From Deltaproteobacteria bacterium (GTDB taxonomy: Bacteria > Myxococcota_A > UBA9160 > UBA4427): a DNA stretch of 64,000 nucleotides. Each line of letters starts with the position of its first letter. The first letter of the stretch is position 1. A program made the position numbers and the translations under genes. The stretch lies in NCBI GenBank assembly GCA_029261855.1, contig JAJDAN010000028.1:62001-126000 (forward strand), written 5' to 3'. The notes under the pieces were generated by a model. That model had not been told where the DNA came from and ran no database searches. It saw only the letters and a program-made list of their open reading frames with translations. Below are positions 1 through 64,000 of this stretch, in pieces.

Positions 1-2
1 TG

Positions 3-113
3 GTCGGCGGACTCGTATCCGCGACACTCTTGACCCTGATCGTGATTCCGGTCGTCTTCGCACTCGTTCGGAGCCGCAGCCTGCCCGTCGCGGTCGCGAG
101 CGACGATCACTAG
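3..113 (+). CDS. RND efflux permease, C-terminal end (partial)
   Basis: Only the last 36 codons lie in the window, reading in frame to the TAG at 111-113. They encode the end of the last transmembrane helix, starting VGGLVSATLL, followed by a short hydrophilic tail rich in Arg and Asp. The G-G-L-V-S-x-T-L-L-T-L pattern followed by I-P-V is typical of the final helix of RND pumps, especially the heavy-metal (CusA/CzcA) branch. The copper ATPase, CsoR and porin genes nearby fit a metal-efflux role. The substrate is inferred from context only, since the periplasmic and proton-relay regions lie outside the window. Confidence 0.7.
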   Translation, partial: VGGLVSATLLTLIVIPVVFALVRSRSLPVAVASDDH

Positions 114-177
114 ACGCGCGCGACGGGTGTGAGGCGAGCCTTGTCACCGTCGGGCTTCTCGCCCCGTAGAACGGGTC

Positions 178-627
178 ATGGATCTCTGGGAAGCGGTGAC
201 TAGTCTTGTTCGTCGCGACGCGAAGCTCGCGGTGGACAAGACTGGCGCTTCGGCCGATCTCGAGCTGCAGGCCGCAACCGCGATCATCCTGCTCGAGGCC
301 GCCCACGGCGATGAAGTCTACGCTTGGAGCGAGCACCGTGCGATCACGCGTGGGCTCGAGCGGGCATTCGGAATCGGAAGGGAGGAGGTCGTCGAGCTGC
401 TCGGCCGCGCGGAAGAAATTCGCCCGCCCGTCGTCACCCTCGCAGACGTCACCGCCCTGATCGCGGAGCGATTCACGAAGGCCCAGCGCTTCGAGATCGT
501 CCGGCTGGTCTGGAAGGTGATCGAGGCAGATCATGTGGTCGATGACTGGGAGACCGTCCTCGCCGACCATGTCGCCCGTGCCGTGGGGCTGACCGCGGAG
601 GAAGCCCGGCGGGCCCGAGAAGGCTAG
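178..627 (+). CDS. TerB-like domain protein
   Basis: This 149-residue, all-helical, acidic soluble protein has no signal peptide or membrane segment. The pattern fits the TerB/tellurite-resistance fold: helix one ends near residue 40 (AAxxLLEAA), a second helical pair follows, and the C-terminal half carries IVRLVWKVIEADHVVDDWE with paired acidic residues like those that bind metal in TerB. It starts 64 bp after the RND gene on the same strand and may be the last gene of that operon. TerB-like proteins are often linked to metal or envelope stress, but the biochemical role is unknown. The start has only a weak upstream ribosome-binding site. Confidence 0.65.
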   Translation: MDLWEAVTSLVRRDAKLAVDKTGASADLELQAATAIILLEAAHGDEVYAWSEHRAITRGLERAFGIGREEVVELLGRAEEIRPPVVTLADVTALIAERFTKAQRFEIVRLVWKVIEADHVVDDWETVLADHVARAVGLTAEEARRAREG

Positions 628-663
628 CGCTCGGGACGTCCCAGGCGTCCATGCGGTCGATGG

Positions 664-1245
664 TCAACGGGCCGCGCGCAGGGCCTCCAGGATCGCGCTG
701 GTCTCCGCGTCGCTCAGGCCGTACAGAGGCATGAGCGTCTTCGCATTGTGTTCACGCGGTGTCTGGATCTGGACACGAATCCAGTCGGCTTGCCGCCGCT
801 CGAAGAGCCCTCGCAGACTCGGCCCGATGCTCCCTCCGGCGTCTCCGATCACGTGACATCCGCGGCAACCGTAGCGTTCGATCAGCTCGGAGCCCGAGAG
901 CCCAGCCGCTGGAACGACAGCCGCGAGCCGCCCGAGCCGGCGCGGGGGCGGGGGCGGGTTGTTGCTGGCGCGCAGAAACGCCTCGATGGTTCGCGCCTGT
1001 TCGCCGGGGAGACCCGCAATGACGCGCATGTGGGTGACGATCAGAGGCCAGTGTGCGTCGGAGTACTCGGCGGGCCCCCGCGCGTTGTGGCAACGCCCAC
1101 AGTTGTCGGAATAGAGCCGCGCGCCGCGTGCCAAGTCCGGCGGCGCCTTCTCGGCCTCGTTGGCCGCCGCGGATGTCGCCGCCAGGACCACGACCAGCAA
1201 CGCCCTCAGGACGAGCGACGCGTTCGGGCGTCTCAGTCGAAGCAT
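664..1245 (-). CDS. Periplasmic diheme cytochrome c
   Basis: The 193-residue protein has an N-terminal signal peptide (Arg-rich start, hydrophobic core, cleavage near AAANEAE). Two c-type heme sites follow: CGRCH at 49-53 and CRGCH at 127-131. A methionine in TLMPLY near the C-terminus could be an axial ligand. A Pro-rich linker near residues 97-101 separates the two heme domains. The frame stays open upstream, but this ATG is preferred because GGGAGGTG lies 6 bp upstream and the signal peptide begins here. It starts 34 bp after the porin stop on the same strand, so it is probably the last gene of the copper operon. Its redox partner is unknown. Confidence 0.85.
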   Translation of the reverse strand: MLRLRRPNASLVLRALLVVVLAATSAAANEAEKAPPDLARGARLYSDNCGRCHNARGPAEYSDAHWPLIVTHMRVIAGLPGEQARTIEAFLRASNNPPPPPRRLGRLAAVVPAAGLSGSELIERYGCRGCHVIGDAGGSIGPSLRGLFERRQADWIRVQIQTPREHNAKTLMPLYGLSDAETSAILEALRAAR

Positions 1246-1279
1246 CTGTTCACCTCCCAACACGGCAGCGCGCGGATCC

Positions 1280-2560
1280 CTAGAATCCATACGAGAACTG
1301 AAGGAAGAAGCGGTCTTCCCCTCCCTTGCCACTGTTCAACTCGTAGCTGAGCTTGAGCGGAGCGGATTCGTAGACCCAGAAGTTCAGGCCCAAAGCGAGC
1401 TGCCTTCGTTCGTTCGGAGCGTAGTCGGTGATCTGGCCCCATCGGACCACAGGCTCGACACGCCCGACCTGTCCCCACCATTCGCCGCTGTCCAGGATCA
1501 GGTTGTCCAGCCGGTACGATGCCTGGACGTAGTATCCCTGGGTGCTCGGACTCGAATCCTCGAACTCCTGCGACAGGCGAACGTACTCTGCCCGCCACTC
1601 GACGCCCTTGAAGTCATACCAGAGATCGGCGCCCACGAGGTTGTAGCGATCGCCGGAGCCAGCGACCTTGCCGGTCTGATAGGAGGCACCCACTTCTAGA
1701 TTGGGAATCGGAAGGAATCCGACCCGAGCCCCGTACCCGACGTCACTACTCGAGTTGGGAGTGCTCTTGAAGTCGAAATCGAGCGGGACGTCCTCGTCGT
1801 CCTCTTCCTCGATCGTGGGTGCATTCACGACATAGACCGCGTAGTTGAACTTCGACGAGTCACTCCACAGCGTGGCACCCCCGCTCACGATCGCACCGAC
1901 CTGGCTCACCACCGGGATGATCCCGACCTCGCCGTGCCCGCCGTAGATCGGGGGTGGCGATGGCAGCTTGTTGATCCAGGAAGGATGCAGGCGCTGTCCG
2001 AAGGCATTGAACGGTGTGAGAAAGAACCCTCCGCTGAGGGTCATCCAGTCGGTCAGGAGGTAGTCGATCTGAGCGAACTCCAGATCGACCTCGGTCTCCG
2101 TCTCGTGTCCGTCCCGCTGCAGCCCGAGTTCGAGCTCGCCGTTGAAATGCAACCGATCGGACATCCGGAAGTGAAACCCGGGGTTGAAGCCGAAGCCGAA
2201 GCCGTCCGGGCCGTCTTCGACCGCCCGGTAGTGGGCATCCCCGTAGCCGCTGATGAGGAAGCGGCTTTGCGGAGCCGTCTCGAACTCTTCGATACGCTCG
2301 TCGACGTATTCCGGCGTCACTTCCCCATCGGCACTGGCCGGTAGAGAGTCGGTATCGGAAGCTGGGGAGGCAGCCACGGCGGGAACTTCTTCCCCCTCCT
2401 GAGTCTGGACCGCGCGAAGCTCATCCAACTCTCCTCGCAACTCGTCGATGAGCTGGCCCTGCTCCGTGACGACGCCACGGAGATCACCGAGTTCGTCCGC
2501 TTCTGCTGCCTGTGCGCAGACCCAGAGAGCCACACCAACGACAAGAGCAGCGCTGCGCAT
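1280..2560 (-). CDS. Outer-membrane porin with N-terminal coiled coil
   Basis: The 426-residue protein has a signal peptide (about residues 1-19), then a short coiled coil (LGDLRGVVTEQG...LIDELRGELDELR), an acidic linker, and a long stretch of alternating polar/aromatic strands ending in a C-terminal phenylalanine (FSYGF), the usual beta-barrel insertion signal. The coiled coil plus barrel resembles trimeric phosphate-selective or OprP-like and metal-locus porins. It lies downstream of the copper ATPase and small CxxC protein and upstream of the cytochrome, all on one strand. A role in passing metal or small ligands across the outer membrane is inferred from this context. Confidence 0.75.
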   Translation of the reverse strand: MRSAALVVGVALWVCAQAAEADELGDLRGVVTEQGQLIDELRGELDELRAVQTQEGEEVPAVAASPASDTDSLPASADGEVTPEYVDERIEEFETAPQSRFLISGYGDAHYRAVEDGPDGFGFGFNPGFHFRMSDRLHFNGELELGLQRDGHETETEVDLEFAQIDYLLTDWMTLSGGFFLTPFNAFGQRLHPSWINKLPSPPPIYGGHGEVGIIPVVSQVGAIVSGGATLWSDSSKFNYAVYVVNAPTIEEEDDEDVPLDFDFKSTPNSSSDVGYGARVGFLPIPNLEVGASYQTGKVAGSGDRYNLVGADLWYDFKGVEWRAEYVRLSQEFEDSSPSTQGYYVQASYRLDNLILDSGEWWGQVGRVEPVVRWGQITDYAPNERRQLALGLNFWVYESAPLKLSYELNSGKGGEDRFFLQFSYGF

Positions 2561-2640
2561 CGGCCTCTCCCCCGATTCAAACTACGAGCTCGCGCTCTGA
2601 ACCGTGATACGTCGAGAGAACCAGAAGGTGACGCGCCGCT

Positions 2641-2916
2641 TCAGGCGTGCCGGGTGAAGCGGTCGAAGACGTTTGGCAGTCGGTGTTTCACGAGCACCAG
2701 TACACCAAAGAGGAGGAGCTCCTCGATGGCGAACTGCAGCCCGGAAATCACCCCTACGACTACTAGCGACCCCTGCAGGCCGGACACCCAGACGAAATCC
2801 TGAAGCTGATCCCGGCAGATCGAACAGACCGGGACGCGGAACAACCGCACTCCCGTTCGCATGCGGCAGAAGAGACAGCGCCAGGGTGCTTGCTCGTGCG
2901 GTCCTTCGCAGGACAT
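2641..2916 (-). CDS. Small membrane protein with two CxxC motifs
   Basis: The 91-residue protein has an N-terminal cytosolic-like part with two cysteine pairs (CLFC at about 14-17 and CSIC at about 32-35) separated by a basic stretch. One or two hydrophobic segments follow (about residues 42-76) before a basic tail. The cysteine pairs could bind a metal or form a zinc ribbon. It starts 22 bp after the copper ATPase stop and has a strong Shine-Dalgarno (GGAGG) upstream, so it is very likely co-transcribed with csoR and copA. I do not recognise the family. A metal-binding role is inferred from the cysteines and the neighbours. Confidence 0.6.
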   Translation of the reverse strand: MSCEGPHEQAPWRCLFCRMRTGVRLFRVPVCSICRDQLQDFVWVSGLQGSLVVVGVISGLQFAIEELLLFGVLVLVKHRLPNVFDRFTRHA

Positions 2917-2938
2917 GAACTCCCTCCATTCGGAGGCG

Positions 2939-5218
2939 CTAGATCTCGAGCCTCCGAAGACGCAGCGAGTTCGCGATCACCGAGAACGAGCTGAGACTCA
3001 TGGCAGCGGCCGCGATCATCGGGCTGAGAAGCAGCCCGAGCACCGGGTACAGAACGCCCGCCGCGACGGGCACCCCGATCGCGTTGTAGGCGAACGCGAA
3101 GAACAGGTTCTGGCGGATGTTCTGCATCGTCCCGTGGCTGAGTTTTCGGGCTCGCAGGATGCCCCGCAGATCGCCGCGTACCAGGGTGACGCCGGCGCTC
3201 TCCATCGCCACGTCGGTTCCGGTTCCCATTGCGATCCCGACGTGCGCCTGTGCGAGGGCGGGCGCGTCGTTGACCCCATCGCCCGCCATCGCGACGATGC
3301 GGCCCTCGTCCTGCAATCGACGCACGGCCTCGGCCTTCTGGTCGGGCAGGACGTCGGCGACTACTTCGTCGAGGCCAAGCGTCTTCGCGACAGCGTCAGC
3401 CGTCGTGCGGTTGTCGCCGGTCAACATCACCACGCGCAGACCGGCTCGGTGCAGTCCCTCCACCGCCCCGGCCGCAGATTCCTTGATCGGGTCGGCGACG
3501 CCGACGAGACCCGCGAGCTTGCCATCGATGCAGACGAACATGACGGTCTGCGCCTCGGCCCGGAATTCGTCCGCCGTGCTCTTCAGCGCGGCGACATCGA
3601 CACCGAGCTCGCCGGCGAGCTTCGGGTTTCCGATGGCGACGCTGCGACCCTCGACCCGCCCGACGATTCCGCGGCCCGTGCGCGAGTCGAAGTCCGACGC
3701 TTCGAGGAGCGCAATTCCCCGCTCGCTCGCCCCGTCCACGATGGCCTGGGCCAGGGGATGTTCGCTGGCCCGCTCGAGAGCCGCGGCGTCGCGCAACACC
3801 TCGGTTTCCGTGAAGCCCTCTACGGCAACCACGCTCACCAGCTTCGGCCGCCCTTCGGTCAGGGTCCCCGTCTTGTCGACGACGATCGTGTCGACGTCGC
3901 GCAGCAGCTCGATGGCCTCGGCGTTCCGGAACAGGACACCGGCGGACGCTGCCTTGCCAGTCGCCACCATGATCGACATGGGCGTCGCCAATCCGAGCGC
4001 ACAGGGGCACGCGATGATCAGCACCGCGACGGCGTTGATCAACGCGTGCGCGAGACGCGGTTCGGGGCCGAAGGCGCCCCAGACGACGAAGGTGGCGATG
4101 GCCGCGACGATCACCGTAGGCACGAAGTAGCCCGCCACCACATCGACCTGACGTTGGATGGGCGCCCGGCTGCGCTGGGCGGCGGCCACCATGGCCACGA
4201 TCTGTGCGAGCAGGGTCTCGGCCCCGACGCGCTCGGCAACGATCAAGAGAGCGCCCGTCCCGTTGACGGTCGCACCCGTCACCGCGTCGCCGACGCCCTT
4301 GGCGACGGGCAGCGGCTCGCCGCTGATCATGGATTCGTCGACGGCACTCGAACCGTCGACGACGCTCCCGTCGACCGGCACTTTCTCGCCGGGGCGCACC
4401 CGCAGCCGGTCTCCGACGCGGACCTCGTCGAGCGGCACATCCTGCTCGGAACCGTCTTCCGCGACGCGGCGGGCGGTTCGCGGTGCCAACCCCAGAAGCG
4501 CGCGGATGGCCGCGCCCGTCTGACTGCGGGCCCGCAGCTCGAGAACCTGTCCCAGCAGCACCAGGGTGATGATCACCGCTGCCGCCTCGAAGTAGAGTGC
4601 GACCCCGCCGTGGGCGTCGCGGAACGACGCCGGAAAGATCCCCGGCAGCACCGCCGCGACGACGCTGTAGCTCCAGGCGGCGCCAGTGCCGATGGCGATC
4701 AGGGTAAACATGTTCAGGTTGCGTGTGCGTAGCGACGCCCAGCCGCGCTCGAAGAAGGGCCAGCCCCCCCACAGCACCACCGGCGTCGCCAGCCCCAGCT
4801 GCAGCCAGACCAGCGCGCGAGACGGCTCGATGAACATCTCCCCCATCGCGATGACGAAGACAGGCAGCGTGAGCAGCGCGCTCACCCAGAAGCGGCGCAT
4901 CATGAGCGCGAGTTCCGGGTTCTCTTCCTCTTCCGCCGAGACGCTCACGGCTTCGAGCGCCATGCCGCAGATCGGGCAAGAACCCGGGCCGTCCTGGACG
5001 ATCTCCGGGTGCATCGGGCAGGTGTAGGGACCCGCCGCCGCCGGCTTGTCGCGCCGCGCCGGTTCGAGGAACTCCGCCGGGTCGGCGCGGAATCGTGCCA
5101 GGCAGCGCGCCGAGCAGAAGTGGTAGGTAGTCCCTGCGTGCGAATGTCGATGCGGACCTTCGGGGTCCACAGTCATTCCGCACACCGGATCGCGCGGCGA
5201 CTCCACTGAGTTCACCAT
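2939..5218 (-). CDS. copA: Copper-translocating P-type ATPase with YHS and heavy-metal-binding domains
   Basis: The 759-residue P1B-type ATPase would export Cu+ across the inner membrane. At the N-terminus is a YHS domain (about 10-50; PVCGM, later CSARC) and then a heavy-metal-binding domain (about 65-90; [15 protein letters not shown]) instead of the usual HMA ferredoxin-like domain. Membrane segments, the TGES-equivalent SGEP (299-302), the ion-site CPC (404-406), the phosphorylation motif DKTGT (448-452), SEHPLAQ and GDGVNDAP follow in order. It lies 16 bp downstream of csoR with GGGAG ahead of its ATG, giving a csoR-copA operon probably controlled by the palindrome at 5535-5551. Copper specificity is supported by CPC and CsoR, but silver is also possible. 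Confidence 0.93.
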
Positions 5219-5234
5219 CTCACGGCTCCCTGTC

Positions 5235-5522
5235 TCACCGGCTACCGATGCTCGAGAACTTCGAGAAGACGGTCATCAATTCGTCGACCTTTTCCCGGCG
5301 TTCCTTCGGGCGGCCCGATCCGATCGCGTCGGCCACACAGGTCTCGACGTGCTGCTGCAGCAGCAGCTTGCCGAGACCATCGAGGGCGGCGCGCGCCGCC
5401 GCTACCTGCATGAGAACGTCCACGCAGTAGCGGTCCTCTTCGATCATGCGCTCGATGCCTGCGACCTGTCCCGCGATGCGGCGGACGCGCTTCCTGGCCT
5501 GGGTCCGGGTGTCGGGTTTCAT
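5235..5522 (-). CDS. csoR: CsoR-family copper-sensing repressor
   Basis: The 95-residue all-helical regulator is of the CsoR/RcnR/FrmR (DUF156) family. The Cu(I) ligand set is intact: Cys33 (RYCVDV), His58 (QQHVET) and Cys62. The 25- and 4-residue spacings match those of mycobacterial CsoR (Cys36/His61/Cys65). An upstream in-frame ATG at 5558 exists, but using it would place the palindromic operator inside the coding region, so the ATG at 5522 is chosen. It has only a weak ribosome-binding site. The gene leads the copper ATPase operon, and autoregulation through the adjacent operator is expected for this family. Confidence 0.9.
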
Positions 5523-5534
5523 GGCCAAGAACCT

Positions 5535-5551
5535 ATACCCGGTAGGGGTAT
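5535..5551. promoter_or_regulatory. CsoR-type operator
   Basis: A 17-bp interrupted palindrome (ATACCC-ggtag-GGGTAT) lies 12 bp upstream of the chosen csoR start, in the 43-bp gap after the DUF3106 gene. CsoR family operators are GC-tract pseudo-palindromes flanked by TA-rich ends with this TACCC...GGGTA core. Position, symmetry and the neighbouring csoR all support the call. Binding is inferred. Confidence 0.75.
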
Positions 5552-5565
5552 GAGTCAAGGCGGCG

Positions 5566-6204
5566 TCAGGAATCGGGTGACCGACGCTCCATCCGCTGGC
5601 GCCTCAACAGCCGCCGCATCTCCTCGCGCTCCTCCGGGCTCATGTCCCGCAGCCGCCGCTGCTGTCTCCGCAGGCGCTCGCGACGCTCCGGAGACATCTC
5701 CCGCCAACGCTCGGAGTTCTCGCGGAGTCGTTCACGGTCTTCGGGGGGGCGTTCCCGTAGCGCGCGGTAGCGCTCTCGCAGTTGCTGCTGCTCTTCCAGG
5801 GGGAGGTCGCGGAAGTTCTTCAGCTTGCGCATCAGCGCCTGCCGCTCTTCCGGGGGCAGGCCGCGCAGCTCGTCCCGCAGATCCTGACGCGCCCGGGACC
5901 CGCGGGCCCGCAGGTCGTCGCGCAGTTGCCCCCGCTCGACCCGCAGCTCGCGACGTTCTTCGTCGGTCAGCTCGCGGAAGTTCTCGGCGCGCTTCCGAAG
6001 GGCTTCGATGCGCTTCTCGTACTCGGCGCGTTCGGCTTCGGGCAGGGTGTCGAGGAAGCGGCGCATTCGCTCGCCACGGCCCTGGGCCGGGACGTCGGTC
6101 TCGGCCGCAAAGGAGCAGAGCGGCGTGCTCACGAGCGCCAGTACCAGCATCCAGGCCAAAGCCAGAGCCGGAGAAAAGAAGCGAGTCTGGGGTCCTCGCG
6201 TCAT
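5566..6204 (-). CDS. DUF3106-like exported protein
   Basis: The 212-residue protein has a signal peptide (hydrophobic core ALAWMLVLALVS, cleavage near SFAAE). The rest is a highly charged Arg/Glu-rich helical region containing repeated units of the type L-x-x-x-x-P-E-E-R-x-x-L/M, the hallmark of DUF3106. Such periplasmic helical proteins are often found beside ECF sigma/anti-sigma pairs. Its ATG overlaps the anti-sigma stop (ATGA, 6201-6204), so the two are translationally coupled. It could act as the periplasmic sensor or target of the sigma system, but that is inference. A longer frame upstream is rejected because it would run through the anti-sigma gene. Confidence 0.75.
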   Translation of the reverse strand: MTRGPQTRFFSPALALAWMLVLALVSTPLCSFAAETDVPAQGRGERMRRFLDTLPEAERAEYEKRIEALRKRAENFRELTDEERRELRVERGQLRDDLRARGSRARQDLRDELRGLPPEERQALMRKLKNFRDLPLEEQQQLRERYRALRERPPEDRERLRENSERWREMSPERRERLRRQQRRLRDMSPEEREEMRRLLRRQRMERRSPDS

Positions 6205-6704
6205 CCGCTCTGCTCGGCCATCCACTCGAGCAGCTCGAGGTCCTCGATCACCTCGAGATCCGCGAGCGTCTCGTAGTCGAGTGCGATCCCGATCTCCTCG
6301 TCGGACGCCTGCGCAAGACCGACCTCGGGTGCGCCCGCGGAGCCCGGAGAAGAGGAGCCAGGAGAAGAGGAGCCAGGAGAAGAGGTACCCGGTGTGGGCT
6401 GCGAGCCCGGCATCACCAGGTAGACGGCAACCGCCGCTGCGGCCGCGAGTGCGCCGGCGCTCCACGCCGGGAGACGCCGCGGCTTCTGTTCGGTCTCGAT
6501 ACGCGCGCGCAGCGCCGCTGCCGCGTCCGGAGACAGCGCCGGTTGCGGCAGCCCGCGCAGGCGAGCGTCCACTCCCTCGAAGCTCGCCACGCGAGCGGCC
6601 AGATCGGGCTCGGCCGCGATCCGGGCGCGCAGCAGCGCCTCGCGTTCGGGTTCGAGCTCTCCGTCGATCAGGGCCGACAGCTCTTCGTCGAGGATCTCGT
6701 TCAT
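6201..6704 (-). CDS. Anti-sigma factor, single-pass membrane protein
   Basis: The 167-residue protein has a cytosolic N-terminus (ELSALIDGELEPEREA, as in anti-sigma zinc-finger-like domains but without the Cys/His set). A single membrane helix follows (about 82-99), then a Ser-Pro-Gly repeat linker and an acidic C-terminal tail (DLEVIEDLELLEWM) in the periplasm. It is expected to hold the ECF sigma factor inactive at the membrane. The ATG overlaps the sigma stop (ATGA, 6701-6704) and its own stop overlaps the next start, giving a tightly coupled three-gene operon. The linker is encoded by 15-bp tandem repeats. Confidence 0.82.
   Translation of the reverse strand: MNEILDEELSALIDGELEPEREALLRARIAAEPDLAARVASFEGVDARLRGLPQPALSPDAAAALRARIETEQKPRRLPAWSAGALAAAAAVAVYLVMPGSQPTPGTSSPGSSSPGSSSPGSAGAPEVGLAQASDEEIGIALDYETLADLEVIEDLELLEWMAEQSG
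6346..6385. repeat. 15-bp tandem repeat in the anti-sigma gene
   Basis: The unit GGAGAAGAGGAGCCA occurs at 6346-6360 and 6361-6375, with 10 bp of a third copy after it. On the coding strand it encodes a repeated Ser-Ser-Pro-Gly-Ser linker just outside the membrane. A multiple of three keeps the frame, so linker length could vary among strains. Confidence 0.85.
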
Positions 6705-7342
6705 ACCTTTTCTCCGACGTCTCGCGAATCGTCTGGTACGGCCGACGACCGACCCTGGGGCATCCGCTCGACCAGTGTCGCGCGCGCGCGATGCACGAGC
6801 GACTTCACGGACTTGTCGCTGGTCTCGAGCGCTCTCGCGATCTCCGCATAGGACAAGCCTTCCACGGCCGACAGCCACAGGGCCATGCGTTGGCGTTCGG
6901 GCAGGCGCCCCAGCTCCCGGGTCACGGCGTCGACCTCCCGCCGCGCCTGGGTCTGGCGCTCCGGGCCCGGGGACCGCGCCACCAGGGGAATCGCGCCATC
7001 TTCGTCGGTGCTCGCGTGCGGGCGCTTGCGGCGAGGCCGGCGCAGCTCGTTGAGGGCGAGGTTCGTCCCGATCCGGTACAGCCAGGTGGAAAAGCGTGCC
7101 TCGACGGCGTACCGATCCCGGGCCCCGTGTACGCGCAAGAAGGTCTCCTGTACCAGCTCCTCCGCGGTTGCCGCATCCGACACCATCCGTTGCAGGTAGG
7201 CGAGCAGGCGCCCACCCCAACGTGCGAAGAGCCGATCGAACGCGGCCGCGTCACCCTGCCCGTAGGCGAGCATGAGCGCTGCGTCTTCGTCCACGCGGTC
7301 CCGCTCGTCGAGCGGCTCGCCTTGCGAGCCTTCCAGCGTCAT
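6701..7342 (-). CDS. ECF RNA polymerase sigma factor
   Basis: The 213-residue sigma-70 family protein has region 2 (FDRLFARW...AEELVQETFLRVH...FSTWLYRIGTNLALNELRR) binding core and the -10 element. Region 4 (LPERQRMALWLSAVEGLSYAEIARAL...VKSLVHRARATL) carries the helix-turn-helix for -35. It is of normal ECF length and is followed by overlapping anti-sigma and DUF3106 genes. The proximity to csoR-copA suggests a metal or envelope-stress stimulus, but no target promoter was identified here. The start is uncertain: the ATG at 7342 is used, with an upstream in-frame start at 7420 and an internal Met at MLAYGQGD as alternatives. Confidence 0.88.
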   Translation of the reverse strand: MTLEGSQGEPLDERDRVDEDAALMLAYGQGDAAAFDRLFARWGGRLLAYLQRMVSDAATAEELVQETFLRVHGARDRYAVEARFSTWLYRIGTNLALNELRRPRRKRPHASTDEDGAIPLVARSPGPERQTQARREVDAVTRELGRLPERQRMALWLSAVEGLSYAEIARALETSDKSVKSLVHRARATLVERMPQGRSSAVPDDSRDVGEKV

Positions 7343-7438
7343 CAACTCGAATGCAGCTCCTCGGGCCACCGAACCTTCCAACCCGGCAGACCGCAACAAG
7401 TTCCGGCCCGGGCGAAGCACGCGTCCGCGAGCGGCAAC

Positions 7439-8260
7439 TCAGCGGAAGCCGGTGAGAAAGTCCGCTACCAGGGCGTCGAAGCGGTCCGCCGCGTCGATGT
7501 TCAGGATGTGCCCACCCCCTGCGATCCGCTCGAGCCGCGCCTTGGGGAGCTTCGCGGCCATCACCTCGGCCGCCGCCTGGTAGGCGGCATCGTCCTCGCC
7601 CACCAGGACCAGCGCGGGCACCTCGATGTGCTGCAGGTCGTCGATTACCGACGGTGCCGGCCCCGCCACGCGCCTCGCGAAGAGCCCGACTCCCACCGGG
7701 TCCTGGGCGATGATCGCCCGGGCCGCCGCCTGGGCGACGGGGTTTTCGGGGTCGCTCCCGATGCAGGTGGGCCCGGCCTTGCCGTTCACGAAGGCCTCGA
7801 AGCCGCGCTTCTCGATGAAGTCCGCCGTGCGGTCCGTGTTGGCCTGCCACTTCGCAGCGGCTTCGGGCTTCTTGAAACCGGGCCCCGCGGCTACGAGCAC
7901 GAGCCCGCAGACCCGCTCGGTATGTCGCACGGTGAAGTGCAACGACGACAAGCCGCCAAACGACAGTCCGGCCAGCACGGCAGGGCGCCCCCCGGCGCAG
8001 ACGTCGAGCACGCGACCGAAGTCGTCCACCACCCGGTCCATGTCGTAGAGCGCGGGGTCGTGGGGAGCGTCCGAGCGGCCGTGGCCGCGATAGTCCCACA
8101 GGATCACGCGCGCGCCGGCCTCGACGAGCGGACCCACCTGGCCGCGCCAGTTCTCGTGGGTGGTGGAGAACGCGCAAGAGAACAGGATCGGAACCCCTTC
8201 CCCGTGAACCTCCGCGTGCAGCTCGAGCCCATCCGCGGTCCGTACCCGATGGGTCGTCAT
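7439..8260 (-). CDS. Alpha/beta-fold hydrolase
   Basis: The 273-residue protein has the classic triad. The nucleophile elbow is GLSFGG (about residue 100), the acid is in VGEDDAA, and the histidine is in GGGHILN near the C-terminus. The oxyanion-region sequence YRGHGRSD follows the early strand. It resembles 3-oxoadipate enol-lactonase and other carboxylester hydrolases, but the substrate cannot be told. Its ATG overlaps the DUF2505 stop (ATGA at 8257-8260). The reading frame is open far upstream through sppA on the other side, but only this start gives the conserved N-terminus. Confidence 0.85.
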   Translation of the reverse strand: MTTHRVRTADGLELHAEVHGEGVPILFSCAFSTTHENWRGQVGPLVEAGARVILWDYRGHGRSDAPHDPALYDMDRVVDDFGRVLDVCAGGRPAVLAGLSFGGLSSLHFTVRHTERVCGLVLVAAGPGFKKPEAAAKWQANTDRTADFIEKRGFEAFVNGKAGPTCIGSDPENPVAQAAARAIIAQDPVGVGLFARRVAGPAPSVIDDLQHIEVPALVLVGEDDAAYQAAAEVMAAKLPKARLERIAGGGHILNIDAADRFDALVADFLTGFR

Positions 8261-8691
8261 GCGCCGACGCGCTCCTCGATGGCAGCGGCCATGTTCTGGA
8301 TCTGCTCCTTCATGGGCACCCGAATGGTGATCTCGGGCACGAACGCCTTGGTCTTGCCCGACAGTCGGATCTCGACCTCGCAGTTGTCGTCGTCGATCTC
8401 TTCGACCGACACGCTGCCCTCGAGCTTCTTCCACACGTTGCCGTCGCACACCTTCTCGAACCGCATGTTGCCGTCCATCAGGAAGGTGAAGTGGAAGGTG
8501 GCCGTGCCCTCGCGGCCGAGCGCCGTGTAGCGCGTGCGCGTCGTGCGTCGATCCCCGTCCCGGTCGACGATCTCGGTCTCGCCCCGGCCGTCGCTGGACG
8601 ACATCAGCTCGAGCAGCGCCTCGTCGCAGCAAAGCAGCTCGACAACCGCATCGCGGTTCCGCGGCACCTCGAAGCGTTCGCGCAGATCCAT
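8257..8691 (-). CDS. DUF2505/SRPBCC-like protein
   Basis: The 144-residue soluble protein has the pattern of DUF2505: an N-terminal FEVPRNRDAVVELL helix, paired Cys, then alternating strands (RRTTRTRYTALG, TATFHFTFLMDG, SVSVEEIDDDNCEVEI) and a long C-terminal helix ending EERVGA. This is a START/SRPBCC-type helix-grip fold expected to bind a hydrophobic ligand. It is the first gene of a two-gene unit with the alpha/beta hydrolase (4-bp overlap), so the two may act on the same lipid or ester. The role is unknown. Confidence 0.75.
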   Translation of the reverse strand: MDLRERFEVPRNRDAVVELLCCDEALLELMSSSDGRGETEIVDRDGDRRTTRTRYTALGREGTATFHFTFLMDGNMRFEKVCDGNVWKKLEGSVSVEEIDDDNCEVEIRLSGKTKAFVPEITIRVPMKEQIQNMAAAIEERVGA

Positions 8692-8745
8692 CGCAGGGCC
8701 CTCGCTGTCCGTTCCGTCGTGGACGCAGCGAGGGTAGGCCGCTCT

Positions 8746-10494
8746 TCAGCGGATGTCCGGGACCACGGGCGCCAGCGCGAGAGGTTGGTTCAAGGGCAGG
8801 GCCGTCACGAAGGCGCGAAGCTCCCGCAGTGCCCGCGCCGGCGGCGTACCGGCGTCGGCGAACACCCCGAGCGCGGACCCGTCGAGCCAGGTCGCGATGC
8901 GCGCGTTCATCAGCTCGGCGAGCTGGTCGGCCAGGGTCGGCGCCGGCGGATAGGGGACGAGGGCGACGTCGTCGTCCAGGGACAGTCCTGCGTCGAGACG
9001 CGCGCGGTTCATCGCCTCTCGGAGACCGCCGAGCTCGTCGACGAGCCCGACCTCCAGTGCCTGCACGCCCGTCCAGACACGACCCTGGGCCACGGTGTTG
9101 ACGGCGTCCACGGACATCCCGCGCCCCGCCGACACGCGCTCGAGGAAGAGGTCGTAGGTCTCTTCGACGAGCGACTGCAACCGCGCGCTCGCTCCGGGCG
9201 AGAGCGGCTCCGCAGAGAGATAGAAGTCCGCGTGCGTGCCCCGGGTCATGGGGAAGACGTTGATCCCGAGATCGTCGAGCAAGCCGCCCACCACCGGGCG
9301 CAGCGCGAAGACGCCGATCGATCCCGTGATGGATAGCGGAGGCGCCACGATGGCATCGGCACCCGCCGCGACGTAGTAGCCGCCGGACGCGGCGACGTCC
9401 GAGAAGCTCGCGATCACCGGCTTGCCCGACTCGCGCGCGCGATTCAGGGCGTCCCAGATCATCTCGGACGCGAGCGCCGAGCCGCCCGGGCTGTCGATCC
9501 GCAGGATGATCGCGCTGAAGCGATCGTCCGCGGCCGCATCGGTCAGCGCGTCGCCGACGGTCTCCGAAGAGAAGACCGGCGCACCCGACGGCCCCACGGA
9601 ACCCGATCCGCTCACCACATTGCCCGTGCCGTAGATCAGGGCGAACTCGGCGACGGGGTCGAAGCCCACGTCTGCACCGGTGACGCCCTGGTAGGTGCTG
9701 CTCGACACGTGAGGCCCATCCTGGGATTCGATCAGCGCGTGGAGATGCGACTCCCCGTCGAGCAGTCCGGCCGCGATCAGCTCGGCAGAACGGACGGGGC
9801 CGGCGTCGATCCCTTCGCGCACCTCGTCGACGCTGAGCCCGCGACCCTCGGCGATGCCGGTCACGAACTGGTCGAAGGTCGAATCGAGCAAGGAGTTGGC
9901 CTGCAGCCGCGCGGACTCGGACATTTCCTTGTCGGCGAAACTCTCCGCTGCGCTCTTGAAGCGCCCCACCTTCGCGACCGCGATCTCGACGCCGATCTTC
10001 TCGAACAGACCGCCCAGATAGAGGTGTTCGGACGCCAGCCCCAACATCGGGAGCGCCGTGCCCGGCGGCACGTAGATCTCGTCCGCGGCGGACGCCACGT
10101 AGTACTCGAGGTTCGGACTGAAGGACACCGGCTCGAGGAAGACGACGGTCTTGCGACCGGCGGCGCGCAGGCGGCCGATCGCCCCCCGGATCTCCTGGGC
10201 CTTGCCCCACCCGATGTCCAGCGACTTCAGGTGCAACACCACCGTCGCCACGCGGTCGTCCCGCTCGAGAATCGCGAACGAGCTCAGCAGGCTCGCGAAG
10301 GGCCGCGCGGTCTCACCCAGCAACCGCGCCAGCAGCGGGGCGGCGGGCGCCTCGACGTAGGCGCCGGACAGCTCGAGTACGACACTGCTGCCGGGTTCGA
10401 TCTCGACGCTTCCCCGACCGCGCAGGGCGAAGAAGATGAGCACGAGCCCGATTGCGCACAGGACCCCGATCCGCAGAAATGCCTTGTTCTTCAT
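8746..10494 (-). CDS. sppA: Signal peptide peptidase SppA, 67-kDa type
   Basis: The 582-residue, S49-family serine protease is anchored by an N-terminal helix (about 7-24) with its body in the periplasm, where it digests cleaved signal peptides. It has the duplicated domain layout of the Gram-negative long form. The general-base lysine is Lys180 (GRFKSAAE) in the first half and the nucleophile is Ser370 (DVAASGGYY) in the second, which matches the Lys209/Ser409 arrangement in E. coli SppA. The SPGGSA strand and ITGSIGVF loop are also present. It stands alone between the DUF2505 gene and the amidohydrolase. Confidence 0.92.
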   Translation of the reverse strand: MKNKAFLRIGVLCAIGLVLIFFALRGRGSVEIEPGSSVVLELSGAYVEAPAAPLLARLLGETARPFASLLSSFAILERDDRVATVVLHLKSLDIGWGKAQEIRGAIGRLRAAGRKTVVFLEPVSFSPNLEYYVASAADEIYVPPGTALPMLGLASEHLYLGGLFEKIGVEIAVAKVGRFKSAAESFADKEMSESARLQANSLLDSTFDQFVTGIAEGRGLSVDEVREGIDAGPVRSAELIAAGLLDGESHLHALIESQDGPHVSSSTYQGVTGADVGFDPVAEFALIYGTGNVVSGSGSVGPSGAPVFSSETVGDALTDAAADDRFSAIILRIDSPGGSALASEMIWDALNRARESGKPVIASFSDVAASGGYYVAAGADAIVAPPLSITGSIGVFALRPVVGGLLDDLGINVFPMTRGTHADFYLSAEPLSPGASARLQSLVEETYDLFLERVSAGRGMSVDAVNTVAQGRVWTGVQALEVGLVDELGGLREAMNRARLDAGLSLDDDVALVPYPPAPTLADQLAELMNARIATWLDGSALGVFADAGTPPARALRELRAFVTALPLNQPLALAPVVPDIR

Positions 10495-10578
10495 ACGCCG
10501 ACTATCGACCCCCCGCGCCGCCGCCTTCAGTGGCAGTCGAACGAGCGGAGTCTAGCCGGCCCGGACCCCGGGCTAGCG

Positions 10579-10599
10579 GCCGGAAGCACGGCTTCCGGC
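10579..10599 (-). terminator. Perfect hairpin downstream of the amidohydrolase
   Basis: The arms GCCGGAAGC and GCTTCCGGC (9 bp) flank a 3-nt loop and lie 12 bp beyond the amidohydrolase stop. No T-tract follows, so termination may be weak or Rho-assisted. A similar CCGGAA/TTCCGG hairpin follows the LOG-family gene at 47624-47642. Confidence 0.5.
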
Positions 10600-10611
10600 T
10601 TGCGGCGGGGT

Positions 10612-11925
10612 CTAGGCCTCGGAAACGGGCGGCTCGGCGAAGGCCTGCGCGAGCTGTCGCGTGATGTCCGCGGACGTCACCGTACCCTGGCCCTCGCGCG
10701 GGGGCTTTCCACCCGCGCTGCGCAGGCTCAGGTCCACGTCCGTGGCCTGGGCGCGCAGGGCCCCGACCCGGCAGTCATCCTTCGGGATGTGCGAGAACGA
10801 ATCGAGTCGGAAGATCCGCATGGCGTTCTCATGGGTGATCTTGTCGATCTCGTCGTCGGGCACGCCGGCCAGGCTCTGCATCAGACGTTCGGGCGCGTGG
10901 GGCCAGGTCGTGTCCGAGTGCGGGTAGTCGCACTCCCAGGTGATGTTGTCGAGCCCCACGTCGTGGCGGTTCTTGACCCCCGCCGCGTCGTCGATGAAGC
11001 AGGTCACGATGTTGCGGGCGAACACGTCGCTCGGCTTCATGTCGCCGAAGTCCTGGTGGGTCCAGTACTTGTGGTGCTCGTACACATAGTCGGCGCGCTC
11101 GAGGAAGTAGGGCACCCAGCCGATGCCGCCCTCGGAAAGCGCAAAGCGGATGTCCGGGAACTTGCGCAACACACGGGACCACAGCAGGTCCGCCGCGCAG
11201 CTGACGATGCTGATCGGCGTGGTGTGGATCATCACGTCCACCGGCGAGTCCATGGACGTGAAGACCATGCCCGACGAAGAGCCGATGTGGATGCAGATGA
11301 TCGTGCCTTCGTCGCAGCAGGCCTGCCAGAAGGGGTCCCAGTGTGGATCGTGGAGGCTGGGGTAGCCGAGCTTCGTCGGGTTGTCGGTGAAGCTCACCGC
11401 ATGACATCCCTTGCGGGCCAGCCGCCGGACCTCGTCGGCCATCAGCTTCGGATCCCACACGGGCGGGATGCCCAGCGGAATGAAGCGGCCGGGGTAGGTG
11501 CCGCACCACTCGTCCACGTGCCAGTCGTTGTAGGCCTGGCTCATGACCCGAGCCAACTCCTTGTCCTCCTGACGCGCCCACAGCTGTCCCGCGAAACCCG
11601 TGAACGAGGCGAAGCACATGGACGCCAGCACGCCATTCGCGTTCATGTCCCGAACGCGCTCGTGGATGTCGAAGCAACCCTTGCGCATCTGCTCGTACGA
11701 GGTGGGTTCGACCCCGTATTCCTCGGGCGGCCGTCCGACCACCGCGTTCAGCCCGATGTTCGGAAGCTGGTCTCCCTCGAAGAGCCAGACGTCGGCACCG
11801 TTATGTGTGCGGACGATCTGAGGAGCGCGCGCTTTCCACTGCGGAGCCAAATGGTTGTCGAACATTCCGGGCGGCTCGACGACGTGGTCGTCTACGCTCA
11901 CGAGGATCATCTCGTCGACGTTCAT
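10612..11925 (-). CDS. Amidohydrolase family protein (Amidohydro_2)
   Basis: The 437-residue TIM-barrel metal hydrolase is related to the ACMSD/decarboxylase branch. It has the N-terminal DxH-like motif (VDDHVVEPP), later histidines (HIGSSSG, ALSEGGIGW) and the terminal acidic motif CDYPHSD. These proteins are frequent in xenobiotic or aromatic/steroid degradation clusters. The chosen ATG has GGGAG about 7 bp upstream; an upstream in-frame Met lies in the operator region and is rejected. About 60 residues beyond the barrel form a C-terminal tail. A perfect palindrome 17 bp upstream suggests TetR-type control. The substrate is unknown. Confidence 0.85.
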   Translation of the reverse strand: MNVDEMILVSVDDHVVEPPGMFDNHLAPQWKARAPQIVRTHNGADVWLFEGDQLPNIGLNAVVGRPPEEYGVEPTSYEQMRKGCFDIHERVRDMNANGVLASMCFASFTGFAGQLWARQEDKELARVMSQAYNDWHVDEWCGTYPGRFIPLGIPPVWDPKLMADEVRRLARKGCHAVSFTDNPTKLGYPSLHDPHWDPFWQACCDEGTIICIHIGSSSGMVFTSMDSPVDVMIHTTPISIVSCAADLLWSRVLRKFPDIRFALSEGGIGWVPYFLERADYVYEHHKYWTHQDFGDMKPSDVFARNIVTCFIDDAAGVKNRHDVGLDNITWECDYPHSDTTWPHAPERLMQSLAGVPDDEIDKITHENAMRIFRLDSFSHIPKDDCRVGALRAQATDVDLSLRSAGGKPPREGQGTVTSADITRQLAQAFAEPPVSEA

Positions 11926-11941
11926 GGGCACTCCCGATCGA

Positions 11942-11960
11942 ATCTGACGTTGCGTCAGAT
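11942..11960. promoter_or_regulatory. TetR-like operator palindrome
   Basis: A perfect inverted repeat with 8-bp arms and 3-bp spacer (ATCTGACG-ttg-CGTCAGAT) lies 17 bp upstream of the amidohydrolase start. Size and symmetry fit a TetR-family site. No TetR gene is present in the window, so the regulator would be encoded elsewhere. Confidence 0.55.
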
Positions 11961-12014
11961 CCACAGTCTACACCCCCAAAAGCGCCCGTGTAAACGCTGG
12001 CCTGCCCCCGGCGA

Positions 12015-13001
12015 TCAGCGAGTGGAGAGCGTCTCGAGGAACTCCCGGAATAGCCCGGCAACGCGGGGGTAGCCGAAACGCTCGACAACCGTCTCGCGGC
12101 CCGCGCGAGCGAGGCGACGCGCGAGGGCTGGGTCCCGGAGCAGCTCGTCCAGGGCCTCCAGCCAGTCGCTCTCGGCGTCCGCGAGCAGGCCGTTGCTGGC
12201 GTGCGAGATCACCTCGCGGTTCATGCCCACCGGCGACGCCACCGCGGGCACACCGGCTGCCATGTACTGCAGCAGCTTGTAGGCGCACTTGCCACGCGTC
12301 CAGGGCGTATCCACCAGCGGCATCAAGCCGACGTCGAGACGGGCGATCTCCGCTTCCTGGGTCGCCAGGGTCCAGGGCACGTGCTCGACGCGGATGCCGT
12401 CGAGGGTGACGCTCGACTCGCCAATGACCGCGAGGACGAAGTCGAGGCGGCGCGCGAGCCGGCGCAGTGCCGGGGCGAGCGTGCGCAGCTCGTCGAGATT
12501 GTGGGGAGCCCCGATCCAGCCGATGCGCGCCGGGCCCGACGCCTCGCCGATCACGGCCTGGGGGACGTCCAGGGGCACCGCCGAAGGCGCGATCAGCACG
12601 GGCTTCGCGCGCTTGCCGCAGAACGACGCCAGGTGCGCGTTGCCGCAGGCGAACGCATCCGCCCGTCGCAGTGCCCGCGCGAAGCGACGCTGTCGCGTGG
12701 GCGATTCGAAGCTTCCGCCTCGCGCAGTCTGACGCGAGAAGATCGCGTCGTCGAAGTCGAACACGATGGGCACGCGCGAACCACCCCACGCCCAGGACTC
12801 GATTGCCGTCGGCGCCTTCTTCTGGATCACGACGACGTCTGCGTCGCTTCCTGCGAGCAGAGACCGCAGCGCGAAGGGGTTCCGAGGAAATCGCGCCGTT
12901 TCACACGCGACGCCCAGCTCTCGGAGATGCGGCGCAAGATTCAGGACGCGCACCCGGGCCGAGGCGAGAGAAGGCTCGCGGTGAACGAAGAGGACCTTCA
13001 T
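12015..13001 (-). CDS. Glycosyltransferase (GT4-like)
   Basis: The 328-residue protein has GT-B features. The N-terminal Rossmann segment begins MKVLFVHREPSLASARVR, and the C-terminal nucleotide-sugar domain includes RIGWIGAPHNLDEL and KCAYKLLQYMAAGVPAVASPVGMNREVI, equivalent to the GT4 E-x7-E region. The chosen ATG follows the upstream methyltransferase stop by 4 bp, marking the last gene of a three-gene operon. It probably transfers a sugar during surface polysaccharide or glycan assembly. Donor and acceptor are unknown. A longer frame reading from the methyltransferase region is rejected. Confidence 0.85.
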   Translation of the reverse strand: MKVLFVHREPSLASARVRVLNLAPHLRELGVACETARFPRNPFALRSLLAGSDADVVVIQKKAPTAIESWAWGGSRVPIVFDFDDAIFSRQTARGGSFESPTRQRRFARALRRADAFACGNAHLASFCGKRAKPVLIAPSAVPLDVPQAVIGEASGPARIGWIGAPHNLDELRTLAPALRRLARRLDFVLAVIGESSVTLDGIRVEHVPWTLATQEAEIARLDVGLMPLVDTPWTRGKCAYKLLQYMAAGVPAVASPVGMNREVISHASNGLLADAESDWLEALDELLRDPALARRLARAGRETVVERFGYPRVAGLFREFLETLSTR

Positions 13002-13005
13002 CCCG

Positions 13006-14028
13006 TCACCCGCGACGCCCGGGGTCGATGAGCGTCGCCCGCAAGGTCTCGCCGTAGCCCAGCAAGCCAGCGACCTGCGCGACCGGCCGCACGAGTCGCC
13101 GGAAGCGACGGGACGCGGCGGCCTGCTCCCGAGACCGATCGAGAGCCGCGGACCGGGCCGCCAGACCCGGCGGCAGGACGTGCCCCTGGGTGCGGACATG
13201 CTGCCGGCTGGCCGCGAGTACGCGCGCGGACGACGCGGTCCGGATCGACTCGACGGACAGCCCCGCGCGCTCGCACGTGCGGGTCAGCGTGGCGGCGTCG
13301 AACAGGTGCAGATGCCGGGGCGCATCCAGCGCGTACCAGCAAGACCCGTACAGGCGGAAGCCGAGGCCGCCGACGTTGGGCGTGACGATGCGGATGACGC
13401 CTCCCGGCGCCAGCAGTTCCCGCGCGCGCCGAAGCGCGTCGAGGGGTCGCGGGACGTGCTCGATGACGTGATTCAGCAGGATTGCGTCGAAGCTGCGACT
13501 CGGCAGGTCCGCCTCCATCAACCCCACCTGCTGTACCGACAGCCCCTGGGCGCGGCACGCCGCGACCGCTCGCTCACCCGGGTCGATGCCGCGAACCTCC
13601 CAGCCCAATTGCCGATGACGGGCCAGGAGAGCGCCCGCGCCGCAGCCGACGTCGAGCAGGCGGTTGGCGCCGCGGGGGTCGAAGAGGTCGCGGGCGAGCG
13701 GCCCCGCCAGGGTGTGTGCGACGCGCTCGTGCGCGCGGACCGGAGGCCGAGCCTGGGTCGCGAAGCGATGCCGCGCAGCGAAGCGCTCCCGCACGCCGGG
13801 CTCGCTTCGGCGGGGAGACTCGGCCCGACCTGCAGCGTGGGGCGCGTAGTCGTCGGGGTAGAAGCCAGCGATCTCTTCGTCTCGGGGGGTCGGCCGCAGG
13901 CAGACCAGCGCGCATGCCGCGCAGCGCGCGTAGGCGTAGTCCTCCCGACGAGCCACCAGCCGGTCGAAGGCGGCGAACTCGGCCTCGAAGCGGTCGCTGC
14001 CGCAGTTCGAGCACAACGCGCGACTCAC
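13006..14028 (-). CDS. Class I SAM methyltransferase with N-terminal zinc-ribbon
   Basis: The 340-residue protein begins with two cysteine pairs (CSNCG and CAAC) as in sugar or C-methyltransferase families, then a Methyltransf_23-type domain: motif I LLDVGCGAGALL, acidic loop RGIDPGE, and ILLNHVIEHVPRP. The start is GTG, overlapping the GT87 stop (GTGA at 14025-14028), which fits the coupling used throughout this region. Between two glycosyltransferases it probably methylates a surface glycan or lipid-linked sugar. Alternative starts further upstream would run through the GT87 gene. Confidence 0.85.
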   Translation of the reverse strand: MSRALCSNCGSDRFEAEFAAFDRLVARREDYAYARCAACALVCLRPTPRDEEIAGFYPDDYAPHAAGRAESPRRSEPGVRERFAARHRFATQARPPVRAHERVAHTLAGPLARDLFDPRGANRLLDVGCGAGALLARHRQLGWEVRGIDPGERAVAACRAQGLSVQQVGLMEADLPSRSFDAILLNHVIEHVPRPLDALRRARELLAPGGVIRIVTPNVGGLGFRLYGSCWYALDAPRHLHLFDAATLTRTCERAGLSVESIRTASSARVLAASRQHVRTQGHVLPPGLAARSAALDRSREQAAASRRFRRLVRPVAQVAGLLGYGETLRATLIDPGRRG

Positions 14029-15380
14029 GCCTCGCGTGCCGCCGTCGCTCGAAGCCGGTAGAGCAGAGCGAGGAAGAGCAGACCACCGAACAACACATAG
14101 GACTGCAAGAAGCCCCAGGGAGTCTCGGCCAGGCGGTTTGCGGCACGGTACGTGTTGGCGATCAACAGAAACGACCCCCCGAGCATCCAGAGCGAGATGC
14201 CCCGCGAAGGCGCCGCGGCGAGACAGGTGGGCAGAACAAGCGCAAAGAGCGGCAGGAAGACCGCGTAGTGATGCGTCCAGGCCACCGGCGACGCCAGTGT
14301 GACGCTCACGATCACGATGGCGAGGTCGAGTCCCGGCGCCGAGGCCGCCTCGCGGCGACGCCAGAAGAGCGCAGCCCCGAGCAGCAGCGCCGAACTCGTC
14401 AGCGTCGCGGCGTACACCCGCGCGTCGAAGGGCGGGAACGCGTTCAGCCATTCGCGGTTGTTGCCGTTGCCGAGCAGACGATGGACCAGGCCGTTGACCG
14501 ACTGGTTCGGGTGGAAGCTCTCCCCGAGCCGTCCGATGGTCGAGAGCACTTCCAGGTAGTCGAGGTGATTGGCGAAGCCGTACATCCCGACGGACAGCAG
14601 GCCGAGCAGCCCGGCGACGATTCCCCAACCCGCCACGAAGCGTCGATGTCCCCGCAGCAGTCCCCATACCACCAGCACCGCCAGTTGCGGCTTGATGAGG
14701 CACACCAGCCCTGCCAACGCCCCGCTGGTCGCGTGCCGCCCCAGCGCCCAGGCGAGCACGACGCCCGCGACCAGCGCGTCGATCCAGGTCTGCACCTGCC
14801 CGAGATAGAAGCCGCGCACGAGCGGGTAGAAGGTCAGTCCGGCCACGATGACCAGCGCCACGCGCAAGCTCCGGTCCGCAAGCGACGGCGCCTCTTCCGG
14901 AACTCCGTTCGGCGGTGGAGCCCGGGCACTGCGCTCGAGCACCGCCGCCGAAAGCAGGACCGCGACCAGCACCGCGAGCCACGACAAACCATTGAGCGCG
15001 GCGTTGGTCGTCCACGGCCCACCCGGCAGGGCATCCAGCGCATCGAGCCACAGGATGCTCGTCGGTGGGTACTGCAGCTTCACTCCGCGCTCGAAGAAGA
15101 TCTCCTGGTACAGCAGTTCTTCGCGCGGCTCTGCCAGCCAGCCCTGGGCCAGGCGCATCGGCATCCACGAGTCTTCGTGAGCGGCGGGCTGCGCGACATG
15201 GGTCAGCCAGGCCCGGGTGTAATGCAGGCTCGTCATCACACCGCGAGGCTGCCCGGGCAGATGGGGGATCAGCAGGTTCAGCGCGATCGTCGCGAGGGGA
15301 ACGAAGACCAGCAGGCCGCGAGTCGACGGCGACAGCCCGCTCCAGATTCGCCGACCCCGCGCGAGGCGTTCGCCGCTCAT
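14025..15380 (-). CDS. GT87-family (DUF2029) membrane glycosyltransferase
   Basis: The 451-residue polytopic membrane protein has roughly 10-12 hydrophobic segments. It matches the polyprenyl-phosphate mannose/arabinose-dependent GT-C family (mycobacterial PimE-like, DUF2029): the first luminal loop has acidic residues near HEDSWMPMR, later LCLIKPQL-type and TFYPLVRGFYLGQVQ signatures, and a luminal H-H pair (TSPVAWTHHY). It would use a lipid-phosphate sugar donor on the periplasmic side. It is first in the operon with the methyltransferase and GT4, which suggests assembly of a cell-surface glycan. Confidence 0.85.
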   Translation of the reverse strand: MSGERLARGRRIWSGLSPSTRGLLVFVPLATIALNLLIPHLPGQPRGVMTSLHYTRAWLTHVAQPAAHEDSWMPMRLAQGWLAEPREELLYQEIFFERGVKLQYPPTSILWLDALDALPGGPWTTNAALNGLSWLAVLVAVLLSAAVLERSARAPPPNGVPEEAPSLADRSLRVALVIVAGLTFYPLVRGFYLGQVQTWIDALVAGVVLAWALGRHATSGALAGLVCLIKPQLAVLVVWGLLRGHRRFVAGWGIVAGLLGLLSVGMYGFANHLDYLEVLSTIGRLGESFHPNQSVNGLVHRLLGNGNNREWLNAFPPFDARVYAATLTSSALLLGAALFWRRREAASAPGLDLAIVIVSVTLASPVAWTHHYAVFLPLFALVLPTCLAAAPSRGISLWMLGGSFLLIANTYRAANRLAETPWGFLQSYVLFGGLLFLALLYRLRATAAREA

Positions 15381-15746
15381 GGGCTGGACTCTAGCCGCGA
15401 GCCCCCGGGGGCACTAGCACTCATCCCATTCTCGCGGACTTGATTTCGTACGCGCCCCGGCCGATGAGAGCGTAGGGCCTCCACCACGCCCAGGGCTGGC
15501 GGAGGCACCGAAGTCGCGAAAAAAGGAAAAGTCGTTCCCAACCCCGGTTCGAACACTGCAACCGCTCCAAAACGGAAAGAATAATCCCTTTGAAATCAGA
15601 TAGTTGCGAATCGACGCCCCAAGCTCTCGCTGGCATCGGCATTGCAAGTATGTGCTGCAGCCCGCAACATCAGGATCATGTCTGGGAAGTTCCTGGGCAC
15701 CCCCCGATGGGCGGGACCTACGAGAATAAAGGTGGTTGTTGAAGTC
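15381..15746. other. Regulatory intergenic region upstream of the PEP-CTERM gene
   Basis: This 366-bp gap has no credible gene. It is more A/T-rich than its surroundings around 15520-15610 (aaaaaaggaaaag, aataatcc), which suits an enhancer/activator region. It contains the sigma-54 promoter at 15631-15646 and a roughly 90-nt leader to the PEP-CTERM start. A Shine-Dalgarno-like AAAGGTGG lies at 15728-15735. The divergent GT87 operon also begins at the left edge. Confidence 0.6.
15631..15646 (+). promoter_or_regulatory. Sigma-54 (RpoN) -24/-12 promoter
   Basis: TGGCATCGGCATTGCA matches the RpoN consensus TGGCAY-Rn4-TTGCW in core bases and has the exact 16-bp -24/-12 geometry (TGGCA, then TTGCA). 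It faces the PEP-CTERM gene, predicted start site near 15657, leaving a leader of about 90 nt. The A/T-rich DNA upstream is suited to activator binding. Confidence 0.78.
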
Positions 15747-16718
15747 ATGCGAAAGCTCACTGTACTTCTCGCAACAGCCGGACTCCTATTAGGATTCTCC
15801 GGTATCTCCCAGGCTGGCGTGTTCGTTGAGCCGACCAGCACCCTGGGCTTGGCAATCGGCGGTCTGCCGGAAGTCAACGTGGCGGCGCTCCCGGGCACTT
15901 CGAGCCTGGTCGCGATGTCCGACGGCAGTCAGGGCAACCCGACGGTCGGTCACAACATCGTGGTTGGCACGACCGGTGGAGCCGCAACGGTCTGGTCGAC
16001 GGTGAACTTCGGGCCCGGCACCGCGCTCTTCACGGGCGTCCCGCTGATCTCGAACCTCAAGGTCACGATGAACAACCAGCAGGGCATCCTGCAGGATGGT
16101 GCCTTCCCGACTGCCACCAACCAGATCGGTGGCGGCGGCACGTTCGGCCCGACCTTCGGTGGCATCATGCGCCTGAGCGGCGTTGCAGTCGTGTTCGCCG
16201 GTAACGGCGCGATTCAGCTGCCGGTTCCGCTCAGCCACGTCGGCGGCAACATGGGTGAGACCACCATGGGCACGCTGCTCGGCAGCAACCTGACCGTGAC
16301 TGCTGGTCCGTTCATTGCCGGCACCTGGGTCATCACCGGCCTGACTACGAACCAGATCAGCATCCCGGCTCGCCCGGCAATCGGCGTCGCCTTCACCCTT
16401 CAGCCCACTCCGGCTGAGGACGTGAAGACGCCGACCACGAACGGTGGCTTCGTCTCGACGGCAACGGTTGCAACGCCGAACCGTGTCGAGCTGAACACCG
16501 TGACGGTCGCCGGTACGAACAATCTGCTGTCGGGTAGCAGTGCGGGTACGGTGACGGTGATCTCGCCCCTGCGCATCAACACCTCCGATATCGCTGGTGT
16601 GATCCCGGGTGGTGGGACTGCGCACTTCGAGTTCGTGCCGGAGCCCGGAACCATGCTCCTGCTCGTCTCGGGTGCAGTCGGCCTGGCCGTCATCGGTCGC
16701 CGCCGAATGCGCAAGTAG
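15747..16718 (+). CDS. PEP-CTERM sorting-domain exported protein
   Basis: The 323-residue protein has a signal peptide (MRKLTVLLATAGLLLGF, cleavage near SQAG). A low-complexity Gly/Thr/Val/Asn-rich body (repeated GTTGG, TVTV patterns) follows, then a C-terminal PEP-CTERM signal: VPEPGTM, a short hydrophobic helix and RRRMRK. Exosortase cuts such proteins at the PEP motif during export, and they are usually associated with extracellular polysaccharide. No exosortase is in the window. The ATG is chosen because the signal peptide begins here and AAAGGTGG lies upstream. It is transcribed from the sigma-54 promoter and ends at a strong terminator, so it looks monocistronic. The function is unknown. 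Confidence 0.88.
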   Translation: MRKLTVLLATAGLLLGFSGISQAGVFVEPTSTLGLAIGGLPEVNVAALPGTSSLVAMSDGSQGNPTVGHNIVVGTTGGAATVWSTVNFGPGTALFTGVPLISNLKVTMNNQQGILQDGAFPTATNQIGGGGTFGPTFGGIMRLSGVAVVFAGNGAIQLPVPLSHVGGNMGETTMGTLLGSNLTVTAGPFIAGTWVITGLTTNQISIPARPAIGVAFTLQPTPAEDVKTPTTNGGFVSTATVATPNRVELNTVTVAGTNNLLSGSSAGTVTVISPLRINTSDIAGVIPGGGTAHFEFVPEPGTMLLLVSGAVGLAVIGRRRMRK

Positions 16719-16723
16719 AGACA

Positions 16724-16742
16724 TCTGATCTTCTAGATCAGA
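16724..16742 (+). terminator. Hairpin after the PEP-CTERM gene
   Basis: The arms TCTGATC and GATCAGA flank a 5-nt loop, 5 bp after the PEP-CTERM stop. It lies immediately before the stronger terminator and may be a processing or accessory stem. Confidence 0.5.
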
Positions 16743-16752
16743 GCAAGACCTG

Positions 16753-16790
16753 AAGAGGGCCATCCCGGAAAGGGGTGGCCCTCTTTCCTT
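16753..16790 (+). terminator. Rho-independent terminator
   Basis: A 14-bp stem (AAGAGGGCCATCCC paired with GGGGTGGCCCTCTT, one G-T pair) encloses a short loop and is followed by TTTCCTTT. This is a strong intrinsic terminator for the PEP-CTERM gene, separating it from nudC. Confidence 0.9.
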
Positions 16791-16844
16791 TGGGTTCGCC
16801 TCGACTGGTCGAGCGCCGGGCTTCCTTGGCTATCGTCTGTCGCC

Positions 16845-17666
16845 ATGAGCATCCGCTTCATCCCTGCCATCCGCGCGCCCGAGGACGACGAGCGCCCGGT
16901 GCTGTGCTTCGTCTTCCGGCGACGCGAGCTCCTCGTCACCGTCGACCACCAGATCCCGGACGTCTCCGTCCTCGACGAGTCGGGGCTGGATTCCGTCCGC
17001 TCCCAGTACCTCGGGAGCCTGGACGACACCCACTGCCACTCGGTCGAGTTGCCGCCGGACGCACCGGCGCCCGACGGCATGGTCTTCCGCGACCTGCGCG
17101 CGCTCTACGGTCAGTTGGACGAGTCGCTGCACGCGGTCGCCGGGCGGGCCGTACAGATCGTCGAATGGGACCGGACCCACCAGTTCTGCGGCGTCTGTGG
17201 CAAGCAGACAGAGCTGTCGAAGACCGACCGCTCGCGCGGCTGCCCGGACTGCAAGATCCCCCAGTACCCGCGCGTGTCACCCGCGATGATCGTGACCGTC
17301 GAACGCGGCAACGAGATCCTGCTGGCGCGCTCGCCCCACTTTCCCCCCGGCATCTACAGCTGCATGGCCGGCTTCGTCGAGCCGGGAGAGAGCGCCGAGC
17401 AAGCAGTCGAACGCGAGGTCCTCGAAGAATCGGGGATCCACGTGAAGGACATCCGCTACTTCGCAAGCCAGCCGTGGCCGTTCCCCAACTCGCTGATGCT
17501 GGGGTTCACCGCGCAGTACGCGTCCGGCGAGATCGTGCTCGAAGACGAAGAGATCGAGGACGCGCGCTGGTTCCACGCGGACGACATGCCGAACTTCTTC
17601 CCCGGACGGATGAGCATCTCGCAGTGGCTCATCCACGACTTCCTGGACCGCAAGCGCAGCAAGTAG
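16845..17666 (+). CDS. nudC: NAD(H) pyrophosphatase / RNA decapping hydrolase NudC
   Basis: The 273-residue Nudix hydrolase converts NADH to NMNH plus AMP, and the family also removes NAD caps from RNA. An N-terminal NUDIX-like domain is followed by a zinc ribbon (CGVCG at about 115, CPDC at about 132) and the catalytic Nudix box (about 176-198; GFVEPGES then REVLEESGI). The NudC-specific SQPWPFPNS motif follows. All key residues are intact and the length is normal for the family. It stands alone after the PEP-CTERM terminator. Confidence 0.93.
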   Translation: MSIRFIPAIRAPEDDERPVLCFVFRRRELLVTVDHQIPDVSVLDESGLDSVRSQYLGSLDDTHCHSVELPPDAPAPDGMVFRDLRALYGQLDESLHAVAGRAVQIVEWDRTHQFCGVCGKQTELSKTDRSRGCPDCKIPQYPRVSPAMIVTVERGNEILLARSPHFPPGIYSCMAGFVEPGESAEQAVEREVLEESGIHVKDIRYFASQPWPFPNSLMLGFTAQYASGEIVLEDEEIEDARWFHADDMPNFFPGRMSISQWLIHDFLDRKRSK

Positions 17667-17681
17667 CCCCGGCGGGAGCCG

Positions 17682-18158
17682 TCAACCCGCCAGCTTGTCG
17701 AAGGCCTCGCGCACTACGTCGGGTGCCTGCACCAGCTCGACCAGCACGCCGGCGGCGCCGATGGGCGCCTCGTCGCTGCCCTTTGGATGCACGAAGCACA
17801 CGTCGAAGCCCGACGCACCCTTGCGGATGCCCCCCGGCGTGAACCGGACGCCCTGCTCGCCAAGCCAGGCCACGGCCGCCTGCAGGTCGTCGATCCAGAG
17901 GCCCACGTGATTGAGCGACGGGTCATGGACCTTGGGACGAGCGTCGGGGTCGATCGGCTGCATCAGATCGACCTCCACCTTGAGAGGTCCGGACCCGATG
18001 GCGGCGATGTCCTCGTCGACATTCTCGGAGTCGCTGCGGTAGTTGCCCTCGTCCGACAGACCGAGGATGTCGATCCAGAAGTGGCGCATGGGATGCTTGT
18101 CGAGACCACCGACTGCGATCTGCTGGATGCCGAGGACACGGAAGGGACGATCGGACAC
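17682..18158 (-). CDS. VOC-family protein (methylmalonyl-CoA epimerase-like)
   Basis: The 158-residue glyoxalase/bleomycin-resistance fold protein has two beta-alpha-beta-beta-beta modules. Metal-ligand positions include His in LNHVGLWI and Glu in VLVELVQ. The usual first-strand histidine is replaced by Gln (GIQQIAVGG), so the metal site may be altered. Sequence around FWIDILGL and the length resemble epimerase-type VOC proteins. The gene converges with nudC, its stop 15 bp from that gene's end. The substrate is unknown. Confidence 0.75.
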
Positions 18159-18182
18159 GGGCTGCTTCTCTCCTGACTCTGG

Positions 18183-18216
18183 TTGGAATCGGGCTGGGAT
18201 TGGAATCGGGCTGGGA
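18183..18216. repeat. 17-bp perfect tandem repeat
   Basis: TTGGAATCGGGCTGGGA occurs twice back to back (18183-18199 and 18200-18216) in the gap between the VOC gene start and the rlmE end. The following bases (GGGCTGGGAATTCCAGGGCT) continue a related pattern. The origin is probably replication slippage. Confidence 0.9.
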
Positions 18217-18244
18217 ATTCCAGGGCTCGCTCGGGGGCGGGCGC

Positions 18245-18853
18245 TCAGTCTACCGACGGGCGATACCCGCGAGCCAGCAGATAGCGTTCACTGCTGCCCT
18301 TGCGGGTCGCCGCAGACTTGACGGTCTTTGCCTTCTCGAACGACTTCCGGATGCGGCGATCGACTTCCTGGGCTTCGGGGCCGTCCAGGATCTTGACCAG
18401 CAGATCCCCTCCGGCGCGCAGCAGCCGGGGCAGGGCCGCGGCAACCGCCTCGAGGATGCGTTCTTCGGCCGCGCGGTCCCGCTCCCGGACGCCAGTCAGC
18501 TTCGGGGCGGCGTCACACAGGACGACATCGGCCGGATCGCCTCCGAGAGATTCGAGAATCCGTTCGCATACCTCGGGATCCTCTAGATCTCCTTGGATTG
18601 CGATCACGTTCTCGTTTTCGAAGGGCTCCGTTTCCGCGAGGTCGATGCCCACAACGATCCCGCGGGGACCCACCTCGGCTGCGGCGATCTGCATGAATCC
18701 GCCGGGCCAGCACCCGAGGTCCACCACCCGCTGTCCCCGGCTCAGGACACGGTGCTTCCGCTGCAGATCCTCGAGCTTGTAGGCAGCCCGGGACCGGTAG
18801 CCCTCGCGCTTGGCGCGCTGGTGGAAGTGGTCTTTGCGGTCGTAGCGGGAAAC
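18245..18853 (-). CDS. rlmE: 23S rRNA 2'-O-methyltransferase RlmE (FtsJ/RrmJ), non-canonical start
   Basis: It methylates U2552 of 23S rRNA using SAM. Motif [11 protein letters not shown], the SAM acidic residue, the catalytic Asp in CDAAP and Lys in LLVKIL, and a terminal SSERYLL glutamate are all present. The first canonical start in frame (GTG 18727) would delete the catalytic lysine of [10 protein letters not shown]. The conserved N-terminus (SRYDRKDHF...) instead reads back to a GTT at 18851-18853, where an ATG/GTG is expected; GGAAG lies 10 bp upstream. The next in-frame stop is TGA further upstream inside rplC, with no ATG/GTG/TTG between. The start therefore uses a non-standard codon, or a base is wrong. 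The length from GTT is 202 residues, typical for the family. Confidence 0.8.
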
Positions 18854-18860
18854 GGGAAGG

Positions 18861-19505
18861 CTACTTCCGGCAGAGCACGGCCTTGCGGATGCTCACGATC
18901 GCGTCCCGATGGCCAGGCACCGAGCCTCGGATGAAGAGGAGATTGCGCTCGGGCTCGACCTTCACGACCTGGAGGTTGCGAACCGTGACCTGCTCGCTCC
19001 CCATCTGCCCGGGCATCTTGAGGCCCTTGATGACCTTCGCCGGCCAGGCACCGGCGCCGATCGAGCCACCGTGACGGAAGGCTTCGTGGGTGCCGTGGGT
19101 GCGCTTCTTGATCGCGAAGCCGTGTCGCCTGACGACGCCCGAGAACCCGCGCCCCTTTGACGTGCCGACCGCGTCGACGTACTGACCGGCCTCGAAGATG
19201 TCGACCTTGATCTCACTGCCCACGTCGTGGGCTTCGGCCTCATCCGCTTCCATACGGCTTTCGTGGAGATGCCGCTTCGGAGCGACGCCTGCCTTCTCGA
19301 AATGACCCTTCTGGGCCTTTCCGAAGAGGCTCTCGCGGCGTTCGCCGAACCCGAGCTGGAGGGCGGTGTAGCCGTCCTTCTCGTCGGTCTTCTTCTGGAC
19401 CACTACATTCGGGCCGGCCTCGAGGACCGTCACCGGGATGGCGTCACCCGAATCGTCGAAGATGCGGGTCATGCCGACCTTGCGGCACAAGAGTTCGATG
19501 GACAT
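18861..19505 (-). CDS. rplC: 50S ribosomal protein L3, stand-alone copy
   Basis: The 214-residue L3 protein has the characteristic N-terminus (LLCRKVGMTRIFDDSG), EAGPNVVVQKKT, the central GTSKGRGFSGVVRRHGFA loop that reaches the peptidyl-transferase centre, KMPGQMGSEQVTVRNL and the C-terminal VSIRKAVLCRK. In most bacteria rplC is in the S10 operon beside rplD; here it is a single gene between rlmE and a phosphodiesterase. GAGGAG precedes the ATG. Whether another rplC exists in the genome cannot be seen. Its stop is 7 bp from the rlmE start, so the two are probably co-transcribed. Confidence 0.9.
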   Translation of the reverse strand: MSIELLCRKVGMTRIFDDSGDAIPVTVLEAGPNVVVQKKTDEKDGYTALQLGFGERRESLFGKAQKGHFEKAGVAPKRHLHESRMEADEAEAHDVGSEIKVDIFEAGQYVDAVGTSKGRGFSGVVRRHGFAIKKRTHGTHEAFRHGGSIGAGAWPAKVIKGLKMPGQMGSEQVTVRNLQVVKVEPERNLLFIRGSVPGHRDAIVSIRKAVLCRK

Positions 19506-19587
19506 GGGGGGTGGCTCCTCACAAGAGGCTGCCCGACCCGCGTGGGGTTCGAGGCGGCGTAGGTGGAGAGAACGTGTCTCGGTGGGT

Positions 19588-19645
19588 CTCGGGCATCCAA
19601 GGCCCGAGGGGCGCAGACTATAGGAGTCAACCTTTCGAATGTCGA
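19588..19645 (-). promoter_or_regulatory. Predicted rplC promoter and leader hairpin
   Basis: On the minus strand, TCGACA (from 19645), a 17-bp spacer and TATAGT (19622-19617) form a near-consensus sigma-70 promoter. It is followed by a perfect 7-bp hairpin (CTCGGGC/GCCCGAG, 7-nt loop, 19608-19588) in the rplC leader. The -35 overlaps the start codon of the divergent phosphodiesterase gene at 19639. An autoregulatory stem is possible but unproved. Confidence 0.5.
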
Positions 19646-21345
19646 CAAGCGCCCCCACCCCTCGTCCCGCCCTCGATGCCACCCATCGACCCAGCCACCG
19701 GGACGGCCTGCGGCCCGCCCTCGTGCTCGCCCTCGACGGGGCCACCTTCGACGTCATCGAGCCCATGGTGGCGGCGGGACGACTGCCGAATCTGGGCGCC
19801 TGGATGGCCCGCGGGGCGGCTCAGCGGCTCGAGAGCACGATTCCACCCGTGACCTTCCCGGCCTGGTCGAGCTTCATGACGGGGCTCGAGCCCGGCGAGC
19901 ACGGCATCTTCGACTTCACCCAGAAGCTGCCGGGCGAGTATCGGTTGCGCTTCGTGAACGCGACGGACCGGGTCGGCGCCTCTCTGTTCGCCCGGGTCTG
20001 TGCGGCTGGAGGGCGGGTGCTGGTCCTCGGCATGCCCGCCACGCACCCGCCCGAGGCACTGAACGGACTGCTCGTGACGGGCTTCGACGCCCCTGTTTCC
20101 GCGGGCACCGACGAGCGCTCGGCAAGCGATCCCGCCCTCTACCGGAAGATCGCTGAACGCGCCGGGCCGTGGATGCGGCCGGGGCTCTCAGAAAGCGACA
20201 CCGGAGGCGACTTCCACGAGCGCGCATTACCGACCTTGATCGACCGCATCGAAGGCAAGACGCGCTTCGCGCTCGAAGCCCTGCGCCTGCTCCGCGAGCA
20301 GAATGGCGGCGAGCGACCGGACCTGATGGTGGTGGTCTTCTCGGAGAGCGACACGGTGGGCCACCACTACTGGCGCGACCACGACGCCGGCTCTCCGCGT
20401 CACGATCCCCGCGCCGACCCACGTCGGCGCGGCGCCATCGAGGCGGTCTACGAACGTCTCGACCGGGCGTGTGGCGAGATCCGCGAAGCCTTCGGCGACG
20501 ACGCACTCTGCGCCGTCGTCTCCGATCACGGCATGGGCGGTGCCGCTCGCTTCGTCGTGCACCTGAACCGACATCTCGCGGACTGCGGCCTGATCACCCG
20601 GCGCGCGGCGGCTCGCGCCGGACTCGGCGGACTCGCCCGCTCGCTCCGCGACACGGCGGTCCGCGTGCTGCCGGCTTCCGTCGGCCAGGCGCTCTTCCGC
20701 AGGGCGCGCGCGACCGCCGCCCGGGTCGAGAGCGCCGTCCGCTTCAGTGGCTTCGACTGGTCGCGCACGCTCGCCTTCTCGGAAGAGGCGAACACCCAGC
20801 CCGGCGTCTGGATCAACCTCGCCGAGCGCGAGGCAAGGGGCTGTGTGTCCCCGGACGATTACGAAGCCACGCGCGACCGGGTGATCGCCGCGCTGCTCGA
20901 CTGGAAGCTCCCGGACGGGCAGCCCATCGTCGAGCGCGCGCTCCGACGCGAAGACGCCTACAGCGGGCCGTTCGTCGAGCGGGCGCCGGACATCGTGGTC
21001 GAGCTGGCACGACCAGGCGGGTACGGTCTATCGCTCGTCCCAACGCTGTGGGAACGTCCCGACGGGGCAGGAGGGTCTGTGACCGAGCTCAGCGACGACG
21101 CGCTGTCTGGAGGCCGAGGCCGCGGCATGAACGGCACCCATCGCTCGCACGGCATCTTCATCGACCCGGTCGCGTCTCACGGCGCGCTGCCCAGGCGGCT
21201 GGTCGACGTCGCGGCGTGGCTCCTCGGCACGATGGGTGTGGCCTGGGAAGACCGGCGCAGCGCGCCGGGCATGCGACAGGACTACACGGCAGAGGAAGCT
21301 GCGGTGGTCGCGGAACGCCTGCGCGTGATGGGCTACATCGAGTGA
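19639..21345 (+). CDS. Alkaline phosphatase superfamily phosphodiesterase
   Basis: The 568-residue protein is of the nucleotide pyrophosphatase/phosphodiesterase (phosphodiest) family. Metal ligands fit the family: Asp in LALDGATF, the nucleophile Thr in IPPVTFPAW, Asp/His in SESDTVGHHYW, Asp-His in SDHGMGG and the late His in THRSHGIF. No signal peptide is evident, so it is either cytosolic or exported another way. It is the first gene of a plus-strand unit with a GT2 (GTGA overlap) and a GT4. A role in removing or transferring phosphate-linked groups on glycans or lipids is inferred from these neighbours. Confidence 0.82.
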   Translation: MSTSAPTPRPALDATHRPSHRDGLRPALVLALDGATFDVIEPMVAAGRLPNLGAWMARGAAQRLESTIPPVTFPAWSSFMTGLEPGEHGIFDFTQKLPGEYRLRFVNATDRVGASLFARVCAAGGRVLVLGMPATHPPEALNGLLVTGFDAPVSAGTDERSASDPALYRKIAERAGPWMRPGLSESDTGGDFHERALPTLIDRIEGKTRFALEALRLLREQNGGERPDLMVVVFSESDTVGHHYWRDHDAGSPRHDPRADPRRRGAIEAVYERLDRACGEIREAFGDDALCAVVSDHGMGGAARFVVHLNRHLADCGLITRRAAARAGLGGLARSLRDTAVRVLPASVGQALFRRARATAARVESAVRFSGFDWSRTLAFSEEANTQPGVWINLAEREARGCVSPDDYEATRDRVIAALLDWKLPDGQPIVERALRREDAYSGPFVERAPDIVVELARPGGYGLSLVPTLWERPDGAGGSVTELSDDALSGGRGRGMNGTHRSHGIFIDPVASHGALPRRLVDVAAWLLGTMGVAWEDRRSAPGMRQDYTAEEAAVVAERLRVMGYIE

Positions 21346-22097
21346 TCGCGCGATCCTTCGAAGTCACGCCCGACGAGCTGGCGTCCAGCCGCAGTCGACC
21401 GGCGCTGTCCCTCGTCTTCCCGGTCTTCGACGAACGCCAGAACGTCGACCCCTTGATCCGACATGCCCTTGCCGTCGGCGAGAAGCTCGCGGCGGACTTC
21501 GAGGTCGTCGTCGTCGACGACGGATCCCGGGACGGCAGCGCGGACATCATCGACGCGTGGTGCGGGCGAGACGAGCGCGTCCAGGTGGTGCGTCACCGGG
21601 ACAACACGGGCTACGGGGCCGCGCTGCGGTCCGGGCTTCGCTGCGCGACGGGCGAGCTCGTCTTCTTCAGTGACGCGGATCTCCAGTTCGACCTCGACGA
21701 GCTCGGCGCGCTGCTCGCTCACGCCGACGACTTCGACATCGTCGCCGGCTTCCGATTCCCGCGGCGCGACCCCTGGCCCCGGGCCGCGATCGCGTGGCTG
21801 TGGGGCATCACCATTCGCGCGCTCTTCGGCCTGCGGGTCCGTGACATCGACTGTGCGTTCAAGGTCTTCCGGCGCCCCGTACTCGACGCCATTCCGATCC
21901 AGTCGATCGGCGCCTTCGTGAACACCGAGATCCTGGTTCGCGCGCGCGCCCTGGGCGCGACGATCCAGCAGGTTCCGGTCAGCCATCGCCCGCGGCGCCA
22001 CGGGCGACAGACCGGTGCCCGCCCGCGCGTCGTGATCCGGGCGCTGATCGAGCTGTCGTCGCTCTACCGCGAGCTGCGTCGAGCGCCCGGGCACTAG
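21342..22097 (+). CDS. Glycosyltransferase family 2
   Basis: The 251-residue GT-A enzyme resembles dolichyl-phosphate mannosyltransferase DPM1/PpmA. It has the nucleotide-binding VVVVDDGSRDGS, the DxD-type FFSDADLQFD and the conserved RDIDCAFKVFRR. Such enzymes make polyprenyl-phosphate sugars used by GT-C transferases such as the GT87 in this window. No C-terminal membrane helices are present. The start is GTG at 21342, overlapping the phosphodiesterase stop (GTGA). The next gene starts 2 bp after its stop. Confidence 0.85.
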   Translation: MIARSFEVTPDELASSRSRPALSLVFPVFDERQNVDPLIRHALAVGEKLAADFEVVVVDDGSRDGSADIIDAWCGRDERVQVVRHRDNTGYGAALRSGLRCATGELVFFSDADLQFDLDELGALLAHADDFDIVAGFRFPRRDPWPRAAIAWLWGITIRALFGLRVRDIDCAFKVFRRPVLDAIPIQSIGAFVNTEILVRARALGATIQQVPVSHRPRRHGRQTGARPRVVIRALIELSSLYRELRRAPGH

Positions 22098-22099
22098 CG

Positions 22100-23224
22100 A
22101 TGCGATTGGCACTCGTCGGGGCGTTCCCGTTCCCGGCGCCCCAGGGTTCCCAGGTCTACCTCGACGAACAGCGCCGCGCCCTCGAAGCGGCCGGCGCCAG
22201 CTGCGAGGTCATCAGCTACGCGTCCCTGGCGACGGGCCTGGCTCCACGACGCATCCGATCGGGCCCGAGCTGGCGCAAGCCCATGGCCGACGCCGCCCTC
22301 TGCGTGGCGCTGATCGCGGCGCAGCGCAGGCAGCACTTCGATGCCGTGCTCGCCCACAATGCCGAAGCGGCGGTCGTCGCGGTCTTCGCGCGCGTGTTCA
22401 CACGGGTGCCCGTGATCTACGTCGCCCACACGGTGCTGCGCTACGAGCTTTCTGCGTACGGTCCCTCGCCGTGGAAGCGCGCTCTCGATCGCATCGGGAG
22501 CGCCGTCGACGGCTGGATCGGTCGGCGCGTAGACGCCATCGTCGCGCTCTCGGACGACGCGAAGTCCCTGCTCTCGCGCCAGGCGCGTTGTCCACTGGCG
22601 GTGATCCCTCCCGGCCTCGAGCCTGGGCCTCCACCGGACCCCAACGACACCCTTCGCGTCTGCCGCCGGGCGGGTGTCGAGCCCGGTCGATTCGTTCTCT
22701 ATGCCGGCAACCTCGACGCCTACCAGGACCTCGAGCTGCTCGACGCCGCCGCGTCCCTGCTCGGCACGCGCGTCATGCCGGTCGTCGTCGCCACCCACGA
22801 CGTGCGCGACGGACTGGCTCGACTCCCGAACCTGCGGATCGTCACGGTCCAACGCTTCGAAGAGGTCCGCGCACTTCAGTTCGCCGCCACGAGCCTGGTG
22901 CTGACCCGCCGACGACCGGGCGGCTTCCCCATCAAGCTGCTCAACTACATGGAGAGCGGACGGCCGATCGTGGCCTTCGGCCGGACCGCGCCGGGGCTTT
23001 CGGACGGAGTCGACGCGCGCCTGTTGGACGAAACCGCTGGACCGGAGCAGCTCGCTCGGGTCCTGCGCGAGCTTGCCGACGACCCCGACGCTGCGTCCGC
23101 CCTGGGTGCGGCCGCGCGCGAGCACCTGCGCGCGGCACACCACTCGCCAGCCCTCGCCAGTCGAACGCTGGCGTTCACCCGGGAGATCACGGGCGTGAAG
23201 CCGCCGACGACCGAGCCTGCATGA
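22100..23224 (+). CDS. Glycosyltransferase family 4
   Basis: The 374-residue GT-B enzyme has an N-terminal acceptor domain (ALVGAFPFPAPQGSQVYL, then VIYVAHTVLRYELSAYGPS), the hinge PPGLEPG, and a C-terminal domain with FVLYAGNLDAYQDLE and the GFPIKLLNYMESGRPIV motif (GT4 E-x7-E-like). It is expected to add a sugar to a lipid or glycan. It is the last gene of the three-gene plus-strand unit. The last 38 bp overlap, on the opposite strand, the end of the MFS gene. Confidence 0.85.
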   Translation: MRLALVGAFPFPAPQGSQVYLDEQRRALEAAGASCEVISYASLATGLAPRRIRSGPSWRKPMADAALCVALIAAQRRQHFDAVLAHNAEAAVVAVFARVFTRVPVIYVAHTVLRYELSAYGPSPWKRALDRIGSAVDGWIGRRVDAIVALSDDAKSLLSRQARCPLAVIPPGLEPGPPPDPNDTLRVCRRAGVEPGRFVLYAGNLDAYQDLELLDAAASLLGTRVMPVVVATHDVRDGLARLPNLRIVTVQRFEEVRALQFAATSLVLTRRRPGGFPIKLLNYMESGRPIVAFGRTAPGLSDGVDARLLDETAGPEQLARVLRELADDPDAASALGAAAREHLRAAHHSPALASRTLAFTREITGVKPPTTEPA

Positions 23225-24476
23225 CCGCCATCTCTTCTCGCAGGGTCCGCCCGGACACGAAGATCGCGACCGCACCCACGGCGCTCGCGGCGAGCACGAC
23301 GACCAGGGCCATCCGCAGCGAAGCGTCGCCGTAGCCCGGCGCGAAGGCATCCGATAGCGCGCCGACCGCCCACGGTCCGACACCCATCCCGAGCAGCGTG
23401 ATGAAGAAGATCAGGACCGACGCCGCCACGGCCCGCATGGATGCAGGCACCAGGTTCTGGACGACGGTGTAGGTGAGCGGCGCCCAGCCGGCAGCGGTCA
23501 GTCCGGCCGGCACCGCGCAGGCGATCGCCCACCAGGCATCTTCGAGCAGGCTGACACCGAGCAGGAAGGGCAGGGCGATCGCCACGCCGATGGCCGGCAG
23601 CCAGGTCAACCAGCGCGGATCGCGCCGGCCGAGCACGACTCCCAGGCGGCCCGCCAGCGCGGTGCCCACCAGGGCGCTCAGACCGCTGATGAGACCGAAG
23701 CTGATACCGATCTCCGCGTAGCTCATGTCGTGGACCCGGACGAACAAGGTCGGGATCCAGAAGCCGTACCCCGTCCCCGCAAAGGAAGCGAGCCCGGTAC
23801 CGACGGCAAGCCACCGGAAGGTGCGCAGACCGAACAAGGTCGACGCCACCTCGCGAAGCCCCGGCTCCGTTCGTTCCTGCGCGGAGACTCCGTCGAAGCG
23901 ACCCCGTTCGGGCTCATCGACCGTCAGGAACAGCAAGAGCGCGAAGAACACGCCCGGCAGGCCGACCACGACGAAGGTCCAGCGCCAACCGAGCGGGGCA
24001 ACCAACAACCCACCCACTGCCAGCCCGAGCATCTGGCCGAAGTAGACACCCATCTGGAAGATCGACAACGCGAAGGCGCGACGTTCCGGCGGGAAGGTGT
24101 CCGAGAGAAGTGAATGTGACGGTGCGCCGCCCGCTGCCTCTCCGACCCCGACGAGCACGCGGACCACCGACAGCTGCACCCAGCTGCGCGCCGCGCCCGA
24201 CAGGGCGGTGAACAGGCTCCACATTGCGAAGCCCACGGCGATCACCGTGCGTCGACTGGTGCGGTCCGCCAGGCGCGCGATCGGGATCCCCATACCGGTA
24301 TAGAACAGCGCGAACGCCGGACCGATCAGGAAGCCCATGACCGTGTCCGACACGGCCAGCTCTTCCTTGATGGGCTGGACGAGGATCGTCAGCAGATAGC
24401 GGTCGAGATAGTTGAACGTGTAGGTGAGCAGCAGGACGCCGAGCACCCAGTTTGCGCGACGCGATTCGTCCGACAA
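23187..24476 (-). CDS. MFS transporter
   Basis: The 429-residue membrane protein has about 12 helices in two six-helix halves. The N-terminal half contains the MFS A-motif-like region (GIPIARLADRTSRRTVI, with D/R residues) after helix 2 and FNYLDRYLLTILVQPI. This resembles the spinster/sugar-lipid branch of MFS. The substrate is unknown. Convergent overlap with the GT4 end (23187-23224) and its own first codon 9 bp after the PilJ-like gene's end make it part of a compact minus-strand pair. Confidence 0.85.
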   Translation of the reverse strand: MSDESRRANWVLGVLLLTYTFNYLDRYLLTILVQPIKEELAVSDTVMGFLIGPAFALFYTGMGIPIARLADRTSRRTVIAVGFAMWSLFTALSGAARSWVQLSVVRVLVGVGEAAGGAPSHSLLSDTFPPERRAFALSIFQMGVYFGQMLGLAVGGLLVAPLGWRWTFVVVGLPGVFFALLLFLTVDEPERGRFDGVSAQERTEPGLREVASTLFGLRTFRWLAVGTGLASFAGTGYGFWIPTLFVRVHDMSYAEIGISFGLISGLSALVGTALAGRLGVVLGRRDPRWLTWLPAIGVAIALPFLLGVSLLEDAWWAIACAVPAGLTAAGWAPLTYTVVQNLVPASMRAVAASVLIFFITLLGMGVGPWAVGALSDAFAPGYGDASLRMALVVVLAASAVGAVAIFVSGRTLREEMAVMQARSSAASRP

Positions 24477-24485
24477 TCGACCGAT

Positions 24486-25442
24486 TCAGGCGCTCTCTTG
24501 AAGGACGGCCGCGTAGCGACTGAGCGCTGCTCGCAGGCGCTCCATCTCGCCGACGAGTCGACGCTGCAGCCCCAGCATCCGCTCGATGTCCATCGCTTCC
24601 GCCCGGTCCTCGATCGCCAGGTCGACCTCGAAGCGCAGGCGTTCCCAGTCCTCGCGCATTCCCTTCCACGACTCCCGCACGATCTCGGCGGCGGGGCCCC
24701 GCGCAGGGTCCGCTGCCGCCGCCAGGATGGGCGACTTCGCCAGGGTGGCGAGACTGCCTTCGAACATCGCGCGACTCTCTTTCAACTTCTCGATGCTCTC
24801 CTGAGTATCGAGGCCAGCGTAGATGAGCACCAGTTCCTTCGCGACCCGCTCGGCGAGCATCGCAAAGAAGCCGGAGTTGGCGGCCAGTTCGCACAGATTG
24901 CTACCCGCTTCGATGCAGGATTGCTGGTAGAGCAGCATCAGCTTGCTGGCCTGTTCGATCATCTCCTGGCTGCGTCGATCGAAGCCGCGGATCATGAGGG
25001 GATCACCCAATCGCGCGTTCTTGGGCATCAGATCCGACGAGTAGCGGAGATAGTCGTAGGGGCTCGCGAGCGCGATCCTCCGCAGTGGCGACCACAGCGC
25101 GCTCACGAACTCGAGCTGCTCCTTGACCGCGCGATTCGGGGGCTTCGCCACCGAGTAGGCCGAGCTGCCGGTCTCGAGGATGTCCAACAGGCGATCGATC
25201 TCGCTGGACGTCGCCTGCATGTCGACCTTGCCGACACCGCCGAGATGGAGCTGATAGAGCAGGTTCTGCTTGTTCAGGCGTTCGACGAGCCCGCGCAGGC
25301 GCCCTGCTTCGCGTTCGGCGATTCCGATCTCATAGGGATCGACGGCGGCCCAGGACGGTATGGCGAAGAGCAGGGCCAGGAGGCAGCCGAGGAACCCGGT
25401 GCGACTTCGACTTCGAACGCGACGGCCTGGGAGCGATGCCAT
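24486..25442 (-). CDS. Exported protein with PilJ-like sensor domain
   Basis: The 318-residue protein has a signal peptide (FLGCLLALLFAIPSWA) and is otherwise helical. The sequences FAMLAERVAKELVLIYAG and LLYQQSCIEAGSNL resemble the PilJ/NarX-type N-terminal helical domain (QRMxSQRMxKxLLL), here without a membrane helix or signalling module. It has Cys residues (CIEAGSNLC) that may form a disulfide. GAGGAG precedes the ATG. It might act as a periplasmic ligand-binding protein, but the function is unknown. Confidence 0.65.
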   Translation of the reverse strand: MASLPGRRVRSRSRTGFLGCLLALLFAIPSWAAVDPYEIGIAEREAGRLRGLVERLNKQNLLYQLHLGGVGKVDMQATSSEIDRLLDILETGSSAYSVAKPPNRAVKEQLEFVSALWSPLRRIALASPYDYLRYSSDLMPKNARLGDPLMIRGFDRRSQEMIEQASKLMLLYQQSCIEAGSNLCELAANSGFFAMLAERVAKELVLIYAGLDTQESIEKLKESRAMFEGSLATLAKSPILAAAADPARGPAAEIVRESWKGMREDWERLRFEVDLAIEDRAEAMDIERMLGLQRRLVGEMERLRAALSRYAAVLQESA

Positions 25443-25523
25443 GCGAGAACTCCTCGATCAGAGCGAGAGAGCGTCCCCGGTAGCATAGGGATCCGGGGGG
25501 CCCCCGCATCCCGACGCCGCACT

Positions 25524-25551
25524 GCGTCAGACTCCCGCCTCGATCTGACGC
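25524..25551. repeat. Inverted repeat at the 25527 gene stop
   Basis: GCGTCAGA (25524-25531) and TCTGACGC (25544-25551) can pair across 12 nt, including the stop of the flanking gene. It may be a terminator stem. The TCTGACG/CGTCAGA words also occur in the palindrome at 11942-11960. Confidence 0.4.
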
Positions 25552-26177
25552 GCGACCGCCTGCAGGGCTTCGAGAACGCCAACCCCCCCCAATCGGCTCT
25601 CCACCGCAGTGTCGATGGGGCCGTACTGCCGCACGGGCGGCGGACGCGAAAGCAGGACCGGCTCGTTGTTCGATTGCCGCGCGAGACCCAGGGACCCGTC
25701 CCCCGTCACATCCACCACCCAGCGTCCCTCGGACAGGGCCCGGTAGGCGGCCTTCCCGTGACTCGCCGCCGCCTCGTTCCAATCGACGTCGACGAAACGC
25801 GGATCGACCACGAGACCCTTTCCGGGCGGCGTCTCCTCGTCGAACAGGCGACGGATCCACAGCCGTCCGTCGTGCACCACGTAGTCGACGTAGATTTCCT
25901 TGCTGGGATCGAACTCCGTCGGCAGGGACTGCAGATCGCCCTCGGCGGTTCGGATCACCACCGTCAGACGCCCGTCCTCGACCAGGAGCTCCGTGACCGC
26001 CGTCCGGGTGACGGCCTCGTTGTATTGGCCGAGGAGCGCGTCGTAGTCGGCCGACAGCTCGGTCAATCGGCCGCGGTAGACCTCGGCGGCGATGCTGGCT
26101 TCCAGCAGCCGAAACGCCGCGAAGCCGGACACGACCAGCAACAAGACGAGGAAGAACAGAGCGAGGCGAGAAACCAT
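25527..26177 (-). CDS. Membrane-anchored periplasmic protein of unknown function
   Basis: The 216-residue protein has an N-terminal hydrophobic anchor (ALFFLVLLLVVSGFAAF, about 5-22) and then a soluble, mostly beta-rich domain: helical AEVYRGRLTELSADYDALL, strands LTVVIRTAEGDL and IYVDYVVHDGRLWIRRLF, and an acidic centre. The family is not recognised. ATG at 26177 is used because GGAGTG precedes it and the anchor begins here; the upstream frame is proline-rich and unlikely. It precedes the PilJ-like gene on the same strand, 84 bp away, so the two may be functionally linked. Confidence 0.65.
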   Translation of the reverse strand: MVSRLALFFLVLLLVVSGFAAFRLLEASIAAEVYRGRLTELSADYDALLGQYNEAVTRTAVTELLVEDGRLTVVIRTAEGDLQSLPTEFDPSKEIYVDYVVHDGRLWIRRLFDEETPPGKGLVVDPRFVDVDWNEAAASHGKAAYRALSEGRWVVDVTGDGSLGLARQSNNEPVLLSRPPPVRQYGPIDTAVESRLGGVGVLEALQAVARQIEAGV

Positions 26178-26303
26178 GACACACTCCGGCGGGGGGTGTG
26201 GTCGGGGGCTTGGTGGTGCGGGGGGCTGGAGCGAGGGGCTGGATAGAGGGGCTGGGTAGCGAGCAGGGTAGGGCATCCCCATCGCGCGTCATAGAATCCG
26301 GGA

Positions 26304-26954
26304 ATGGAGATCCCCGACCTCGCTTCCGTCGACCTCGCCCTCACCACCACGCGCTCGGTTCGGCGCCGCATCGACTGGGACCGTCCCGTTCCACGGGAGG
26401 TGATCGAGCGCTGCATCGACATCGCCACCCAGGCACCCACGGGCCTCGACCTCGAGGCCTGGCGCTTCCTCGTCGTGACCGATGGTGAGCGCAAGCGACA
26501 GCTTGCCGATATCTACCGCAGCGCCTTCGACGAGCTCGGCCGCCTGCGTGCGGAGCACGCCGAGCGGACCGGCAACGCAGCTCCCGCGGTAAGACCCGTA
26601 CTGCGCGAGCTGGCCGATCGCCTGCACGAAATGCCCGCGCTCATCCTCGTCTGCATGCTCGGACGACCCGACGACACCGTCGCACGCCAGGTCGGTTTCT
26701 ACGGCTCGATCCTGCCCGCCGCCTGGTCGCTGATGGTCGCCCTGCGCGCGCGCGGCATCGGCGCCACCTGGACCTCGCTGCACCTCATCCACGCGGCCGA
26801 GACGGCGATGCTGCTGGGCATTCCCGAAGGCGTCACCCAGACCGTCCTGCTGCCCGTCGGCTACATGCGCGACGCCAAGCTGCGACCGGCCCCGAGGAAG
26901 TCGGCACGGCAGGTGACCTACTGGGAACACTGGGGCGCCGAGGCACCCGACTGA
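26304..26954 (+). CDS. Nitroreductase-family oxidoreductase
   Basis: The 216-residue FMN-dependent enzyme has the N-terminal phosphate-binding pattern TRSVRRRIDWDRPV, then IDIATQAPTGLDLEAWRFLVVTD and the C-terminal LPVGYMRDAKL with a family-typical YPA-like helix. It reduces nitro or quinone compounds with NAD(P)H, but the native substrate is unknown. It is a single gene between two oppositely oriented envelope genes and mfd; the gap to mfd (about 140 bp) holds no clear gene. Confidence 0.85.
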   Translation: MEIPDLASVDLALTTTRSVRRRIDWDRPVPREVIERCIDIATQAPTGLDLEAWRFLVVTDGERKRQLADIYRSAFDELGRLRAEHAERTGNAAPAVRPVLRELADRLHEMPALILVCMLGRPDDTVARQVGFYGSILPAAWSLMVALRARGIGATWTSLHLIHAAETAMLLGIPEGVTQTVLLPVGYMRDAKLRPAPRKSARQVTYWEHWGAEAPD

Positions 26955-27095
26955 CATCCGGACCCGCCCGGGTCGGCCTGCTAGCCTCCTTGGGTCGATA
27001 CCCGAGCCGCCTGGACGCACCCCCACCCCGGGGCCCGCGACCGGGCCTTTCTGCGTTTCCGGACGCGAAACCGAAAGCAAGAGACCAGGAGACGC

Positions 27096-30664
<3,569 letters not shown>

Positions 30665-30668
<4 letters not shown>

Positions 30669-31927
30669 CTCGCGCTTTCGCCCTGATGCGGGCTCTCGGC
30701 CCCGAGACCGTCCCGCAGGCTCGGCGGCAGGCAACCATCGGAGACGAAGTGACTGCGCTGGTTCTCGATGGCGCGGTCGAGAGTCGCGCGTTCACCGGCG
30801 TTCATGGATGAGAGGCGCTTCTCGAGGGCGGCGAGGTCCGGATGAGCGCCGACGGCCTCGGAGATCTCGGCGAGATGCTTCAGGTTTTCGAAGCTCTCCT
30901 TGGCGTTGGCCTCGGCGGCGGGGCGGCACTCGGTCTCGTAGCCGTCGAGACTGGCCGCTTCGGCCCGGTCCGCTTCGACTTCGGCGAGCTGTCGGGTCAG
31001 CACGTACGCGTCGAGGATCCCCGTGTTGAGACCCAGCCCACCCGTGGGCGGGAAGCGATGCGCCGCGTCGCCCGCCAGGAAGACGCGTCCTTCGCGGTAG
31101 CGGTCGGCGATCTGCACGTGCGGCGACCAGGCGTCGACCGACAGGACCTTGGGGATCACGGGCACACCCAGCGCCGCCGCCAGCCGTTCCGGCAACGCGT
31201 CCTCCTCGCCTTCGGTTCCGAAGCGCAGGGTCATGAAGACGTGGGACCGGGCCGCGTCGTGAACGATGAGGGTGCCCGGCGCCGAGGGGTTCATGATCCA
31301 GAAGAGCGGCCCCGGACGCGCGTCGATCCAGGGGCGCAGGTCGGCCTCGAAGTGAACCATGAAGAAGCGACCCTGGGGCCCCGGCCCGACCATCGGGATG
31401 TCCATCAGATGACGAACCGGGCTGCCCGCGCCGTCGGCGGCGATCAGCCAGGCCGCGCGAATCGTCTGCTCGCTGCCGTCCTCGCGCCGGACGCGTGCGG
31501 TCACGCCGTCGTCGTCCTGGTCGAGGGCGAAGCAGTCCGCACCGAGAACGACCCGGGCCAGGGACTCGCGGGTGGCCCGCGCGAGCAGGACGGGCTCGAG
31601 TAGGTTCTGCGAGCAGTTCGTCCAGACCTCCTCGTCTGGCGCGAGGCCCTTCGCGACGTCGAGACGGCCCACTTCCGCGCCGCCGAGGCTGGCGCACCAG
31701 GTGATGTAGTGGAGCGGCAGCCGGGGACGGACCCGGGTGATCTCGGCCTCGACCCCGATGCTGCGGAGCACATCCATGGGTCGTCGGCGAAGCACATGCG
31801 CGGCAGGCGCGCGCTGGGTCCGGTCGCGGCGCTCGACGACGACGTTCGACACACCGCGCTGGGACAGCAAGCTCGACGCGACCAGCCCGACCGGACCGCC
31901 GCCGACGATGAGTACCCGGGCTTCCAT
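30665..31927 (-). CDS. FAD-dependent aromatic monooxygenase
   Basis: The 420-residue PHBH-type flavoprotein has the N-terminal dinucleotide motif VLIVGGGPVGLVAS, a DG-like AADGAGSPVRHL, and the C-terminal ribityl motif GDAAHRFPPTGGLGLNTG. It hydroxylates a phenolic or polyketide-like ring with NAD(P)H. The ATG at 31927 is selected for its GGAGCC ribosome-binding site; upstream Met is far from the conserved beginning. A perfect palindrome lies 35 bp upstream (31963-31982), suggesting repression by a TetR-type protein. The stop shares 4 bp with mfd. Confidence 0.88.
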
Positions 31928-31962
31928 CGCTGGCTCCGTCGATTCCGTTGTACGGAAGGGGA

Positions 31963-31982
31963 GACTGGTCAATCGACCAGTC
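31963..31982. promoter_or_regulatory. TetR-like operator upstream of the monooxygenase
   Basis: A perfect inverted repeat (GACTGGTC-aatc-GACCAGTC) with 8-bp arms and 4-bp spacer lies between the glutaredoxin-like gene and the monooxygenase start. A degenerate half-copy (TCAACCGACCA) occurs near 32018-32028. The pattern resembles TetR/AcrR sites. No regulator gene is visible nearby. Confidence 0.55.
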
Positions 31983-32033
31983 AATATCAACGAAGCTACC
32001 GGGTGGCCTTTCGCTTGTCAACCGACCAAGGCG

Positions 32034-32705
32034 TCAAGTGCGGGAACGGATCAGCTGCTCGTACTGGTCGGGGGCGAAGCCCGTGACGATGCGACCCCCT
32101 ACGTCGAGGACCGGGATGCCCTTCTGGCCGGTCTTCGCGACCAGGTCCTGCAGGTTCGCGGGATTGTCGATGTCCCGGATCTCGTAGTTGATCCCCATGC
32201 CGTCGAGATGGCGCTTGGCCTTCTTGCACCAGCCGCACCAGTCGGCCGAGTACAGGATCACGCTGTCGGGCATGCGCGCGGCAACGCGTTGACCGCTGGC
32301 GCGCGGGCCGCCGCCCGCGGCCGCGTAGCGGCGATCGCGGGTCTGCTCGGCCATGGCGGGGGACAGCGGCGGCGGGGAGTCCATCTCGACGAACCCGACC
32401 TTGTCGATCCACGCCGCGGGCACGTCGGTCAGACGTTCGACGAACACCACCCGGCCGCGTCCATCGATGAACTGGTAATAGAGGCGCTTGGCGTGGTCCG
32501 GCCCGAGGGAAAGGCCGCCGGCCGCGACCTTGGCGGCTTCGTCGTCCTCGAAGCCTTCCGAGGCGTCCGCGCGCGCCTGGGCGATCGCCGCCTTCTTGCC
32601 TTGCTCGATGGCCTGGGTGAGGGCCTTGACCGGGTCGTCGCAGCCGAGCGCGAGGGGGGCGAAGAGCGCGAGGCATGCAAGCCAGGTAGAGAGTCGTCGG
32701 GACAT
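32034..32705 (-). CDS. Lipoprotein with C-terminal glutaredoxin domain
   Basis: The 223-residue protein begins with a lipoprotein signal (LALFAPLALGC, Cys at the lipobox). The central region (about 40-130) has YYQFIDGRGRVVFVERLTDVPAAW, similar to DUF4124-like envelope domains. The C-terminal half is a glutaredoxin with the CGWC dithiol (ADWCGWCKK). GGAGG precedes the ATG at 32705. An outer- or inner-membrane-tethered thiol oxidoreductase is inferred; its substrate could be a periplasmic protein thiol. The gene lies upstream of the FAD monooxygenase on the same strand. Confidence 0.8.
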   Translation of the reverse strand: MSRRLSTWLACLALFAPLALGCDDPVKALTQAIEQGKKAAIAQARADASEGFEDDEAAKVAAGGLSLGPDHAKRLYYQFIDGRGRVVFVERLTDVPAAWIDKVGFVEMDSPPPLSPAMAEQTRDRRYAAAGGGPRASGQRVAARMPDSVILYSADWCGWCKKAKRHLDGMGINYEIRDIDNPANLQDLVAKTGQKGIPVLDVGGRIVTGFAPDQYEQLIRSRT

Positions 32706-32819
32706 GGAGCCCTCCGGGTTGAAGGCGAGTCGAGTGGGTCCCCTCGCTCTTCGGCCTCCCCACACGTGACCTGAACGAGTTGCCGCTGACTTGCACACCG
32801 GTTGCTACCCTGCTCCGCC

Positions 32820-33626
32820 GTGGGCGAGCATCCTGACTGGGCGCTTCAGGGCGACTACACGGTCCGGTGTGAGTGGGGACCGCTCGCCGTGGAGGCCCTG
32901 GCACCTCACGTCGACGTCGTGGTGATCGTCGACGTCCTGTCCTTCAGCACGGCTGTGGACATCGCGACCGCACGCGGCGCGGTGGTCATCCCGTATCGCT
33001 TCCGGGACGCCAGCGCGCAGGACTACGCCCGGGAGCAGGACGCGCTGCTCGCCGGCGACAACCCACAGGGCTACAGCCTGAGGCCCGCAAGCCTGACGGC
33101 CATCGAAGCGGGTTGCCGGCTGATACTCCCGTCGCCCAACGGCTCCACGCTCTCCCTTCACGGAAAAGAGGACGCAAAGGAGCACGCAAGAGAGGACGTA
33201 GAAGGAGCGAGAACACTGGCCGGCTGCCTGCGCAACCGCACCGCTGTCGCACACGACGCCAGCGACACCCTTGCGCGGACCGGCGGCTCGCTGCTCGTGG
33301 TTCCCGCTGGCGAGCGCTGGAAGTCGGACGGCAGCCTGCGACCGGCGTGGGAAGATCTGTGCGGCGCCGGCGCGATCATCGACGCGCTGCCGGCTTCGTT
33401 CTCGCGGTCACCCGAGGCGCTGGCCGCCGAGCAGGTCTTCCGCACCAGCCGCGACGCGCTCGCGGACCGGCTCGCAAGCTGCGCATCGGGTCGCGAGAAG
33501 AACCACCGGGGCGACAGCGCCGACGTCGACCTGGCCGCGGCCCTCGACGCGAGCGATTGCGTACCGGTACTCGAGAACGGCGCCTACTGCGCGTCCTCGG
33601 TCAGCGAGTCGATGCGGTCGAGATAG
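32820..33626 (+). CDS. comB: 2-phosphosulfolactate phosphatase family protein
   Basis: The 268-residue ComB-like protein would hydrolyse 2-phosphosulfolactate, a step of coenzyme M synthesis, but homologues in non-methanogens usually have other or unknown roles. VVVIVDVLSFSTAVD and SPNGSTLS match the family, as do ARTLAGCLRNRTAVA and LASCASGREK. A start GTG (32820) is used; a TTG 18 bp earlier is also possible. An A-rich tandem duplication (33167-33214) inserts an extra EDAKEHAR/EDVEGAR segment. Its 3' end overlaps the convergent DUF427 gene by 43 bp. Confidence 0.75.
   Translation: MGEHPDWALQGDYTVRCEWGPLAVEALAPHVDVVVIVDVLSFSTAVDIATARGAVVIPYRFRDASAQDYAREQDALLAGDNPQGYSLRPASLTAIEAGCRLILPSPNGSTLSLHGKEDAKEHAREDVEGARTLAGCLRNRTAVAHDASDTLARTGGSLLVVPAGERWKSDGSLRPAWEDLCGAGAIIDALPASFSRSPEALAAEQVFRTSRDALADRLASCASGREKNHRGDSADVDLAAALDASDCVPVLENGAYCASSVSESMRSR
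33167..33214. repeat. 24-bp imperfect tandem duplication within comB
   Basis: AGAGGACGCAAAGGAGC... at 33167-33190 is followed by a diverged copy AGAGGACGTAGAAGGAGC... at 33191-33214. It is purine-rich relative to its surroundings and encodes a charged loop inserted just before LAGCLRN. Confidence 0.7.
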
Positions 33627-33964
33627 AAGGCCGCGCAGTCCTTCAGCTCTGCGACCTGGTCGTAGGGATCCTCGTAGCTCCAGATCGCGTTCTCGGCGAC
33701 GCGGTCCCCCACGCGGATGCTGTAGTAGCTGGCGTGTCCCTTGAACGGGCAGTAGGTGGTGTGATCGGTCTTCTCGATGCGGCCGAGCTTCACGTCCTCG
33801 CGCGGCACGTACACGACCGGCGGGTAGTTCCCCTCGAGGACCCGCAGCGACCGCCGACTGTCAGCGATCGTCTCGCCGGCAAACTCGACCCGAACGTGGC
33901 CCCGGATCGGCTCGACGGCGATCTTGTGACCGGGGTGCTTGTCGTAGGCATCGGAACGGGCCAT
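33584..33964 (-). CDS. DUF427 protein
   Basis: The 126-residue protein has the conserved DUF427 sequence: RVEFAGETIADSRRSLRVLEG, PPVVYVPREDVKL, HTTYCPFKGHASYYSI and IWSYEDPYDQV. The family has a beta-tent fold of unknown activity, sometimes beside cofactor or nitroreductase genes. ATG and length fit homologues. It converges on comB (43-bp overlap) and is 125 bp from the divergent surA start. Confidence 0.85.
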   Translation of the reverse strand: MARSDAYDKHPGHKIAVEPIRGHVRVEFAGETIADSRRSLRVLEGNYPPVVYVPREDVKLGRIEKTDHTTYCPFKGHASYYSIRVGDRVAENAIWSYEDPYDQVAELKDCAAFYLDRIDSLTEDAQ

Positions 33965-34089
33965 GAGGCCTCCCTCGGTTGGCCGCTCTCGTGAGCGGGC
34001 GGGCAGACCGGCGAGTGTATCCCGGCTACCATGCGGGTCCCGCGCCGGACGTGGTTCGCCGTCCCGCGGGGTTCAGAGGTCCCGCTCGA

Positions 34090-35202
34090 ATGCACCGCAG
34101 CGCAATCCATATCACTGCCCTGTTGGCCGTCCTCGTTGGCGTCGGCCCCGCCTTCGGCCAGGTCGATGTCCCCAGCGAAGTCCAGGGCGGCTTCTTCGCC
34201 CCGGGCCTCAGTGATCCCGGCATCCAGAGCGTGCTCGAGCCCGAGAACGCCGGCATCAGCGACAGCGAGGTGCTGGTCGAGGGCATCGCCGCCCAGGTCG
34301 GCGGCGGCGTCGTGCTGGTTTCCGAGGTCCGCCGGCTGTCCGCTCCCATCGAACAGCGAATGCGAAAGGCGGGCGTGCCCGACGCCGAGATCCGCGCCAT
34401 GCGCGCAGAGGCGCTCGAACGCCTCATCGAGCAGCGACTCATCGAAGACGTGGTCCGACGCGCCCAGCTTTCGGCCACCGAGGCCGAGGTCACCGCCGCC
34501 ATCGAGTCCATCGCGCGCGAGAACGGACTCACCCTGGCCCAGATGAGCCAGAGCATCGCGAGCCACGGTCTCACCCTCGACGAGTACCGCGCCAAGATCA
34601 AGAGCGAAATCGAACGCAACAAGGTGCTCGGCAGCATGGTCCGGTCGCGGGTCAGCGTCGACGACGAAGAGATCGAAGCCCTCTACAAGCAGAAGTACGG
34701 CGACCAGCGCAAGTCCGGCGCCGAGGTCCACCTCCGCCATCTCCTGATCGCCGTCGCTGCCGAGCGCATGCGCGACCGCGACGCCGCCTGCAGCATCGCC
34801 GGTGACATCCGCAGCGAGATCCTGGCGGGCAACGTCGGATTCGAGCAGGCGGCATCCCGGCTGTCGGACGTCAACGCCGAACGCGGCGGAGATCTCGGCT
34901 GGGTGCACTCCGAAGAGCTCGCCGGCTGGATGGCTCCCGCCATCCAGAACCTGAGCGACGGGCAGATCAGCGAAGTGATCCCGATGTCCTTCGGCTGCAA
35001 CCTCCTGATGGTGGTCGAGCGCCGCGACTTCGAGCCCGTCACCTTCGATCAGGCCAAGCCCGCGCTGGAGCAGCAGCTCTTCGCCCAGAAGATGGAGAAG
35101 GAGTACCTGCTGTGGATCGACAAGCTGCGCGAGCAGGTCTACATCGAACGCAAGGGCATGTACGCCGAGGCGACACGGCTGAACGAAAGCGTCTCGCGCT
35201 AG
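34090..35202 (+). CDS. surA: Periplasmic peptidyl-prolyl isomerase / chaperone SurA-like
   Basis: The 370-residue protein has a signal peptide (ITALLAVLVGVGPAFGQ). A helical N-terminal chaperone domain (about 60-200; EQRLIEDVVRRAQLS, LDEYRAKIKSEI) follows, then one parvulin domain (about 213-315; VHLRHLLIAVAAE, AERGGDLGWV, GQISEVIPM). A C-terminal helix (EKEYLLWIDKLREQVYIE) ends it. E. coli SurA has two parvulin domains; one is usual in many other bacteria. It would aid outer-membrane protein folding, for example the porin upstream. uvrA follows 23 bp later. Confidence 0.88.
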   Translation: MHRSAIHITALLAVLVGVGPAFGQVDVPSEVQGGFFAPGLSDPGIQSVLEPENAGISDSEVLVEGIAAQVGGGVVLVSEVRRLSAPIEQRMRKAGVPDAEIRAMRAEALERLIEQRLIEDVVRRAQLSATEAEVTAAIESIARENGLTLAQMSQSIASHGLTLDEYRAKIKSEIERNKVLGSMVRSRVSVDDEEIEALYKQKYGDQRKSGAEVHLRHLLIAVAAERMRDRDAACSIAGDIRSEILAGNVGFEQAASRLSDVNAERGGDLGWVHSEELAGWMAPAIQNLSDGQISEVIPMSFGCNLLMVVERRDFEPVTFDQAKPALEQQLFAQKMEKEYLLWIDKLREQVYIERKGMYAEATRLNESVSR

Positions 35203-35225
35203 CCGCCACGCGCGGCTCCTAGTTC

Positions 35226-38129
35226 GTGGAAGGCGTTCGACTTCTGCGTCTCGATGCCAGTGACCGTACGGACGCCTGTCCCGAGATCGTCGTCCGCGGC
35301 GCGCGGGTCCACAACCTGCGCGACATCGACCTGACCCTTCCGCGGGACCAGCTCGTCGTCGTCACCGGGCCGTCGGGCTCGGGCAAGTCGTCCCTGGCAT
35401 TCGACACGCTCTACGCCGAGGGGCAGCGCCGCTACGTCGAGTCGCTCTCCGCCTATGCGCGTCAGTTCCTCGACCAGCTCGAGCGACCCGAGGTCGAGTC
35501 CATCGACGGGCTGTCGCCGGCGATCTCCATCGAGCAGAAGACCGTCAGCCGCAACCCGCGCTCGACCGTGGGCACCGCCACCGAGATCGCCGACTACCTG
35601 CGCCTGCTGTACGCGCGCGCGGGCGAGCCCCGCTGCCCGAGCTGCGGACGACCCATCGCGAGCCAGACCCCGGACGAGATGGCGGATCGCGTCCTGTCCC
35701 TGCCCGAGGCCACCCGCGTCGAGATCCTCGCTCCCGTCATCCGGGGCCGACGAGGCGCCTACAAGAAGGAGCTCGACGGCTTCCGACGCCGGGGGTACGT
35801 GCGCGTGCGCATCGACGGCGTCATGCACGACCTCGACGATCCGCCCGAGCTGGCCCGCACCCGCCAGCACGACATCGAGGTGGTGGTAGACCGTCTGCGG
35901 GTGAAGACTTCTGGCCGCGCCCGGCTCGTGGAGTCCATCGGGACGGCACTGCAGCTCGCCGACGGTCTCGCCCAGGTACTGATTGGAGACGACCCGGGAG
36001 CCGCGGGTAGCGACGGCGAGTGGCACTTCTCTCGCGACAATTCCTGCGCCGACTGCGGCACCTCGTTCCCCGAGCTCGCACCCCGGATGTTCTCGTTCAA
36101 CAGCCCCGCCGGCGCGTGTCCCGCCTGCAATGGGCTCGGCGTCATCGGAGAACTGTCCCCGGACCTGATCGTCCCCGACGCGTCCCGCAGTCTCGCTCAG
36201 GGACCCATCGCACCCTGGACGGGGGGACGGATGGCGCGCTGGTACAAGCGCGTGCTCACTTCCCTCGCCGCACACCTCGGGGTCGACATGGACACGCCGT
36301 GGGCAGAGCTTCCGAAGCCGGTGCGCGACGGCATCCTGTTCGGACTGGGCGACGAGGAGATCCCCTTCGAGCTGCCGCGCCTCTCCCGGCGCGGCCGGCC
36401 CGGGCGCACCGGCGAGAGCGTACGCATGACCTGGGACGGGGTGATCGACGAGCTCACGCGACGGGACGCCGACCGCGAGTCCACGCGCTCGCCCCTCGAC
36501 CGTTACCGAAGCAGCCGGCCGTGCGACGTGTGCGACGGCACACGCCTGCGGGACGAAGCGCGAAGCGTGGAGATCGGTGGGCTCGGCATCCACGAGCTCA
36601 GCCGCCAGAGCTGTAGCGAGCTCGTCGAGTTCCTGGGCGGACTTCGCTTGCGGGCCACCCAGCAGCTCGTCGCCGAGCGCGTGCTCGGCGAGATCCGCGA
36701 ACGCCTCCGCTTCCTGTGTGATGTGGGCCTCGGCTATCTCAGCCTCGACCGCGCCACGGCAACGCTGTCGGGCGGCGAGGGACAACGCATTCGACTCGCC
36801 ACCCAGATCGGCTCCAGCCTGATGGGCGTGCTCTACGTGCTCGACGAACCGTCCATCGGACTGCATCCGCGCGACAATCGTCGCCTGCTGGACAGCCTCT
36901 GCCGCCTTCGCGACATGGGCAACAGCCTGGTGGTCGTCGAGCACGACGAAGAGACGATCCGCAGTGCCGACTGGGTGGTGGACATGGGACCGGGCGCGGG
37001 CGTCCACGGCGGCGAGATCGTCGCCTGCGGCACGCCAGACGAGCTGATGGCGACACCCGGGTCGCCGACCGGCGACTATCTCGCAGGTCGGCGGACCATC
37101 CCGGTGCCGGCGAAGCGCCGCAAGCCGGCGGGACCGGCACTCGAGCTGACCGGCTGCCGCGCCAACAACCTGAAACAGGTCGATCTGCGTGTCCCGCTCG
37201 GTCTCCTGACCGTCGTGACCGGGGTGTCCGGGTCCGGCAAGTCGACGCTCGTGAACGACACCCTCTACCGAGCGCTGGCGGCGCGCCTCCACGGCGCCCT
37301 CGACGCACCCGGCGCCTTCGACGAGGTCCGCGGTCTCGACCTCATCGACCGCGTCATCGACGTCGACCAGACGCCCATCGGACGTTCTCCGCGCAGCAAC
37401 GCCGCCACCTACACGGGGGCGTTCGCGGGCGTCCGCAAGCTCTTCAGCGGCGTCCCCGAGGCGCGGGTGCGCGGCTACGAGGCCGGACGCTTCTCGTTCA
37501 ACGTCAAGGGAGGACGCTGCGAGGTGTGCCAGGGGGACGGCGCGCTGCGCGTCGAGATGAGCTTCCTGCCGGACCTCTTCGTCCATTGCGAGCAGTGCCA
37601 GGGAAGGCGCTACAACCACGAGACCCTGCAGATCCGCTACAAGGGCAAGAACATCGCCCAGGTGCTCGAGATGAGCGTCGAGGAAGCAGTGACGTTCATG
37701 GAGAACGTCACCTCGGTGCATCGGCCGCTCCAGGCCCTGCAGGATGTCGGCCTTGGCTACATCCACCTCGGGCAGGCCGCGACGACGCTGTCGGGCGGCG
37801 AAGCCCAGCGCATCAAGCTGGCGCGCGAGCTCGGCAAGCGCGGCACCGGGCGCACCCTCTACCTGCTGGACGAGCCCACGACGGGCCTGCACTTTGCCGA
37901 TGTCGCGAAGCTGCTCGAGATGCTCGACCGGCTGGTCGAGCTCGGAAACACGGTCGTCGTCATCGAACACCAGCTCGACGTCATCAAGAGCGCCGACCAC
38001 GTCATCGATCTCGGACCGGAAGGCGGCGCCGGCGGCGGCCAGATCGTCGCGGAAGGCACGCCCGAACAGCTCGCCACGGTCACGGCGAGCCACACCGGCC
38101 GCGCCCTGGCCGCGCACCTCGCGCGCTAG
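35226..38129 (+). CDS. uvrA: Excinuclease ABC subunit A
   Basis: The 967-residue DNA damage-recognition ATPase has two ABC modules. Walker A1 is GPSGSGKSS (about 48), Walker A2 is GVSGSGKST (about 667), and LSGGE-type signatures occur twice. Zinc-binding cysteines are present as CPSCGRP, CADCGT with CPACNG, and the third C-terminal Zn finger (CEVCQGDG...CEQCQGRRY) that contacts DNA. Length is normal. The GTG start is 24 bp after surA, so the two may be co-transcribed. Mfd, which recruits UvrA, is in the same window. Confidence 0.95.
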
Positions 38130-38145
38130 CGAGAGACCCGCGACC

Positions 38146-39165
38146 TCAGCCGGGCGACGGGACCGCGTGCAGGGTCTCGATCAGGCCGGGCATCACGCTC
38201 TCGTCCCGAGTGTCGATGGCCCCCAGGAAGGCATCCACCAGCCCGCCGTAGCGGGCGGCCAACTCGCCGCCGACCTTGCCGGGCTCGGCGACCACCGCGA
38301 AAGCGTCGAGGATGTCGTCGTCGATGAGTCCTGCCATCTCGACCCACTGTCCGCGCTTCGACATCATGTTGAGTTCGCTCTGCAGCTCTCCCCAGCCATG
38401 CATCTCGAGTACGCCCCGGTACGCCGGCGTCGAGCCGTAGAACGCGATCTGCTGGGTGGTGGAGGCGCGACTGGCCGCGAAGCCCTCTTCGTCGTCACCG
38501 GACACGACGAACACGGGACACACGATCTCGAAGTCGGCGCGCGAGCGCCCGGTCTTCGCAAAGCCGCGCTCGAGTGCCGGCAAGGTGACCTCGCGCATGT
38601 ACTTCTCGGTCGTGAAGGCGTGAGCGATCAGGCCATCCGCCACCTCGCCGGCGACCTCGGTCATCCTGGGGCCCACCCCGGCCAGCAGGACCCGGGGCGC
38701 GCCGTGCTCGGTGTTGGTCGGCGTGAACATGGGCGTCATCAGGGTGTGCTGATAGAACTCGCCGCGGAAGTCCAGCTTGGCGCCCTGGTACCAGCAGTCC
38801 CACACCGCCCGCATGGCGAGAATGAACTCGCGCATGCGCGCCGCCGGGTGCGACCAGGGCATGCTGAAGCGCTTCACGATGTGCGGCCGGATCTGCGAGC
38901 CGAGCCCCAGCACCAGGCGCCCCTTCGAGTAGGCGTTCAGGTCGTGAGCGAGATTCGCGAGGGTCATCGGACTTCGGGCGAAGGCGACGGCGATGGAGGT
39001 CATCAGTTCGATGCGCTCGCTGTGCTCGGCAGCAAGCAGCAGCGGCAAGAACGGATCGTTCGCGATCTCCGCGCTCACCGCGCCGTCGTAGCCCGCCGCT
39101 TCGATCTTCTTCGCGCGGCCAGGCACATCCGCCAGGTCGCCCATCAGTCCACCCAGAACCTTCAT
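38146..39165 (-). CDS. LLM-class F420-dependent oxidoreductase (TIGR03617-like)
   Basis: The 339-residue TIM-barrel luciferase-like enzyme carries the conserved F420/FMN-binding features of this family: [34 protein letters not shown] and RFSMPW. The first residues [18 protein letters not shown] and the [11 protein letters not shown] region match TIGR03617 proteins, thought to be F420-dependent. It is the last gene of the minus-strand run that also contains its paralogue at 41442-42449 (about half of residues alike at the N-terminus). The reaction is unknown; the run suggests catabolism or detoxification. Confidence 0.85.
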
Positions 39166-39197
39166 GTCGTCTCCGTCTCCCTAACCTGTCGGTTTGA

Positions 39198-39944
39198 TCA
39201 GCCTGCGCGCGTCCGGGACGGCCGGGCTTCGATGAGCCGCTCGCCCAGGGTCACGATATCCGGCAGCAACACGCAGTCCATGTCCTTCCAGTCGCCGAAT
39301 GGGTCGAGAAGCACCGGATGCACACCGGCCGCCCGGGCGCCGACGACATCCGCCGCATAGAGATCCCCGACGTGCACGGTCCGCGCGGGGTCGGCCCCGC
39401 AGGCGGCCAGGGCCTGCTCGAAGATGCGGGGATCGGGCTTCTCGTGCCCCACGACCTGGGAGTCCATCACGGCATGGAAGTGGGCGCGCAGCCCGCTCGT
39501 GACGAGCGACGTCTCGACCGAGCCATCGGAGTTGCTGACCACGGCCAGCTGCAGCCCCGCGGCTTCCATGGCGCGGAGCGTTTCCGGGACGCCGGGAATC
39601 AGCCAGGACCACAGCTTCGAGGTCATACCCGGTCCGCGCAGCACGGGTGTCAGCTCGACGGCCAGCTCCTGCAGCCGCGCGGCATCCGCTGGGTCGGCCC
39701 CGTCGAGCTGCCCGAGCACTTGTCCGAAGTAGAAGGTGAAGGTGTCCTGTGTCTCCTTCTCCTCGCGGTGGGCGATGCCGGCAGACACCTGGGGCCGCGC
39801 CCGCGCCTCGGCGCGCCGGATCTGCTCGGGCGTCGCCACGACACCCCGCTGCGACAGCTCGTCGCTCACCCAGTCGAAGTCGATCGACAACAGGGTGTTG
39901 CCGACGTCGAAGAAGACCGTGTCGATCTCGGAATACGGAATCAC
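39198..39944 (-). CDS. HAD-family hydrolase
   Basis: The 248-residue protein has the four HAD motifs: nucleophile Asp in FFDVGNTLL, Ser in VVSNSDGS, Lys in [10 protein letters not shown] and Asp in [10 protein letters not shown]. The length and cap size fit a C1-capped phosphatase, for example a phosphoglycolate phosphatase-like enzyme. The GTG start (39944) overlaps the upstream methyltransferase stop (GTGA). It is part of a compact operon. The substrate is unknown. Confidence 0.85.
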
Positions 39945-40375
39945 GCCCGCCCTCCGGCGCCGTAGAGGAAGAAGTCGTCCGTCGCGCCGACGCGTGCCCG
40001 CAGACCCATGTCTGCCAGACGCCGCGCGAGGTCGGCCGGTTCGCGCTCGGCCGGAACGTGAGAGAGCCAGAAGCCGAAGGAGACCAGGGGATACTGGCGC
40101 TCGGACCGCCACGAGAAGAGATCTGCCTCACGGTAGGCAACCCGGGCGCTCAGGCCGGCGGCAGCGAGTCGGTCGCGGTTCAGCTGCAGGACCTCCGGTG
40201 CGGCGTCGACGGCGTCGAGCCGCGCCCGAACGACTTCCACCTCGTCGAACCAGCGCTGGTTCTGCTCGGCGCCCCGGTCGTAGCGGCCGCGACGCACGAA
40301 CCAGTCGTCGTACTCGTCGGCCCGCGCCCGGTAGTAGGAGAGCTGCTCTTCGAGAAGCGCGTCCAGCCCGCTCAT
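39941..40375 (-). pseudogene. Shortened SAM methyltransferase, probably degenerate
   Basis: This 144-residue frame begins like intact family members (LLEEQLSYYRARADEYDDWFVRRGRYDRG) and ends with their late FGFWLSHVP, DLARRLADMG and FFLYGA motifs. Two expected stretches are missing in frame: the motif I region (normally VLELAGGTG) between VDAVDAA and APEVLQLN, and about 55 residues that should sit between SHVPAER and DLARRLADMG. The SAM-binding glycines are therefore absent. Overlaps with neighbours (ATGA and GTGA) look intact, so it may be a neutral remnant or a short variant. I did not verify this by alignment; it is inference from the known fold. Confidence 0.6.
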
Positions 40376-40917
40376 CCGGCGCCCCCCCACGAGGACGCGT
40401 CCAGCCGGCACAGGCGATGTGCGAGGTCGGCGTGCACGAAGTCCTGCTCGTAGCGAAAGCCGACCTTCTCCATCACGCGCTGGGACTTCCGGTTGCTCGT
40501 CATGGTGAAGCACACGAGCGACCGCACGCCGAGCACCTCGAACGCGGCGCGCACGCTCGCCGTCGCCAGCTCGGTCGCCAGGCCGCGGTCCCAGTAATCG
40601 CTCATCAGCCCGTAGCCCACTTCGACCTCGGGCTCACCGTCGACCACCATCAGGCTCAGCCCTGCGCGCCCGGCAAAGCGCTCGCCTTCCGGATCGCGGA
40701 CGATCCAATATCCGAAAGCGTGAGCGTCCCAGTGCGCGCACTGGCGATCGAAGGCCGCGCTGCTCTCGACCGGCGTTCGCACGCCGCCAAGCGTCGCCAT
40801 CACGCCCGGGTCCTGGTGCATCACCAGCAGATCGGCGCGGTCCGCCTCACGCGGACGAGCGAGAGTCAGCCGCTCGGTCCGAAGCGCATCGAGCGCGCCG
40901 GGCGAGAAGCCCGCCAT
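40372..40917 (-). CDS. GNAT-family N-acetyltransferase (RimJ/RimL-like)
   Basis: The 181-residue protein begins with TERLTLARPREADRADL and has the acetyl-CoA-binding pyrophosphate loop in YWDRGLATELATASV and the C-terminal TSNRKSQRVMEKVGFRYE helix. This is the ribosomal-protein-type branch that acetylates N-terminal amines, though the actual substrate is unknown. Its ATG immediately follows the lipoprotein stop (TGAATG), and its stop overlaps the methyltransferase start (ATGA). Operon context does not reveal its substrate. Confidence 0.82.
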   Translation of the reverse strand: MAGFSPGALDALRTERLTLARPREADRADLLVMHQDPGVMATLGGVRTPVESSAAFDRQCAHWDAHAFGYWIVRDPEGERFAGRAGLSLMVVDGEPEVEVGYGLMSDYWDRGLATELATASVRAAFEVLGVRSLVCFTMTSNRKSQRVMEKVGFRYEQDFVHADLAHRLCRLDASSWGGAG

Positions 40918-41391
40918 TCAGCGCGCCTGCATGCGGTAGAGCCAGATCTCCCGGTCGGGCTCCCGGTCCGCAGGGTCGGCGTCGTACTTCCGCTCGAGTA
41001 CCGCGAGCACCGTCGCGTACTCACCGTCGTCGGTCACCCGCACCGCCTCGAGTTCGTAGACGCGTCCCTCCACCCGCAAGCGGACTGCGGGGTTCGCCTG
41101 CACGTTCTGGATCCACTGACGTTCGGTGGGCACCGTCGGACCGAGGATCATCGAGCTCGGTACGTAGACGTTCTCACCGTGGCCCGCGCACCAGACGTTC
41201 ACCGAGTGTGGGTCGTCGGGGTTCGTCTCCAGCTGGCAGGTCTCCGAATCGTTCACGAACGACCAGTCGGAAACGGGCGCAGGCTGCACGTCGCCACCGA
41301 GATGGCCGCCGGAAAAGGGACCCAGCGGGCAGCCCGCTGCCAGCAGCGCGACGGCGACGAGCGACGTCACCAGGAGAGTGCGTGCGGTCAT
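40918..41391 (-). CDS. Lipoprotein, LLM-associated family (copy 1)
   Basis: The 157-residue protein has a lipobox (VALLAAGC), then GGHLGGDV, PVSDWSFVND, LETNPDDPHSV and a C-terminal beta-rich part (WIQNVQANPAVRLRVEGRVYELEAVRV) ending LYRMQAR. The last part resembles deazaflavin/F420-binding split-barrel (Ddn/PNPOx-like) proteins that contain W..N..ANP.V.V...G. It shares the D-W-x-F-V, L-E-x-x-P-x-D-P-x-S-V and R-V-Y-x-L-x-A-V pattern with the lipoprotein at 42446-42859. It lies between an LLM oxidoreductase and GNAT. A membrane-tethered F420 or flavin function is an inference. Confidence 0.7.
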   Translation of the reverse strand: MTARTLLVTSLVAVALLAAGCPLGPFSGGHLGGDVQPAPVSDWSFVNDSETCQLETNPDDPHSVNVWCAGHGENVYVPSSMILGPTVPTERQWIQNVQANPAVRLRVEGRVYELEAVRVTDDGEYATVLAVLERKYDADPADREPDREIWLYRMQAR

Positions 41392-41441
41392 CGGTGCTCC
41401 TTCGAGTCTACTCTTGGAGTTCGAGGAATCCGGAAAGAAGG

Positions 41442-42449
41442 TCACGCGGACAGCTCGGCGACGACGTCTTCGAGCAGGTCCGGCTTCGAGAAGTGGGAAA
41501 CGAGGCTCACTCGACCCGCCCAGTCTCCGCAGCGTGCTCGCACCTTGGCGGCAATCTCGTCACGCGGTGCTACCACGGCAATCTTCTCGAGCAGGTCGTC
41601 GTCGATGAGGGCGGCCATCTCGAGCCACTTTCCCTCTTTCGACATGCGGTTCAGTTCGTCCTGCAAGTCGCCCCGACCGTGGCATTCGAGCACCGGGCGG
41701 TAGGCGGGCGTCGACCCATAGAACGAGATCTGCGCCCGGGCGCCGTTGCGCGCAGCGACGAGCTCTTCTTCGTCGTGACCGGTCACCAGGATCATCTGGC
41801 ACGAGATCTCGAGGTCCGACAAGCTGCGGCCGGACTTCGACAGTCCGCGTTCGAGCGCGGGCAGGGTCACCTTCGCGACCGACTCCACGGTGTGGAACGG
41901 GTGCACGAAGAAACCGTCGGCAACCTCGCCCACTACTTCGGTCATGCGCGGGCCGACGCCGGCACAGAAGATCTTCGGTACGCCGTGCGGGTTGGGCCCC
42001 GGATCGAAGACCGGCGTCATCAAGGTGTGATTGTAGAACTCCCCGCGGAAGTCGAGCGGCGTCCCGTTCTGCCAGCGGTCCAGGATCGCGCGTACCGCCA
42101 GCACCATCTCGCGCATGCGCTTCGCGGGTTGCGACCACGGCATGCTGAAGCGACGCTCGATGTGCGGGCGGATCTGCGTTCCGAGACCGAGGATGAAGCG
42201 CCCCTTCGAGAGCAACTGCAGGTCGTAGGCGATGTTTGCCAGGATCATCGGGTTTCGCGCGAAGGCGATCGCGATCCCCGGCATCAGCTCGAGCCGCTCG
42301 GTCTGCTGGGCGGCCACCACCAGGGGAAAGAAGGGATCGTGGCGTCCTTCGAAGCTGAAGCCACCCGCGTAGCCAGCCTCCTCGAGGCGTCGCGCGGCCG
42401 GGCCAGCGTCTGCCGGATCGTCTACCAGCAGATTGCCGTCGACCTTCAT
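41442..42449 (-). CDS. LLM-class F420-dependent oxidoreductase (TIGR03617-like)
   Basis: The 335-residue luciferase-like TIM barrel is paralogous to the gene at 38146. Matching sections include GIAIAFARNPM, LLSKGRFILGLGTQIRPHI and RFSMPWSQP. It has a similar C-terminal part including [16 protein letters not shown]. Its ATG overlaps the stop of lipoprotein copy 2 (ATGA, 42446-42449), and lipoprotein copy 1 follows 50 bp downstream, giving a lipoprotein-LLM-lipoprotein arrangement. The substrate is unknown. Confidence 0.85.
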   Translation of the reverse strand: MKVDGNLLVDDPADAGPAARRLEEAGYAGGFSFEGRHDPFFPLVVAAQQTERLELMPGIAIAFARNPMILANIAYDLQLLSKGRFILGLGTQIRPHIERRFSMPWSQPAKRMREMVLAVRAILDRWQNGTPLDFRGEFYNHTLMTPVFDPGPNPHGVPKIFCAGVGPRMTEVVGEVADGFFVHPFHTVESVAKVTLPALERGLSKSGRSLSDLEISCQMILVTGHDEEELVAARNGARAQISFYGSTPAYRPVLECHGRGDLQDELNRMSKEGKWLEMAALIDDDLLEKIAVVAPRDEIAAKVRARCGDWAGRVSLVSHFSKPDLLEDVVAELSA

Positions 42450-42859
42450 CGCGCCTCCAGGCGATACACCATGCGGGCGGGATCGAAGTCCATGTAGGGA
42501 TCGCCGGCCGCTGAAACCAGGACGGCCCTCAGCAGGTACACCCGGTCGTCGAAGCCGAAGCGCGCCCGCACGCGATCATCTTCGACGAGATACTGGGACC
42601 AGGTCCGGTCCGGTGCTGGGTCGATGTAGAGCAGTCCGTCTACCACGAAGTAGTTGACCGTCACGGAATACGGATCCGCGGGCCTGACTTCGAGGTCCAT
42701 GAAGCTCGAGTCGACGAAAGCCCAGTTCACCGGCGGATCGCTCACTACCTCGCCGGACAACGAACCGCCCGGAAACACCAGGAACGGCCCCCCGCAGCCG
42801 ACGCACCCGAGCGCAATCGCGAGGGAGACGCCGACCCACCACCTCTTGCCAATTCGCAT
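42446..42859 (-). CDS. Lipoprotein, LLM-associated family (copy 2)
   Basis: The 137-residue protein has a lipobox (IALGCVGC), followed by GGSLSGEV, PVNWAFVDSS, LEVRPADPYSV and a C-terminal YLLRAVLVSAA...MVYRLEAR. It is clearly related to the lipoprotein at 40918 but 20 residues shorter, lacking the ANP region of that protein's split-barrel-like section. It is translationally coupled to the LLM oxidoreductase (ATGA). A tight association with LLM enzymes suggests shared function, otherwise unknown. Confidence 0.7.
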   Translation of the reverse strand: MRIGKRWWVGVSLAIALGCVGCGGPFLVFPGGSLSGEVVSDPPVNWAFVDSSFMDLEVRPADPYSVTVNYFVVDGLLYIDPAPDRTWSQYLVEDDRVRARFGFDDRVYLLRAVLVSAAGDPYMDFDPARMVYRLEAR

Positions 42860-42864
42860 GCCGT

Positions 42865-43668
42865 CTACTTCCCCTGGAACACGGGAGGGCGCTTCTCGAG
42901 GAAGGCGCGCGGACCTTCCCGGGCGTCCTCGGACGTCATCACCGCCATGCCGTGCTTCTGCTCGATGACGAAGGCCTCTTCTTCGGACAAGGTCTCTGTC
43001 GTGCGCAGAGTTGCCAGGATCGCCTTCACGGCGAGCGGCCCGTTCGACGCGATGCGGGTCGCCACCTCGCGGGCCTTGGCGAGCGCCTCGCCGTCGGGCA
43101 CCACGTGGTTGACGAGTCCCAGCTCATGGGCGCGCCGGGCGGGCAGGTCTTCTCCGGCGAGCAACATCTCTGCCGCAACCGCGTACCCGATCTGCCTCCT
43201 CAATCGCACCGCCGAACCGGCCATCGGAAACAGCCCGCGCTGGACCTCGGTGACACCGAACATGGCGCTCTCGCCCGCGACGCGGATGTCCGTGCCTTGC
43301 AGGATCTCGGTTCCCCCCGCGCGCGCGAAGCCCTCGGCGGCGAGGATGACCGGCTTGGTGGGTCGGTAGGTCTTGAGCCAGGCGCCGTAGATGACGGCGG
43401 GCTCCTTCATGACGCGCTCCATCCATTCGTTCTCGGGCTTGCCACCCCCGAGCTTCCCGATCTCCGACAGGTCCATGCCGGCGCAGAAGGTGTTGCCGCG
43501 CCCCGTCAGGATGCCCACGCGCAGATCGTCGTCGGAATCGAGCTGGACCCAGGCATCGTAGAGGCGGCACATCACCTCGCAGTTGACGGCGTTGCGCTTC
43601 TCCGGACGATTGAGGGTGACGGTCAGGATGTGATCGCCTTTCTCGACGATCACCGCAGGTTCGGACAA
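42865..43668 (-). CDS. Enoyl-CoA hydratase/isomerase family protein
   Basis: The 267-residue crotonase-fold protein has the N-terminal LTVTLNRPEKRNAVN, the oxyanion-hole residues in NTFCAGMDLSEIG and AAEGFARAGGTEI, and FGVTEVQRGLFPMAG where the family places a catalytic glutamate. It could hydrate or isomerise an acyl-CoA. It begins downstream of the SDR and precedes the lipoprotein/LLM genes by 5 bp, consistent with fatty-acid, steroid or terpenoid breakdown. The substrate is unknown. Confidence 0.87.
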   Translation of the reverse strand: MSEPAVIVEKGDHILTVTLNRPEKRNAVNCEVMCRLYDAWVQLDSDDDLRVGILTGRGNTFCAGMDLSEIGKLGGGKPENEWMERVMKEPAVIYGAWLKTYRPTKPVILAAEGFARAGGTEILQGTDIRVAGESAMFGVTEVQRGLFPMAGSAVRLRRQIGYAVAAEMLLAGEDLPARRAHELGLVNHVVPDGEALAKAREVATRIASNGPLAVKAILATLRTTETLSEEEAFVIEQKHGMAVMTSEDAREGPRAFLEKRPPVFQGK

Positions 43669-43755
43669 GGGAGGTCTCCTGGAGAAGCAGGGATTGGGAA
43701 GTAGGGATACGGCCAGTAGGGCTAGGAGAAGCAGGTACAGAGATGCCCTGGAACC

Positions 43756-44514
43756 CTAGACGATAAGCCCGCCGCCCGACGCATCCAAGTGGGCGCCCGA
43801 GACGAAGCTGGCCTCGTCCGAGAGCAGCCATACGATCGGACGGGCGATCTCGTCGGCGTCGGCGATGCGGTGCATGGGAATCGTTGCCTCGATACGGGCC
43901 CGCAGCTTGGGGTCCTCGTCCAGGCTCGAGGTCATGTCCGTCGACGTCATGCCGGGACGAATCACGTTCACCCGGATCCCTTCGCCCGACACCTCCTTCG
44001 CGAGCCCGACGCTGAAGACATCGACCGCAGCCTTCGAGGCCGCGTAGTCGCTGGCGCCGGTGCGCCCACCGAAGGTCGCCGCCAGCGAGGACACGTTGAC
44101 GATCACGCCGCCCGACCCGCCCAGGCGCGTGGACATGCGGCGAACGGCCTCCCGGCAGCAGATCTGGAGGCCCACCACGTTGACCGCCAGCAAGCGAGTC
44201 AGGGCGTCGGCGCGCAGCTCGCTGACGCGGCTGTGGCCGCCGTCGATGCCGGCGTTGTTGACCACGGCGGTGAGCGGGCCGAGTGCCTCCTCGGTCTGGG
44301 CAAAGAAGCGCTCGATGTCGCTCTCGACGGCGACGTCTCCCTGTACCGCGTACGCCTTGCCGCCGGCGGCCCCGATCGCTTCGACCACGGACTGCGCAGC
44401 CGCTTCGTCCTTGCGGTAGTGGACGCCGACCGACCAACCCGCCGCCGCGGCGAGGCGCGCGGTCGCGGCGCCGATACCACGCGAGCCCCCCGTCACCAGC
44501 AGGACGCCGCTCAT
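43756..44514 (-). CDS. Short-chain dehydrogenase/reductase
   Basis: The 252-residue classical SDR has the cofactor motif VTGGSRGIGAAT (residues 7-18), VNNAG, and the catalytic VSS/YAASK pair (Y in DYAASKAAV). An NAD(P)H-linked alcohol/ketone conversion is expected. The ATG overlaps the stop of the alpha/beta hydrolase (ATGA). An 87-bp G-rich gap with short imperfect repeats (ggagaagcagg twice) separates it from the enoyl-CoA hydratase. Confidence 0.88.
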   Translation of the reverse strand: MSGVLLVTGGSRGIGAATARLAAAAGWSVGVHYRKDEAAAQSVVEAIGAAGGKAYAVQGDVAVESDIERFFAQTEEALGPLTAVVNNAGIDGGHSRVSELRADALTRLLAVNVVGLQICCREAVRRMSTRLGGSGGVIVNVSSLAATFGGRTGASDYAASKAAVDVFSVGLAKEVSGEGIRVNVIRPGMTSTDMTSSLDEDPKLRARIEATIPMHRIADADEIARPIVWLLSDEASFVSGAHLDASGGGLIV

Positions 44515-45422
44515 CCGCGCGCCCTGCGCGGGACGCTGTGCTCCCAGTCGGCCAGCAGCGCGCGCAGCGCGGTGATCAACGCGATCGGCTGGTCGAGCAT
44601 CACGTGGTGGTAGGCGTCCGGAATCTCGATGATCGGCGAAGTGCGCCCCAACAGCTCGTACATGTAATCGCCGGTCTCCGGGTCGACGAGGCCGTACTCG
44701 GCGCGCACCACCGCCACCCGACAGCGCACCTGGGGCAGCACCTCGTGAGACGCGCGCGGCTTCATGTTCTGGAAGATGATCGGATCGAACTTCCACGTGT
44801 AGCCAGCCGGTGTGTTCATCATCGAATGCTGCGCGATGTAGTCGATGATGTAGAGGTTGTCGCAGGGTTGCTCGGGCACGAGATGGTAGTGGGCACGCGC
44901 CTCGGCGGCGGTGGCATAGGTCTTGGGGTTGCGAAAGGCGCGACCGCGAGCGCCTTCTTCACTCTCCGGGTCGGGACGCCTCACGGGAGAATCGATGATG
45001 ACCGCACCGGCGAGACGATCTCCGTAGCGCACGGCCGTGCTCATGCTCACGAAGCCACCCATGCTGTGACCCACGAGGATGAACTCGCCGACGATCCCCG
45101 CGTCTCCCGCGACCGCCATGATCTCTTCACACCAGAGCTCGCGCGGGTACTCCTTGCGCCGCCCGCTGTCCCCGTGGCCCGAAAGATCCAGGGCGACTAC
45201 GTGATAGTTGCGCGCCAGCTGGGGTGCGATGAACGCCCACCAGTGCGCATTGGCGGCGCCGCCGTGCACGAGGATGATGCCGGGCTTGCTCGCATCGCCC
45301 CAGCGCAGGTAGTTGATCGACGCCCCGTCGACATCTACAGCTCCCCGTTCATAGGGCGTATTGATGGCCTCGAGAAACCATCGGGGAGCCTGTCGGATGG
45401 GGGTCGTCACGGGGGCCCCCAA
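44511..45422 (-). CDS. Alpha/beta-fold hydrolase
   Basis: The 303-residue protein has the oxyanion HGGAA, nucleophile VGHSMGGF, and C-terminal His in IPDAYHHVM, with an acid in DPETGDY or nearby. Family resemblance is to haloperoxidase/esterase-like hydrolases such as 2-hydroxymuconate hydrolases. It heads the ten-gene minus-strand unit and overlaps the SDR start (ATGA). The upstream 52 bp separate it from a divergent NTF2-like gene, probably sharing a regulatory region. Confidence 0.85.
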   Translation of the reverse strand: MGAPVTTPIRQAPRWFLEAINTPYERGAVDVDGASINYLRWGDASKPGIILVHGGAANAHWWAFIAPQLARNYHVVALDLSGHGDSGRRKEYPRELWCEEIMAVAGDAGIVGEFILVGHSMGGFVSMSTAVRYGDRLAGAVIIDSPVRRPDPESEEGARGRAFRNPKTYATAAEARAHYHLVPEQPCDNLYIIDYIAQHSMMNTPAGYTWKFDPIIFQNMKPRASHEVLPQVRCRVAVVRAEYGLVDPETGDYMYELLGRTSPIIEIPDAYHHVMLDQPIALITALRALLADWEHSVPRRARG

Positions 45423-45474
45423 GATAACCCCAAGCCGGTAGAGTCGCGACGAGAGAACAGAGGAGATTCAGACG

Positions 45475-45909
45475 ATGGCGTGGTCCCTGGACGACATGCT
45501 CGAGCTGGGCCACCGGCACGCGCGGCTCGAAGCGGAACGAAAGCTCGACCCTCTGATCGAGACGATGGTCGAGAGCCCGTCCTACGAATTCCACCCTCTG
45601 GGACTCGGCATGTCCGGCGGCGATCGTGTCCGACGCTACTACGCACAGTTCTTCGAAGACTTCATGGAAAAGATCGTCGGCTACGTGCTGCTCGACGAGT
45701 GGGCGAGCGAGAGTGCGGTCGTGCAGGAGTACGACATCACCCTGGCCATCGACGGCGCGAGCGAAACCCACCGGGTGGTCGGCATTCTCTTCGCCGAACG
45801 GACGCCGGACGAGCGGACGCTGCTCGGCGGCGAGCGCATCTACGCGAGCGAGCGCTGCGTCCGCCTGATGGCCGGCCCTCTCTATGACGAGCTCACCCCG
45901 CTCGGCTGA
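45475..45909 (+). CDS. SnoaL/NTF2-like protein
   Basis: The 144-residue protein has the NTF2-like alpha+beta layout: N-terminal helix (LDDMLELGHRHARLEAE), FHPLG, and a curved sheet (VVQEYDITLAIDG, HRVVGILFAE). These proteins are often hydrolases, isomerases or ligand-binding scaffolds in catabolic clusters. The start is an ATG. The stop TGA abuts the convergent kinase stop (TCA), forming TGATCA with no intergenic DNA. The function is unknown. Confidence 0.78.
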   Translation: MAWSLDDMLELGHRHARLEAERKLDPLIETMVESPSYEFHPLGLGMSGGDRVRRYYAQFFEDFMEKIVGYVLLDEWASESAVVQEYDITLAIDGASETHRVVGILFAERTPDERTLLGGERIYASERCVRLMAGPLYDELTPLG

Positions 45910-46458
45910 TCATCCGGGGCGCTCCTCGAGCGCTTCGAAGACCCGGGCCAGCTGTGTTTCGACGCTCATCTCGCCTTCGAGCTCCAGCACCGGGCACGGC
46001 AGGCCGGCGAGCCAATCCCGGTGACGCGCGAGGCTTCGCATGTCGATCTCCCCCGCGTCGTAGTCCGCCGCCCATTCGAGGAACGTCCGAAAGTTCTCGT
46101 GCATGCGGCCGCCCGGCGCGACGGCGTCCTGTCCGAACTCTTCCTGCTCGCGTCGCGTCAGCCGAGCGAGCCGCACCCCCGTCGGAACCAACAGGAACAC
46201 CACGAACTCGAAGCGTGGGATCAGCGGATCGCCCCAGCCACACAACGAGCCCGACAGAACGAAGCGGCCGGCCGCCCCGAGGTCGGCCCGCAGGCGCGTG
46301 AGGCGCTCGGGCATGGGGCGCGCCGTCTCGTAGGGAGGATCCGTCGGCAGCCAGTAGTAGTCGTCGGTGTCGAGGTGCACGGCGTTCGCGCGTTCGGCGA
46401 GCGCCACACCGAGCGTCGAAGTCCCAGACCCGGAGGCGCCGACGATGTGAACCCGCAT
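45910..46458 (-). CDS. P-loop adenylate kinase-like protein
   Basis: The 182-residue NTPase begins MRVHIVGASGSGTSTLG with the P-loop (GxxGSGTST), as in small adenylate-kinase/topology-modulation kinases. An acidic DTDDYYW follows, and the LID part is short. The ATG has GGGAG upstream; an upstream frame is rejected because it would run through the DUF5658 gene. The phosphoryl acceptor cannot be inferred. Converges with the NTF2-like gene with zero spacing. Confidence 0.75.
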   Translation of the reverse strand: MRVHIVGASGSGTSTLGVALAERANAVHLDTDDYYWLPTDPPYETARPMPERLTRLRADLGAAGRFVLSGSLCGWGDPLIPRFEFVVFLLVPTGVRLARLTRREQEEFGQDAVAPGGRMHENFRTFLEWAADYDAGEIDMRSLARHRDWLAGLPCPVLELEGEMSVETQLARVFEALEERPG

Positions 46459-46514
46459 GCCGTTCTCCCGGCCGTCGCGGTGCTCGCGGTCTCTCCCGGA
46501 CGAGTCTCGCGAGA

Positions 46515-46886
46515 TCAGCCCCTGAACCAGTTTCCGGCGAGGGTACTCGCGTACTGCACGTGGTGGGCCAGGATCGCATAGTAGGCGACGAAGACCGAGA
46601 AGATCGCGACCACCGCCAACGGAGACTCGCGACGGTTCCACAGCAGCCACGAGCCCATCCCGACCAGTGACAGCTTCACCACCACGAACATGACCGCGTG
46701 CTCGTTCACCAGCTCGTCGATGAGCGTGTTGGCTTCCTCGGCGAGACCGGCCCGCACCCACAACAGGGTCAACACGGCGTCGATCAGGTTGAGCACCAGC
46801 ACCCACTTCACGATGCCCTCGAGCCAGCGAAGCTGCTGCTCGGTGCCGATCTGGATCCCGCCTCGCCCCTTGGCGGATAGGCTCAT
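46515..46886 (-). CDS. DUF5658 membrane protein
   Basis: The 123-residue integral membrane protein has about three helices (LVLNLIDAVLTLLWV, VVKLSLVGMGSWLLW, VAIFSVFVAYYAIL) and an N-terminal hydrophilic segment. The pattern (DAVLT, AxExNTL, KLxL) is that of DUF5658, of unknown function. It lies in a compact minus-strand series between the GNAT and kinase genes; no enzymatic motif is visible. Confidence 0.72.
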   Translation of the reverse strand: MSLSAKGRGGIQIGTEQQLRWLEGIVKWVLVLNLIDAVLTLLWVRAGLAEEANTLIDELVNEHAVMFVVVKLSLVGMGSWLLWNRRESPLAVVAIFSVFVAYYAILAHHVQYASTLAGNWFRG

Positions 46887-46892
46887 GACCGC

Positions 46893-47528
46893 CTAATCGG
46901 CCGATCCCGCCTCGCGATTGAGGGCCTTCGGGTCACGACGCATGGACCACAAGGTCGGACCATCGGGAATGGTCAGCGCCTGGGTCACTCGAAAGCCGTG
47001 ACGCTCATAGAAGGGGATGTTCTCCTCCTTCGACGATTCGAGATAGGCGGGCAGTCCTTCCTCGTCGCAACGCCGGAGCACCGGATCGATCAGTGCCGAT
47101 CCCACACCGCGGCCCTGCTGGCTGGGGTCCGTCCCGAGGATGGCCAGGTACCAGTGAGGCTCGCGAGGACGCTCGGCACTGATGGCCTGCTCGAGTAGCA
47201 GCGCCCGGCTGACCGCTCGCCGCAAGACCAGCAGCATCCGCAAACCGTCGCGCAGGGCGCGCATCCGGCCGACCCGCGCAGGCGAGGGCGCCCGCCAGAT
47301 CGCGGCGCCGCGCACTCTCGGGTCGGTGTACACCACGCCTTCGGGCCCCGTGATCCGAATCACTTCCCGGTAGAAGCCGACGAGCCGTGACAACCGCGAG
47401 CGGTCCTTTGGAAAGAGGAAGCGCGAAACCGGGTCATCCTCGAAGGCCCGCGAAAGGCAGGCGACGATCCGCGCGCGATCGGCGACGGCCGCCTCGCGAA
47501 CGTCCTCGTCTTCGAGTGCGGGTGTCAT
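46893..47528 (-). CDS. GNAT-family N-acetyltransferase
   Basis: The 211-residue protein has the CoA-binding motif QQGRGVGSALI and a C-terminal helix with YERHGFRV (about 180). The N-terminal half includes SRAFEDDPVSRFLFPKDR as in N-acetyltransferases that act on small amines. An upstream in-frame Met at 47576 exists; 47528 is chosen because conserved sequence starts near there, although its ribosome-binding site is weak. Two perfect hairpins lie upstream at 47591-47642. Confidence 0.78.
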   Translation of the reverse strand: MTPALEDEDVREAAVADRARIVACLSRAFEDDPVSRFLFPKDRSRLSRLVGFYREVIRITGPEGVVYTDPRVRGAAIWRAPSPARVGRMRALRDGLRMLLVLRRAVSRALLLEQAISAERPREPHWYLAILGTDPSQQGRGVGSALIDPVLRRCDEEGLPAYLESSKEENIPFYERHGFRVTQALTIPDGPTLWSMRRDPKALNREAGSAD

Positions 47529-47590
47529 GACGTCCAAGCCTAGCAATCGGGGGCGACCACGGAATCCTGGGCGCACTCCGTGCCAGGAAC

Positions 47591-47642
47591 GTGCGCGACA
47601 GAAGGTCGCGCACCGGCAGCAAGCCGGAACCCGCGGTTCCGG
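47591..47642 (-). terminator. Double hairpin downstream of the LOG-family gene
   Basis: Just beyond the LOG gene stop there are two perfect stems: CCGGAACC-cgc-GGTTCCGG (47624-47642) and GTGCGCGAC-agaag-GTCGCGCAC (47591-47613). They probably terminate LOG-gene transcripts, or form a REP-like structure, before the GNAT gene. A poly-T tail is absent. Confidence 0.6.
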
Positions 47643-47645
47643 TCG

Positions 47646-48242
47646 CTAACGCTCGTCACGATCGAGCCACTTGCCCGTTGGCCGAGGGACCCATGCCTCG
47701 AGCCGGTCCACCAGTTCGGCCGGGTCTTCAGCGACGATCAGCAGCTCGCGGTGATCCGGCTTCAGGAAGCGTTCGTTCACCGCATGGTCGATCAGGGCAA
47801 CGAGCGGTTGGAAGTAGCCCCGCACATCGAGCGCTCCGCTCGGCTTTTGGTGCGACCCGAGCTGCGCCCAGGTCAGGATCTCGAGCATCTCCTCGAAGGT
47901 GCCGAAGCCTCCGGGAAGCGACACGAAGCCGTCCGCGAGCTCCGCCATCAGCGACTTGCGCTCGTGCATCGACGCCACGACGCGCAGGTCCGGCAGTCCC
48001 GTGTGGGCCACCTCCATGCTCACCAGCGCTGCGGGGATGACGCCCACCACGTCCCCGCCGCAGTCGAGCACCGCGTCTGCGATGGCTCCCATCAGTCCCA
48101 CCGAGGCGCCGCCGTACACCAGGCGGACCTCGCGCCGGGCCAGCTCGGCGCCCAGCTCACGCGCGGCGGCGAGATAGTCCGGACGGGCCCCGGGGCTCGA
48201 GCCGCAGAACACGCAGCAGCTCGCCAGCCGCTTCCCGATCAC
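47646..48242 (-). CDS. LOG-family phosphoribohydrolase
   Basis: The 198-residue TIGR00730-type Rossmann protein has VFCGSSPGARP at the N-terminus, VYGGASVGLMG, and the catalytic PGGFGTFEEMLE. The family cleaves cytokinin riboside 5'-monophosphate and similar nucleoside monophosphates to base plus ribose phosphate. All residues are intact and length is usual. Its ATG overlaps the GFA gene stop (ATGA at 48239-48242). It is followed by two hairpins. Confidence 0.88.
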   Translation of the reverse strand: MIGKRLASCCVFCGSSPGARPDYLAAARELGAELARREVRLVYGGASVGLMGAIADAVLDCGGDVVGVIPAALVSMEVAHTGLPDLRVVASMHERKSLMAELADGFVSLPGGFGTFEEMLEILTWAQLGSHQKPSGALDVRGYFQPLVALIDHAVNERFLKPDHRELLIVAEDPAELVDRLEAWVPRPTGKWLDRDER

Positions 48243-48667
48243 GGAGACGGAGGACGGCCCTCGGCGAGGCAGGGCAGATCCTCACCGATCTCGTACCAGG
48301 GTGCTTTCTGGGAGGTCCAGATGTGGGCGACCGGGCGCACGCCGGGATCGCCGTCGATGCAACCTACCCGCAGGATCAGCTGGTCTTCGTGGTCCCAGGC
48401 GGCGACCAGGTGCGAGCCGCAGTTTCGGCAGAAGCTGCGCCGCTTGCCGGGCGACGACTCGAAGGATCCGAGCCGGTCCTCGCCGCAGGTCCAGCGAAAG
48501 CCCTCCCGCGCGACCCGCATCGTCGTCGAGAACGCCGCGCCGTGAGCCTTGCGACAGGTCTGGCAGTGGCAGTGCCCCATCGGCCCGACGGGCGGACCGG
48601 CCTCGTAGCGCACGCCGCCACACAGACAGGACCCGGTGATGGCAGGGGCGGAAGCGGGAACCGTCAC
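48239..48667 (-). CDS. GFA-family (glutathione-dependent formaldehyde-activating) protein
   Basis: The 142-residue zinc-binding protein has the GFA cysteines CLCGGV, CHCQTCR and FCRNCGS. Start GTG at 48667 is 2 bp from the upstream NTF2-like stop; the frame further upstream would run through that gene. A CENP-V/Gfa fold often binds small thiol adducts. A second GFA gene lies at 61832-62248, about 14 kb away. The substrate is unknown. Confidence 0.85.
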   Translation of the reverse strand: MTVPASAPAITGSCLCGGVRYEAGPPVGPMGHCHCQTCRKAHGAAFSTTMRVAREGFRWTCGEDRLGSFESSPGKRRSFCRNCGSHLVAAWDHEDQLILRVGCIDGDPGVRPVAHIWTSQKAPWYEIGEDLPCLAEGRPPSP

Positions 48668-48669
48668 GG

Positions 48670-49098
48670 TCAGCGCGCGAGCCGGCCGCCGGCGGCCGTC
48701 CACTGCTCGATGACCTGCTGTGCTTCGCGCGGGTTGTAGAGATCTTCCTGCAGCGACCACAGTCCGTCGCCCGCGTACTCGAGCATCGTCACGCAGCCGA
48801 AGCGGTAGACCGCCTTGCCGCCCTTCGGGTCCGGGAAGACCTGCCAGGGATAGAAGACGACCCGGCTGCCATCGATCACGTGCCACGCCACCGGGAACTG
48901 CATCATGGGGACGGGCTTCATCACATCGGTGATGGCCTTTCGGATCGCCTCTCGGCCTTCGAAGACGCCGAGGTGATGCTCGACCCAGACCCCGTCTTCA
49001 CTGTGCAGGTCCGACCAGGCGTCCCAGTCGCCACTGTCGCCAACGGCGACGAAGTGTCGCCATGCCTCTTCGACTTCCGCGCGCGAGTAGTCCGTCAT
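48670..49098 (-). CDS. SnoaL/NTF2-like protein
   Basis: The 142-residue protein has the typical NTF2 arrangement: EVEEAWRHFVAVGDSGDWDAW, ...DGVWVEHHLG, VFEGREAIRKAI, a VFYPWQ strand and WSLQEDLYN. Catalytic dyads of the family are not conserved with certainty. Its stop precedes the GFA gene by 2 bp. It may modify or bind a small molecule in the same pathway; the function is unknown. Confidence 0.78.
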   Translation of the reverse strand: MTDYSRAEVEEAWRHFVAVGDSGDWDAWSDLHSEDGVWVEHHLGVFEGREAIRKAITDVMKPVPMMQFPVAWHVIDGSRVVFYPWQVFPDPKGGKAVYRFGCVTMLEYAGDGLWSLQEDLYNPREAQQVIEQWTAAGGRLAR

Positions 49099-49132
49099 GC
49101 CAGCACGATACCGGAAGCTTCCGCGGGTCGGG

Positions 49133-49696
49133 TTACCACTCTTCCAGACTGCCGTCCCGCTGGCGCCTGCGCGCCTCGAGGGCGCGTTCCATGGAATGCT
49201 CGCCCAGGAACTCGAGATCGAAGCGGGCGTCCGGGCCGATGCCGAGAGCGTCGAGCACACGCAGGGCGATCCGTTCGGCGACCTCGGCTGCATCGCTTGC
49301 CCAGATGTCCGAAATCGCCACCTGCACGTCGAGTCGATCGCCGTCGACGCCCGCCATGTCCGGCAGGATCAGCGCCCGGGGCTCGGCGGCGATCGCCTCA
49401 CGAACCGTTCCGAGGGGGGCGGTCGTCCACGACGCTCGCGGGCAAGAGAGGACCACCCAGCACTGGGGTCCGTCGCCGGCGCGCCGCAACAGGGTGAAAC
49501 GCAAGGGCGAGCCGCGATGGGACACGCGAATCAGCGAGTCGCTCTCGTAGAGACGGATCAGCGACCGGAACCAATGACCCAGACGCGTCCGATCGATATT
49601 GCTCTCGGGGCGCCAGAAGAGATAGGTGAGCCCATAGGCGGTCGCGAGAACCCCGATCGCCAGGCCGACCCACACGAGAATGTCCGCTGCCGTCAT
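49133..49696 (-). CDS. Membrane-anchored hypothetical protein
   Basis: The 187-residue protein has one N-terminal helix (ILVWVGLAIGVLATAYGLTYLFW, about 6-28) and a mixed soluble domain with VAISDIWASDAAEVAERIALRVLDALGI. The domain beginning FTLLRRAGDGPQCWVVLSCP is not recognised. It lies 34 bp upstream of the NTF2-like gene's start codon, on the same strand. No functional inference is possible. Confidence 0.6.
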   Translation of the reverse strand: MTAADILVWVGLAIGVLATAYGLTYLFWRPESNIDRTRLGHWFRSLIRLYESDSLIRVSHRGSPLRFTLLRRAGDGPQCWVVLSCPRASWTTAPLGTVREAIAAEPRALILPDMAGVDGDRLDVQVAISDIWASDAAEVAERIALRVLDALGIGPDARFDLEFLGEHSMERALEARRRQRDGSLEEW

Positions 49697-49831
49697 CCGG
49701 TCGAGCTTACCATGACGCCTGCACGGCCTCGCACTCGAAAGCGCTCCGTGGGGTGCCTGGCCCTCCGAGCAGTCGGCAAGCCGTTTGGGCTCGGGCGGCT
49801 GGGAGCGTTGTTGCGTGTCCGGGCCGCGCGG

Positions 49832-50818
49832 CTAGATCGATAGCCACAGGCGCAGCAGGTGGCGCTTGCGCGCGCTGTCGTCGAAGTCCTCGTAGGAGGT
49901 CCGCGCGTGCAGGATCACGTGATTCGACACCCACTGGATATCACCCCGCGCGAGGTCCATGTCCAGATAGAAGGCGGGGTCGTTCGCGATCCCTTCGTAC
50001 AGATCCATCAGCTCGCGCTCGTCGTCGCTGAAAGGCGGGACGTCCGCGTGCCGGACGACCGAACGGAAGTAGTCGCTGTGGTAGAAGGTGCGCAGGCGCC
50101 CCGACGCAAAGCGACAGGGTGGGATCTCGATGAATCGGAGCCCCTGGTCGTTCTCGTCCCGGACGTCCAGACGGAAGGGCTCGAAGAGCCGGTCGCACAG
50201 ACCCGGCCGCCGGCGCATCAGCTCGTCGAACACGGCCACCGAACTGACGATCCGGCTCGCTCCCCCTTGTCTCGCCGGCTGCAGGCACAGCAGCGCGACG
50301 ACGTCGGCGGCGTCGCAGTGATAGGCGATGTCCGACGCGGTGCGGTAGAGCCGGACGAAGGGATTGGCGGCGTCTTCCCCGGTGTCGACGACGTGACCGA
50401 GGGTGTCTCCGAAGGTGTTCTGGGCGCCCGGATTTCCCATGTGCAGCCCGAGACACCAGAAGAGCCGTTCGACTTCTTCGGGGGACAGTCGATCGAGGGG
50501 CAGGCCGGACACGACCGCGAAGCCGCGACCGTCTTCCAGTTCGCGGCGCCAGTCGCTGACCCTGTCTCGCAGGGTCGGCAGCGGGAAGTCCGCGGGTGAC
50601 AGATCCCGAAGCGCGCGACCCGTCCCGGTTGCATGCGCGGTCGCCGCCAGCAACTCGTCGACCTCGGCGTCGCTCAGCCGGTGACGCCAGCCGCTGCTCG
50701 CCGAAAGGTCCGGACCGCGCCAGGCGGCGGGACCTGCGACGGGCTCCCGGGGCACGCCCTCATGGGGACGGTCGAAGTAGTGCGCGGTCTGACGTCCGTA
50801 GCTGAAGTACTCGCCCAT
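49832..50818 (-). CDS. TauD/TfdA-family Fe(II)/2-oxoglutarate dioxygenase
   Basis: The 328-residue protein has the iron-binding H-x-D (YHCDAADV) and the distal His in VILHARTSYED, plus the 2-oxoglutarate arginine in RKRHLLRLW. It hydroxylates or oxidatively cleaves small acids such as taurine or herbicides. The gene is larger than TauD by about 40 residues at the N-terminus. The gap to its left (49697-49831) contains no clear gene. The substrate is unknown. Confidence 0.88.
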   Translation of the reverse strand: MGEYFSYGRQTAHYFDRPHEGVPREPVAGPAAWRGPDLSASSGWRHRLSDAEVDELLAATAHATGTGRALRDLSPADFPLPTLRDRVSDWRRELEDGRGFAVVSGLPLDRLSPEEVERLFWCLGLHMGNPGAQNTFGDTLGHVVDTGEDAANPFVRLYRTASDIAYHCDAADVVALLCLQPARQGGASRIVSSVAVFDELMRRRPGLCDRLFEPFRLDVRDENDQGLRFIEIPPCRFASGRLRTFYHSDYFRSVVRHADVPPFSDDERELMDLYEGIANDPAFYLDMDLARGDIQWVSNHVILHARTSYEDFDDSARKRHLLRLWLSI

Positions 50819-50896
50819 GCGGACAGGATAGGCTTCGACGCGAAAGCGGCGATCCCTTTCGGAACCGACGCGTGGCTTCGCCGAGTCCTGGCCTCG

Positions 50897-51226
50897 CTAC
50901 TTGGCGGGGAGGGAAGCCGCGAACGCAACGCCCCGCCCGATCCAGGCGCTGAGGTCGGCGTCGTCCTCGAATCCGGCGACAGCCACGTAGACCATGCCGC
51001 GCATGGGCCGTCCGGTGAAATCCATCGCCCGGGCGTGAGGCTGGGCGAGCGCTTCGTCGTACGCGTCGGGCCCGACCCGCACCATCAGCTCGTCACCGAC
51101 GACACCGCAGCACATGTTGCCGCCGATCAGGAACGCGACCCCGCCGAACATCTTCTTTTCGCGAACCCCGGCCTTCCCCTCGAGGAATTCGCGGATGCGC
51201 TGGGTGAGCCCTTCGTCGTATGCCAT
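50897..51226 (-). CDS. TfoX N-terminal domain protein
   Basis: The 109-residue protein has the TfoX_N signature: KKMFGGVAFLIGGNMCCGV, LMVRVGPD and a C-terminal RPMRGMVYVAV. In competence systems TfoX stimulates DNA uptake; stand-alone short forms are common and of unknown role. The ATG has GGAGGA 5 bp upstream. It is followed by 79 bp before the TauD gene on the same strand. Confidence 0.85.
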   Translation of the reverse strand: MAYDEGLTQRIREFLEGKAGVREKKMFGGVAFLIGGNMCCGVVGDELMVRVGPDAYDEALAQPHARAMDFTGRPMRGMVYVAVAGFEDDADLSAWIGRGVAFAASLPAK

Positions 51227-51246
51227 GGGGTCCTCCGCCGGGGAAT

Positions 51247-52083
51247 CTACACGCGTCGCCGCGCGGAGTACATCGCGGTGACGAGGCGCCGTTCGACGCG
51301 ACCCGCGAACTCGGTCTCGGCCACGTCCGCGATGGCGTCCAACAGCCGCGCGCGATCGTCGTCGCGTTGCGTGTTGATCGACGAGAAGGTGCCGTACAGC
51401 TCCCGAATCTCCCCGGCGTCCAGGAACAGCGAGCGCGACTGGCGATCGAACTCGATCGACTCGAAGACCCCTGCCGCCTCGAGGTCCCCGATCCGGGCGC
51501 GGGCGTCCAACGCAAACGGCGCGCGCCAGCTCACCCCCTCCGAGGGACTCTTGGAAAGCCCGCCCAGCAGACGCACCGTCGCGTCGTGGAAGGGGTCCGG
51601 GCGTTCGGGGTCGCCGAAGACGTTCCACCACATGGCCCACCAGCCACCGGGACGAAGCAGGCTTCCGACCTTCGCGAGCCCGACGGCGGGATCGATCCAA
51701 TGGAAGGCGGTCGCGGACACGCCCAGATCGAAGGACCCCGCCGCAAGCTCCGCGTCCTCGAAGGATGCGGTCTGCAGGTCGATGGCCGCGCCCTCGCGCA
51801 TGATCCGATCCGCCAGCCAGGCCGCCAGTCGCTCGTCCGGCTCGATGACGACCAGGGGCTCGGCGCCCCGAGCCAACAGCGCGAAGGTCGCGAGCCCCGT
51901 TCCGGGGCCGACTTCGAAGGTGGCGGTGCCCGGGCCGAGGCCGCAGCGCTCGACCAGCCTGTCGAACACCTCGTCCGGATACGCGGGACGGGCCCGATCG
52001 TACGCGCCCGGGTCCGCCCCGAACGCGCGTCGTCCCGCTTCGCGCTCGAGCCTCACTTCCGGCGGCAACCGACCCGACGGCAT
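51247..52083 (-). CDS. Class I SAM methyltransferase
   Basis: The 278-residue protein has motif I FEVGPGTGLATF, the acidic ribose-binding VVIEPDERL, motif III ADLAAGSFDLG and RPGGWWAMWWN. The C-terminal half resembles trans-aconitate/ubiquinone-type methyltransferases. The ATG at 52083 shares a base with the GH25 stop (TGATG), so the two are coupled. A longer frame through GH25 is rejected. Confidence 0.85.
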   Translation of the reverse strand: MPSGRLPPEVRLEREAGRRAFGADPGAYDRARPAYPDEVFDRLVERCGLGPGTATFEVGPGTGLATFALLARGAEPLVVIEPDERLAAWLADRIMREGAAIDLQTASFEDAELAAGSFDLGVSATAFHWIDPAVGLAKVGSLLRPGGWWAMWWNVFGDPERPDPFHDATVRLLGGLSKSPSEGVSWRAPFALDARARIGDLEAAGVFESIEFDRQSRSLFLDAGEIRELYGTFSSINTQRDDDRARLLDAIADVAETEFAGRVERRLVTAMYSARRRV

Positions 52084-52784
52084 CAGTTCGAGGTCAAGGT
52101 CGAGAGAGTCCCCGCCGCCCCGGCGAAGACATTCATGTCGACGGGGGTCTCGATCCCCGGCAGCTCGGCGTCGTCGCTGAACTGCCAGAAGGTCCACGCC
52201 GGCTCGCTTGGCGGCCGCCACCAGACGTTGCGAATCCAGATCGGATGGTCGTCGAAGTGCCCGGCGACGATGCGGTCTTCCGACTCGGACGTGATGTACA
52301 GCAGCGGACGCCTCCCCCAGGCCGCCTCGATGACTTCAAGGAACGCGGTCAGCTCGCGCCGGATCTCCTCGACGGAGCTCCACGATCGGCAATTGCCCGC
52401 GAACTCCACGTCCACTGCCGGTGGCAAGGTCCCGTCGACGGGTGGAACGACTTCCAGGAAGTGCTCCGCCTGCGCGAGGCCCGGCGTGCAGAACGTAAAG
52501 AAGTGATAGGCGCCGCGCACGAGACCCACGCGGTCCGCGTCGGCCCAGTTCTGGCTGAAGCGGGTGTCCAGATGATCCCGGCCTTCGGTCGCCTTGATGA
52601 ACGCGAAGTGGATGCCGGCGCCTGCAACGGCGTCCCAGTCGATGACGCCCTGGTGGTGCGAGACGTCTACCCCGCGCACCGGAAAGTGCGAGACGCCCGG
52701 ACGCCACCAGTTCACGACGGCGACCGCCGCCAGCGAGGCGACCACCAGGGCGATCGCCAACGCGAAGCGTCGGCGCAGCTTCAT
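52083..52784 (-). CDS. GH25 lysozyme-like muramidase
   Basis: The 233-residue protein has an N-terminal membrane anchor (LAIALVVASLAAVAVV) and a GH25 TIM-barrel domain: GVDVSHHQGVIDW, FAFIKATEG, VRGAYHFF, AVDVEF and LLYIT. The catalytic residues would be the Asp of DVS and Glu of DVE. GH25 enzymes cleave peptidoglycan between MurNAc and GlcNAc. The protein is likely periplasmic, anchored in the inner membrane. It overlaps both neighbours (RidA and methyltransferase). Confidence 0.85.
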   Translation of the reverse strand: MKLRRRFALAIALVVASLAAVAVVNWWRPGVSHFPVRGVDVSHHQGVIDWDAVAGAGIHFAFIKATEGRDHLDTRFSQNWADADRVGLVRGAYHFFTFCTPGLAQAEHFLEVVPPVDGTLPPAVDVEFAGNCRSWSSVEEIRRELTAFLEVIEAAWGRRPLLYITSESEDRIVAGHFDDHPIWIRNVWWRPPSEPAWTFWQFSDDAELPGIETPVDMNVFAGAAGTLSTLTSN

Positions 52785-53176
52785 GCGGCTGCCGTGGCCT
52801 CGATCTCGATCTTGAGCTGCGGCAGCGCGAGGCGCGCGATCCCGAGCAGGGTCTGCGCGGGCTTGACTCCGAATTCGTCCAGCCGACCCGTGAGCGCGTC
52901 GAAGTTCGCGAACGCTTCGTCGATGTCGGTCGTGTAGATCGTCAGCCGGACGACGTTTGCCAGGGTCATGTCGGCTGCCGCGAGCAGCGCCTGCAGGTTG
53001 TCCATGGCGAGCCCGATCTGTGCCCGCATGTCGTCGGCATGCTGGGGGCGACCCGCGTCATCCATGGAAACCTGGCCGGAGCAGAACAACACGCGGCTTC
53101 CGCCTTCGACGAGCTCTCCCTGGTTGAAGCCGAATTGCAGCGACCAGGGGACCGGATTGATGGCTTCGCGTTTCAT
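52781..53176 (-). CDS. RidA-family protein
   Basis: The 131-residue protein has the YjgF/RidA fold (trimeric) with CSGQVSMD, AQIGLAMDNLQALL and the C-terminal PAQTLLGIARLALPQLKIEI. The conserved catalytic Arg of RidA occupies GIARLA. RidA converts enamine/imine intermediates to 2-ketoacids and protects PLP enzymes, but divergent copies may act elsewhere. GAGGAG precedes its ATG. Overlaps the GH25 start (ATGA). Confidence 0.87.
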   Translation of the reverse strand: MKREAINPVPWSLQFGFNQGELVEGGSRVLFCSGQVSMDDAGRPQHADDMRAQIGLAMDNLQALLAAADMTLANVVRLTIYTTDIDEAFANFDALTGRLDEFGVKPAQTLLGIARLALPQLKIEIEATAAA

Positions 53177-53204
53177 GGCTTCTCCTCCTTGCTCGACGCC
53201 CGCG

Positions 53205-53621
53205 TCAGCGCGGGTGCAGGACCATCTGGGTACATCGGAACAACGCGATGACCTTGGCGTTCGATTCGTTGCTGACCTCGACGTCCCAGACCTGGGTCGT
53301 CCGACCCTGGTGGACGGGCCACGCCTTGCCGCGCACGGCCCCGCCCTGACGCACGGTGCCGAGGAAGTTCGTCTTGATCTCGATGGTCGTAAAGCCCGCG
53401 CCTTCCGGCAGCGACTCGCCGATGCCCGCAGCACACAGCCAGTCCGCCAGGGTGATCACCACGGGCGCCCACAGATAGCCCGTACCCGCGACGACTTCTT
53501 CGCTGACATCCAGGCGGCCCGTGACGAGATCGGCCTCACAACTGAGAATCTCCACGCCGACGATCCCCGGGTGCTTCTTGCTCGCGAACTCGTTGAGCTG
53601 TCGAACGCGCTCTTCGGACAC
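53205..53621 (-). CDS. PaaI/hotdog-fold thioesterase
   Basis: The 138-residue protein resembles PaaI-type thioesterases. A helical start (SEERVRQLNEF) leads to the hotdog core with VVAGTGYLWAPVVITLADWLCAAG, then FTTIEIKTNFLG. Asp in LADW or Glu may be the catalytic acid. Start GTG at 53621 is selected; a longer frame would be poor. The stop is followed by RidA 28 bp later. The acyl-CoA substrate is unknown. Confidence 0.78.
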   Translation of the reverse strand: MSEERVRQLNEFASKKHPGIVGVEILSCEADLVTGRLDVSEEVVAGTGYLWAPVVITLADWLCAAGIGESLPEGAGFTTIEIKTNFLGTVRQGGAVRGKAWPVHQGRTTQVWDVEVSNESNAKVIALFRCTQMVLHPR

Positions 53622-53676
53622 GAATTGAAGCGTATCACGGCCGACGACTTCGCGAGCCGGGGTCGGCCGGGATCGA

Positions 53677-54210
53677 CTACTGCGGCGGCGCGGGAACCTG
53701 GACGCCCACCTCCTGCAGGGCCTGCGCAAACCCCGGGTCGGGCGAGTAGCCCTTGTCCTGGAGCTTCTGCATCACCTGACCGTACTTCGCGAGATTCCAG
53801 TCGTTGAAGGCGACCGTGCTCTCCTGCATGACGACAGGCATGCGCTCGATCACCTTGCGGCCAAGCGGCGACTCATAGAACTCGACCAGCTGGGCCAGCT
53901 CCTTCTCGTCGAAGTTCCGCATGTAGATGGGGATCGAGAGATCGATGATCTCCGAGAGCGCGAAGGTCGACTGGAGCTCCTGCCAGACCTCTTCGGGGAC
54001 CTCCCGATAGCCGGGGCGCATCTGCGCGAGCAGGCCCGCCGCGACCTGGTCACCCTGGGCCGTCGCCCCGGTGACTTCCATGACGCGCAGTGCGAGGGCG
54101 CGCTTGCGCGCGTCACTCTCGTCGTCCGCGAGGGCGGTCGGGCCAACCAGGACACTACCGAGCGCGAAGAGCAGCACGGCCAAAAGGACGATCGAAACGG
54201 GTCGCGACAC
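53677..54210 (-). CDS. DUF2059 exported protein
   Basis: The 177-residue protein has a signal peptide (IVLLAVLLFALGSVLVG, cleavage near TALADD). The conserved C-terminal DUF2059 region contains FYESPLGRKVIERMPVVM. The domain is usually periplasmic and of unknown role. Its ATG is 92 bp from the SRPBCC gene stop on the same strand. It ends PAPPQ. Confidence 0.85.
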   Translation of the reverse strand: MSRPVSIVLLAVLLFALGSVLVGPTALADDESDARKRALALRVMEVTGATAQGDQVAAGLLAQMRPGYREVPEEVWQELQSTFALSEIIDLSIPIYMRNFDEKELAQLVEFYESPLGRKVIERMPVVMQESTVAFNDWNLAKYGQVMQKLQDKGYSPDPGFAQALQEVGVQVPAPPQ

Positions 54211-54302
54211 GAGTTCTCCTCGGAAGGGCGAGCCGCGGATCCTAGCCCTGATCCGTCATGCGGATCAGGGCGCGAGCCCAATTCGCGACACCCGGCTGAA
54301 AC

Positions 54303-54725
54303 TCAGCCGCCTTCCATCCGGCGCTTGAGATCTCTACAGAACTCGTCGAAGCTCGGCTGCAGGTCGGGCATCGAGCGCGTGATCAGCGGCGCGAGCAGTC
54401 CGCTGAACACCTCGTGCATCGCGAACTCGACCCGCCCCTGGCCGCGGTCCTGCAGCGTGAAGCTGCGCTCGCCGCGGAAGAGTCCGAGGGGCATCCCGCC
54501 CTGCCAGAGCATCCGGCGAGGCGCGATCAGCTCGACGACCTTGACGGGGAAGGCGCGCCCCGGACTGATCTTTGCGTGGACGGTGACCTTCTCACCCAGC
54601 GCGATCACGCCGTCGATACGGTCGACCGTCGTGTTCCACTCGGACCAGCTCGAAGCGTCCGTGAGGACCTTCCAGACGTCATTCGCCGAGGCCTGGATCT
54701 GGATCGATGCACGGAACGCCGTCAT
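54303..54725 (-). CDS. SRPBCC-family protein
   Basis: The 140-residue helix-grip fold protein has the typical SRPBCC pattern: RASIQIQASANDVWKVLTD, ASSWSEWNTTVD, GEKVTVHAKIS, RRMLWQGGMP, RSFTLQDRGQGRVEFAM and the terminal helix. It probably binds a hydrophobic ligand, or acts as a polyketide-cyclase-like enzyme. The start at 54725 is selected since the domain begins there; upstream sequence is another gene. The role is unknown. Confidence 0.82.
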   Translation of the reverse strand: MTAFRASIQIQASANDVWKVLTDASSWSEWNTTVDRIDGVIALGEKVTVHAKISPGRAFPVKVVELIAPRRMLWQGGMPLGLFRGERSFTLQDRGQGRVEFAMHEVFSGLLAPLITRSMPDLQPSFDEFCRDLKRRMEGG

Positions 54726-54787
54726 GCGGTCCCCCTGGTGTTTCACGCCAACGGTAACGCAGGCGCGGGCCGCAGGGCGGGCTTCCG

Positions 54788-55291
54788 TCAAGCCGCCGCT
54801 TCCTGCGCGGTGTCCACCTCCTCCACCCAGAGCCGCCAGCGGTCGTTGCCGGGGAAGGCCTCGACCAGCAGCGGGACCTGGTGCGCCACCGCGAAGACGG
54901 CCATCTGCTCGGGCCGCGCCGTGAAGGCATCCGGGATCGCGTCCGGGTCGAGCGCGTCGTGACTGGCGTAGAAGCGCCAGCCGCCGGACCGGAGCACGCG
55001 TTCGTTCAACACCGCGAGGTCGCAGTCCGGGGGGATCCTGTAGGTCGACACGTGTGCGTGAGCCCAGGCCCCGCCGACTTCGAAGGCCTGGGGGTTCACA
55101 TCGGTGACCAGGTGAGCAGGACCGGGCAAGGTGGATCCAGCCAGCAGGATTTCGACCTGCAGGGCTTCGAAGCGCTTCGCCCGACGCCAGAAGGGCCACC
55201 ACGGAGACGCCAGCTCCCAGAAGGGGTGCTGCGCCGAGAGTCTCGCCGCGCCCCCGTCAGCGAGGAGGCGTCGGATCCGGGCCAGGGGCAT
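54788..55291 (-). CDS. Hypothetical soluble protein
   Basis: The 167-residue protein has no transmembrane segment or recognised domain. It contains ARLSAQHPFWELASPWWPFWRR and an alternating aromatic/acidic C-terminal half (LVEAFPGNDRWRLWVEEV). Its 5' end overlaps the MlaD-like gene by 35 bp on the same strand, so the two may be translationally coupled. The function is unknown. Confidence 0.6.
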   Translation of the reverse strand: MPLARIRRLLADGGAARLSAQHPFWELASPWWPFWRRAKRFEALQVEILLAGSTLPGPAHLVTDVNPQAFEVGGAWAHAHVSTYRIPPDCDLAVLNERVLRSGGWRFYASHDALDPDAIPDAFTARPEQMAVFAVAHQVPLLVEAFPGNDRWRLWVEEVDTAQEAAA

Positions 55292-55811
55292 GGAGTCGCG
55301 CCTCGCCTGCTTCGTTGCTTTCTACTCTCGCCTCTTCGTCCGCTTCCATGGCCTTGATGGCGTCGTCGATGGCGTCGAACGCGATCTCACCCAGGGATTC
55401 CACGGCCTCGTCCAGACGTTCCTCCATCCACGTGAGGAAGGGAGGAACCCCCGCCACCGTCGACCCGGTGGGCAGCGGCGGCGACGCCTCGCTGGACGGG
55501 TGTACCTCGACGGCGGGCTCACCCTCAAAGGAAGCCAGGTGGAACTGGTCTCCCCGACGCAGCACGACTTCCGGAGAGTCGATTGCCAGGCTGACCGCGA
55601 CCAACGCGGCGCGGTCCGGTTGCGGTTGCCGGAGCGCGACGCGCTCCACTTCGCCGATCTCCAGACCCCCGTAGATGACCTTCGAACCGACCGTGACCGG
55701 AACCGGCTCGGGCCAGGTCACGTCCACCACGAACGCGGGCTCCCCACAGTGGATCGTGACCAGGGCCACGACCGCGATCAGTACCCGTCGCATCGAACTC
55801 GCATCGGACAT
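55257..55811 (-). CDS. MCE/MlaD-like protein, possible lipoprotein
   Basis: The 184-residue protein has an N-terminal hydrophobic segment with Cys (LIAVVALVTIHCGEP), close to a lipobox although His precedes the Cys. A MlaD/MCE pattern follows: VTVGSKVIYGGLEIGEVERV, VAVSLAIDSP, then LRRGDQFHL and GSTVAG. Single-domain MlaD proteins tether lipid-transport complexes at the inner membrane, so a lipid-trafficking role is possible. ATG at 55811 is used; 55793 is an alternative. The C-terminal tail is acidic and proline-rich. Confidence 0.68.
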   Translation of the reverse strand: MSDASSMRRVLIAVVALVTIHCGEPAFVVDVTWPEPVPVTVGSKVIYGGLEIGEVERVALRQPQPDRAALVAVSLAIDSPEVVLRRGDQFHLASFEGEPAVEVHPSSEASPPLPTGSTVAGVPPFLTWMEERLDEAVESLGEIAFDAIDDAIKAMEADEEARVESNEAGEARLHAPGPDPTPPR

Positions 55812-55840
55812 CGCCGAGAGCCGTCCATCCACGTTCTCCC

Positions 55841-56287
55841 TCAAATTTCGGGTGGCGCGCTTCGATGGGCGGCGGTCATGGGACTCTGGATCCCGACGGG
55901 ATTGCCGTCCGGGTCGCCGACGACTGCCGCGCGACCGCCCCAGAAGGCGTCCCACGGCGGCTGCAGCCCCCGGTAGCCCGCGTCCACCAGGTCCGCATAG
56001 ATGGCATCCACCGCCTCACGGGTGGCCACGCCGAAGCCGATCATCACCTGACCGTTCGACGGGGCGGGCTCGAAGGCCTGGTTGTAGACCCCAGCCAGCG
56101 TCTGGCTGTCGAACTCGAGGTCGAGACCTCCGGGCGTCTTCACTGTGACGTGGTGGGCGCCCGTCTCGGTTCGCCAGATGGCGTCATCGGGAATGTCGAC
56201 CCCGAGCCTGCGATAGAAGGTGACCGTGGCCTCGACGTCCTGGGACACGAGATTCACCCCGTTGAAGATGGGCTTGGAACTCGCCAT
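55841..56287 (-). CDS. VOC-family protein
   Basis: The 148-residue glyoxalase-fold protein has the two-module layout (FNGVNLVSQDVEATVTFYRRLGVDI ... GRAAVVGDPDGNPVGIQSP). The usual metal-ligand histidine in strand 1 is absent (N in GVNLVSQ), so catalytic metal binding is uncertain. Such proteins in isolated accessory regions often bind small hydrophobic or antibiotic-like molecules. The gene starts 12 bp before the Kazal-like stop on the same strand. Function unknown. Confidence 0.75.
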   Translation of the reverse strand: MASSKPIFNGVNLVSQDVEATVTFYRRLGVDIPDDAIWRTETGAHHVTVKTPGGLDLEFDSQTLAGVYNQAFEPAPSNGQVMIGFGVATREAVDAIYADLVDAGYRGLQPPWDAFWGGRAAVVGDPDGNPVGIQSPMTAAHRSAPPEI

Positions 56288-56299
56288 GACAGGCCTCCA

Positions 56300-56542
56300 T
56301 CACTCACAGGCACCGGGAGCATACCCGACCACGTTCTCGTCCGAACAGGCCGTGCAGCCGGTCGCATAGCTGGCGCGGGTCCCGTCGACACGCTGCGCAC
56401 ACACTGGAAGGTACTCGCGGGTACAGACCTGCGGTCGCGGCTCGCTGCAAGCCACGACGGGGTCTGGCGCGGGCCCGCTGCATGCCGCGAGCAACGCGAC
56501 CGCCGCGCAGCCGACCATGACGCGAAGTCTCGAGCCGGTCAC
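56300..56542 (-). CDS. Kazal-type protease-inhibitor-like lipoprotein
   Basis: The 80-residue protein has a lipobox (VALLAAC), then eight cysteines in a Kazal arrangement: CTREYLPVCAQ, DGTRASYATGCTAC and GACE. The EYxPVC and the Y-x-x-G-C-x-x-C spacings match Kazal domains. Secreted or tethered Kazal inhibitors are rare but known in bacteria and may block external serine proteases. The first codon overlaps TrmO's stop (ATGA). Target and binding loop specificity are unknown. Confidence 0.7.
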   Translation of the reverse strand: MTGSRLRVMVGCAAVALLAACSGPAPDPVVACSEPRPQVCTREYLPVCAQRVDGTRASYATGCTACSDENVVGYAPGACE

Positions 56543-57021
56543 GACTGCCTGGCCCAGTAGCTTTGCATCAGCTCGCTCACCCAGCTGGGCTGCCGGATGC
56601 CACCACGCGGCAGGAATTCCTGGATCACGGGCTTGATGTCGAGCACCGGCGTGCCGTCGATCGCGTCGAGCTCGCCGACGCGCAACACGCGCCCCTCGCG
56701 CCCCAGCACAGTCGCGATGGTGCTCCCGATGAGGTTCGGACGCCCCTTTCCGCGTTGAGCGAAGATGCCCACCGCCGGCCAGTCTCGGTTGTTGCGGGGA
56801 TGCCGGGCCCCGCGGACGATCTTCGCCGGATCGACCCGATCGAAGTAGAAGAGCACCTCGACGTGGGAGAAGTCTTCGATGCCCTGCAGGGCGTCGGGCT
56901 CGATGTCGTCGCGCAGCTCGATGCGCGCTTCCGTCCCACCCCAGTAGTCGTCGACCGCCTCGTCGCGTTCCGCGCGAACCACCCCGATGGCTTCCATGAC
57001 GATCGGTGACGAATCGCTCAA
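56539..57021 (-). CDS. trmO: tRNA (adenine-N6) methyltransferase TrmO-like
   Basis: The 160-residue TsaA/TrmO protein would add N6-methyl to t6A37 of tRNA-Thr with SAM. Conserved motifs are HPRNNRDWPAVGIFAQRG and GRPNLIGST, with DIKP and a C-terminal SELMQSYW. The start is TTG (57021), which overlaps the upstream GNAT stop (TTGA) as elsewhere here; an ATG at 56997 (152 residues) is also possible. The protein ends by overlapping the Kazal gene. Confidence 0.85.
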   Translation of the reverse strand: MSDSSPIVMEAIGVVRAERDEAVDDYWGGTEARIELRDDIEPDALQGIEDFSHVEVLFYFDRVDPAKIVRGARHPRNNRDWPAVGIFAQRGKGRPNLIGSTIATVLGREGRVLRVGELDAIDGTPVLDIKPVIQEFLPRGGIRQPSWVSELMQSYWARQS

Positions 57022-57506
57022 GACCCTGCTCCTTCCTCTTCCAGCTCGCGCACCCAGTAGCATTCCCGGCCGCCGTCCCAGATGGACTCCGAGGCCGCCT
57101 CGAAACCCATCCGGCGGTACAGGCTCTGGGCGCGAGTGTTCGCCTCGTTGGTGTGGAGACCGATCGCCGCGCAGCCCCGTTCGCCGGCGCGCGCGATCAC
57201 GAAGTCGAGAAGCTCCCTTCCAAGGCCCGCTCCGCGCTTGCCCTCCAGCACGAAGACGTCCTCGACGTGGGCTTCCCAGAAAGTCGACCACAGCGATCGG
57301 AAGTAGCGACAGTTCCCATAGCCGACGGCCGTGCCGTCCGGCGAGAGCGCCAGGGACAACTCCGTCGCCTCGTCGGCCAGCAGCTGCGGCAGGAAGCGAC
57401 GCATCGCGTCCGCCGACGGGCCTTCCGCGCCCAGGTGGTCGCGGAAGGCGGCGACGAGCGAGACCAGCGCCTCCGCGTCCGCCGCGTCCGCGAGCCGAAC
57501 CGTCAC
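57018..57506 (-). CDS. GNAT-family N-acetyltransferase
   Basis: The 162-residue protein has the start TVRLADAADAEALVSLV, acetyl-CoA loop EGKRGAGLGRELLDF and terminal NTRAQSLYRRMGFEA. The CoA-binding R-G-x-G-x-G is intact. The GTG start at 57506 overlaps the next GNAT's stop (GTGA). Acts on an unknown small amine, or could be involved in toxin inactivation. Paralogous GNAT genes lie at 40372, 46893, 57503 and 59224. Confidence 0.85.
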   Translation of the reverse strand: MTVRLADAADAEALVSLVAAFRDHLGAEGPSADAMRRFLPQLLADEATELSLALSPDGTAVGYGNCRYFRSLWSTFWEAHVEDVFVLEGKRGAGLGRELLDFVIARAGERGCAAIGLHTNEANTRAQSLYRRMGFEAASESIWDGGRECYWVRELEEEGAGS

Positions 57507-57970
57507 AGCGGCCTCGTCACGAACCAGGTGGGTGAATCCCAGGAACCGAAGCCCGCGGATTCGTACAGGCGCTTCGCCCCTGCGTTGCTGTCGTGAACCT
57601 CGAGGGTGACCTTGCAGCATTCGCGCTCGCGCGCGCGGCGCTCGACCTCGGCCAGCAGCGCTCCCCCGATGCCGCGACCCTGGAAGTCCGACAGGACCGC
57701 GAGATCGTGGATGTTGATCATCTCGCGACCCGCAAAGGTCGAGAAGCCCCAGACGCACACCGCGACACCGACCGGGCGACCCTCGAACCGGGCCAGCAAC
57801 ACCATCGCGCACGGGTGTCGCCGCAACCCGGGCACAAGTGCCGCCCGGACCTCGTCGGAGAGCCTTGCGTTCTGTCCGCCGGGCCCGCTTGCATAGGAGT
57901 CGATGATCTCGACGACGGCGTCGGCATCTTCCGGGCTCTCGAGATCGGCTTGTGCGATTCGCAGCGTCAT
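57503..57970 (-). CDS. GNAT-family N-acetyltransferase
   Basis: The 155-residue protein has TLRIAQADLESPEDADAVVEII, CoA-binding SDFQGRGIGGALL and C-terminal SNAGAKRLYESAGFGSW. The start at 57970 was preferred to the more upstream Met because the conserved sequence begins here. It is tightly coupled to the next GNAT, so the tandem may be a duplicated pair. The substrate is unknown. Confidence 0.85.
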   Translation of the reverse strand: MTLRIAQADLESPEDADAVVEIIDSYASGPGGQNARLSDEVRAALVPGLRRHPCAMVLLARFEGRPVGVAVCVWGFSTFAGREMINIHDLAVLSDFQGRGIGGALLAEVERRARERECCKVTLEVHDSNAGAKRLYESAGFGSWDSPTWFVTRPL

Positions 57971-58006
57971 GCCCCGATGATACACACGCGACTCTCGATA
58001 GAGCCG

Positions 58007-58282
58007 TCAGCCGAAAAAGACGAACTCCACCAGGAACACGTGCTCCCCTTTTCCGTGCTGCGCCACCTTCAGAAGATCCTGCACGCTCTCGAAACCAGAA
58101 CGCTTCGCGAGCGCGGGTGTGATGTCCTCGTGGGAGATCAGGCGGATGGCCGTCACCTCGATCTCGCCCGGAGCAAGCCCATAGCGTCCGCCGACCTTCA
58201 CCCGGGGCTGCTTCCAGATGCGGACGCTGCAGGTGATCTCTCCGCTTCGCACGCGCGGACGCAGCGCCTTGGCGAATTGCAC
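58007..58282 (-). CDS. ASCH-like domain protein
   Basis: The 91-residue protein resembles the small ASCH/YqfB fold: FAKALRPRVRSGEITCSVRIW, KVGGRYGLAPGEIEVTAIR and a C-terminal FLVEFVFF. YqfB-type ASCH proteins hydrolyse N4-acetylcytidine, but this copy's activity is unknown. Two neighbouring regions hold GNAT and VOC genes. The short length and lack of an active-site check make it a moderate call. Confidence 0.6.
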   Translation of the reverse strand: MQFAKALRPRVRSGEITCSVRIWKQPRVKVGGRYGLAPGEIEVTAIRLISHEDITPALAKRSGFESVQDLLKVAQHGKGEHVFLVEFVFFG

Positions 58283-58334
58283 GCCTACCTCGCCTGGCCC
58301 GCGGAAGCAGCAGAAACGCGATCGAAGCGCCCCA

Positions 58335-58721
58335 TCAAACCGGCAGCCCGGTCACGTGGGTCGAGTTCACGGTCAGGACGTGTCCACCCGGCTCGCGCAA
58401 CTTGAAGCCGCGGTGGAAGTCGGAGGTCTCGACCGGGCCCGGTGCGTGACCGCGCGCCTCCATCTGGGCACGGAACGCGTCGATGTCGTCGACCATCAGG
58501 TCGAAGGGCGCCTCGGCGTCCGGCGCGACGGGCGCTTGCGATGGCAGCAGGATCAGATGCGTCCCGCCGCGAAGCTCGAGGATGCCGACCGGTCCGTCCC
58601 CCGGCTCCGCGTCGCGCAGGCCGAGGTCCAGGAAGAAGCGCTTCGATTCTTCGGGGCTTGGCACCCCGAGCACCACGTGTCCGATCCACATGCTCGGCCT
58701 CACGTCGTTGAATGCGTTCAT
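58335..58721 (-). CDS. VOC-family protein
   Basis: The 128-residue single-domain glyoxalase-fold protein includes IGHVVLGVPSPEESKRFFLDLGL, THLILLPS and a C-terminal DFHRGFKLREPGGHVLTV, with His/Glu candidates for metal binding. It is shorter than the other two VOC proteins and has a typical antibiotic-resistance or epimerase-like arrangement. Function unknown. Confidence 0.78.
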   Translation of the reverse strand: MNAFNDVRPSMWIGHVVLGVPSPEESKRFFLDLGLRDAEPGDGPVGILELRGGTHLILLPSQAPVAPDAEAPFDLMVDDIDAFRAQMEARGHAPGPVETSDFHRGFKLREPGGHVLTVNSTHVTGLPV

Positions 58722-58739
58722 GCGTGCACTCCTTTTCGG

Positions 58740-59231
58740 TCAGCTCTCCTGCCAGGTGAGCACCTCGCCCTGTCCCGTCAACAGCACCGTTCCCGGAAAG
58801 ACCCGCAATCGCCAGGGGTCGAGTCGAAGCGCCGCGAAGGCGTCGTCCGTCGGCGCGTTCCAGGCGGGGATGATCGCCGGGTCGTAGCCCACGGGCTGCG
58901 GCGTGTTCTTGAACGTGTCCCAGATGCGAGCGCGGGTCTCCGGGTCGAAGTGCCAGGTCGCGCGGCACTCGGCCACACAGGTGTCCTGGCTCGGTGTCCA
59001 GTAGTTGACCGAAACGTGCGGAGTGACTTCGAGATGGGCGCGCTTGGTCGGCGTCGGACCGGTGGCCACCCACCCGACGAGGGCGTCGTCCTTCCATTCC
59101 CAGATGGGATGCAGGACCCGTGAGCGCGGACGGCCCTTCGTATCCACAGAAGCAACCGAGGCCCACACGATGCTATGAGCCATCTCGATGAAGGGGAGGG
59201 CGACTTTTTCGAGATCAGCGGGATCAGACAA
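58740..59231 (-). CDS. Pyridoxamine 5'-phosphate oxidase-like split-barrel protein
   Basis: The 163-residue protein fits the FMN-binding split barrel: VASVDTKGRPRSRVLHPIWEW, TGPTPTKRAHLEVTPHVSVNYW, CVAECRATWHF and RLDPWRLRVF. A TTG start at 59231 overlaps the GNAT stop by 8 bp; a downstream ATG (MAHSIVW) is possible. The substrate may be a flavin or deazaflavin. There is a second PNPOx-like gene at 60325. Confidence 0.72.
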   Translation of the reverse strand: MSDPADLEKVALPFIEMAHSIVWASVASVDTKGRPRSRVLHPIWEWKDDALVGWVATGPTPTKRAHLEVTPHVSVNYWTPSQDTCVAECRATWHFDPETRARIWDTFKNTPQPVGYDPAIIPAWNAPTDDAFAALRLDPWRLRVFPGTVLLTGQGEVLTWQES

Positions 59232-59715
59232 GCTTCTTCTCCAGGGTAACGAGCTCGGCACCGCGCCAGTCGAAGCGACGGACTTCCTCGAAGCCCTGGC
59301 GGCGCACGAAGCTCACGAGGCGTGAATCGGCAGCATACTCGGTGAACCAGGCCGTGCGCGCCCCCAGCTGCGCCAGGGTCTCGAACGCTTGCTCGAGGAC
59401 CTGCACACCCACGGTCTCGAGGGCCGACGGCTCGGTGACGACGAAGAGGCGGAATGCGCCGTTCGGTGCCTGTGGGTCGTGCTCGACTGCGCCGTATCCC
59501 ACTGCGCGACGGGATGCCGGGTCTCGGCAGACGAGGTGTCGCCGGAGACCACCGCCGCTCGCGAAGCCCGGCCGATCTGCGAAGCCTCGGCGATTGGCGA
59601 GCCACTCGTCCTGGGGGCCTGCGCCCGGAACGTCCGCGACGCTGGCGTTCGCCAGACGCAGGACCTCGGGCCAGTCGTCTTCGGAAGGCGTCTCGAACAC
59701 GGGGGTCGCTCCCAA
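59224..59715 (-). CDS. GNAT-like acetyltransferase, divergent
   Basis: The 163-residue protein has the general GNAT layout and a C-terminal RLVSFVRRQGFEEVRRFDW, but the acetyl-CoA loop (ETVGVQVLEQA) lacks the usual R-x-x-G-x-G/A, so activity may be altered. The start is uncertain: TTG at 59715 is used; an ATG at 59805 would overlap the start of the divergent NTF2-like gene. The function is unknown. Confidence 0.62.
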   Translation of the reverse strand: MGATPVFETPSEDDWPEVLRLANASVADVPGAGPQDEWLANRRGFADRPGFASGGGLRRHLVCRDPASRRAVGYGAVEHDPQAPNGAFRLFVVTEPSALETVGVQVLEQAFETLAQLGARTAWFTEYAADSRLVSFVRRQGFEEVRRFDWRGAELVTLEKKLV

Positions 59716-59787
59716 CGCGGCTGCTATGGTAGCCGCTGCGCGCCCCGCCGAGACCCCGCGAGGGTCCTGTAGAGAGGGGAGAGCCTC

Positions 59788-60237
59788 GTGTCCAACGTCG
59801 CGCACTTCGCCCGGTACGCCGCCGCCTTCGAGAAGGCCGTCGAGAACGACGACTGGTCGCTCGTCGAGCCCTTCTTCACCGAGGACGCCGTCTACGAAAC
59901 GCAGTTCTCACCCATGGGCGGCGTGTTCGAGGGACGAGGCAGCGTGCTCGACTATCTCAAGGCCAGTCTCGACCGCTTCGACCGGCGCTTCGAGACCCGC
60001 GCGCTGAAACTCCTCGAAGGTCCCCGAGAAGAAGGCGACTCGGTCTGGGTCCGCGGACGCGCCAGCTACACAACCGGTATCGCCGGCGTTCCAGACCTGT
60101 CCTTCGAGCTGGAAGAGACCGTATGGTTCGAGGGCGAACGCATCCGGCGACTCGAGGACCACTACGACGAGGCCACCCTCGCCCGACTGACGGCCTACCT
60201 CGACGACCATGAGGAAGCGCTAGCGACCAAGCGCTAA
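59788..60237 (+). CDS. SnoaL/NTF2-like protein
   Basis: The 149-residue protein has ARYAAAFEKAVENDDWSLVEPFFTEDAVYE, VFEGRGSVLDYLKASLDRFDRRF and the C-terminal DHYDEATLARLTAYLDDHEE helix, as in NTF2-like fold enzymes. The GTG start has GGGGAGA 5-10 bp upstream. Its stop codon lies in the first unit of a 14-bp tandem repeat that continues downstream. Probably monocistronic; function unknown. Confidence 0.8.
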   Translation: MSNVAHFARYAAAFEKAVENDDWSLVEPFFTEDAVYETQFSPMGGVFEGRGSVLDYLKASLDRFDRRFETRALKLLEGPREEGDSVWVRGRASYTTGIAGVPDLSFELEETVWFEGERIRRLEDHYDEATLARLTAYLDDHEEALATKR

Positions 60238-60288
60238 GGGCCAATCGCCAAGGACCAGGCGCTAAGGACCAGGCGCTAGGGACCAAGC
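60224..60288. repeat. 14-bp tandem repeat at the NTF2-like gene end
   Basis: Units are CGACCAAGCGCTAA (60224-60237, containing the stop), GGGCCAATCGCCAA, GGACCAGGCGCTAA, GGACCAGGCGCTAG and a partial copy GGACCAAGC. Four full units plus one partial give about 65 bp. It looks like slippage from the end of the gene. Confidence 0.85.
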
Positions 60289-60324
60289 AGGGACGGAGCA
60301 CCCGGCGCCTTCTGAGCTTTGTCC

Positions 60325-60831
60325 TCAGGTGTTCCCCTGGTCGACAGACCAGCGGCGCCGGACCGCCCGGGTGTCGGGCTGGCCGACGCGTTCCCAGTGG
60401 ACCCACAGCGAGCGCTCGATCTCGAAACGAAAGATGGGATCTTCGCGGCCGAAGGCCGCGAACGGGATCGCTTCGTGGACAGCCGCCCGTTCCCCGGCGT
60501 CCGTCACCTCGTGGGCCCGGCCCGCCACCTGAAACTCTTCGTCGTTTTCAGCGAGGAAGGCGTGCAGCGCGAAGCGACCCGTTCCGTCGCGCAGATCGCG
60601 CACCTTCGGCGTCCCGGTCTGGGCGACCAGATACAGGTGATCGCCACAGAAGACTGGGCACACCGGTCCGAGGTGCGGCCCCGCCGCGTTGCCGTCCCTC
60701 GAGTGCCCGTCCGTCGCGAGCCCGGCAGTTGCAAGAAAAGCGATCGCCACGCCGTCTTCGCCCACCAGCAGACGACGGCCGGCAGCAGCCAGATCGGGAG
60801 CCGCCTCTTCGAAGTCCGCCCATCCCGGCAT
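60325..60831 (-). CDS. Pyridoxamine 5'-phosphate oxidase-like protein
   Basis: The 168-residue FMN-binding split-barrel protein has FLATAGLATDGHSRDG, HLGPVCPVFCGDHLYLVAQTGTPKVRDLRDGTGRFALHAF and ends with FRFEIERSLWVHWERVG. Many such proteins bind F420 or FMN and reduce small molecules. It is 3 bp after the kinase gene stop. A related protein is at 58740. The substrate is unknown. Confidence 0.8.
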   Translation of the reverse strand: MPGWADFEEAAPDLAAAGRRLLVGEDGVAIAFLATAGLATDGHSRDGNAAGPHLGPVCPVFCGDHLYLVAQTGTPKVRDLRDGTGRFALHAFLAENDEEFQVAGRAHEVTDAGERAAVHEAIPFAAFGREDPIFRFEIERSLWVHWERVGQPDTRAVRRRWSVDQGNT

Positions 60832-60833
60832 CG

Positions 60834-61337
60834 CTAGTCCTCTCCCCGCACCAGCGCGGCGATGCGTTCGGCCACGACCTCGCTGCTCAGCCCCGTCGTA
60901 TCGATCTTGGGAGTCGCCAGTGCCTCGATCTTCCGCAAGCGGTCGAACCCGTACTCCGGGAGGCGGCCGCGTTCGAGTTGCTGTCGCCGGCGATCCTCGA
61001 GTGCCTCCGGTGTCGCCACCAGATGCAGCACCAGCGAAGTTTCGTAGACGCCCTGCAGCGCGTCGAGCAGGCGCTGGGTGAGCAGCGGATTCGCGAGCAC
61101 CCAGCTCAGGAACACGTACGAGAAGCGTGCCTCGAGATAGCCGCGCAGTACCGAGGTCACGTTCCCCACGGACAGCGTCTTCATGGCCTCGTCCATGTCG
61201 CGGAAGTCGAGCGGCTGCACGCGCCAGACGTCATCTGCGTCGAGGCAGGCGCAGCTCTCGAAGTGCCGGGGAAGCAGCGACAGAACCGTGGTCTTGCCGA
61301 CGGCGGGCGGGCCACCGATGAGCACGAGCTTCGACAC
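60834..61337 (-). CDS. P-loop NTPase/kinase, AAA_18-like
   Basis: The 167-residue protein begins with LVLIGGPPAVGKTTVLSLL, a P-loop with GKTT, and has DADDVWRV and the LID-like ALEDRRRQQLERGRLPEYGF. It resembles small nucleoside or antibiotic kinases. Specificity is unknown. It starts 28 bp after the DUF488 stop (61366) and its own stop is followed 3 bp later by the PNPOx-like gene, all on the minus strand. Confidence 0.78.
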   Translation of the reverse strand: MSKLVLIGGPPAVGKTTVLSLLPRHFESCACLDADDVWRVQPLDFRDMDEAMKTLSVGNVTSVLRGYLEARFSYVFLSWVLANPLLTQRLLDALQGVYETSLVLHLVATPEALEDRRRQQLERGRLPEYGFDRLRKIEALATPKIDTTGLSSEVVAERIAALVRGED

Positions 61338-61365
61338 CGGGAGATCCTCCGACCGGACCCCAACC

Positions 61366-61755
61366 TTACTGGCCCCGAGCGTCTGTCTCCACGCCTTCCG
61401 CCAGGAACTCTCCCAACGCGACAGCGTTGTTGAAGCGGGTCTCCCGGGAGGCGAACACGAAGGTCACGCGTCCCGCCCGCATCCGCGCGCGGAGCGGTTC
61501 GAGCGCCTCCGGGTTGGCGCGCAGCTCGGCGAAGTAGCGCCGTTTGAACTCGGACCACCGGTCCGGATCGTGACCGAACCACTTCCGCAGGGCCGGGGAG
61601 GGCGCCACGTCCTTCAGCCACAGGTCGATCGCGGCGTTCTCCTTGGAAAGACCGCGTGGCCACAAGCGCTCGACGAGAATGCGACAGCCATCCGAAGCCC
61701 CCGGCGGCTCGTACACACGCTTGAGATCGACACGTCTCGACGAAGTCGGCGGCAC
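61366..61755 (-). CDS. DUF488-family protein
   Basis: The 129-residue protein has LKRVYEPPGASDGCRILVERLWPRGLSKENA, a conserved core of DUF488, then DLWLKDVAPSPALRKWF and VTFVFASRETRFNNAV. The GTG start at 61755 is preceded by GGGGAA; earlier in-frame sequence is not conserved. The family has no confirmed enzyme activity. Function unknown. Confidence 0.8.
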   Translation of the reverse strand: MPPTSSRRVDLKRVYEPPGASDGCRILVERLWPRGLSKENAAIDLWLKDVAPSPALRKWFGHDPDRWSEFKRRYFAELRANPEALEPLRARMRAGRVTFVFASRETRFNNAVALGEFLAEGVETDARGQ

Positions 61756-61831
61756 TGCGGTTCCCCGCGTGAGTTCGGGGGTTGGATGACCCGCGACGAG
61801 CGGCGTTACAGCGCAGCGAACGAGGCGCCCC

Positions 61832-62248
61832 TCAGTCGCGCTCGCCGAAGGGCGGCCCGCCGGGCTCCTGCGGGAGCTCGTCGGCGATCTCGACCCAAGG
61901 GGCTTTGGAGCCGACGTGGAAGTGCATCTCCGCGCGCCGGTCGGGGTCGCCATCGAGGGTGCCGAGCCGGAATCCCACGAGATCCGGAGACTCGTCCGGG
62001 CGCTTGTAGAGCGGCGAGCCGCAACAGCTCGCGAAGTAGCGCTTGATCCCCGGGCTCGATTCCCAGTAGGCCAGACGATCCTCCCCCGAGACGAACGCGA
62101 GGTCCCCCGCTCGAACGCCCACCGTCGTACCGAAGCTGGAGCCCGAATGCTTGCGGCAGCGCCAGCAGTGGCAATAGGTGATCGGGCCGAGCAGCTCTCC
62201 GCGAATCTCGTAGCGAATCTGCCCACACGCACAGGACCCCGTCAGCAT
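61832..62248 (-). CDS. GFA-family protein (second copy)
   Basis: The 138-residue protein has the zinc cysteines CACGQ, CHCWRCR and FASCCGS typical of GFA/CENP-V proteins. A paralogue is at 48239. Its start overlaps the methyltransferase stop by 7 bp, marking an operon. In CxxC no.3 a CC pair replaces the usual CxxC. The substrate is unknown. Confidence 0.85.
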   Translation of the reverse strand: MLTGSCACGQIRYEIRGELLGPITYCHCWRCRKHSGSSFGTTVGVRAGDLAFVSGEDRLAYWESSPGIKRYFASCCGSPLYKRPDESPDLVGFRLGTLDGDPDRRAEMHFHVGSKAPWVEIADELPQEPGGPPFGERD

Positions 62249-63048
62249 GACGCGCCACCGGAGGTGTTCGAAGCCGCGTTGCGCGCAAGCGCGACGAAGA
62301 CAGACGCACCCGCTACCGAAGTCCCGCCGCTCGGATCCACGAAGCGAACGGCATCGAAGCCCGCGTCCCGCAGCATCCCCTCGAACTGCGGCTCCGTCCA
62401 CCAGCGCGTGATCCAGTCGCGTTCGACGACCTCCGACTCGCCACTGGCGGAGATCCGCTCGTAGCGGAGTCTCCGCGTCAGACACTGATCGTCGTGGTCG
62501 ACCTCGAAGGAAACGAGGCCGACCCGTAGGCGCTCGCCAGCATCGGACTCGGCCTCCCTGAAGTGACCCACCTGGCGCTCGATGTACCGGAGTTCGGGGA
62601 TCTCGAGCGGGATCAGCGCGGAGCCACCGGGCTCGAGATGCCCATGGATCCGCCCGAGCGCCGCCCGGGCGTCGTCGTCGTTGGTCAGCAGGATGAAGCT
62701 CGCCCCCGCCAGGAAGATCGACCGGTAGCGACGTGGTAACGAGAAGGACTGCATCTCCGCCTCGTAGACGGTGACGTCGACTCCGCGCGACTTCGCCAAG
62801 GCGAGACAACGGTCGAGCATATCGCGCGAAGCATCGAGCCCTTCGACCTCGTAGCCGCGCGCCACCAGGTCCACCAGGGGCAGACCCGAACCACACGCCA
62901 GCTCGAGGGCCGGGGTGCCCGCGCCGTCGAGAAACGCCAGGTAGTCCTCGGCACGCGACCGCTCGGACAGGAGGGGCTCGTAGAGCTCTGCGACGAGCCC
63001 GGTGTAGAACTGCGACGGGCCGCCGGCCGATTTCTCACGACGGCTCAC
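62242..63048 (-). CDS. Class I SAM methyltransferase
   Basis: The 268-residue protein has motif I ALELACGSGLPL, GLDASRDML, FLAGASFILLTNDDDA and a C-terminal domain with DWITRWWTEPQFEGML and VAGASVFVALARNA. It resembles methyltransferases of sterol/quinone or sugar type. The GTG at 63048 is selected because it follows the MAPEG stop by 1 bp; longer upstream frame is not conserved. The 3' end overlaps the GFA gene. Confidence 0.85.
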   Translation of the reverse strand: MSRREKSAGGPSQFYTGLVAELYEPLLSERSRAEDYLAFLDGAGTPALELACGSGLPLVDLVARGYEVEGLDASRDMLDRCLALAKSRGVDVTVYEAEMQSFSLPRRYRSIFLAGASFILLTNDDDARAALGRIHGHLEPGGSALIPLEIPELRYIERQVGHFREAESDAGERLRVGLVSFEVDHDDQCLTRRLRYERISASGESEVVERDWITRWWTEPQFEGMLRDAGFDAVRFVDPSGGTSVAGASVFVALARNAASNTSGGASC

Positions 63049-63049
63049 G

Positions 63050-63487
63050 TCAGGCGCCGATGAACCCAAGGAAGGCACGGCCCGCGATGAACCAGACCGC
63101 CAGCGCCGAGGCCAGGTACATGTAGAAGCGCAGCATCACGATGTTGATGCTGCAGTGAACCAGGCTGTGCAGCACCCGAAATCCTGCGAAGACCCACGCC
63201 GCGGCGAGGTAGACGCCGTCGACTTGCCCCGTCACGAATAGATAGAAGGCCAGCACGTAGAAGACCACCGGGACTTCGAACAGGTTCTTGAAGTTGTCCG
63301 ACGGGTTCGAGACGGACGCCGGTGACAGACGAGCGAGCTCGCCCGGGGTCGCCAGCTGTTCCTGGGTGAGCTGCTGACCCGTGATGAAGGGAACGCGCCG
63401 GACGAACATGAGCACCCACACCGCGAAGGTCAGGAACACCGTCGCGAATACGGGGCCGAAGATGGCGCTCTGTGAGACGGGATCCAT
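63050..63487 (-). CDS. MAPEG-family membrane protein
   Basis: The 145-residue integral membrane protein has four helices (FATVFLTFAVWVLMFV, LFEVPVVFYVLAFYLFV, VYLAAAWVFAGFRVLHSLVH and FYMYLASALAVWFIAG) and the MAPEG signature with FKNLFEVPVVF and FRVLHS. Such proteins are glutathione S-transferase-like or eicosanoid/GSH-detoxification proteins in microbes. It is upstream of the methyltransferase and GFA genes on the same strand, suggesting thiol-linked detoxification, by inference. Confidence 0.85.
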   Translation of the reverse strand: MDPVSQSAIFGPVFATVFLTFAVWVLMFVRRVPFITGQQLTQEQLATPGELARLSPASVSNPSDNFKNLFEVPVVFYVLAFYLFVTGQVDGVYLAAAWVFAGFRVLHSLVHCSINIVMLRFYMYLASALAVWFIAGRAFLGFIGA

Positions 63488-63559
63488 CTCTCTCTCCTCC
63501 GTTTACCTGGGCTTGCCTGGGCCTGTTTCAGTCTTGTTTCGGTCTCGCAGGGTCGACTG

Positions 63560-64000
63560 CTACCAGGGATGTTCCTCGCCCTTCCACGTCCAGAAGCGTC
63601 CCGAATGCTCGGGTGTCAGGCCGTTCACGAGAGCCACGAGACCCGCTGCGCTCTCTTCGACGCTGATATCGGCGCCGGGCCCGCCCATGTCCGTGCGAAC
63701 CCAGCCCGGATGAACCGGACAGGCGATGATGCCGTCGGACTCGAGCTCGAGGGCGAGCACCTGCATCACCTTGTTCACCGCCGCCTTCGAGCTGCGGTAC
63801 GCGTAGGACCCGGTGCTCTTGCGGGCGAGCGCCCCCATCTGACTGGAAAGGGTCACGATGCGGGGACGCGCGGCGCGCAGCAGCATCGGGCGCAGGGCCA
63901 TGGCCAGGCGGAACGGCGCGAGCGTGTTGACCTCGAAGGCCTCGAGCCAGGCCCCATAGTCCATGTCGTCGACGCCCTGGCAGTCTCCACCCAGGGTGCC
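63560..64000 (-). CDS. Short-chain dehydrogenase/reductase (partial, N-terminus outside window)
   Basis: The C-terminal 146 residues of a classical SDR run to the stop at 63560. Visible features are FEVNTLAPFRLAMAL (N of the catalytic tetrad), IVTLSSQMG (Ser), YAYRSSKAAV (Tyr and Lys) and HPGWVRTDMGGPGADIS. This last motif is shared with CsgA/carbonyl-reductase-like SDRs. The N-terminal cofactor motif lies beyond base 64000. The substrate is unknown. Confidence 0.88.
   Translation of the reverse strand, partial: GTLGGDCQGVDDMDYGAWLEAFEVNTLAPFRLAMALRPMLLRAARPRIVTLSSQMGALARKSTGSYAYRSSKAAVNKVMQVLALELESDGIIACPVHPGWVRTDMGGPGADISVEESAAGLVALVNGLTPEHSGRFWTWKGEEHPW

Follow-up and report, generated by a model that had tools for sequence, protein, structure and literature searches.

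The window that we analyzed, a stretch of 64,000 nucleotides (G000:C28:62001-126000) from a 6.96-Mb draft genome, contains a PEP-CTERM gene on its + strand (positions 15747-16718), which starts with the ATG at 15747 and encodes a product of 323 amino acids that scored above the cut-offs of two family profiles, PF07589 (21.4 bits; cut-off, 20.7) and TIGR02595 (19.7 bits; cut-off, 16). The PEP-CTERM sorting motif, composed of VPEPGT, a transmembrane helix and RRRMRK, was encoded at 16635-16706 (+ strand; PF07589 match at G000:C28:78635-78706). An alignment of orthologues and a structure model (mean pLDDT, 68.6) suggested a protein in which an all-beta body stands between a signal-peptide-like helix and a C-terminal one; comparison of this model of modest confidence with the PDB gave no convincing match, and a structure-based function was not obtained. 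The protein nevertheless has what is expected of an exosortase substrate, namely a C-terminal PEP motif, a transmembrane helix and a basic tail, and exosortases are encoded in the genome. In this one Myxococcota-lineage genome, 51 PEP-CTERM matches exceeded the cut-off, beside seven exosortase (PF09721) matches. An identity with the flocculation protein PepA was rejected, as NF033554 scored only 22.7 bits against a cut-off of 80. The gene is preceded by a ribosome-binding site (AAAGGTGG, 15728-15735, + strand) that is kept in the same-genus orthologue. A terminator-like hairpin (16752-16786, + strand) with a 15-pair stem and then a T-rich tail lies downstream of the gene. No Rfam element was found in the leader and no sigma-70-type promoter was found for the gene.

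The sequence TGGCATCGGCATTGCA (15631-15646, + strand) lies 116 nt from the start codon of the PEP-CTERM gene, toward which it is oriented. Its GG (15632-15633) and GC (15644-15645) are separated by 10 bases, giving a GG-N10-GC arrangement in a TGGCAY / TTGCW context. The sequence and coordinates were thus exactly those of the earlier note, which had proposed a sigma-54 -24/-12 promoter on the basis of these core bases, their spacing and their orientation. Its description of the gap as A/T-rich also holds in a relative sense, the GC content being 59.7% at 15395-15630 and 49.6% at 15510-15630 versus 67.9% in the whole window. From sigma-54 geometry, transcription is predicted to start at 15657 (+ strand), 12 nt 3' of the -12 GC. 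The rpoN gene, whose absence would have spoken against the note's reading, was present as one match in the genome (214.4 bits) with the RpoN box ARRTVTKYRE.

The frequency of such sites was less informative. Sites with at most one mismatch numbered two in the window versus 1.1 expected. Genome-wide, TGGCAY-N5-TTGCW occurred 24 times (22 TTGCT and 2 TTGCA), and the expectation was taken from seven wrong spacings (N2-4 and N6-9), which together gave 34 matches (19 ending in T and 15 in A). Correctly spaced TTGCT was about eightfold enriched by this measure, with 22 matches versus approximately 2.7 expected, whereas TTGCA, the form found in TGGCATCGGCATTGCA, stayed at the background level (2 versus approximately 2.1). 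Motif statistics alone therefore leave TGGCATCGGCATTGCA no better than chance. By its position before PEP-CTERM genes, in contrast, it exceeds chance, since two exact sites were found upstream of the 63 PEP-CTERM genes of the genome versus 0.013 in dinucleotide shuffles. Most PEP-CTERM genes of the genome lacked the motif, which the note had named as a condition that would refute its reading, but this does not refute the promoter at TGGCATCGGCATTGCA.

What decides the question is the retention of TGGCATCGGCATTGCA in orthologues. Orthologues of the PEP-CTERM gene were taken from the same genus and family, and their upstream DNA was inspected. Exact TGGCAY-N5-TTGCA was present upstream of seven of them, the distances to the start codon being 133, 184, 189, 199, 200, 211 and 306 nt; an orthologue of another family carried the site with a single mismatch, and a further orthologue had a degenerate site. 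A subclade of orthologues, whose proteins mostly start with MLRKL, had no -24/-12 site within 1000 bp. Among named relatives, a single-protein scan gave no hit, and an alignment of four orthologues used as the query identified three public Myxococcota MAGs. The intergenic DNA of the window was 49% identical to that of the same-genus orthologue, which keeps the exact -24/-12 site, and four conserved blocks stood out: CGAAAAA.GGAAAA....GTTCC, which contains a palindrome; CTTTG...TC.G.TA.TT.CG; CTGGCATC..CATTGCAAG; and a block made up of the ribosome-binding site and a GAAGTC ahead of the ATG. The first three blocks are spaced without gaps between the two genomes.

The palindrome, GGAAAAGTCGTTCC (14 bp; 15525-15538, + strand), is a proposed enhancer (UAS) at which a sigma-54 activator would bind, a conserved upstream site of the kind expected for a bEBP. 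Of 10 aligned orthologous promoters, 7 had the exact core, GGAA-N6-TTCC, at a distance of 85-135 nt ahead of the -24 element (0.026 in shuffles), and 9 had it when one mismatch was allowed (0.43 in shuffles); in several orthologous promoters, the palindrome occurs in two copies 20-23 nt apart. The spacer between palindrome and promoter is 92 nt in the window and approximately 92-131 nt for the main copy in orthologues. We know of no well-known box, whether of NtrC, NifA or another regulator, that resembles this enhancer. Between the two elements, within the second conserved block, lies AATCAGATAGTTG (15594-15606, + strand), which matches the IHF consensus WATCARNNNNTTR. This consensus was exact in 5 of the 10 orthologous promoters, 37-40 nt upstream of the promoter (0.006 in shuffles); it was absent or degenerate in several orthologues, with only a degenerate form in the same-genus one, and the signal was weak in the wider set of promoter targets. 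Both IHF subunits (ihfA/ihfB) are encoded in the genome, each above one curated cut-off. Together with the -24/-12 site, the palindrome and the IHF-type site, which were absent from the earlier note, make up a composite promoter. Given the conservation, the enhancer site, the IHF-type site and the presence of rpoN, the note's reading of TGGCATCGGCATTGCA as a true sigma-54 promoter of the PEP-CTERM gene is very probably right.

In IHF-assisted sigma-54 promoters of the nif type, the enhancer lies approximately 100 bp upstream and an IHF site is situated between the enhancer and the -24/-12 element. The order predicted here, with an enhancer, an IHF bend and a -24/-12 element, is this classic sigma-54 arrangement, the IHF site being assigned by consensus only. 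A PEP-CTERM gene behind a -24/-12 promoter is also known from Aquincola tertiaricarbonis RN12, in which transcript mapping and an rpoN1 mutant demonstrated that the -24/-12 promoter (TGGCAC / CTGCTT) of pepA is RpoN1-dependent (PMC9850573). The present promoter, predicted from sequence, is comparable but differs in serving an unrelated PEP-CTERM protein, by the NF033554 score given above, in another lineage.

To see how far the arrangement extends, 379 genomes were scanned for the composite pattern GGAAN6TTC-N93..123-YGGCAYN5TTGCW, with the reversed pattern as a control. There were 159 matches versus 2 control matches in the 91 genomes of the class, whereas the 288 genomes from elsewhere in the phylum stayed close to the background level, with 13 versus 6; some of the matches represent tandem enhancers at one promoter. 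The targets were surveyed at 94 distinct sites with downstream DNA fetched, excluding orthologues of the window gene. PEP-CTERM genes lay downstream of 13 of these 94 sites, a strong enrichment over the 0.9% obtained with random positions (binomial P, 1.4e-11). Another 21 sites stood before a gene for an ECF sigma factor. Within the genome itself, an enhancer and promoter preceded 5 of the 63 PEP-CTERM genes under looser limits, versus 0.06 in shuffles. The idea that every PEP-CTERM gene has the motif was accordingly rejected (2/63 with the exact site and about 5/63 with the looser composite), and the composite promoter therefore defines a sub-regulon rather than a general rule.

One further target in the genome is an ECF operon on contig C17, which comprises two ECF genes and a methyltransferase gene, and whose TTGCT-type sites have the same enhancer upstream at a similar spacing. 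This ECF/methyltransferase operon (L128:8430 and 8738-11213; G000:C17:22429 onward) stands under the same enhancer/RpoN promoter, TGGCACGGAGCTTGCT, which the first ECF gene has retained in many genomes across the order. At C88:113442, between an exosortase gene and a row of TSP_3-like, PEP-CTERM and sulfatase genes, lies a related promoter, CGGCACGTCCATTGCA, accompanied by an IHF site, AATCAGGCACTTA. At this locus (L124:11635-16519; G000:C88), the exosortase has 546 amino acids with DUF3485 and is below all named Xrt cut-offs; the row of genes that follows it is preceded by a composite promoter of the CGGCAC type. Separately, at L122:12886 (G000:C51:12886), the ATG of another PEP-CTERM gene lies 51 nt from a strong upstream RpoN site, TGGCACGGTCCTTGCT, for which no enhancer palindrome was found. 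Taken together, the promoter anatomy, its conservation, the regulon, and the RpoN, IHF and exosortase genes, all read from the DNA, make a genuine sigma-54 promoter with its composite regulon highly likely, and from them we infer RpoN dependence.

The earlier note had placed the regulator outside the window, and the best candidate indeed lies elsewhere, in an exopolysaccharide (EPS)/exosortase locus, to which the promoter may be linked. A comparison of activator and exosortase matches showed that the NtrC-type response regulator at C18:20747-22204 is the sole sigma-54 activator near an exosortase in the genome. Its gene is the first of an operon that continues with EPS export, chain-length, ATPase and tyrosine-kinase-like genes, some of which were named by reading of their sequences, with wecB and the exosortase gene opposite, and the locus is conserved among relatives. 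Its copies are 70-94% identical in most genomes of the order and mostly 54-66% identical in another family within the class; beyond the class, matches reached only 44-45% identity. Because it lies near an exosortase and its class-wide range matches that of the promoter, this regulator (G000:C18:20747-22204) is the likeliest activator, a proposal to which we give about an even chance. The EPS locus of another genome (G018:C193; L312:6700-8151 and 9910-11331) contains two adjoining paralogous NtrC-type response regulators, the second of which is 80% identical to the C18 regulator.

Promoter and enhancer could also be real and yet served by another enhancer-binding protein, such as the C36 paralogue or a different NtrC-type regulator, which we regard as a serious candidate explanation falling somewhat short of an even chance. 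The genome has at least 18 sigma-54-activator-type matches, and in several relatives the paralogue (C36:3707; 52% identical) and the orthologue of the C18 regulator are near neighbours. In addition, the presence of the C18 regulator, the sole activator profiled, did not co-vary significantly with the promoter within the class (p 0.17). However, only the C18 regulator is near an exosortase in the genome, and its class-wide conservation coincides with the range of the promoter.

The note had further suggested control similar to that by PrsK/PrsR. Haft et al. (2006) described a PrsK/PrsR-RpoN regulon of PEP-CTERM genes in Proteobacteria, in which the promoter precedes 99 of 167 PEP-CTERM genes, PrsR is often encoded in the EPS/exosortase locus, and the PrsR box (motif 1) is a 17-nt sequence ending in TTTACA, separated from motif 2 by 32-92 nt (mean, 62.8); the upstream regions of many other PEP-CTERM genes were left unexplained (PMC1569441). 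The present system shares with it (PMC1569441) a sigma-54 motif with an upstream activator box before PEP-CTERM genes and an NtrC-family response regulator by EPS/exosortase genes, and the C18 regulator scored 414.6 bits to the PrsR model TIGR02915, all of which would fit a true but divergent PrsK/PrsR circuit. In contrast, this score is below the cut-off of 502.6, and the AtoC and NtrC models score higher for the same protein. No protein in the genome passed TIGR02915 (best, 434.9 bits) or the PrsK model TIGR02916 (best, 117.5 bits against a cut-off of 300, covering the kinase part only); these sub-threshold matches were generic two-component ones. Thus, among the genes that the note had suggested looking for, exosortases were found and prsK/prsR were not found above the cut-offs. 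Neither TTTACA nor TGTAAA was present on either strand of 15381-15747; the enhancer here is GGAAAAN2TTTTCC and tends to lie farther from the promoter, a minority of PEP-CTERM genes (5/63) is involved, and an ECF sigma operon is a main target. PrsK/PrsR control as defined is not supported, though the circuit would work similarly, and we consider a divergent version of it unlikely.

That some DNA-binding protein or sigma factor other than RpoN recognizes the conserved block is more doubtful still. TGGCA and TTGCA form an 11-bp direct repeat, and the last base of the site is A in all orthologues versus T in most RpoN-type sites of the genome. Against this, the invariant bases fit the sigma-54 consensus, the TTGCT-type sites of the ECF operon stand behind the same enhancer at a similar spacing, and, as noted above, a sigma-70-type promoter was not found. 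A chance resemblance without function, for which the lack of genome-wide enrichment of TTGCA-type sites and the roughly one such site expected per window might speak, is contradicted by the exact retention in seven orthologues at an ungapped spacing to two further conserved sites and is extremely improbable.

With the C18 regulator as the presumed activator, we propose the following model. RpoN-RNA polymerase would bind 15631-15646 as a closed complex, which the sigma-54 activator on the palindrome at 15525-15538 would open, a bend that IHF may introduce at 15594-15606 bringing the activator near the promoter. The PEP-CTERM protein would then be made only while the activator is active, and an exosortase would process it on export. 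Promoters of this type probably drive a small regulon in the genome and the class, consisting of PEP-CTERM genes, a thrombospondin-type-3-like/PEP-CTERM operon next to an exosortase gene and the ECF sigma operon, and the C18 regulator would couple surface-protein synthesis to the expression of exopolysaccharide and exosortase.

In the literature searched, we found no description of an RpoN regulon with a GGAAAAN2TTTTCC enhancer; new here are the palindromic enhancer, a PEP-CTERM/ECF regulon that spans the class and the regulator proposed for it. It is about as probable as its opposite that, in a class of uncultured Myxococcota, one enhancer-binding response regulator of an EPS/exosortase operon recognizes GGAAAAN2TTTTCC and thereby turns on both an ECF sigma cascade and selected PEP-CTERM surface proteins; such a circuit would run parallel to the proteobacterial PrsK/PrsR one but use a recognition code of its own. 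RpoN control of PEP-CTERM genes is known from Proteobacteria. Here, in a class that lies outside those genomes, a PEP-CTERM/ECF regulon is marked by an enhancer of a different kind and points to a candidate regulator, so that the co-regulation of exosortase substrates with exopolysaccharide becomes a specific DNA-binding question.
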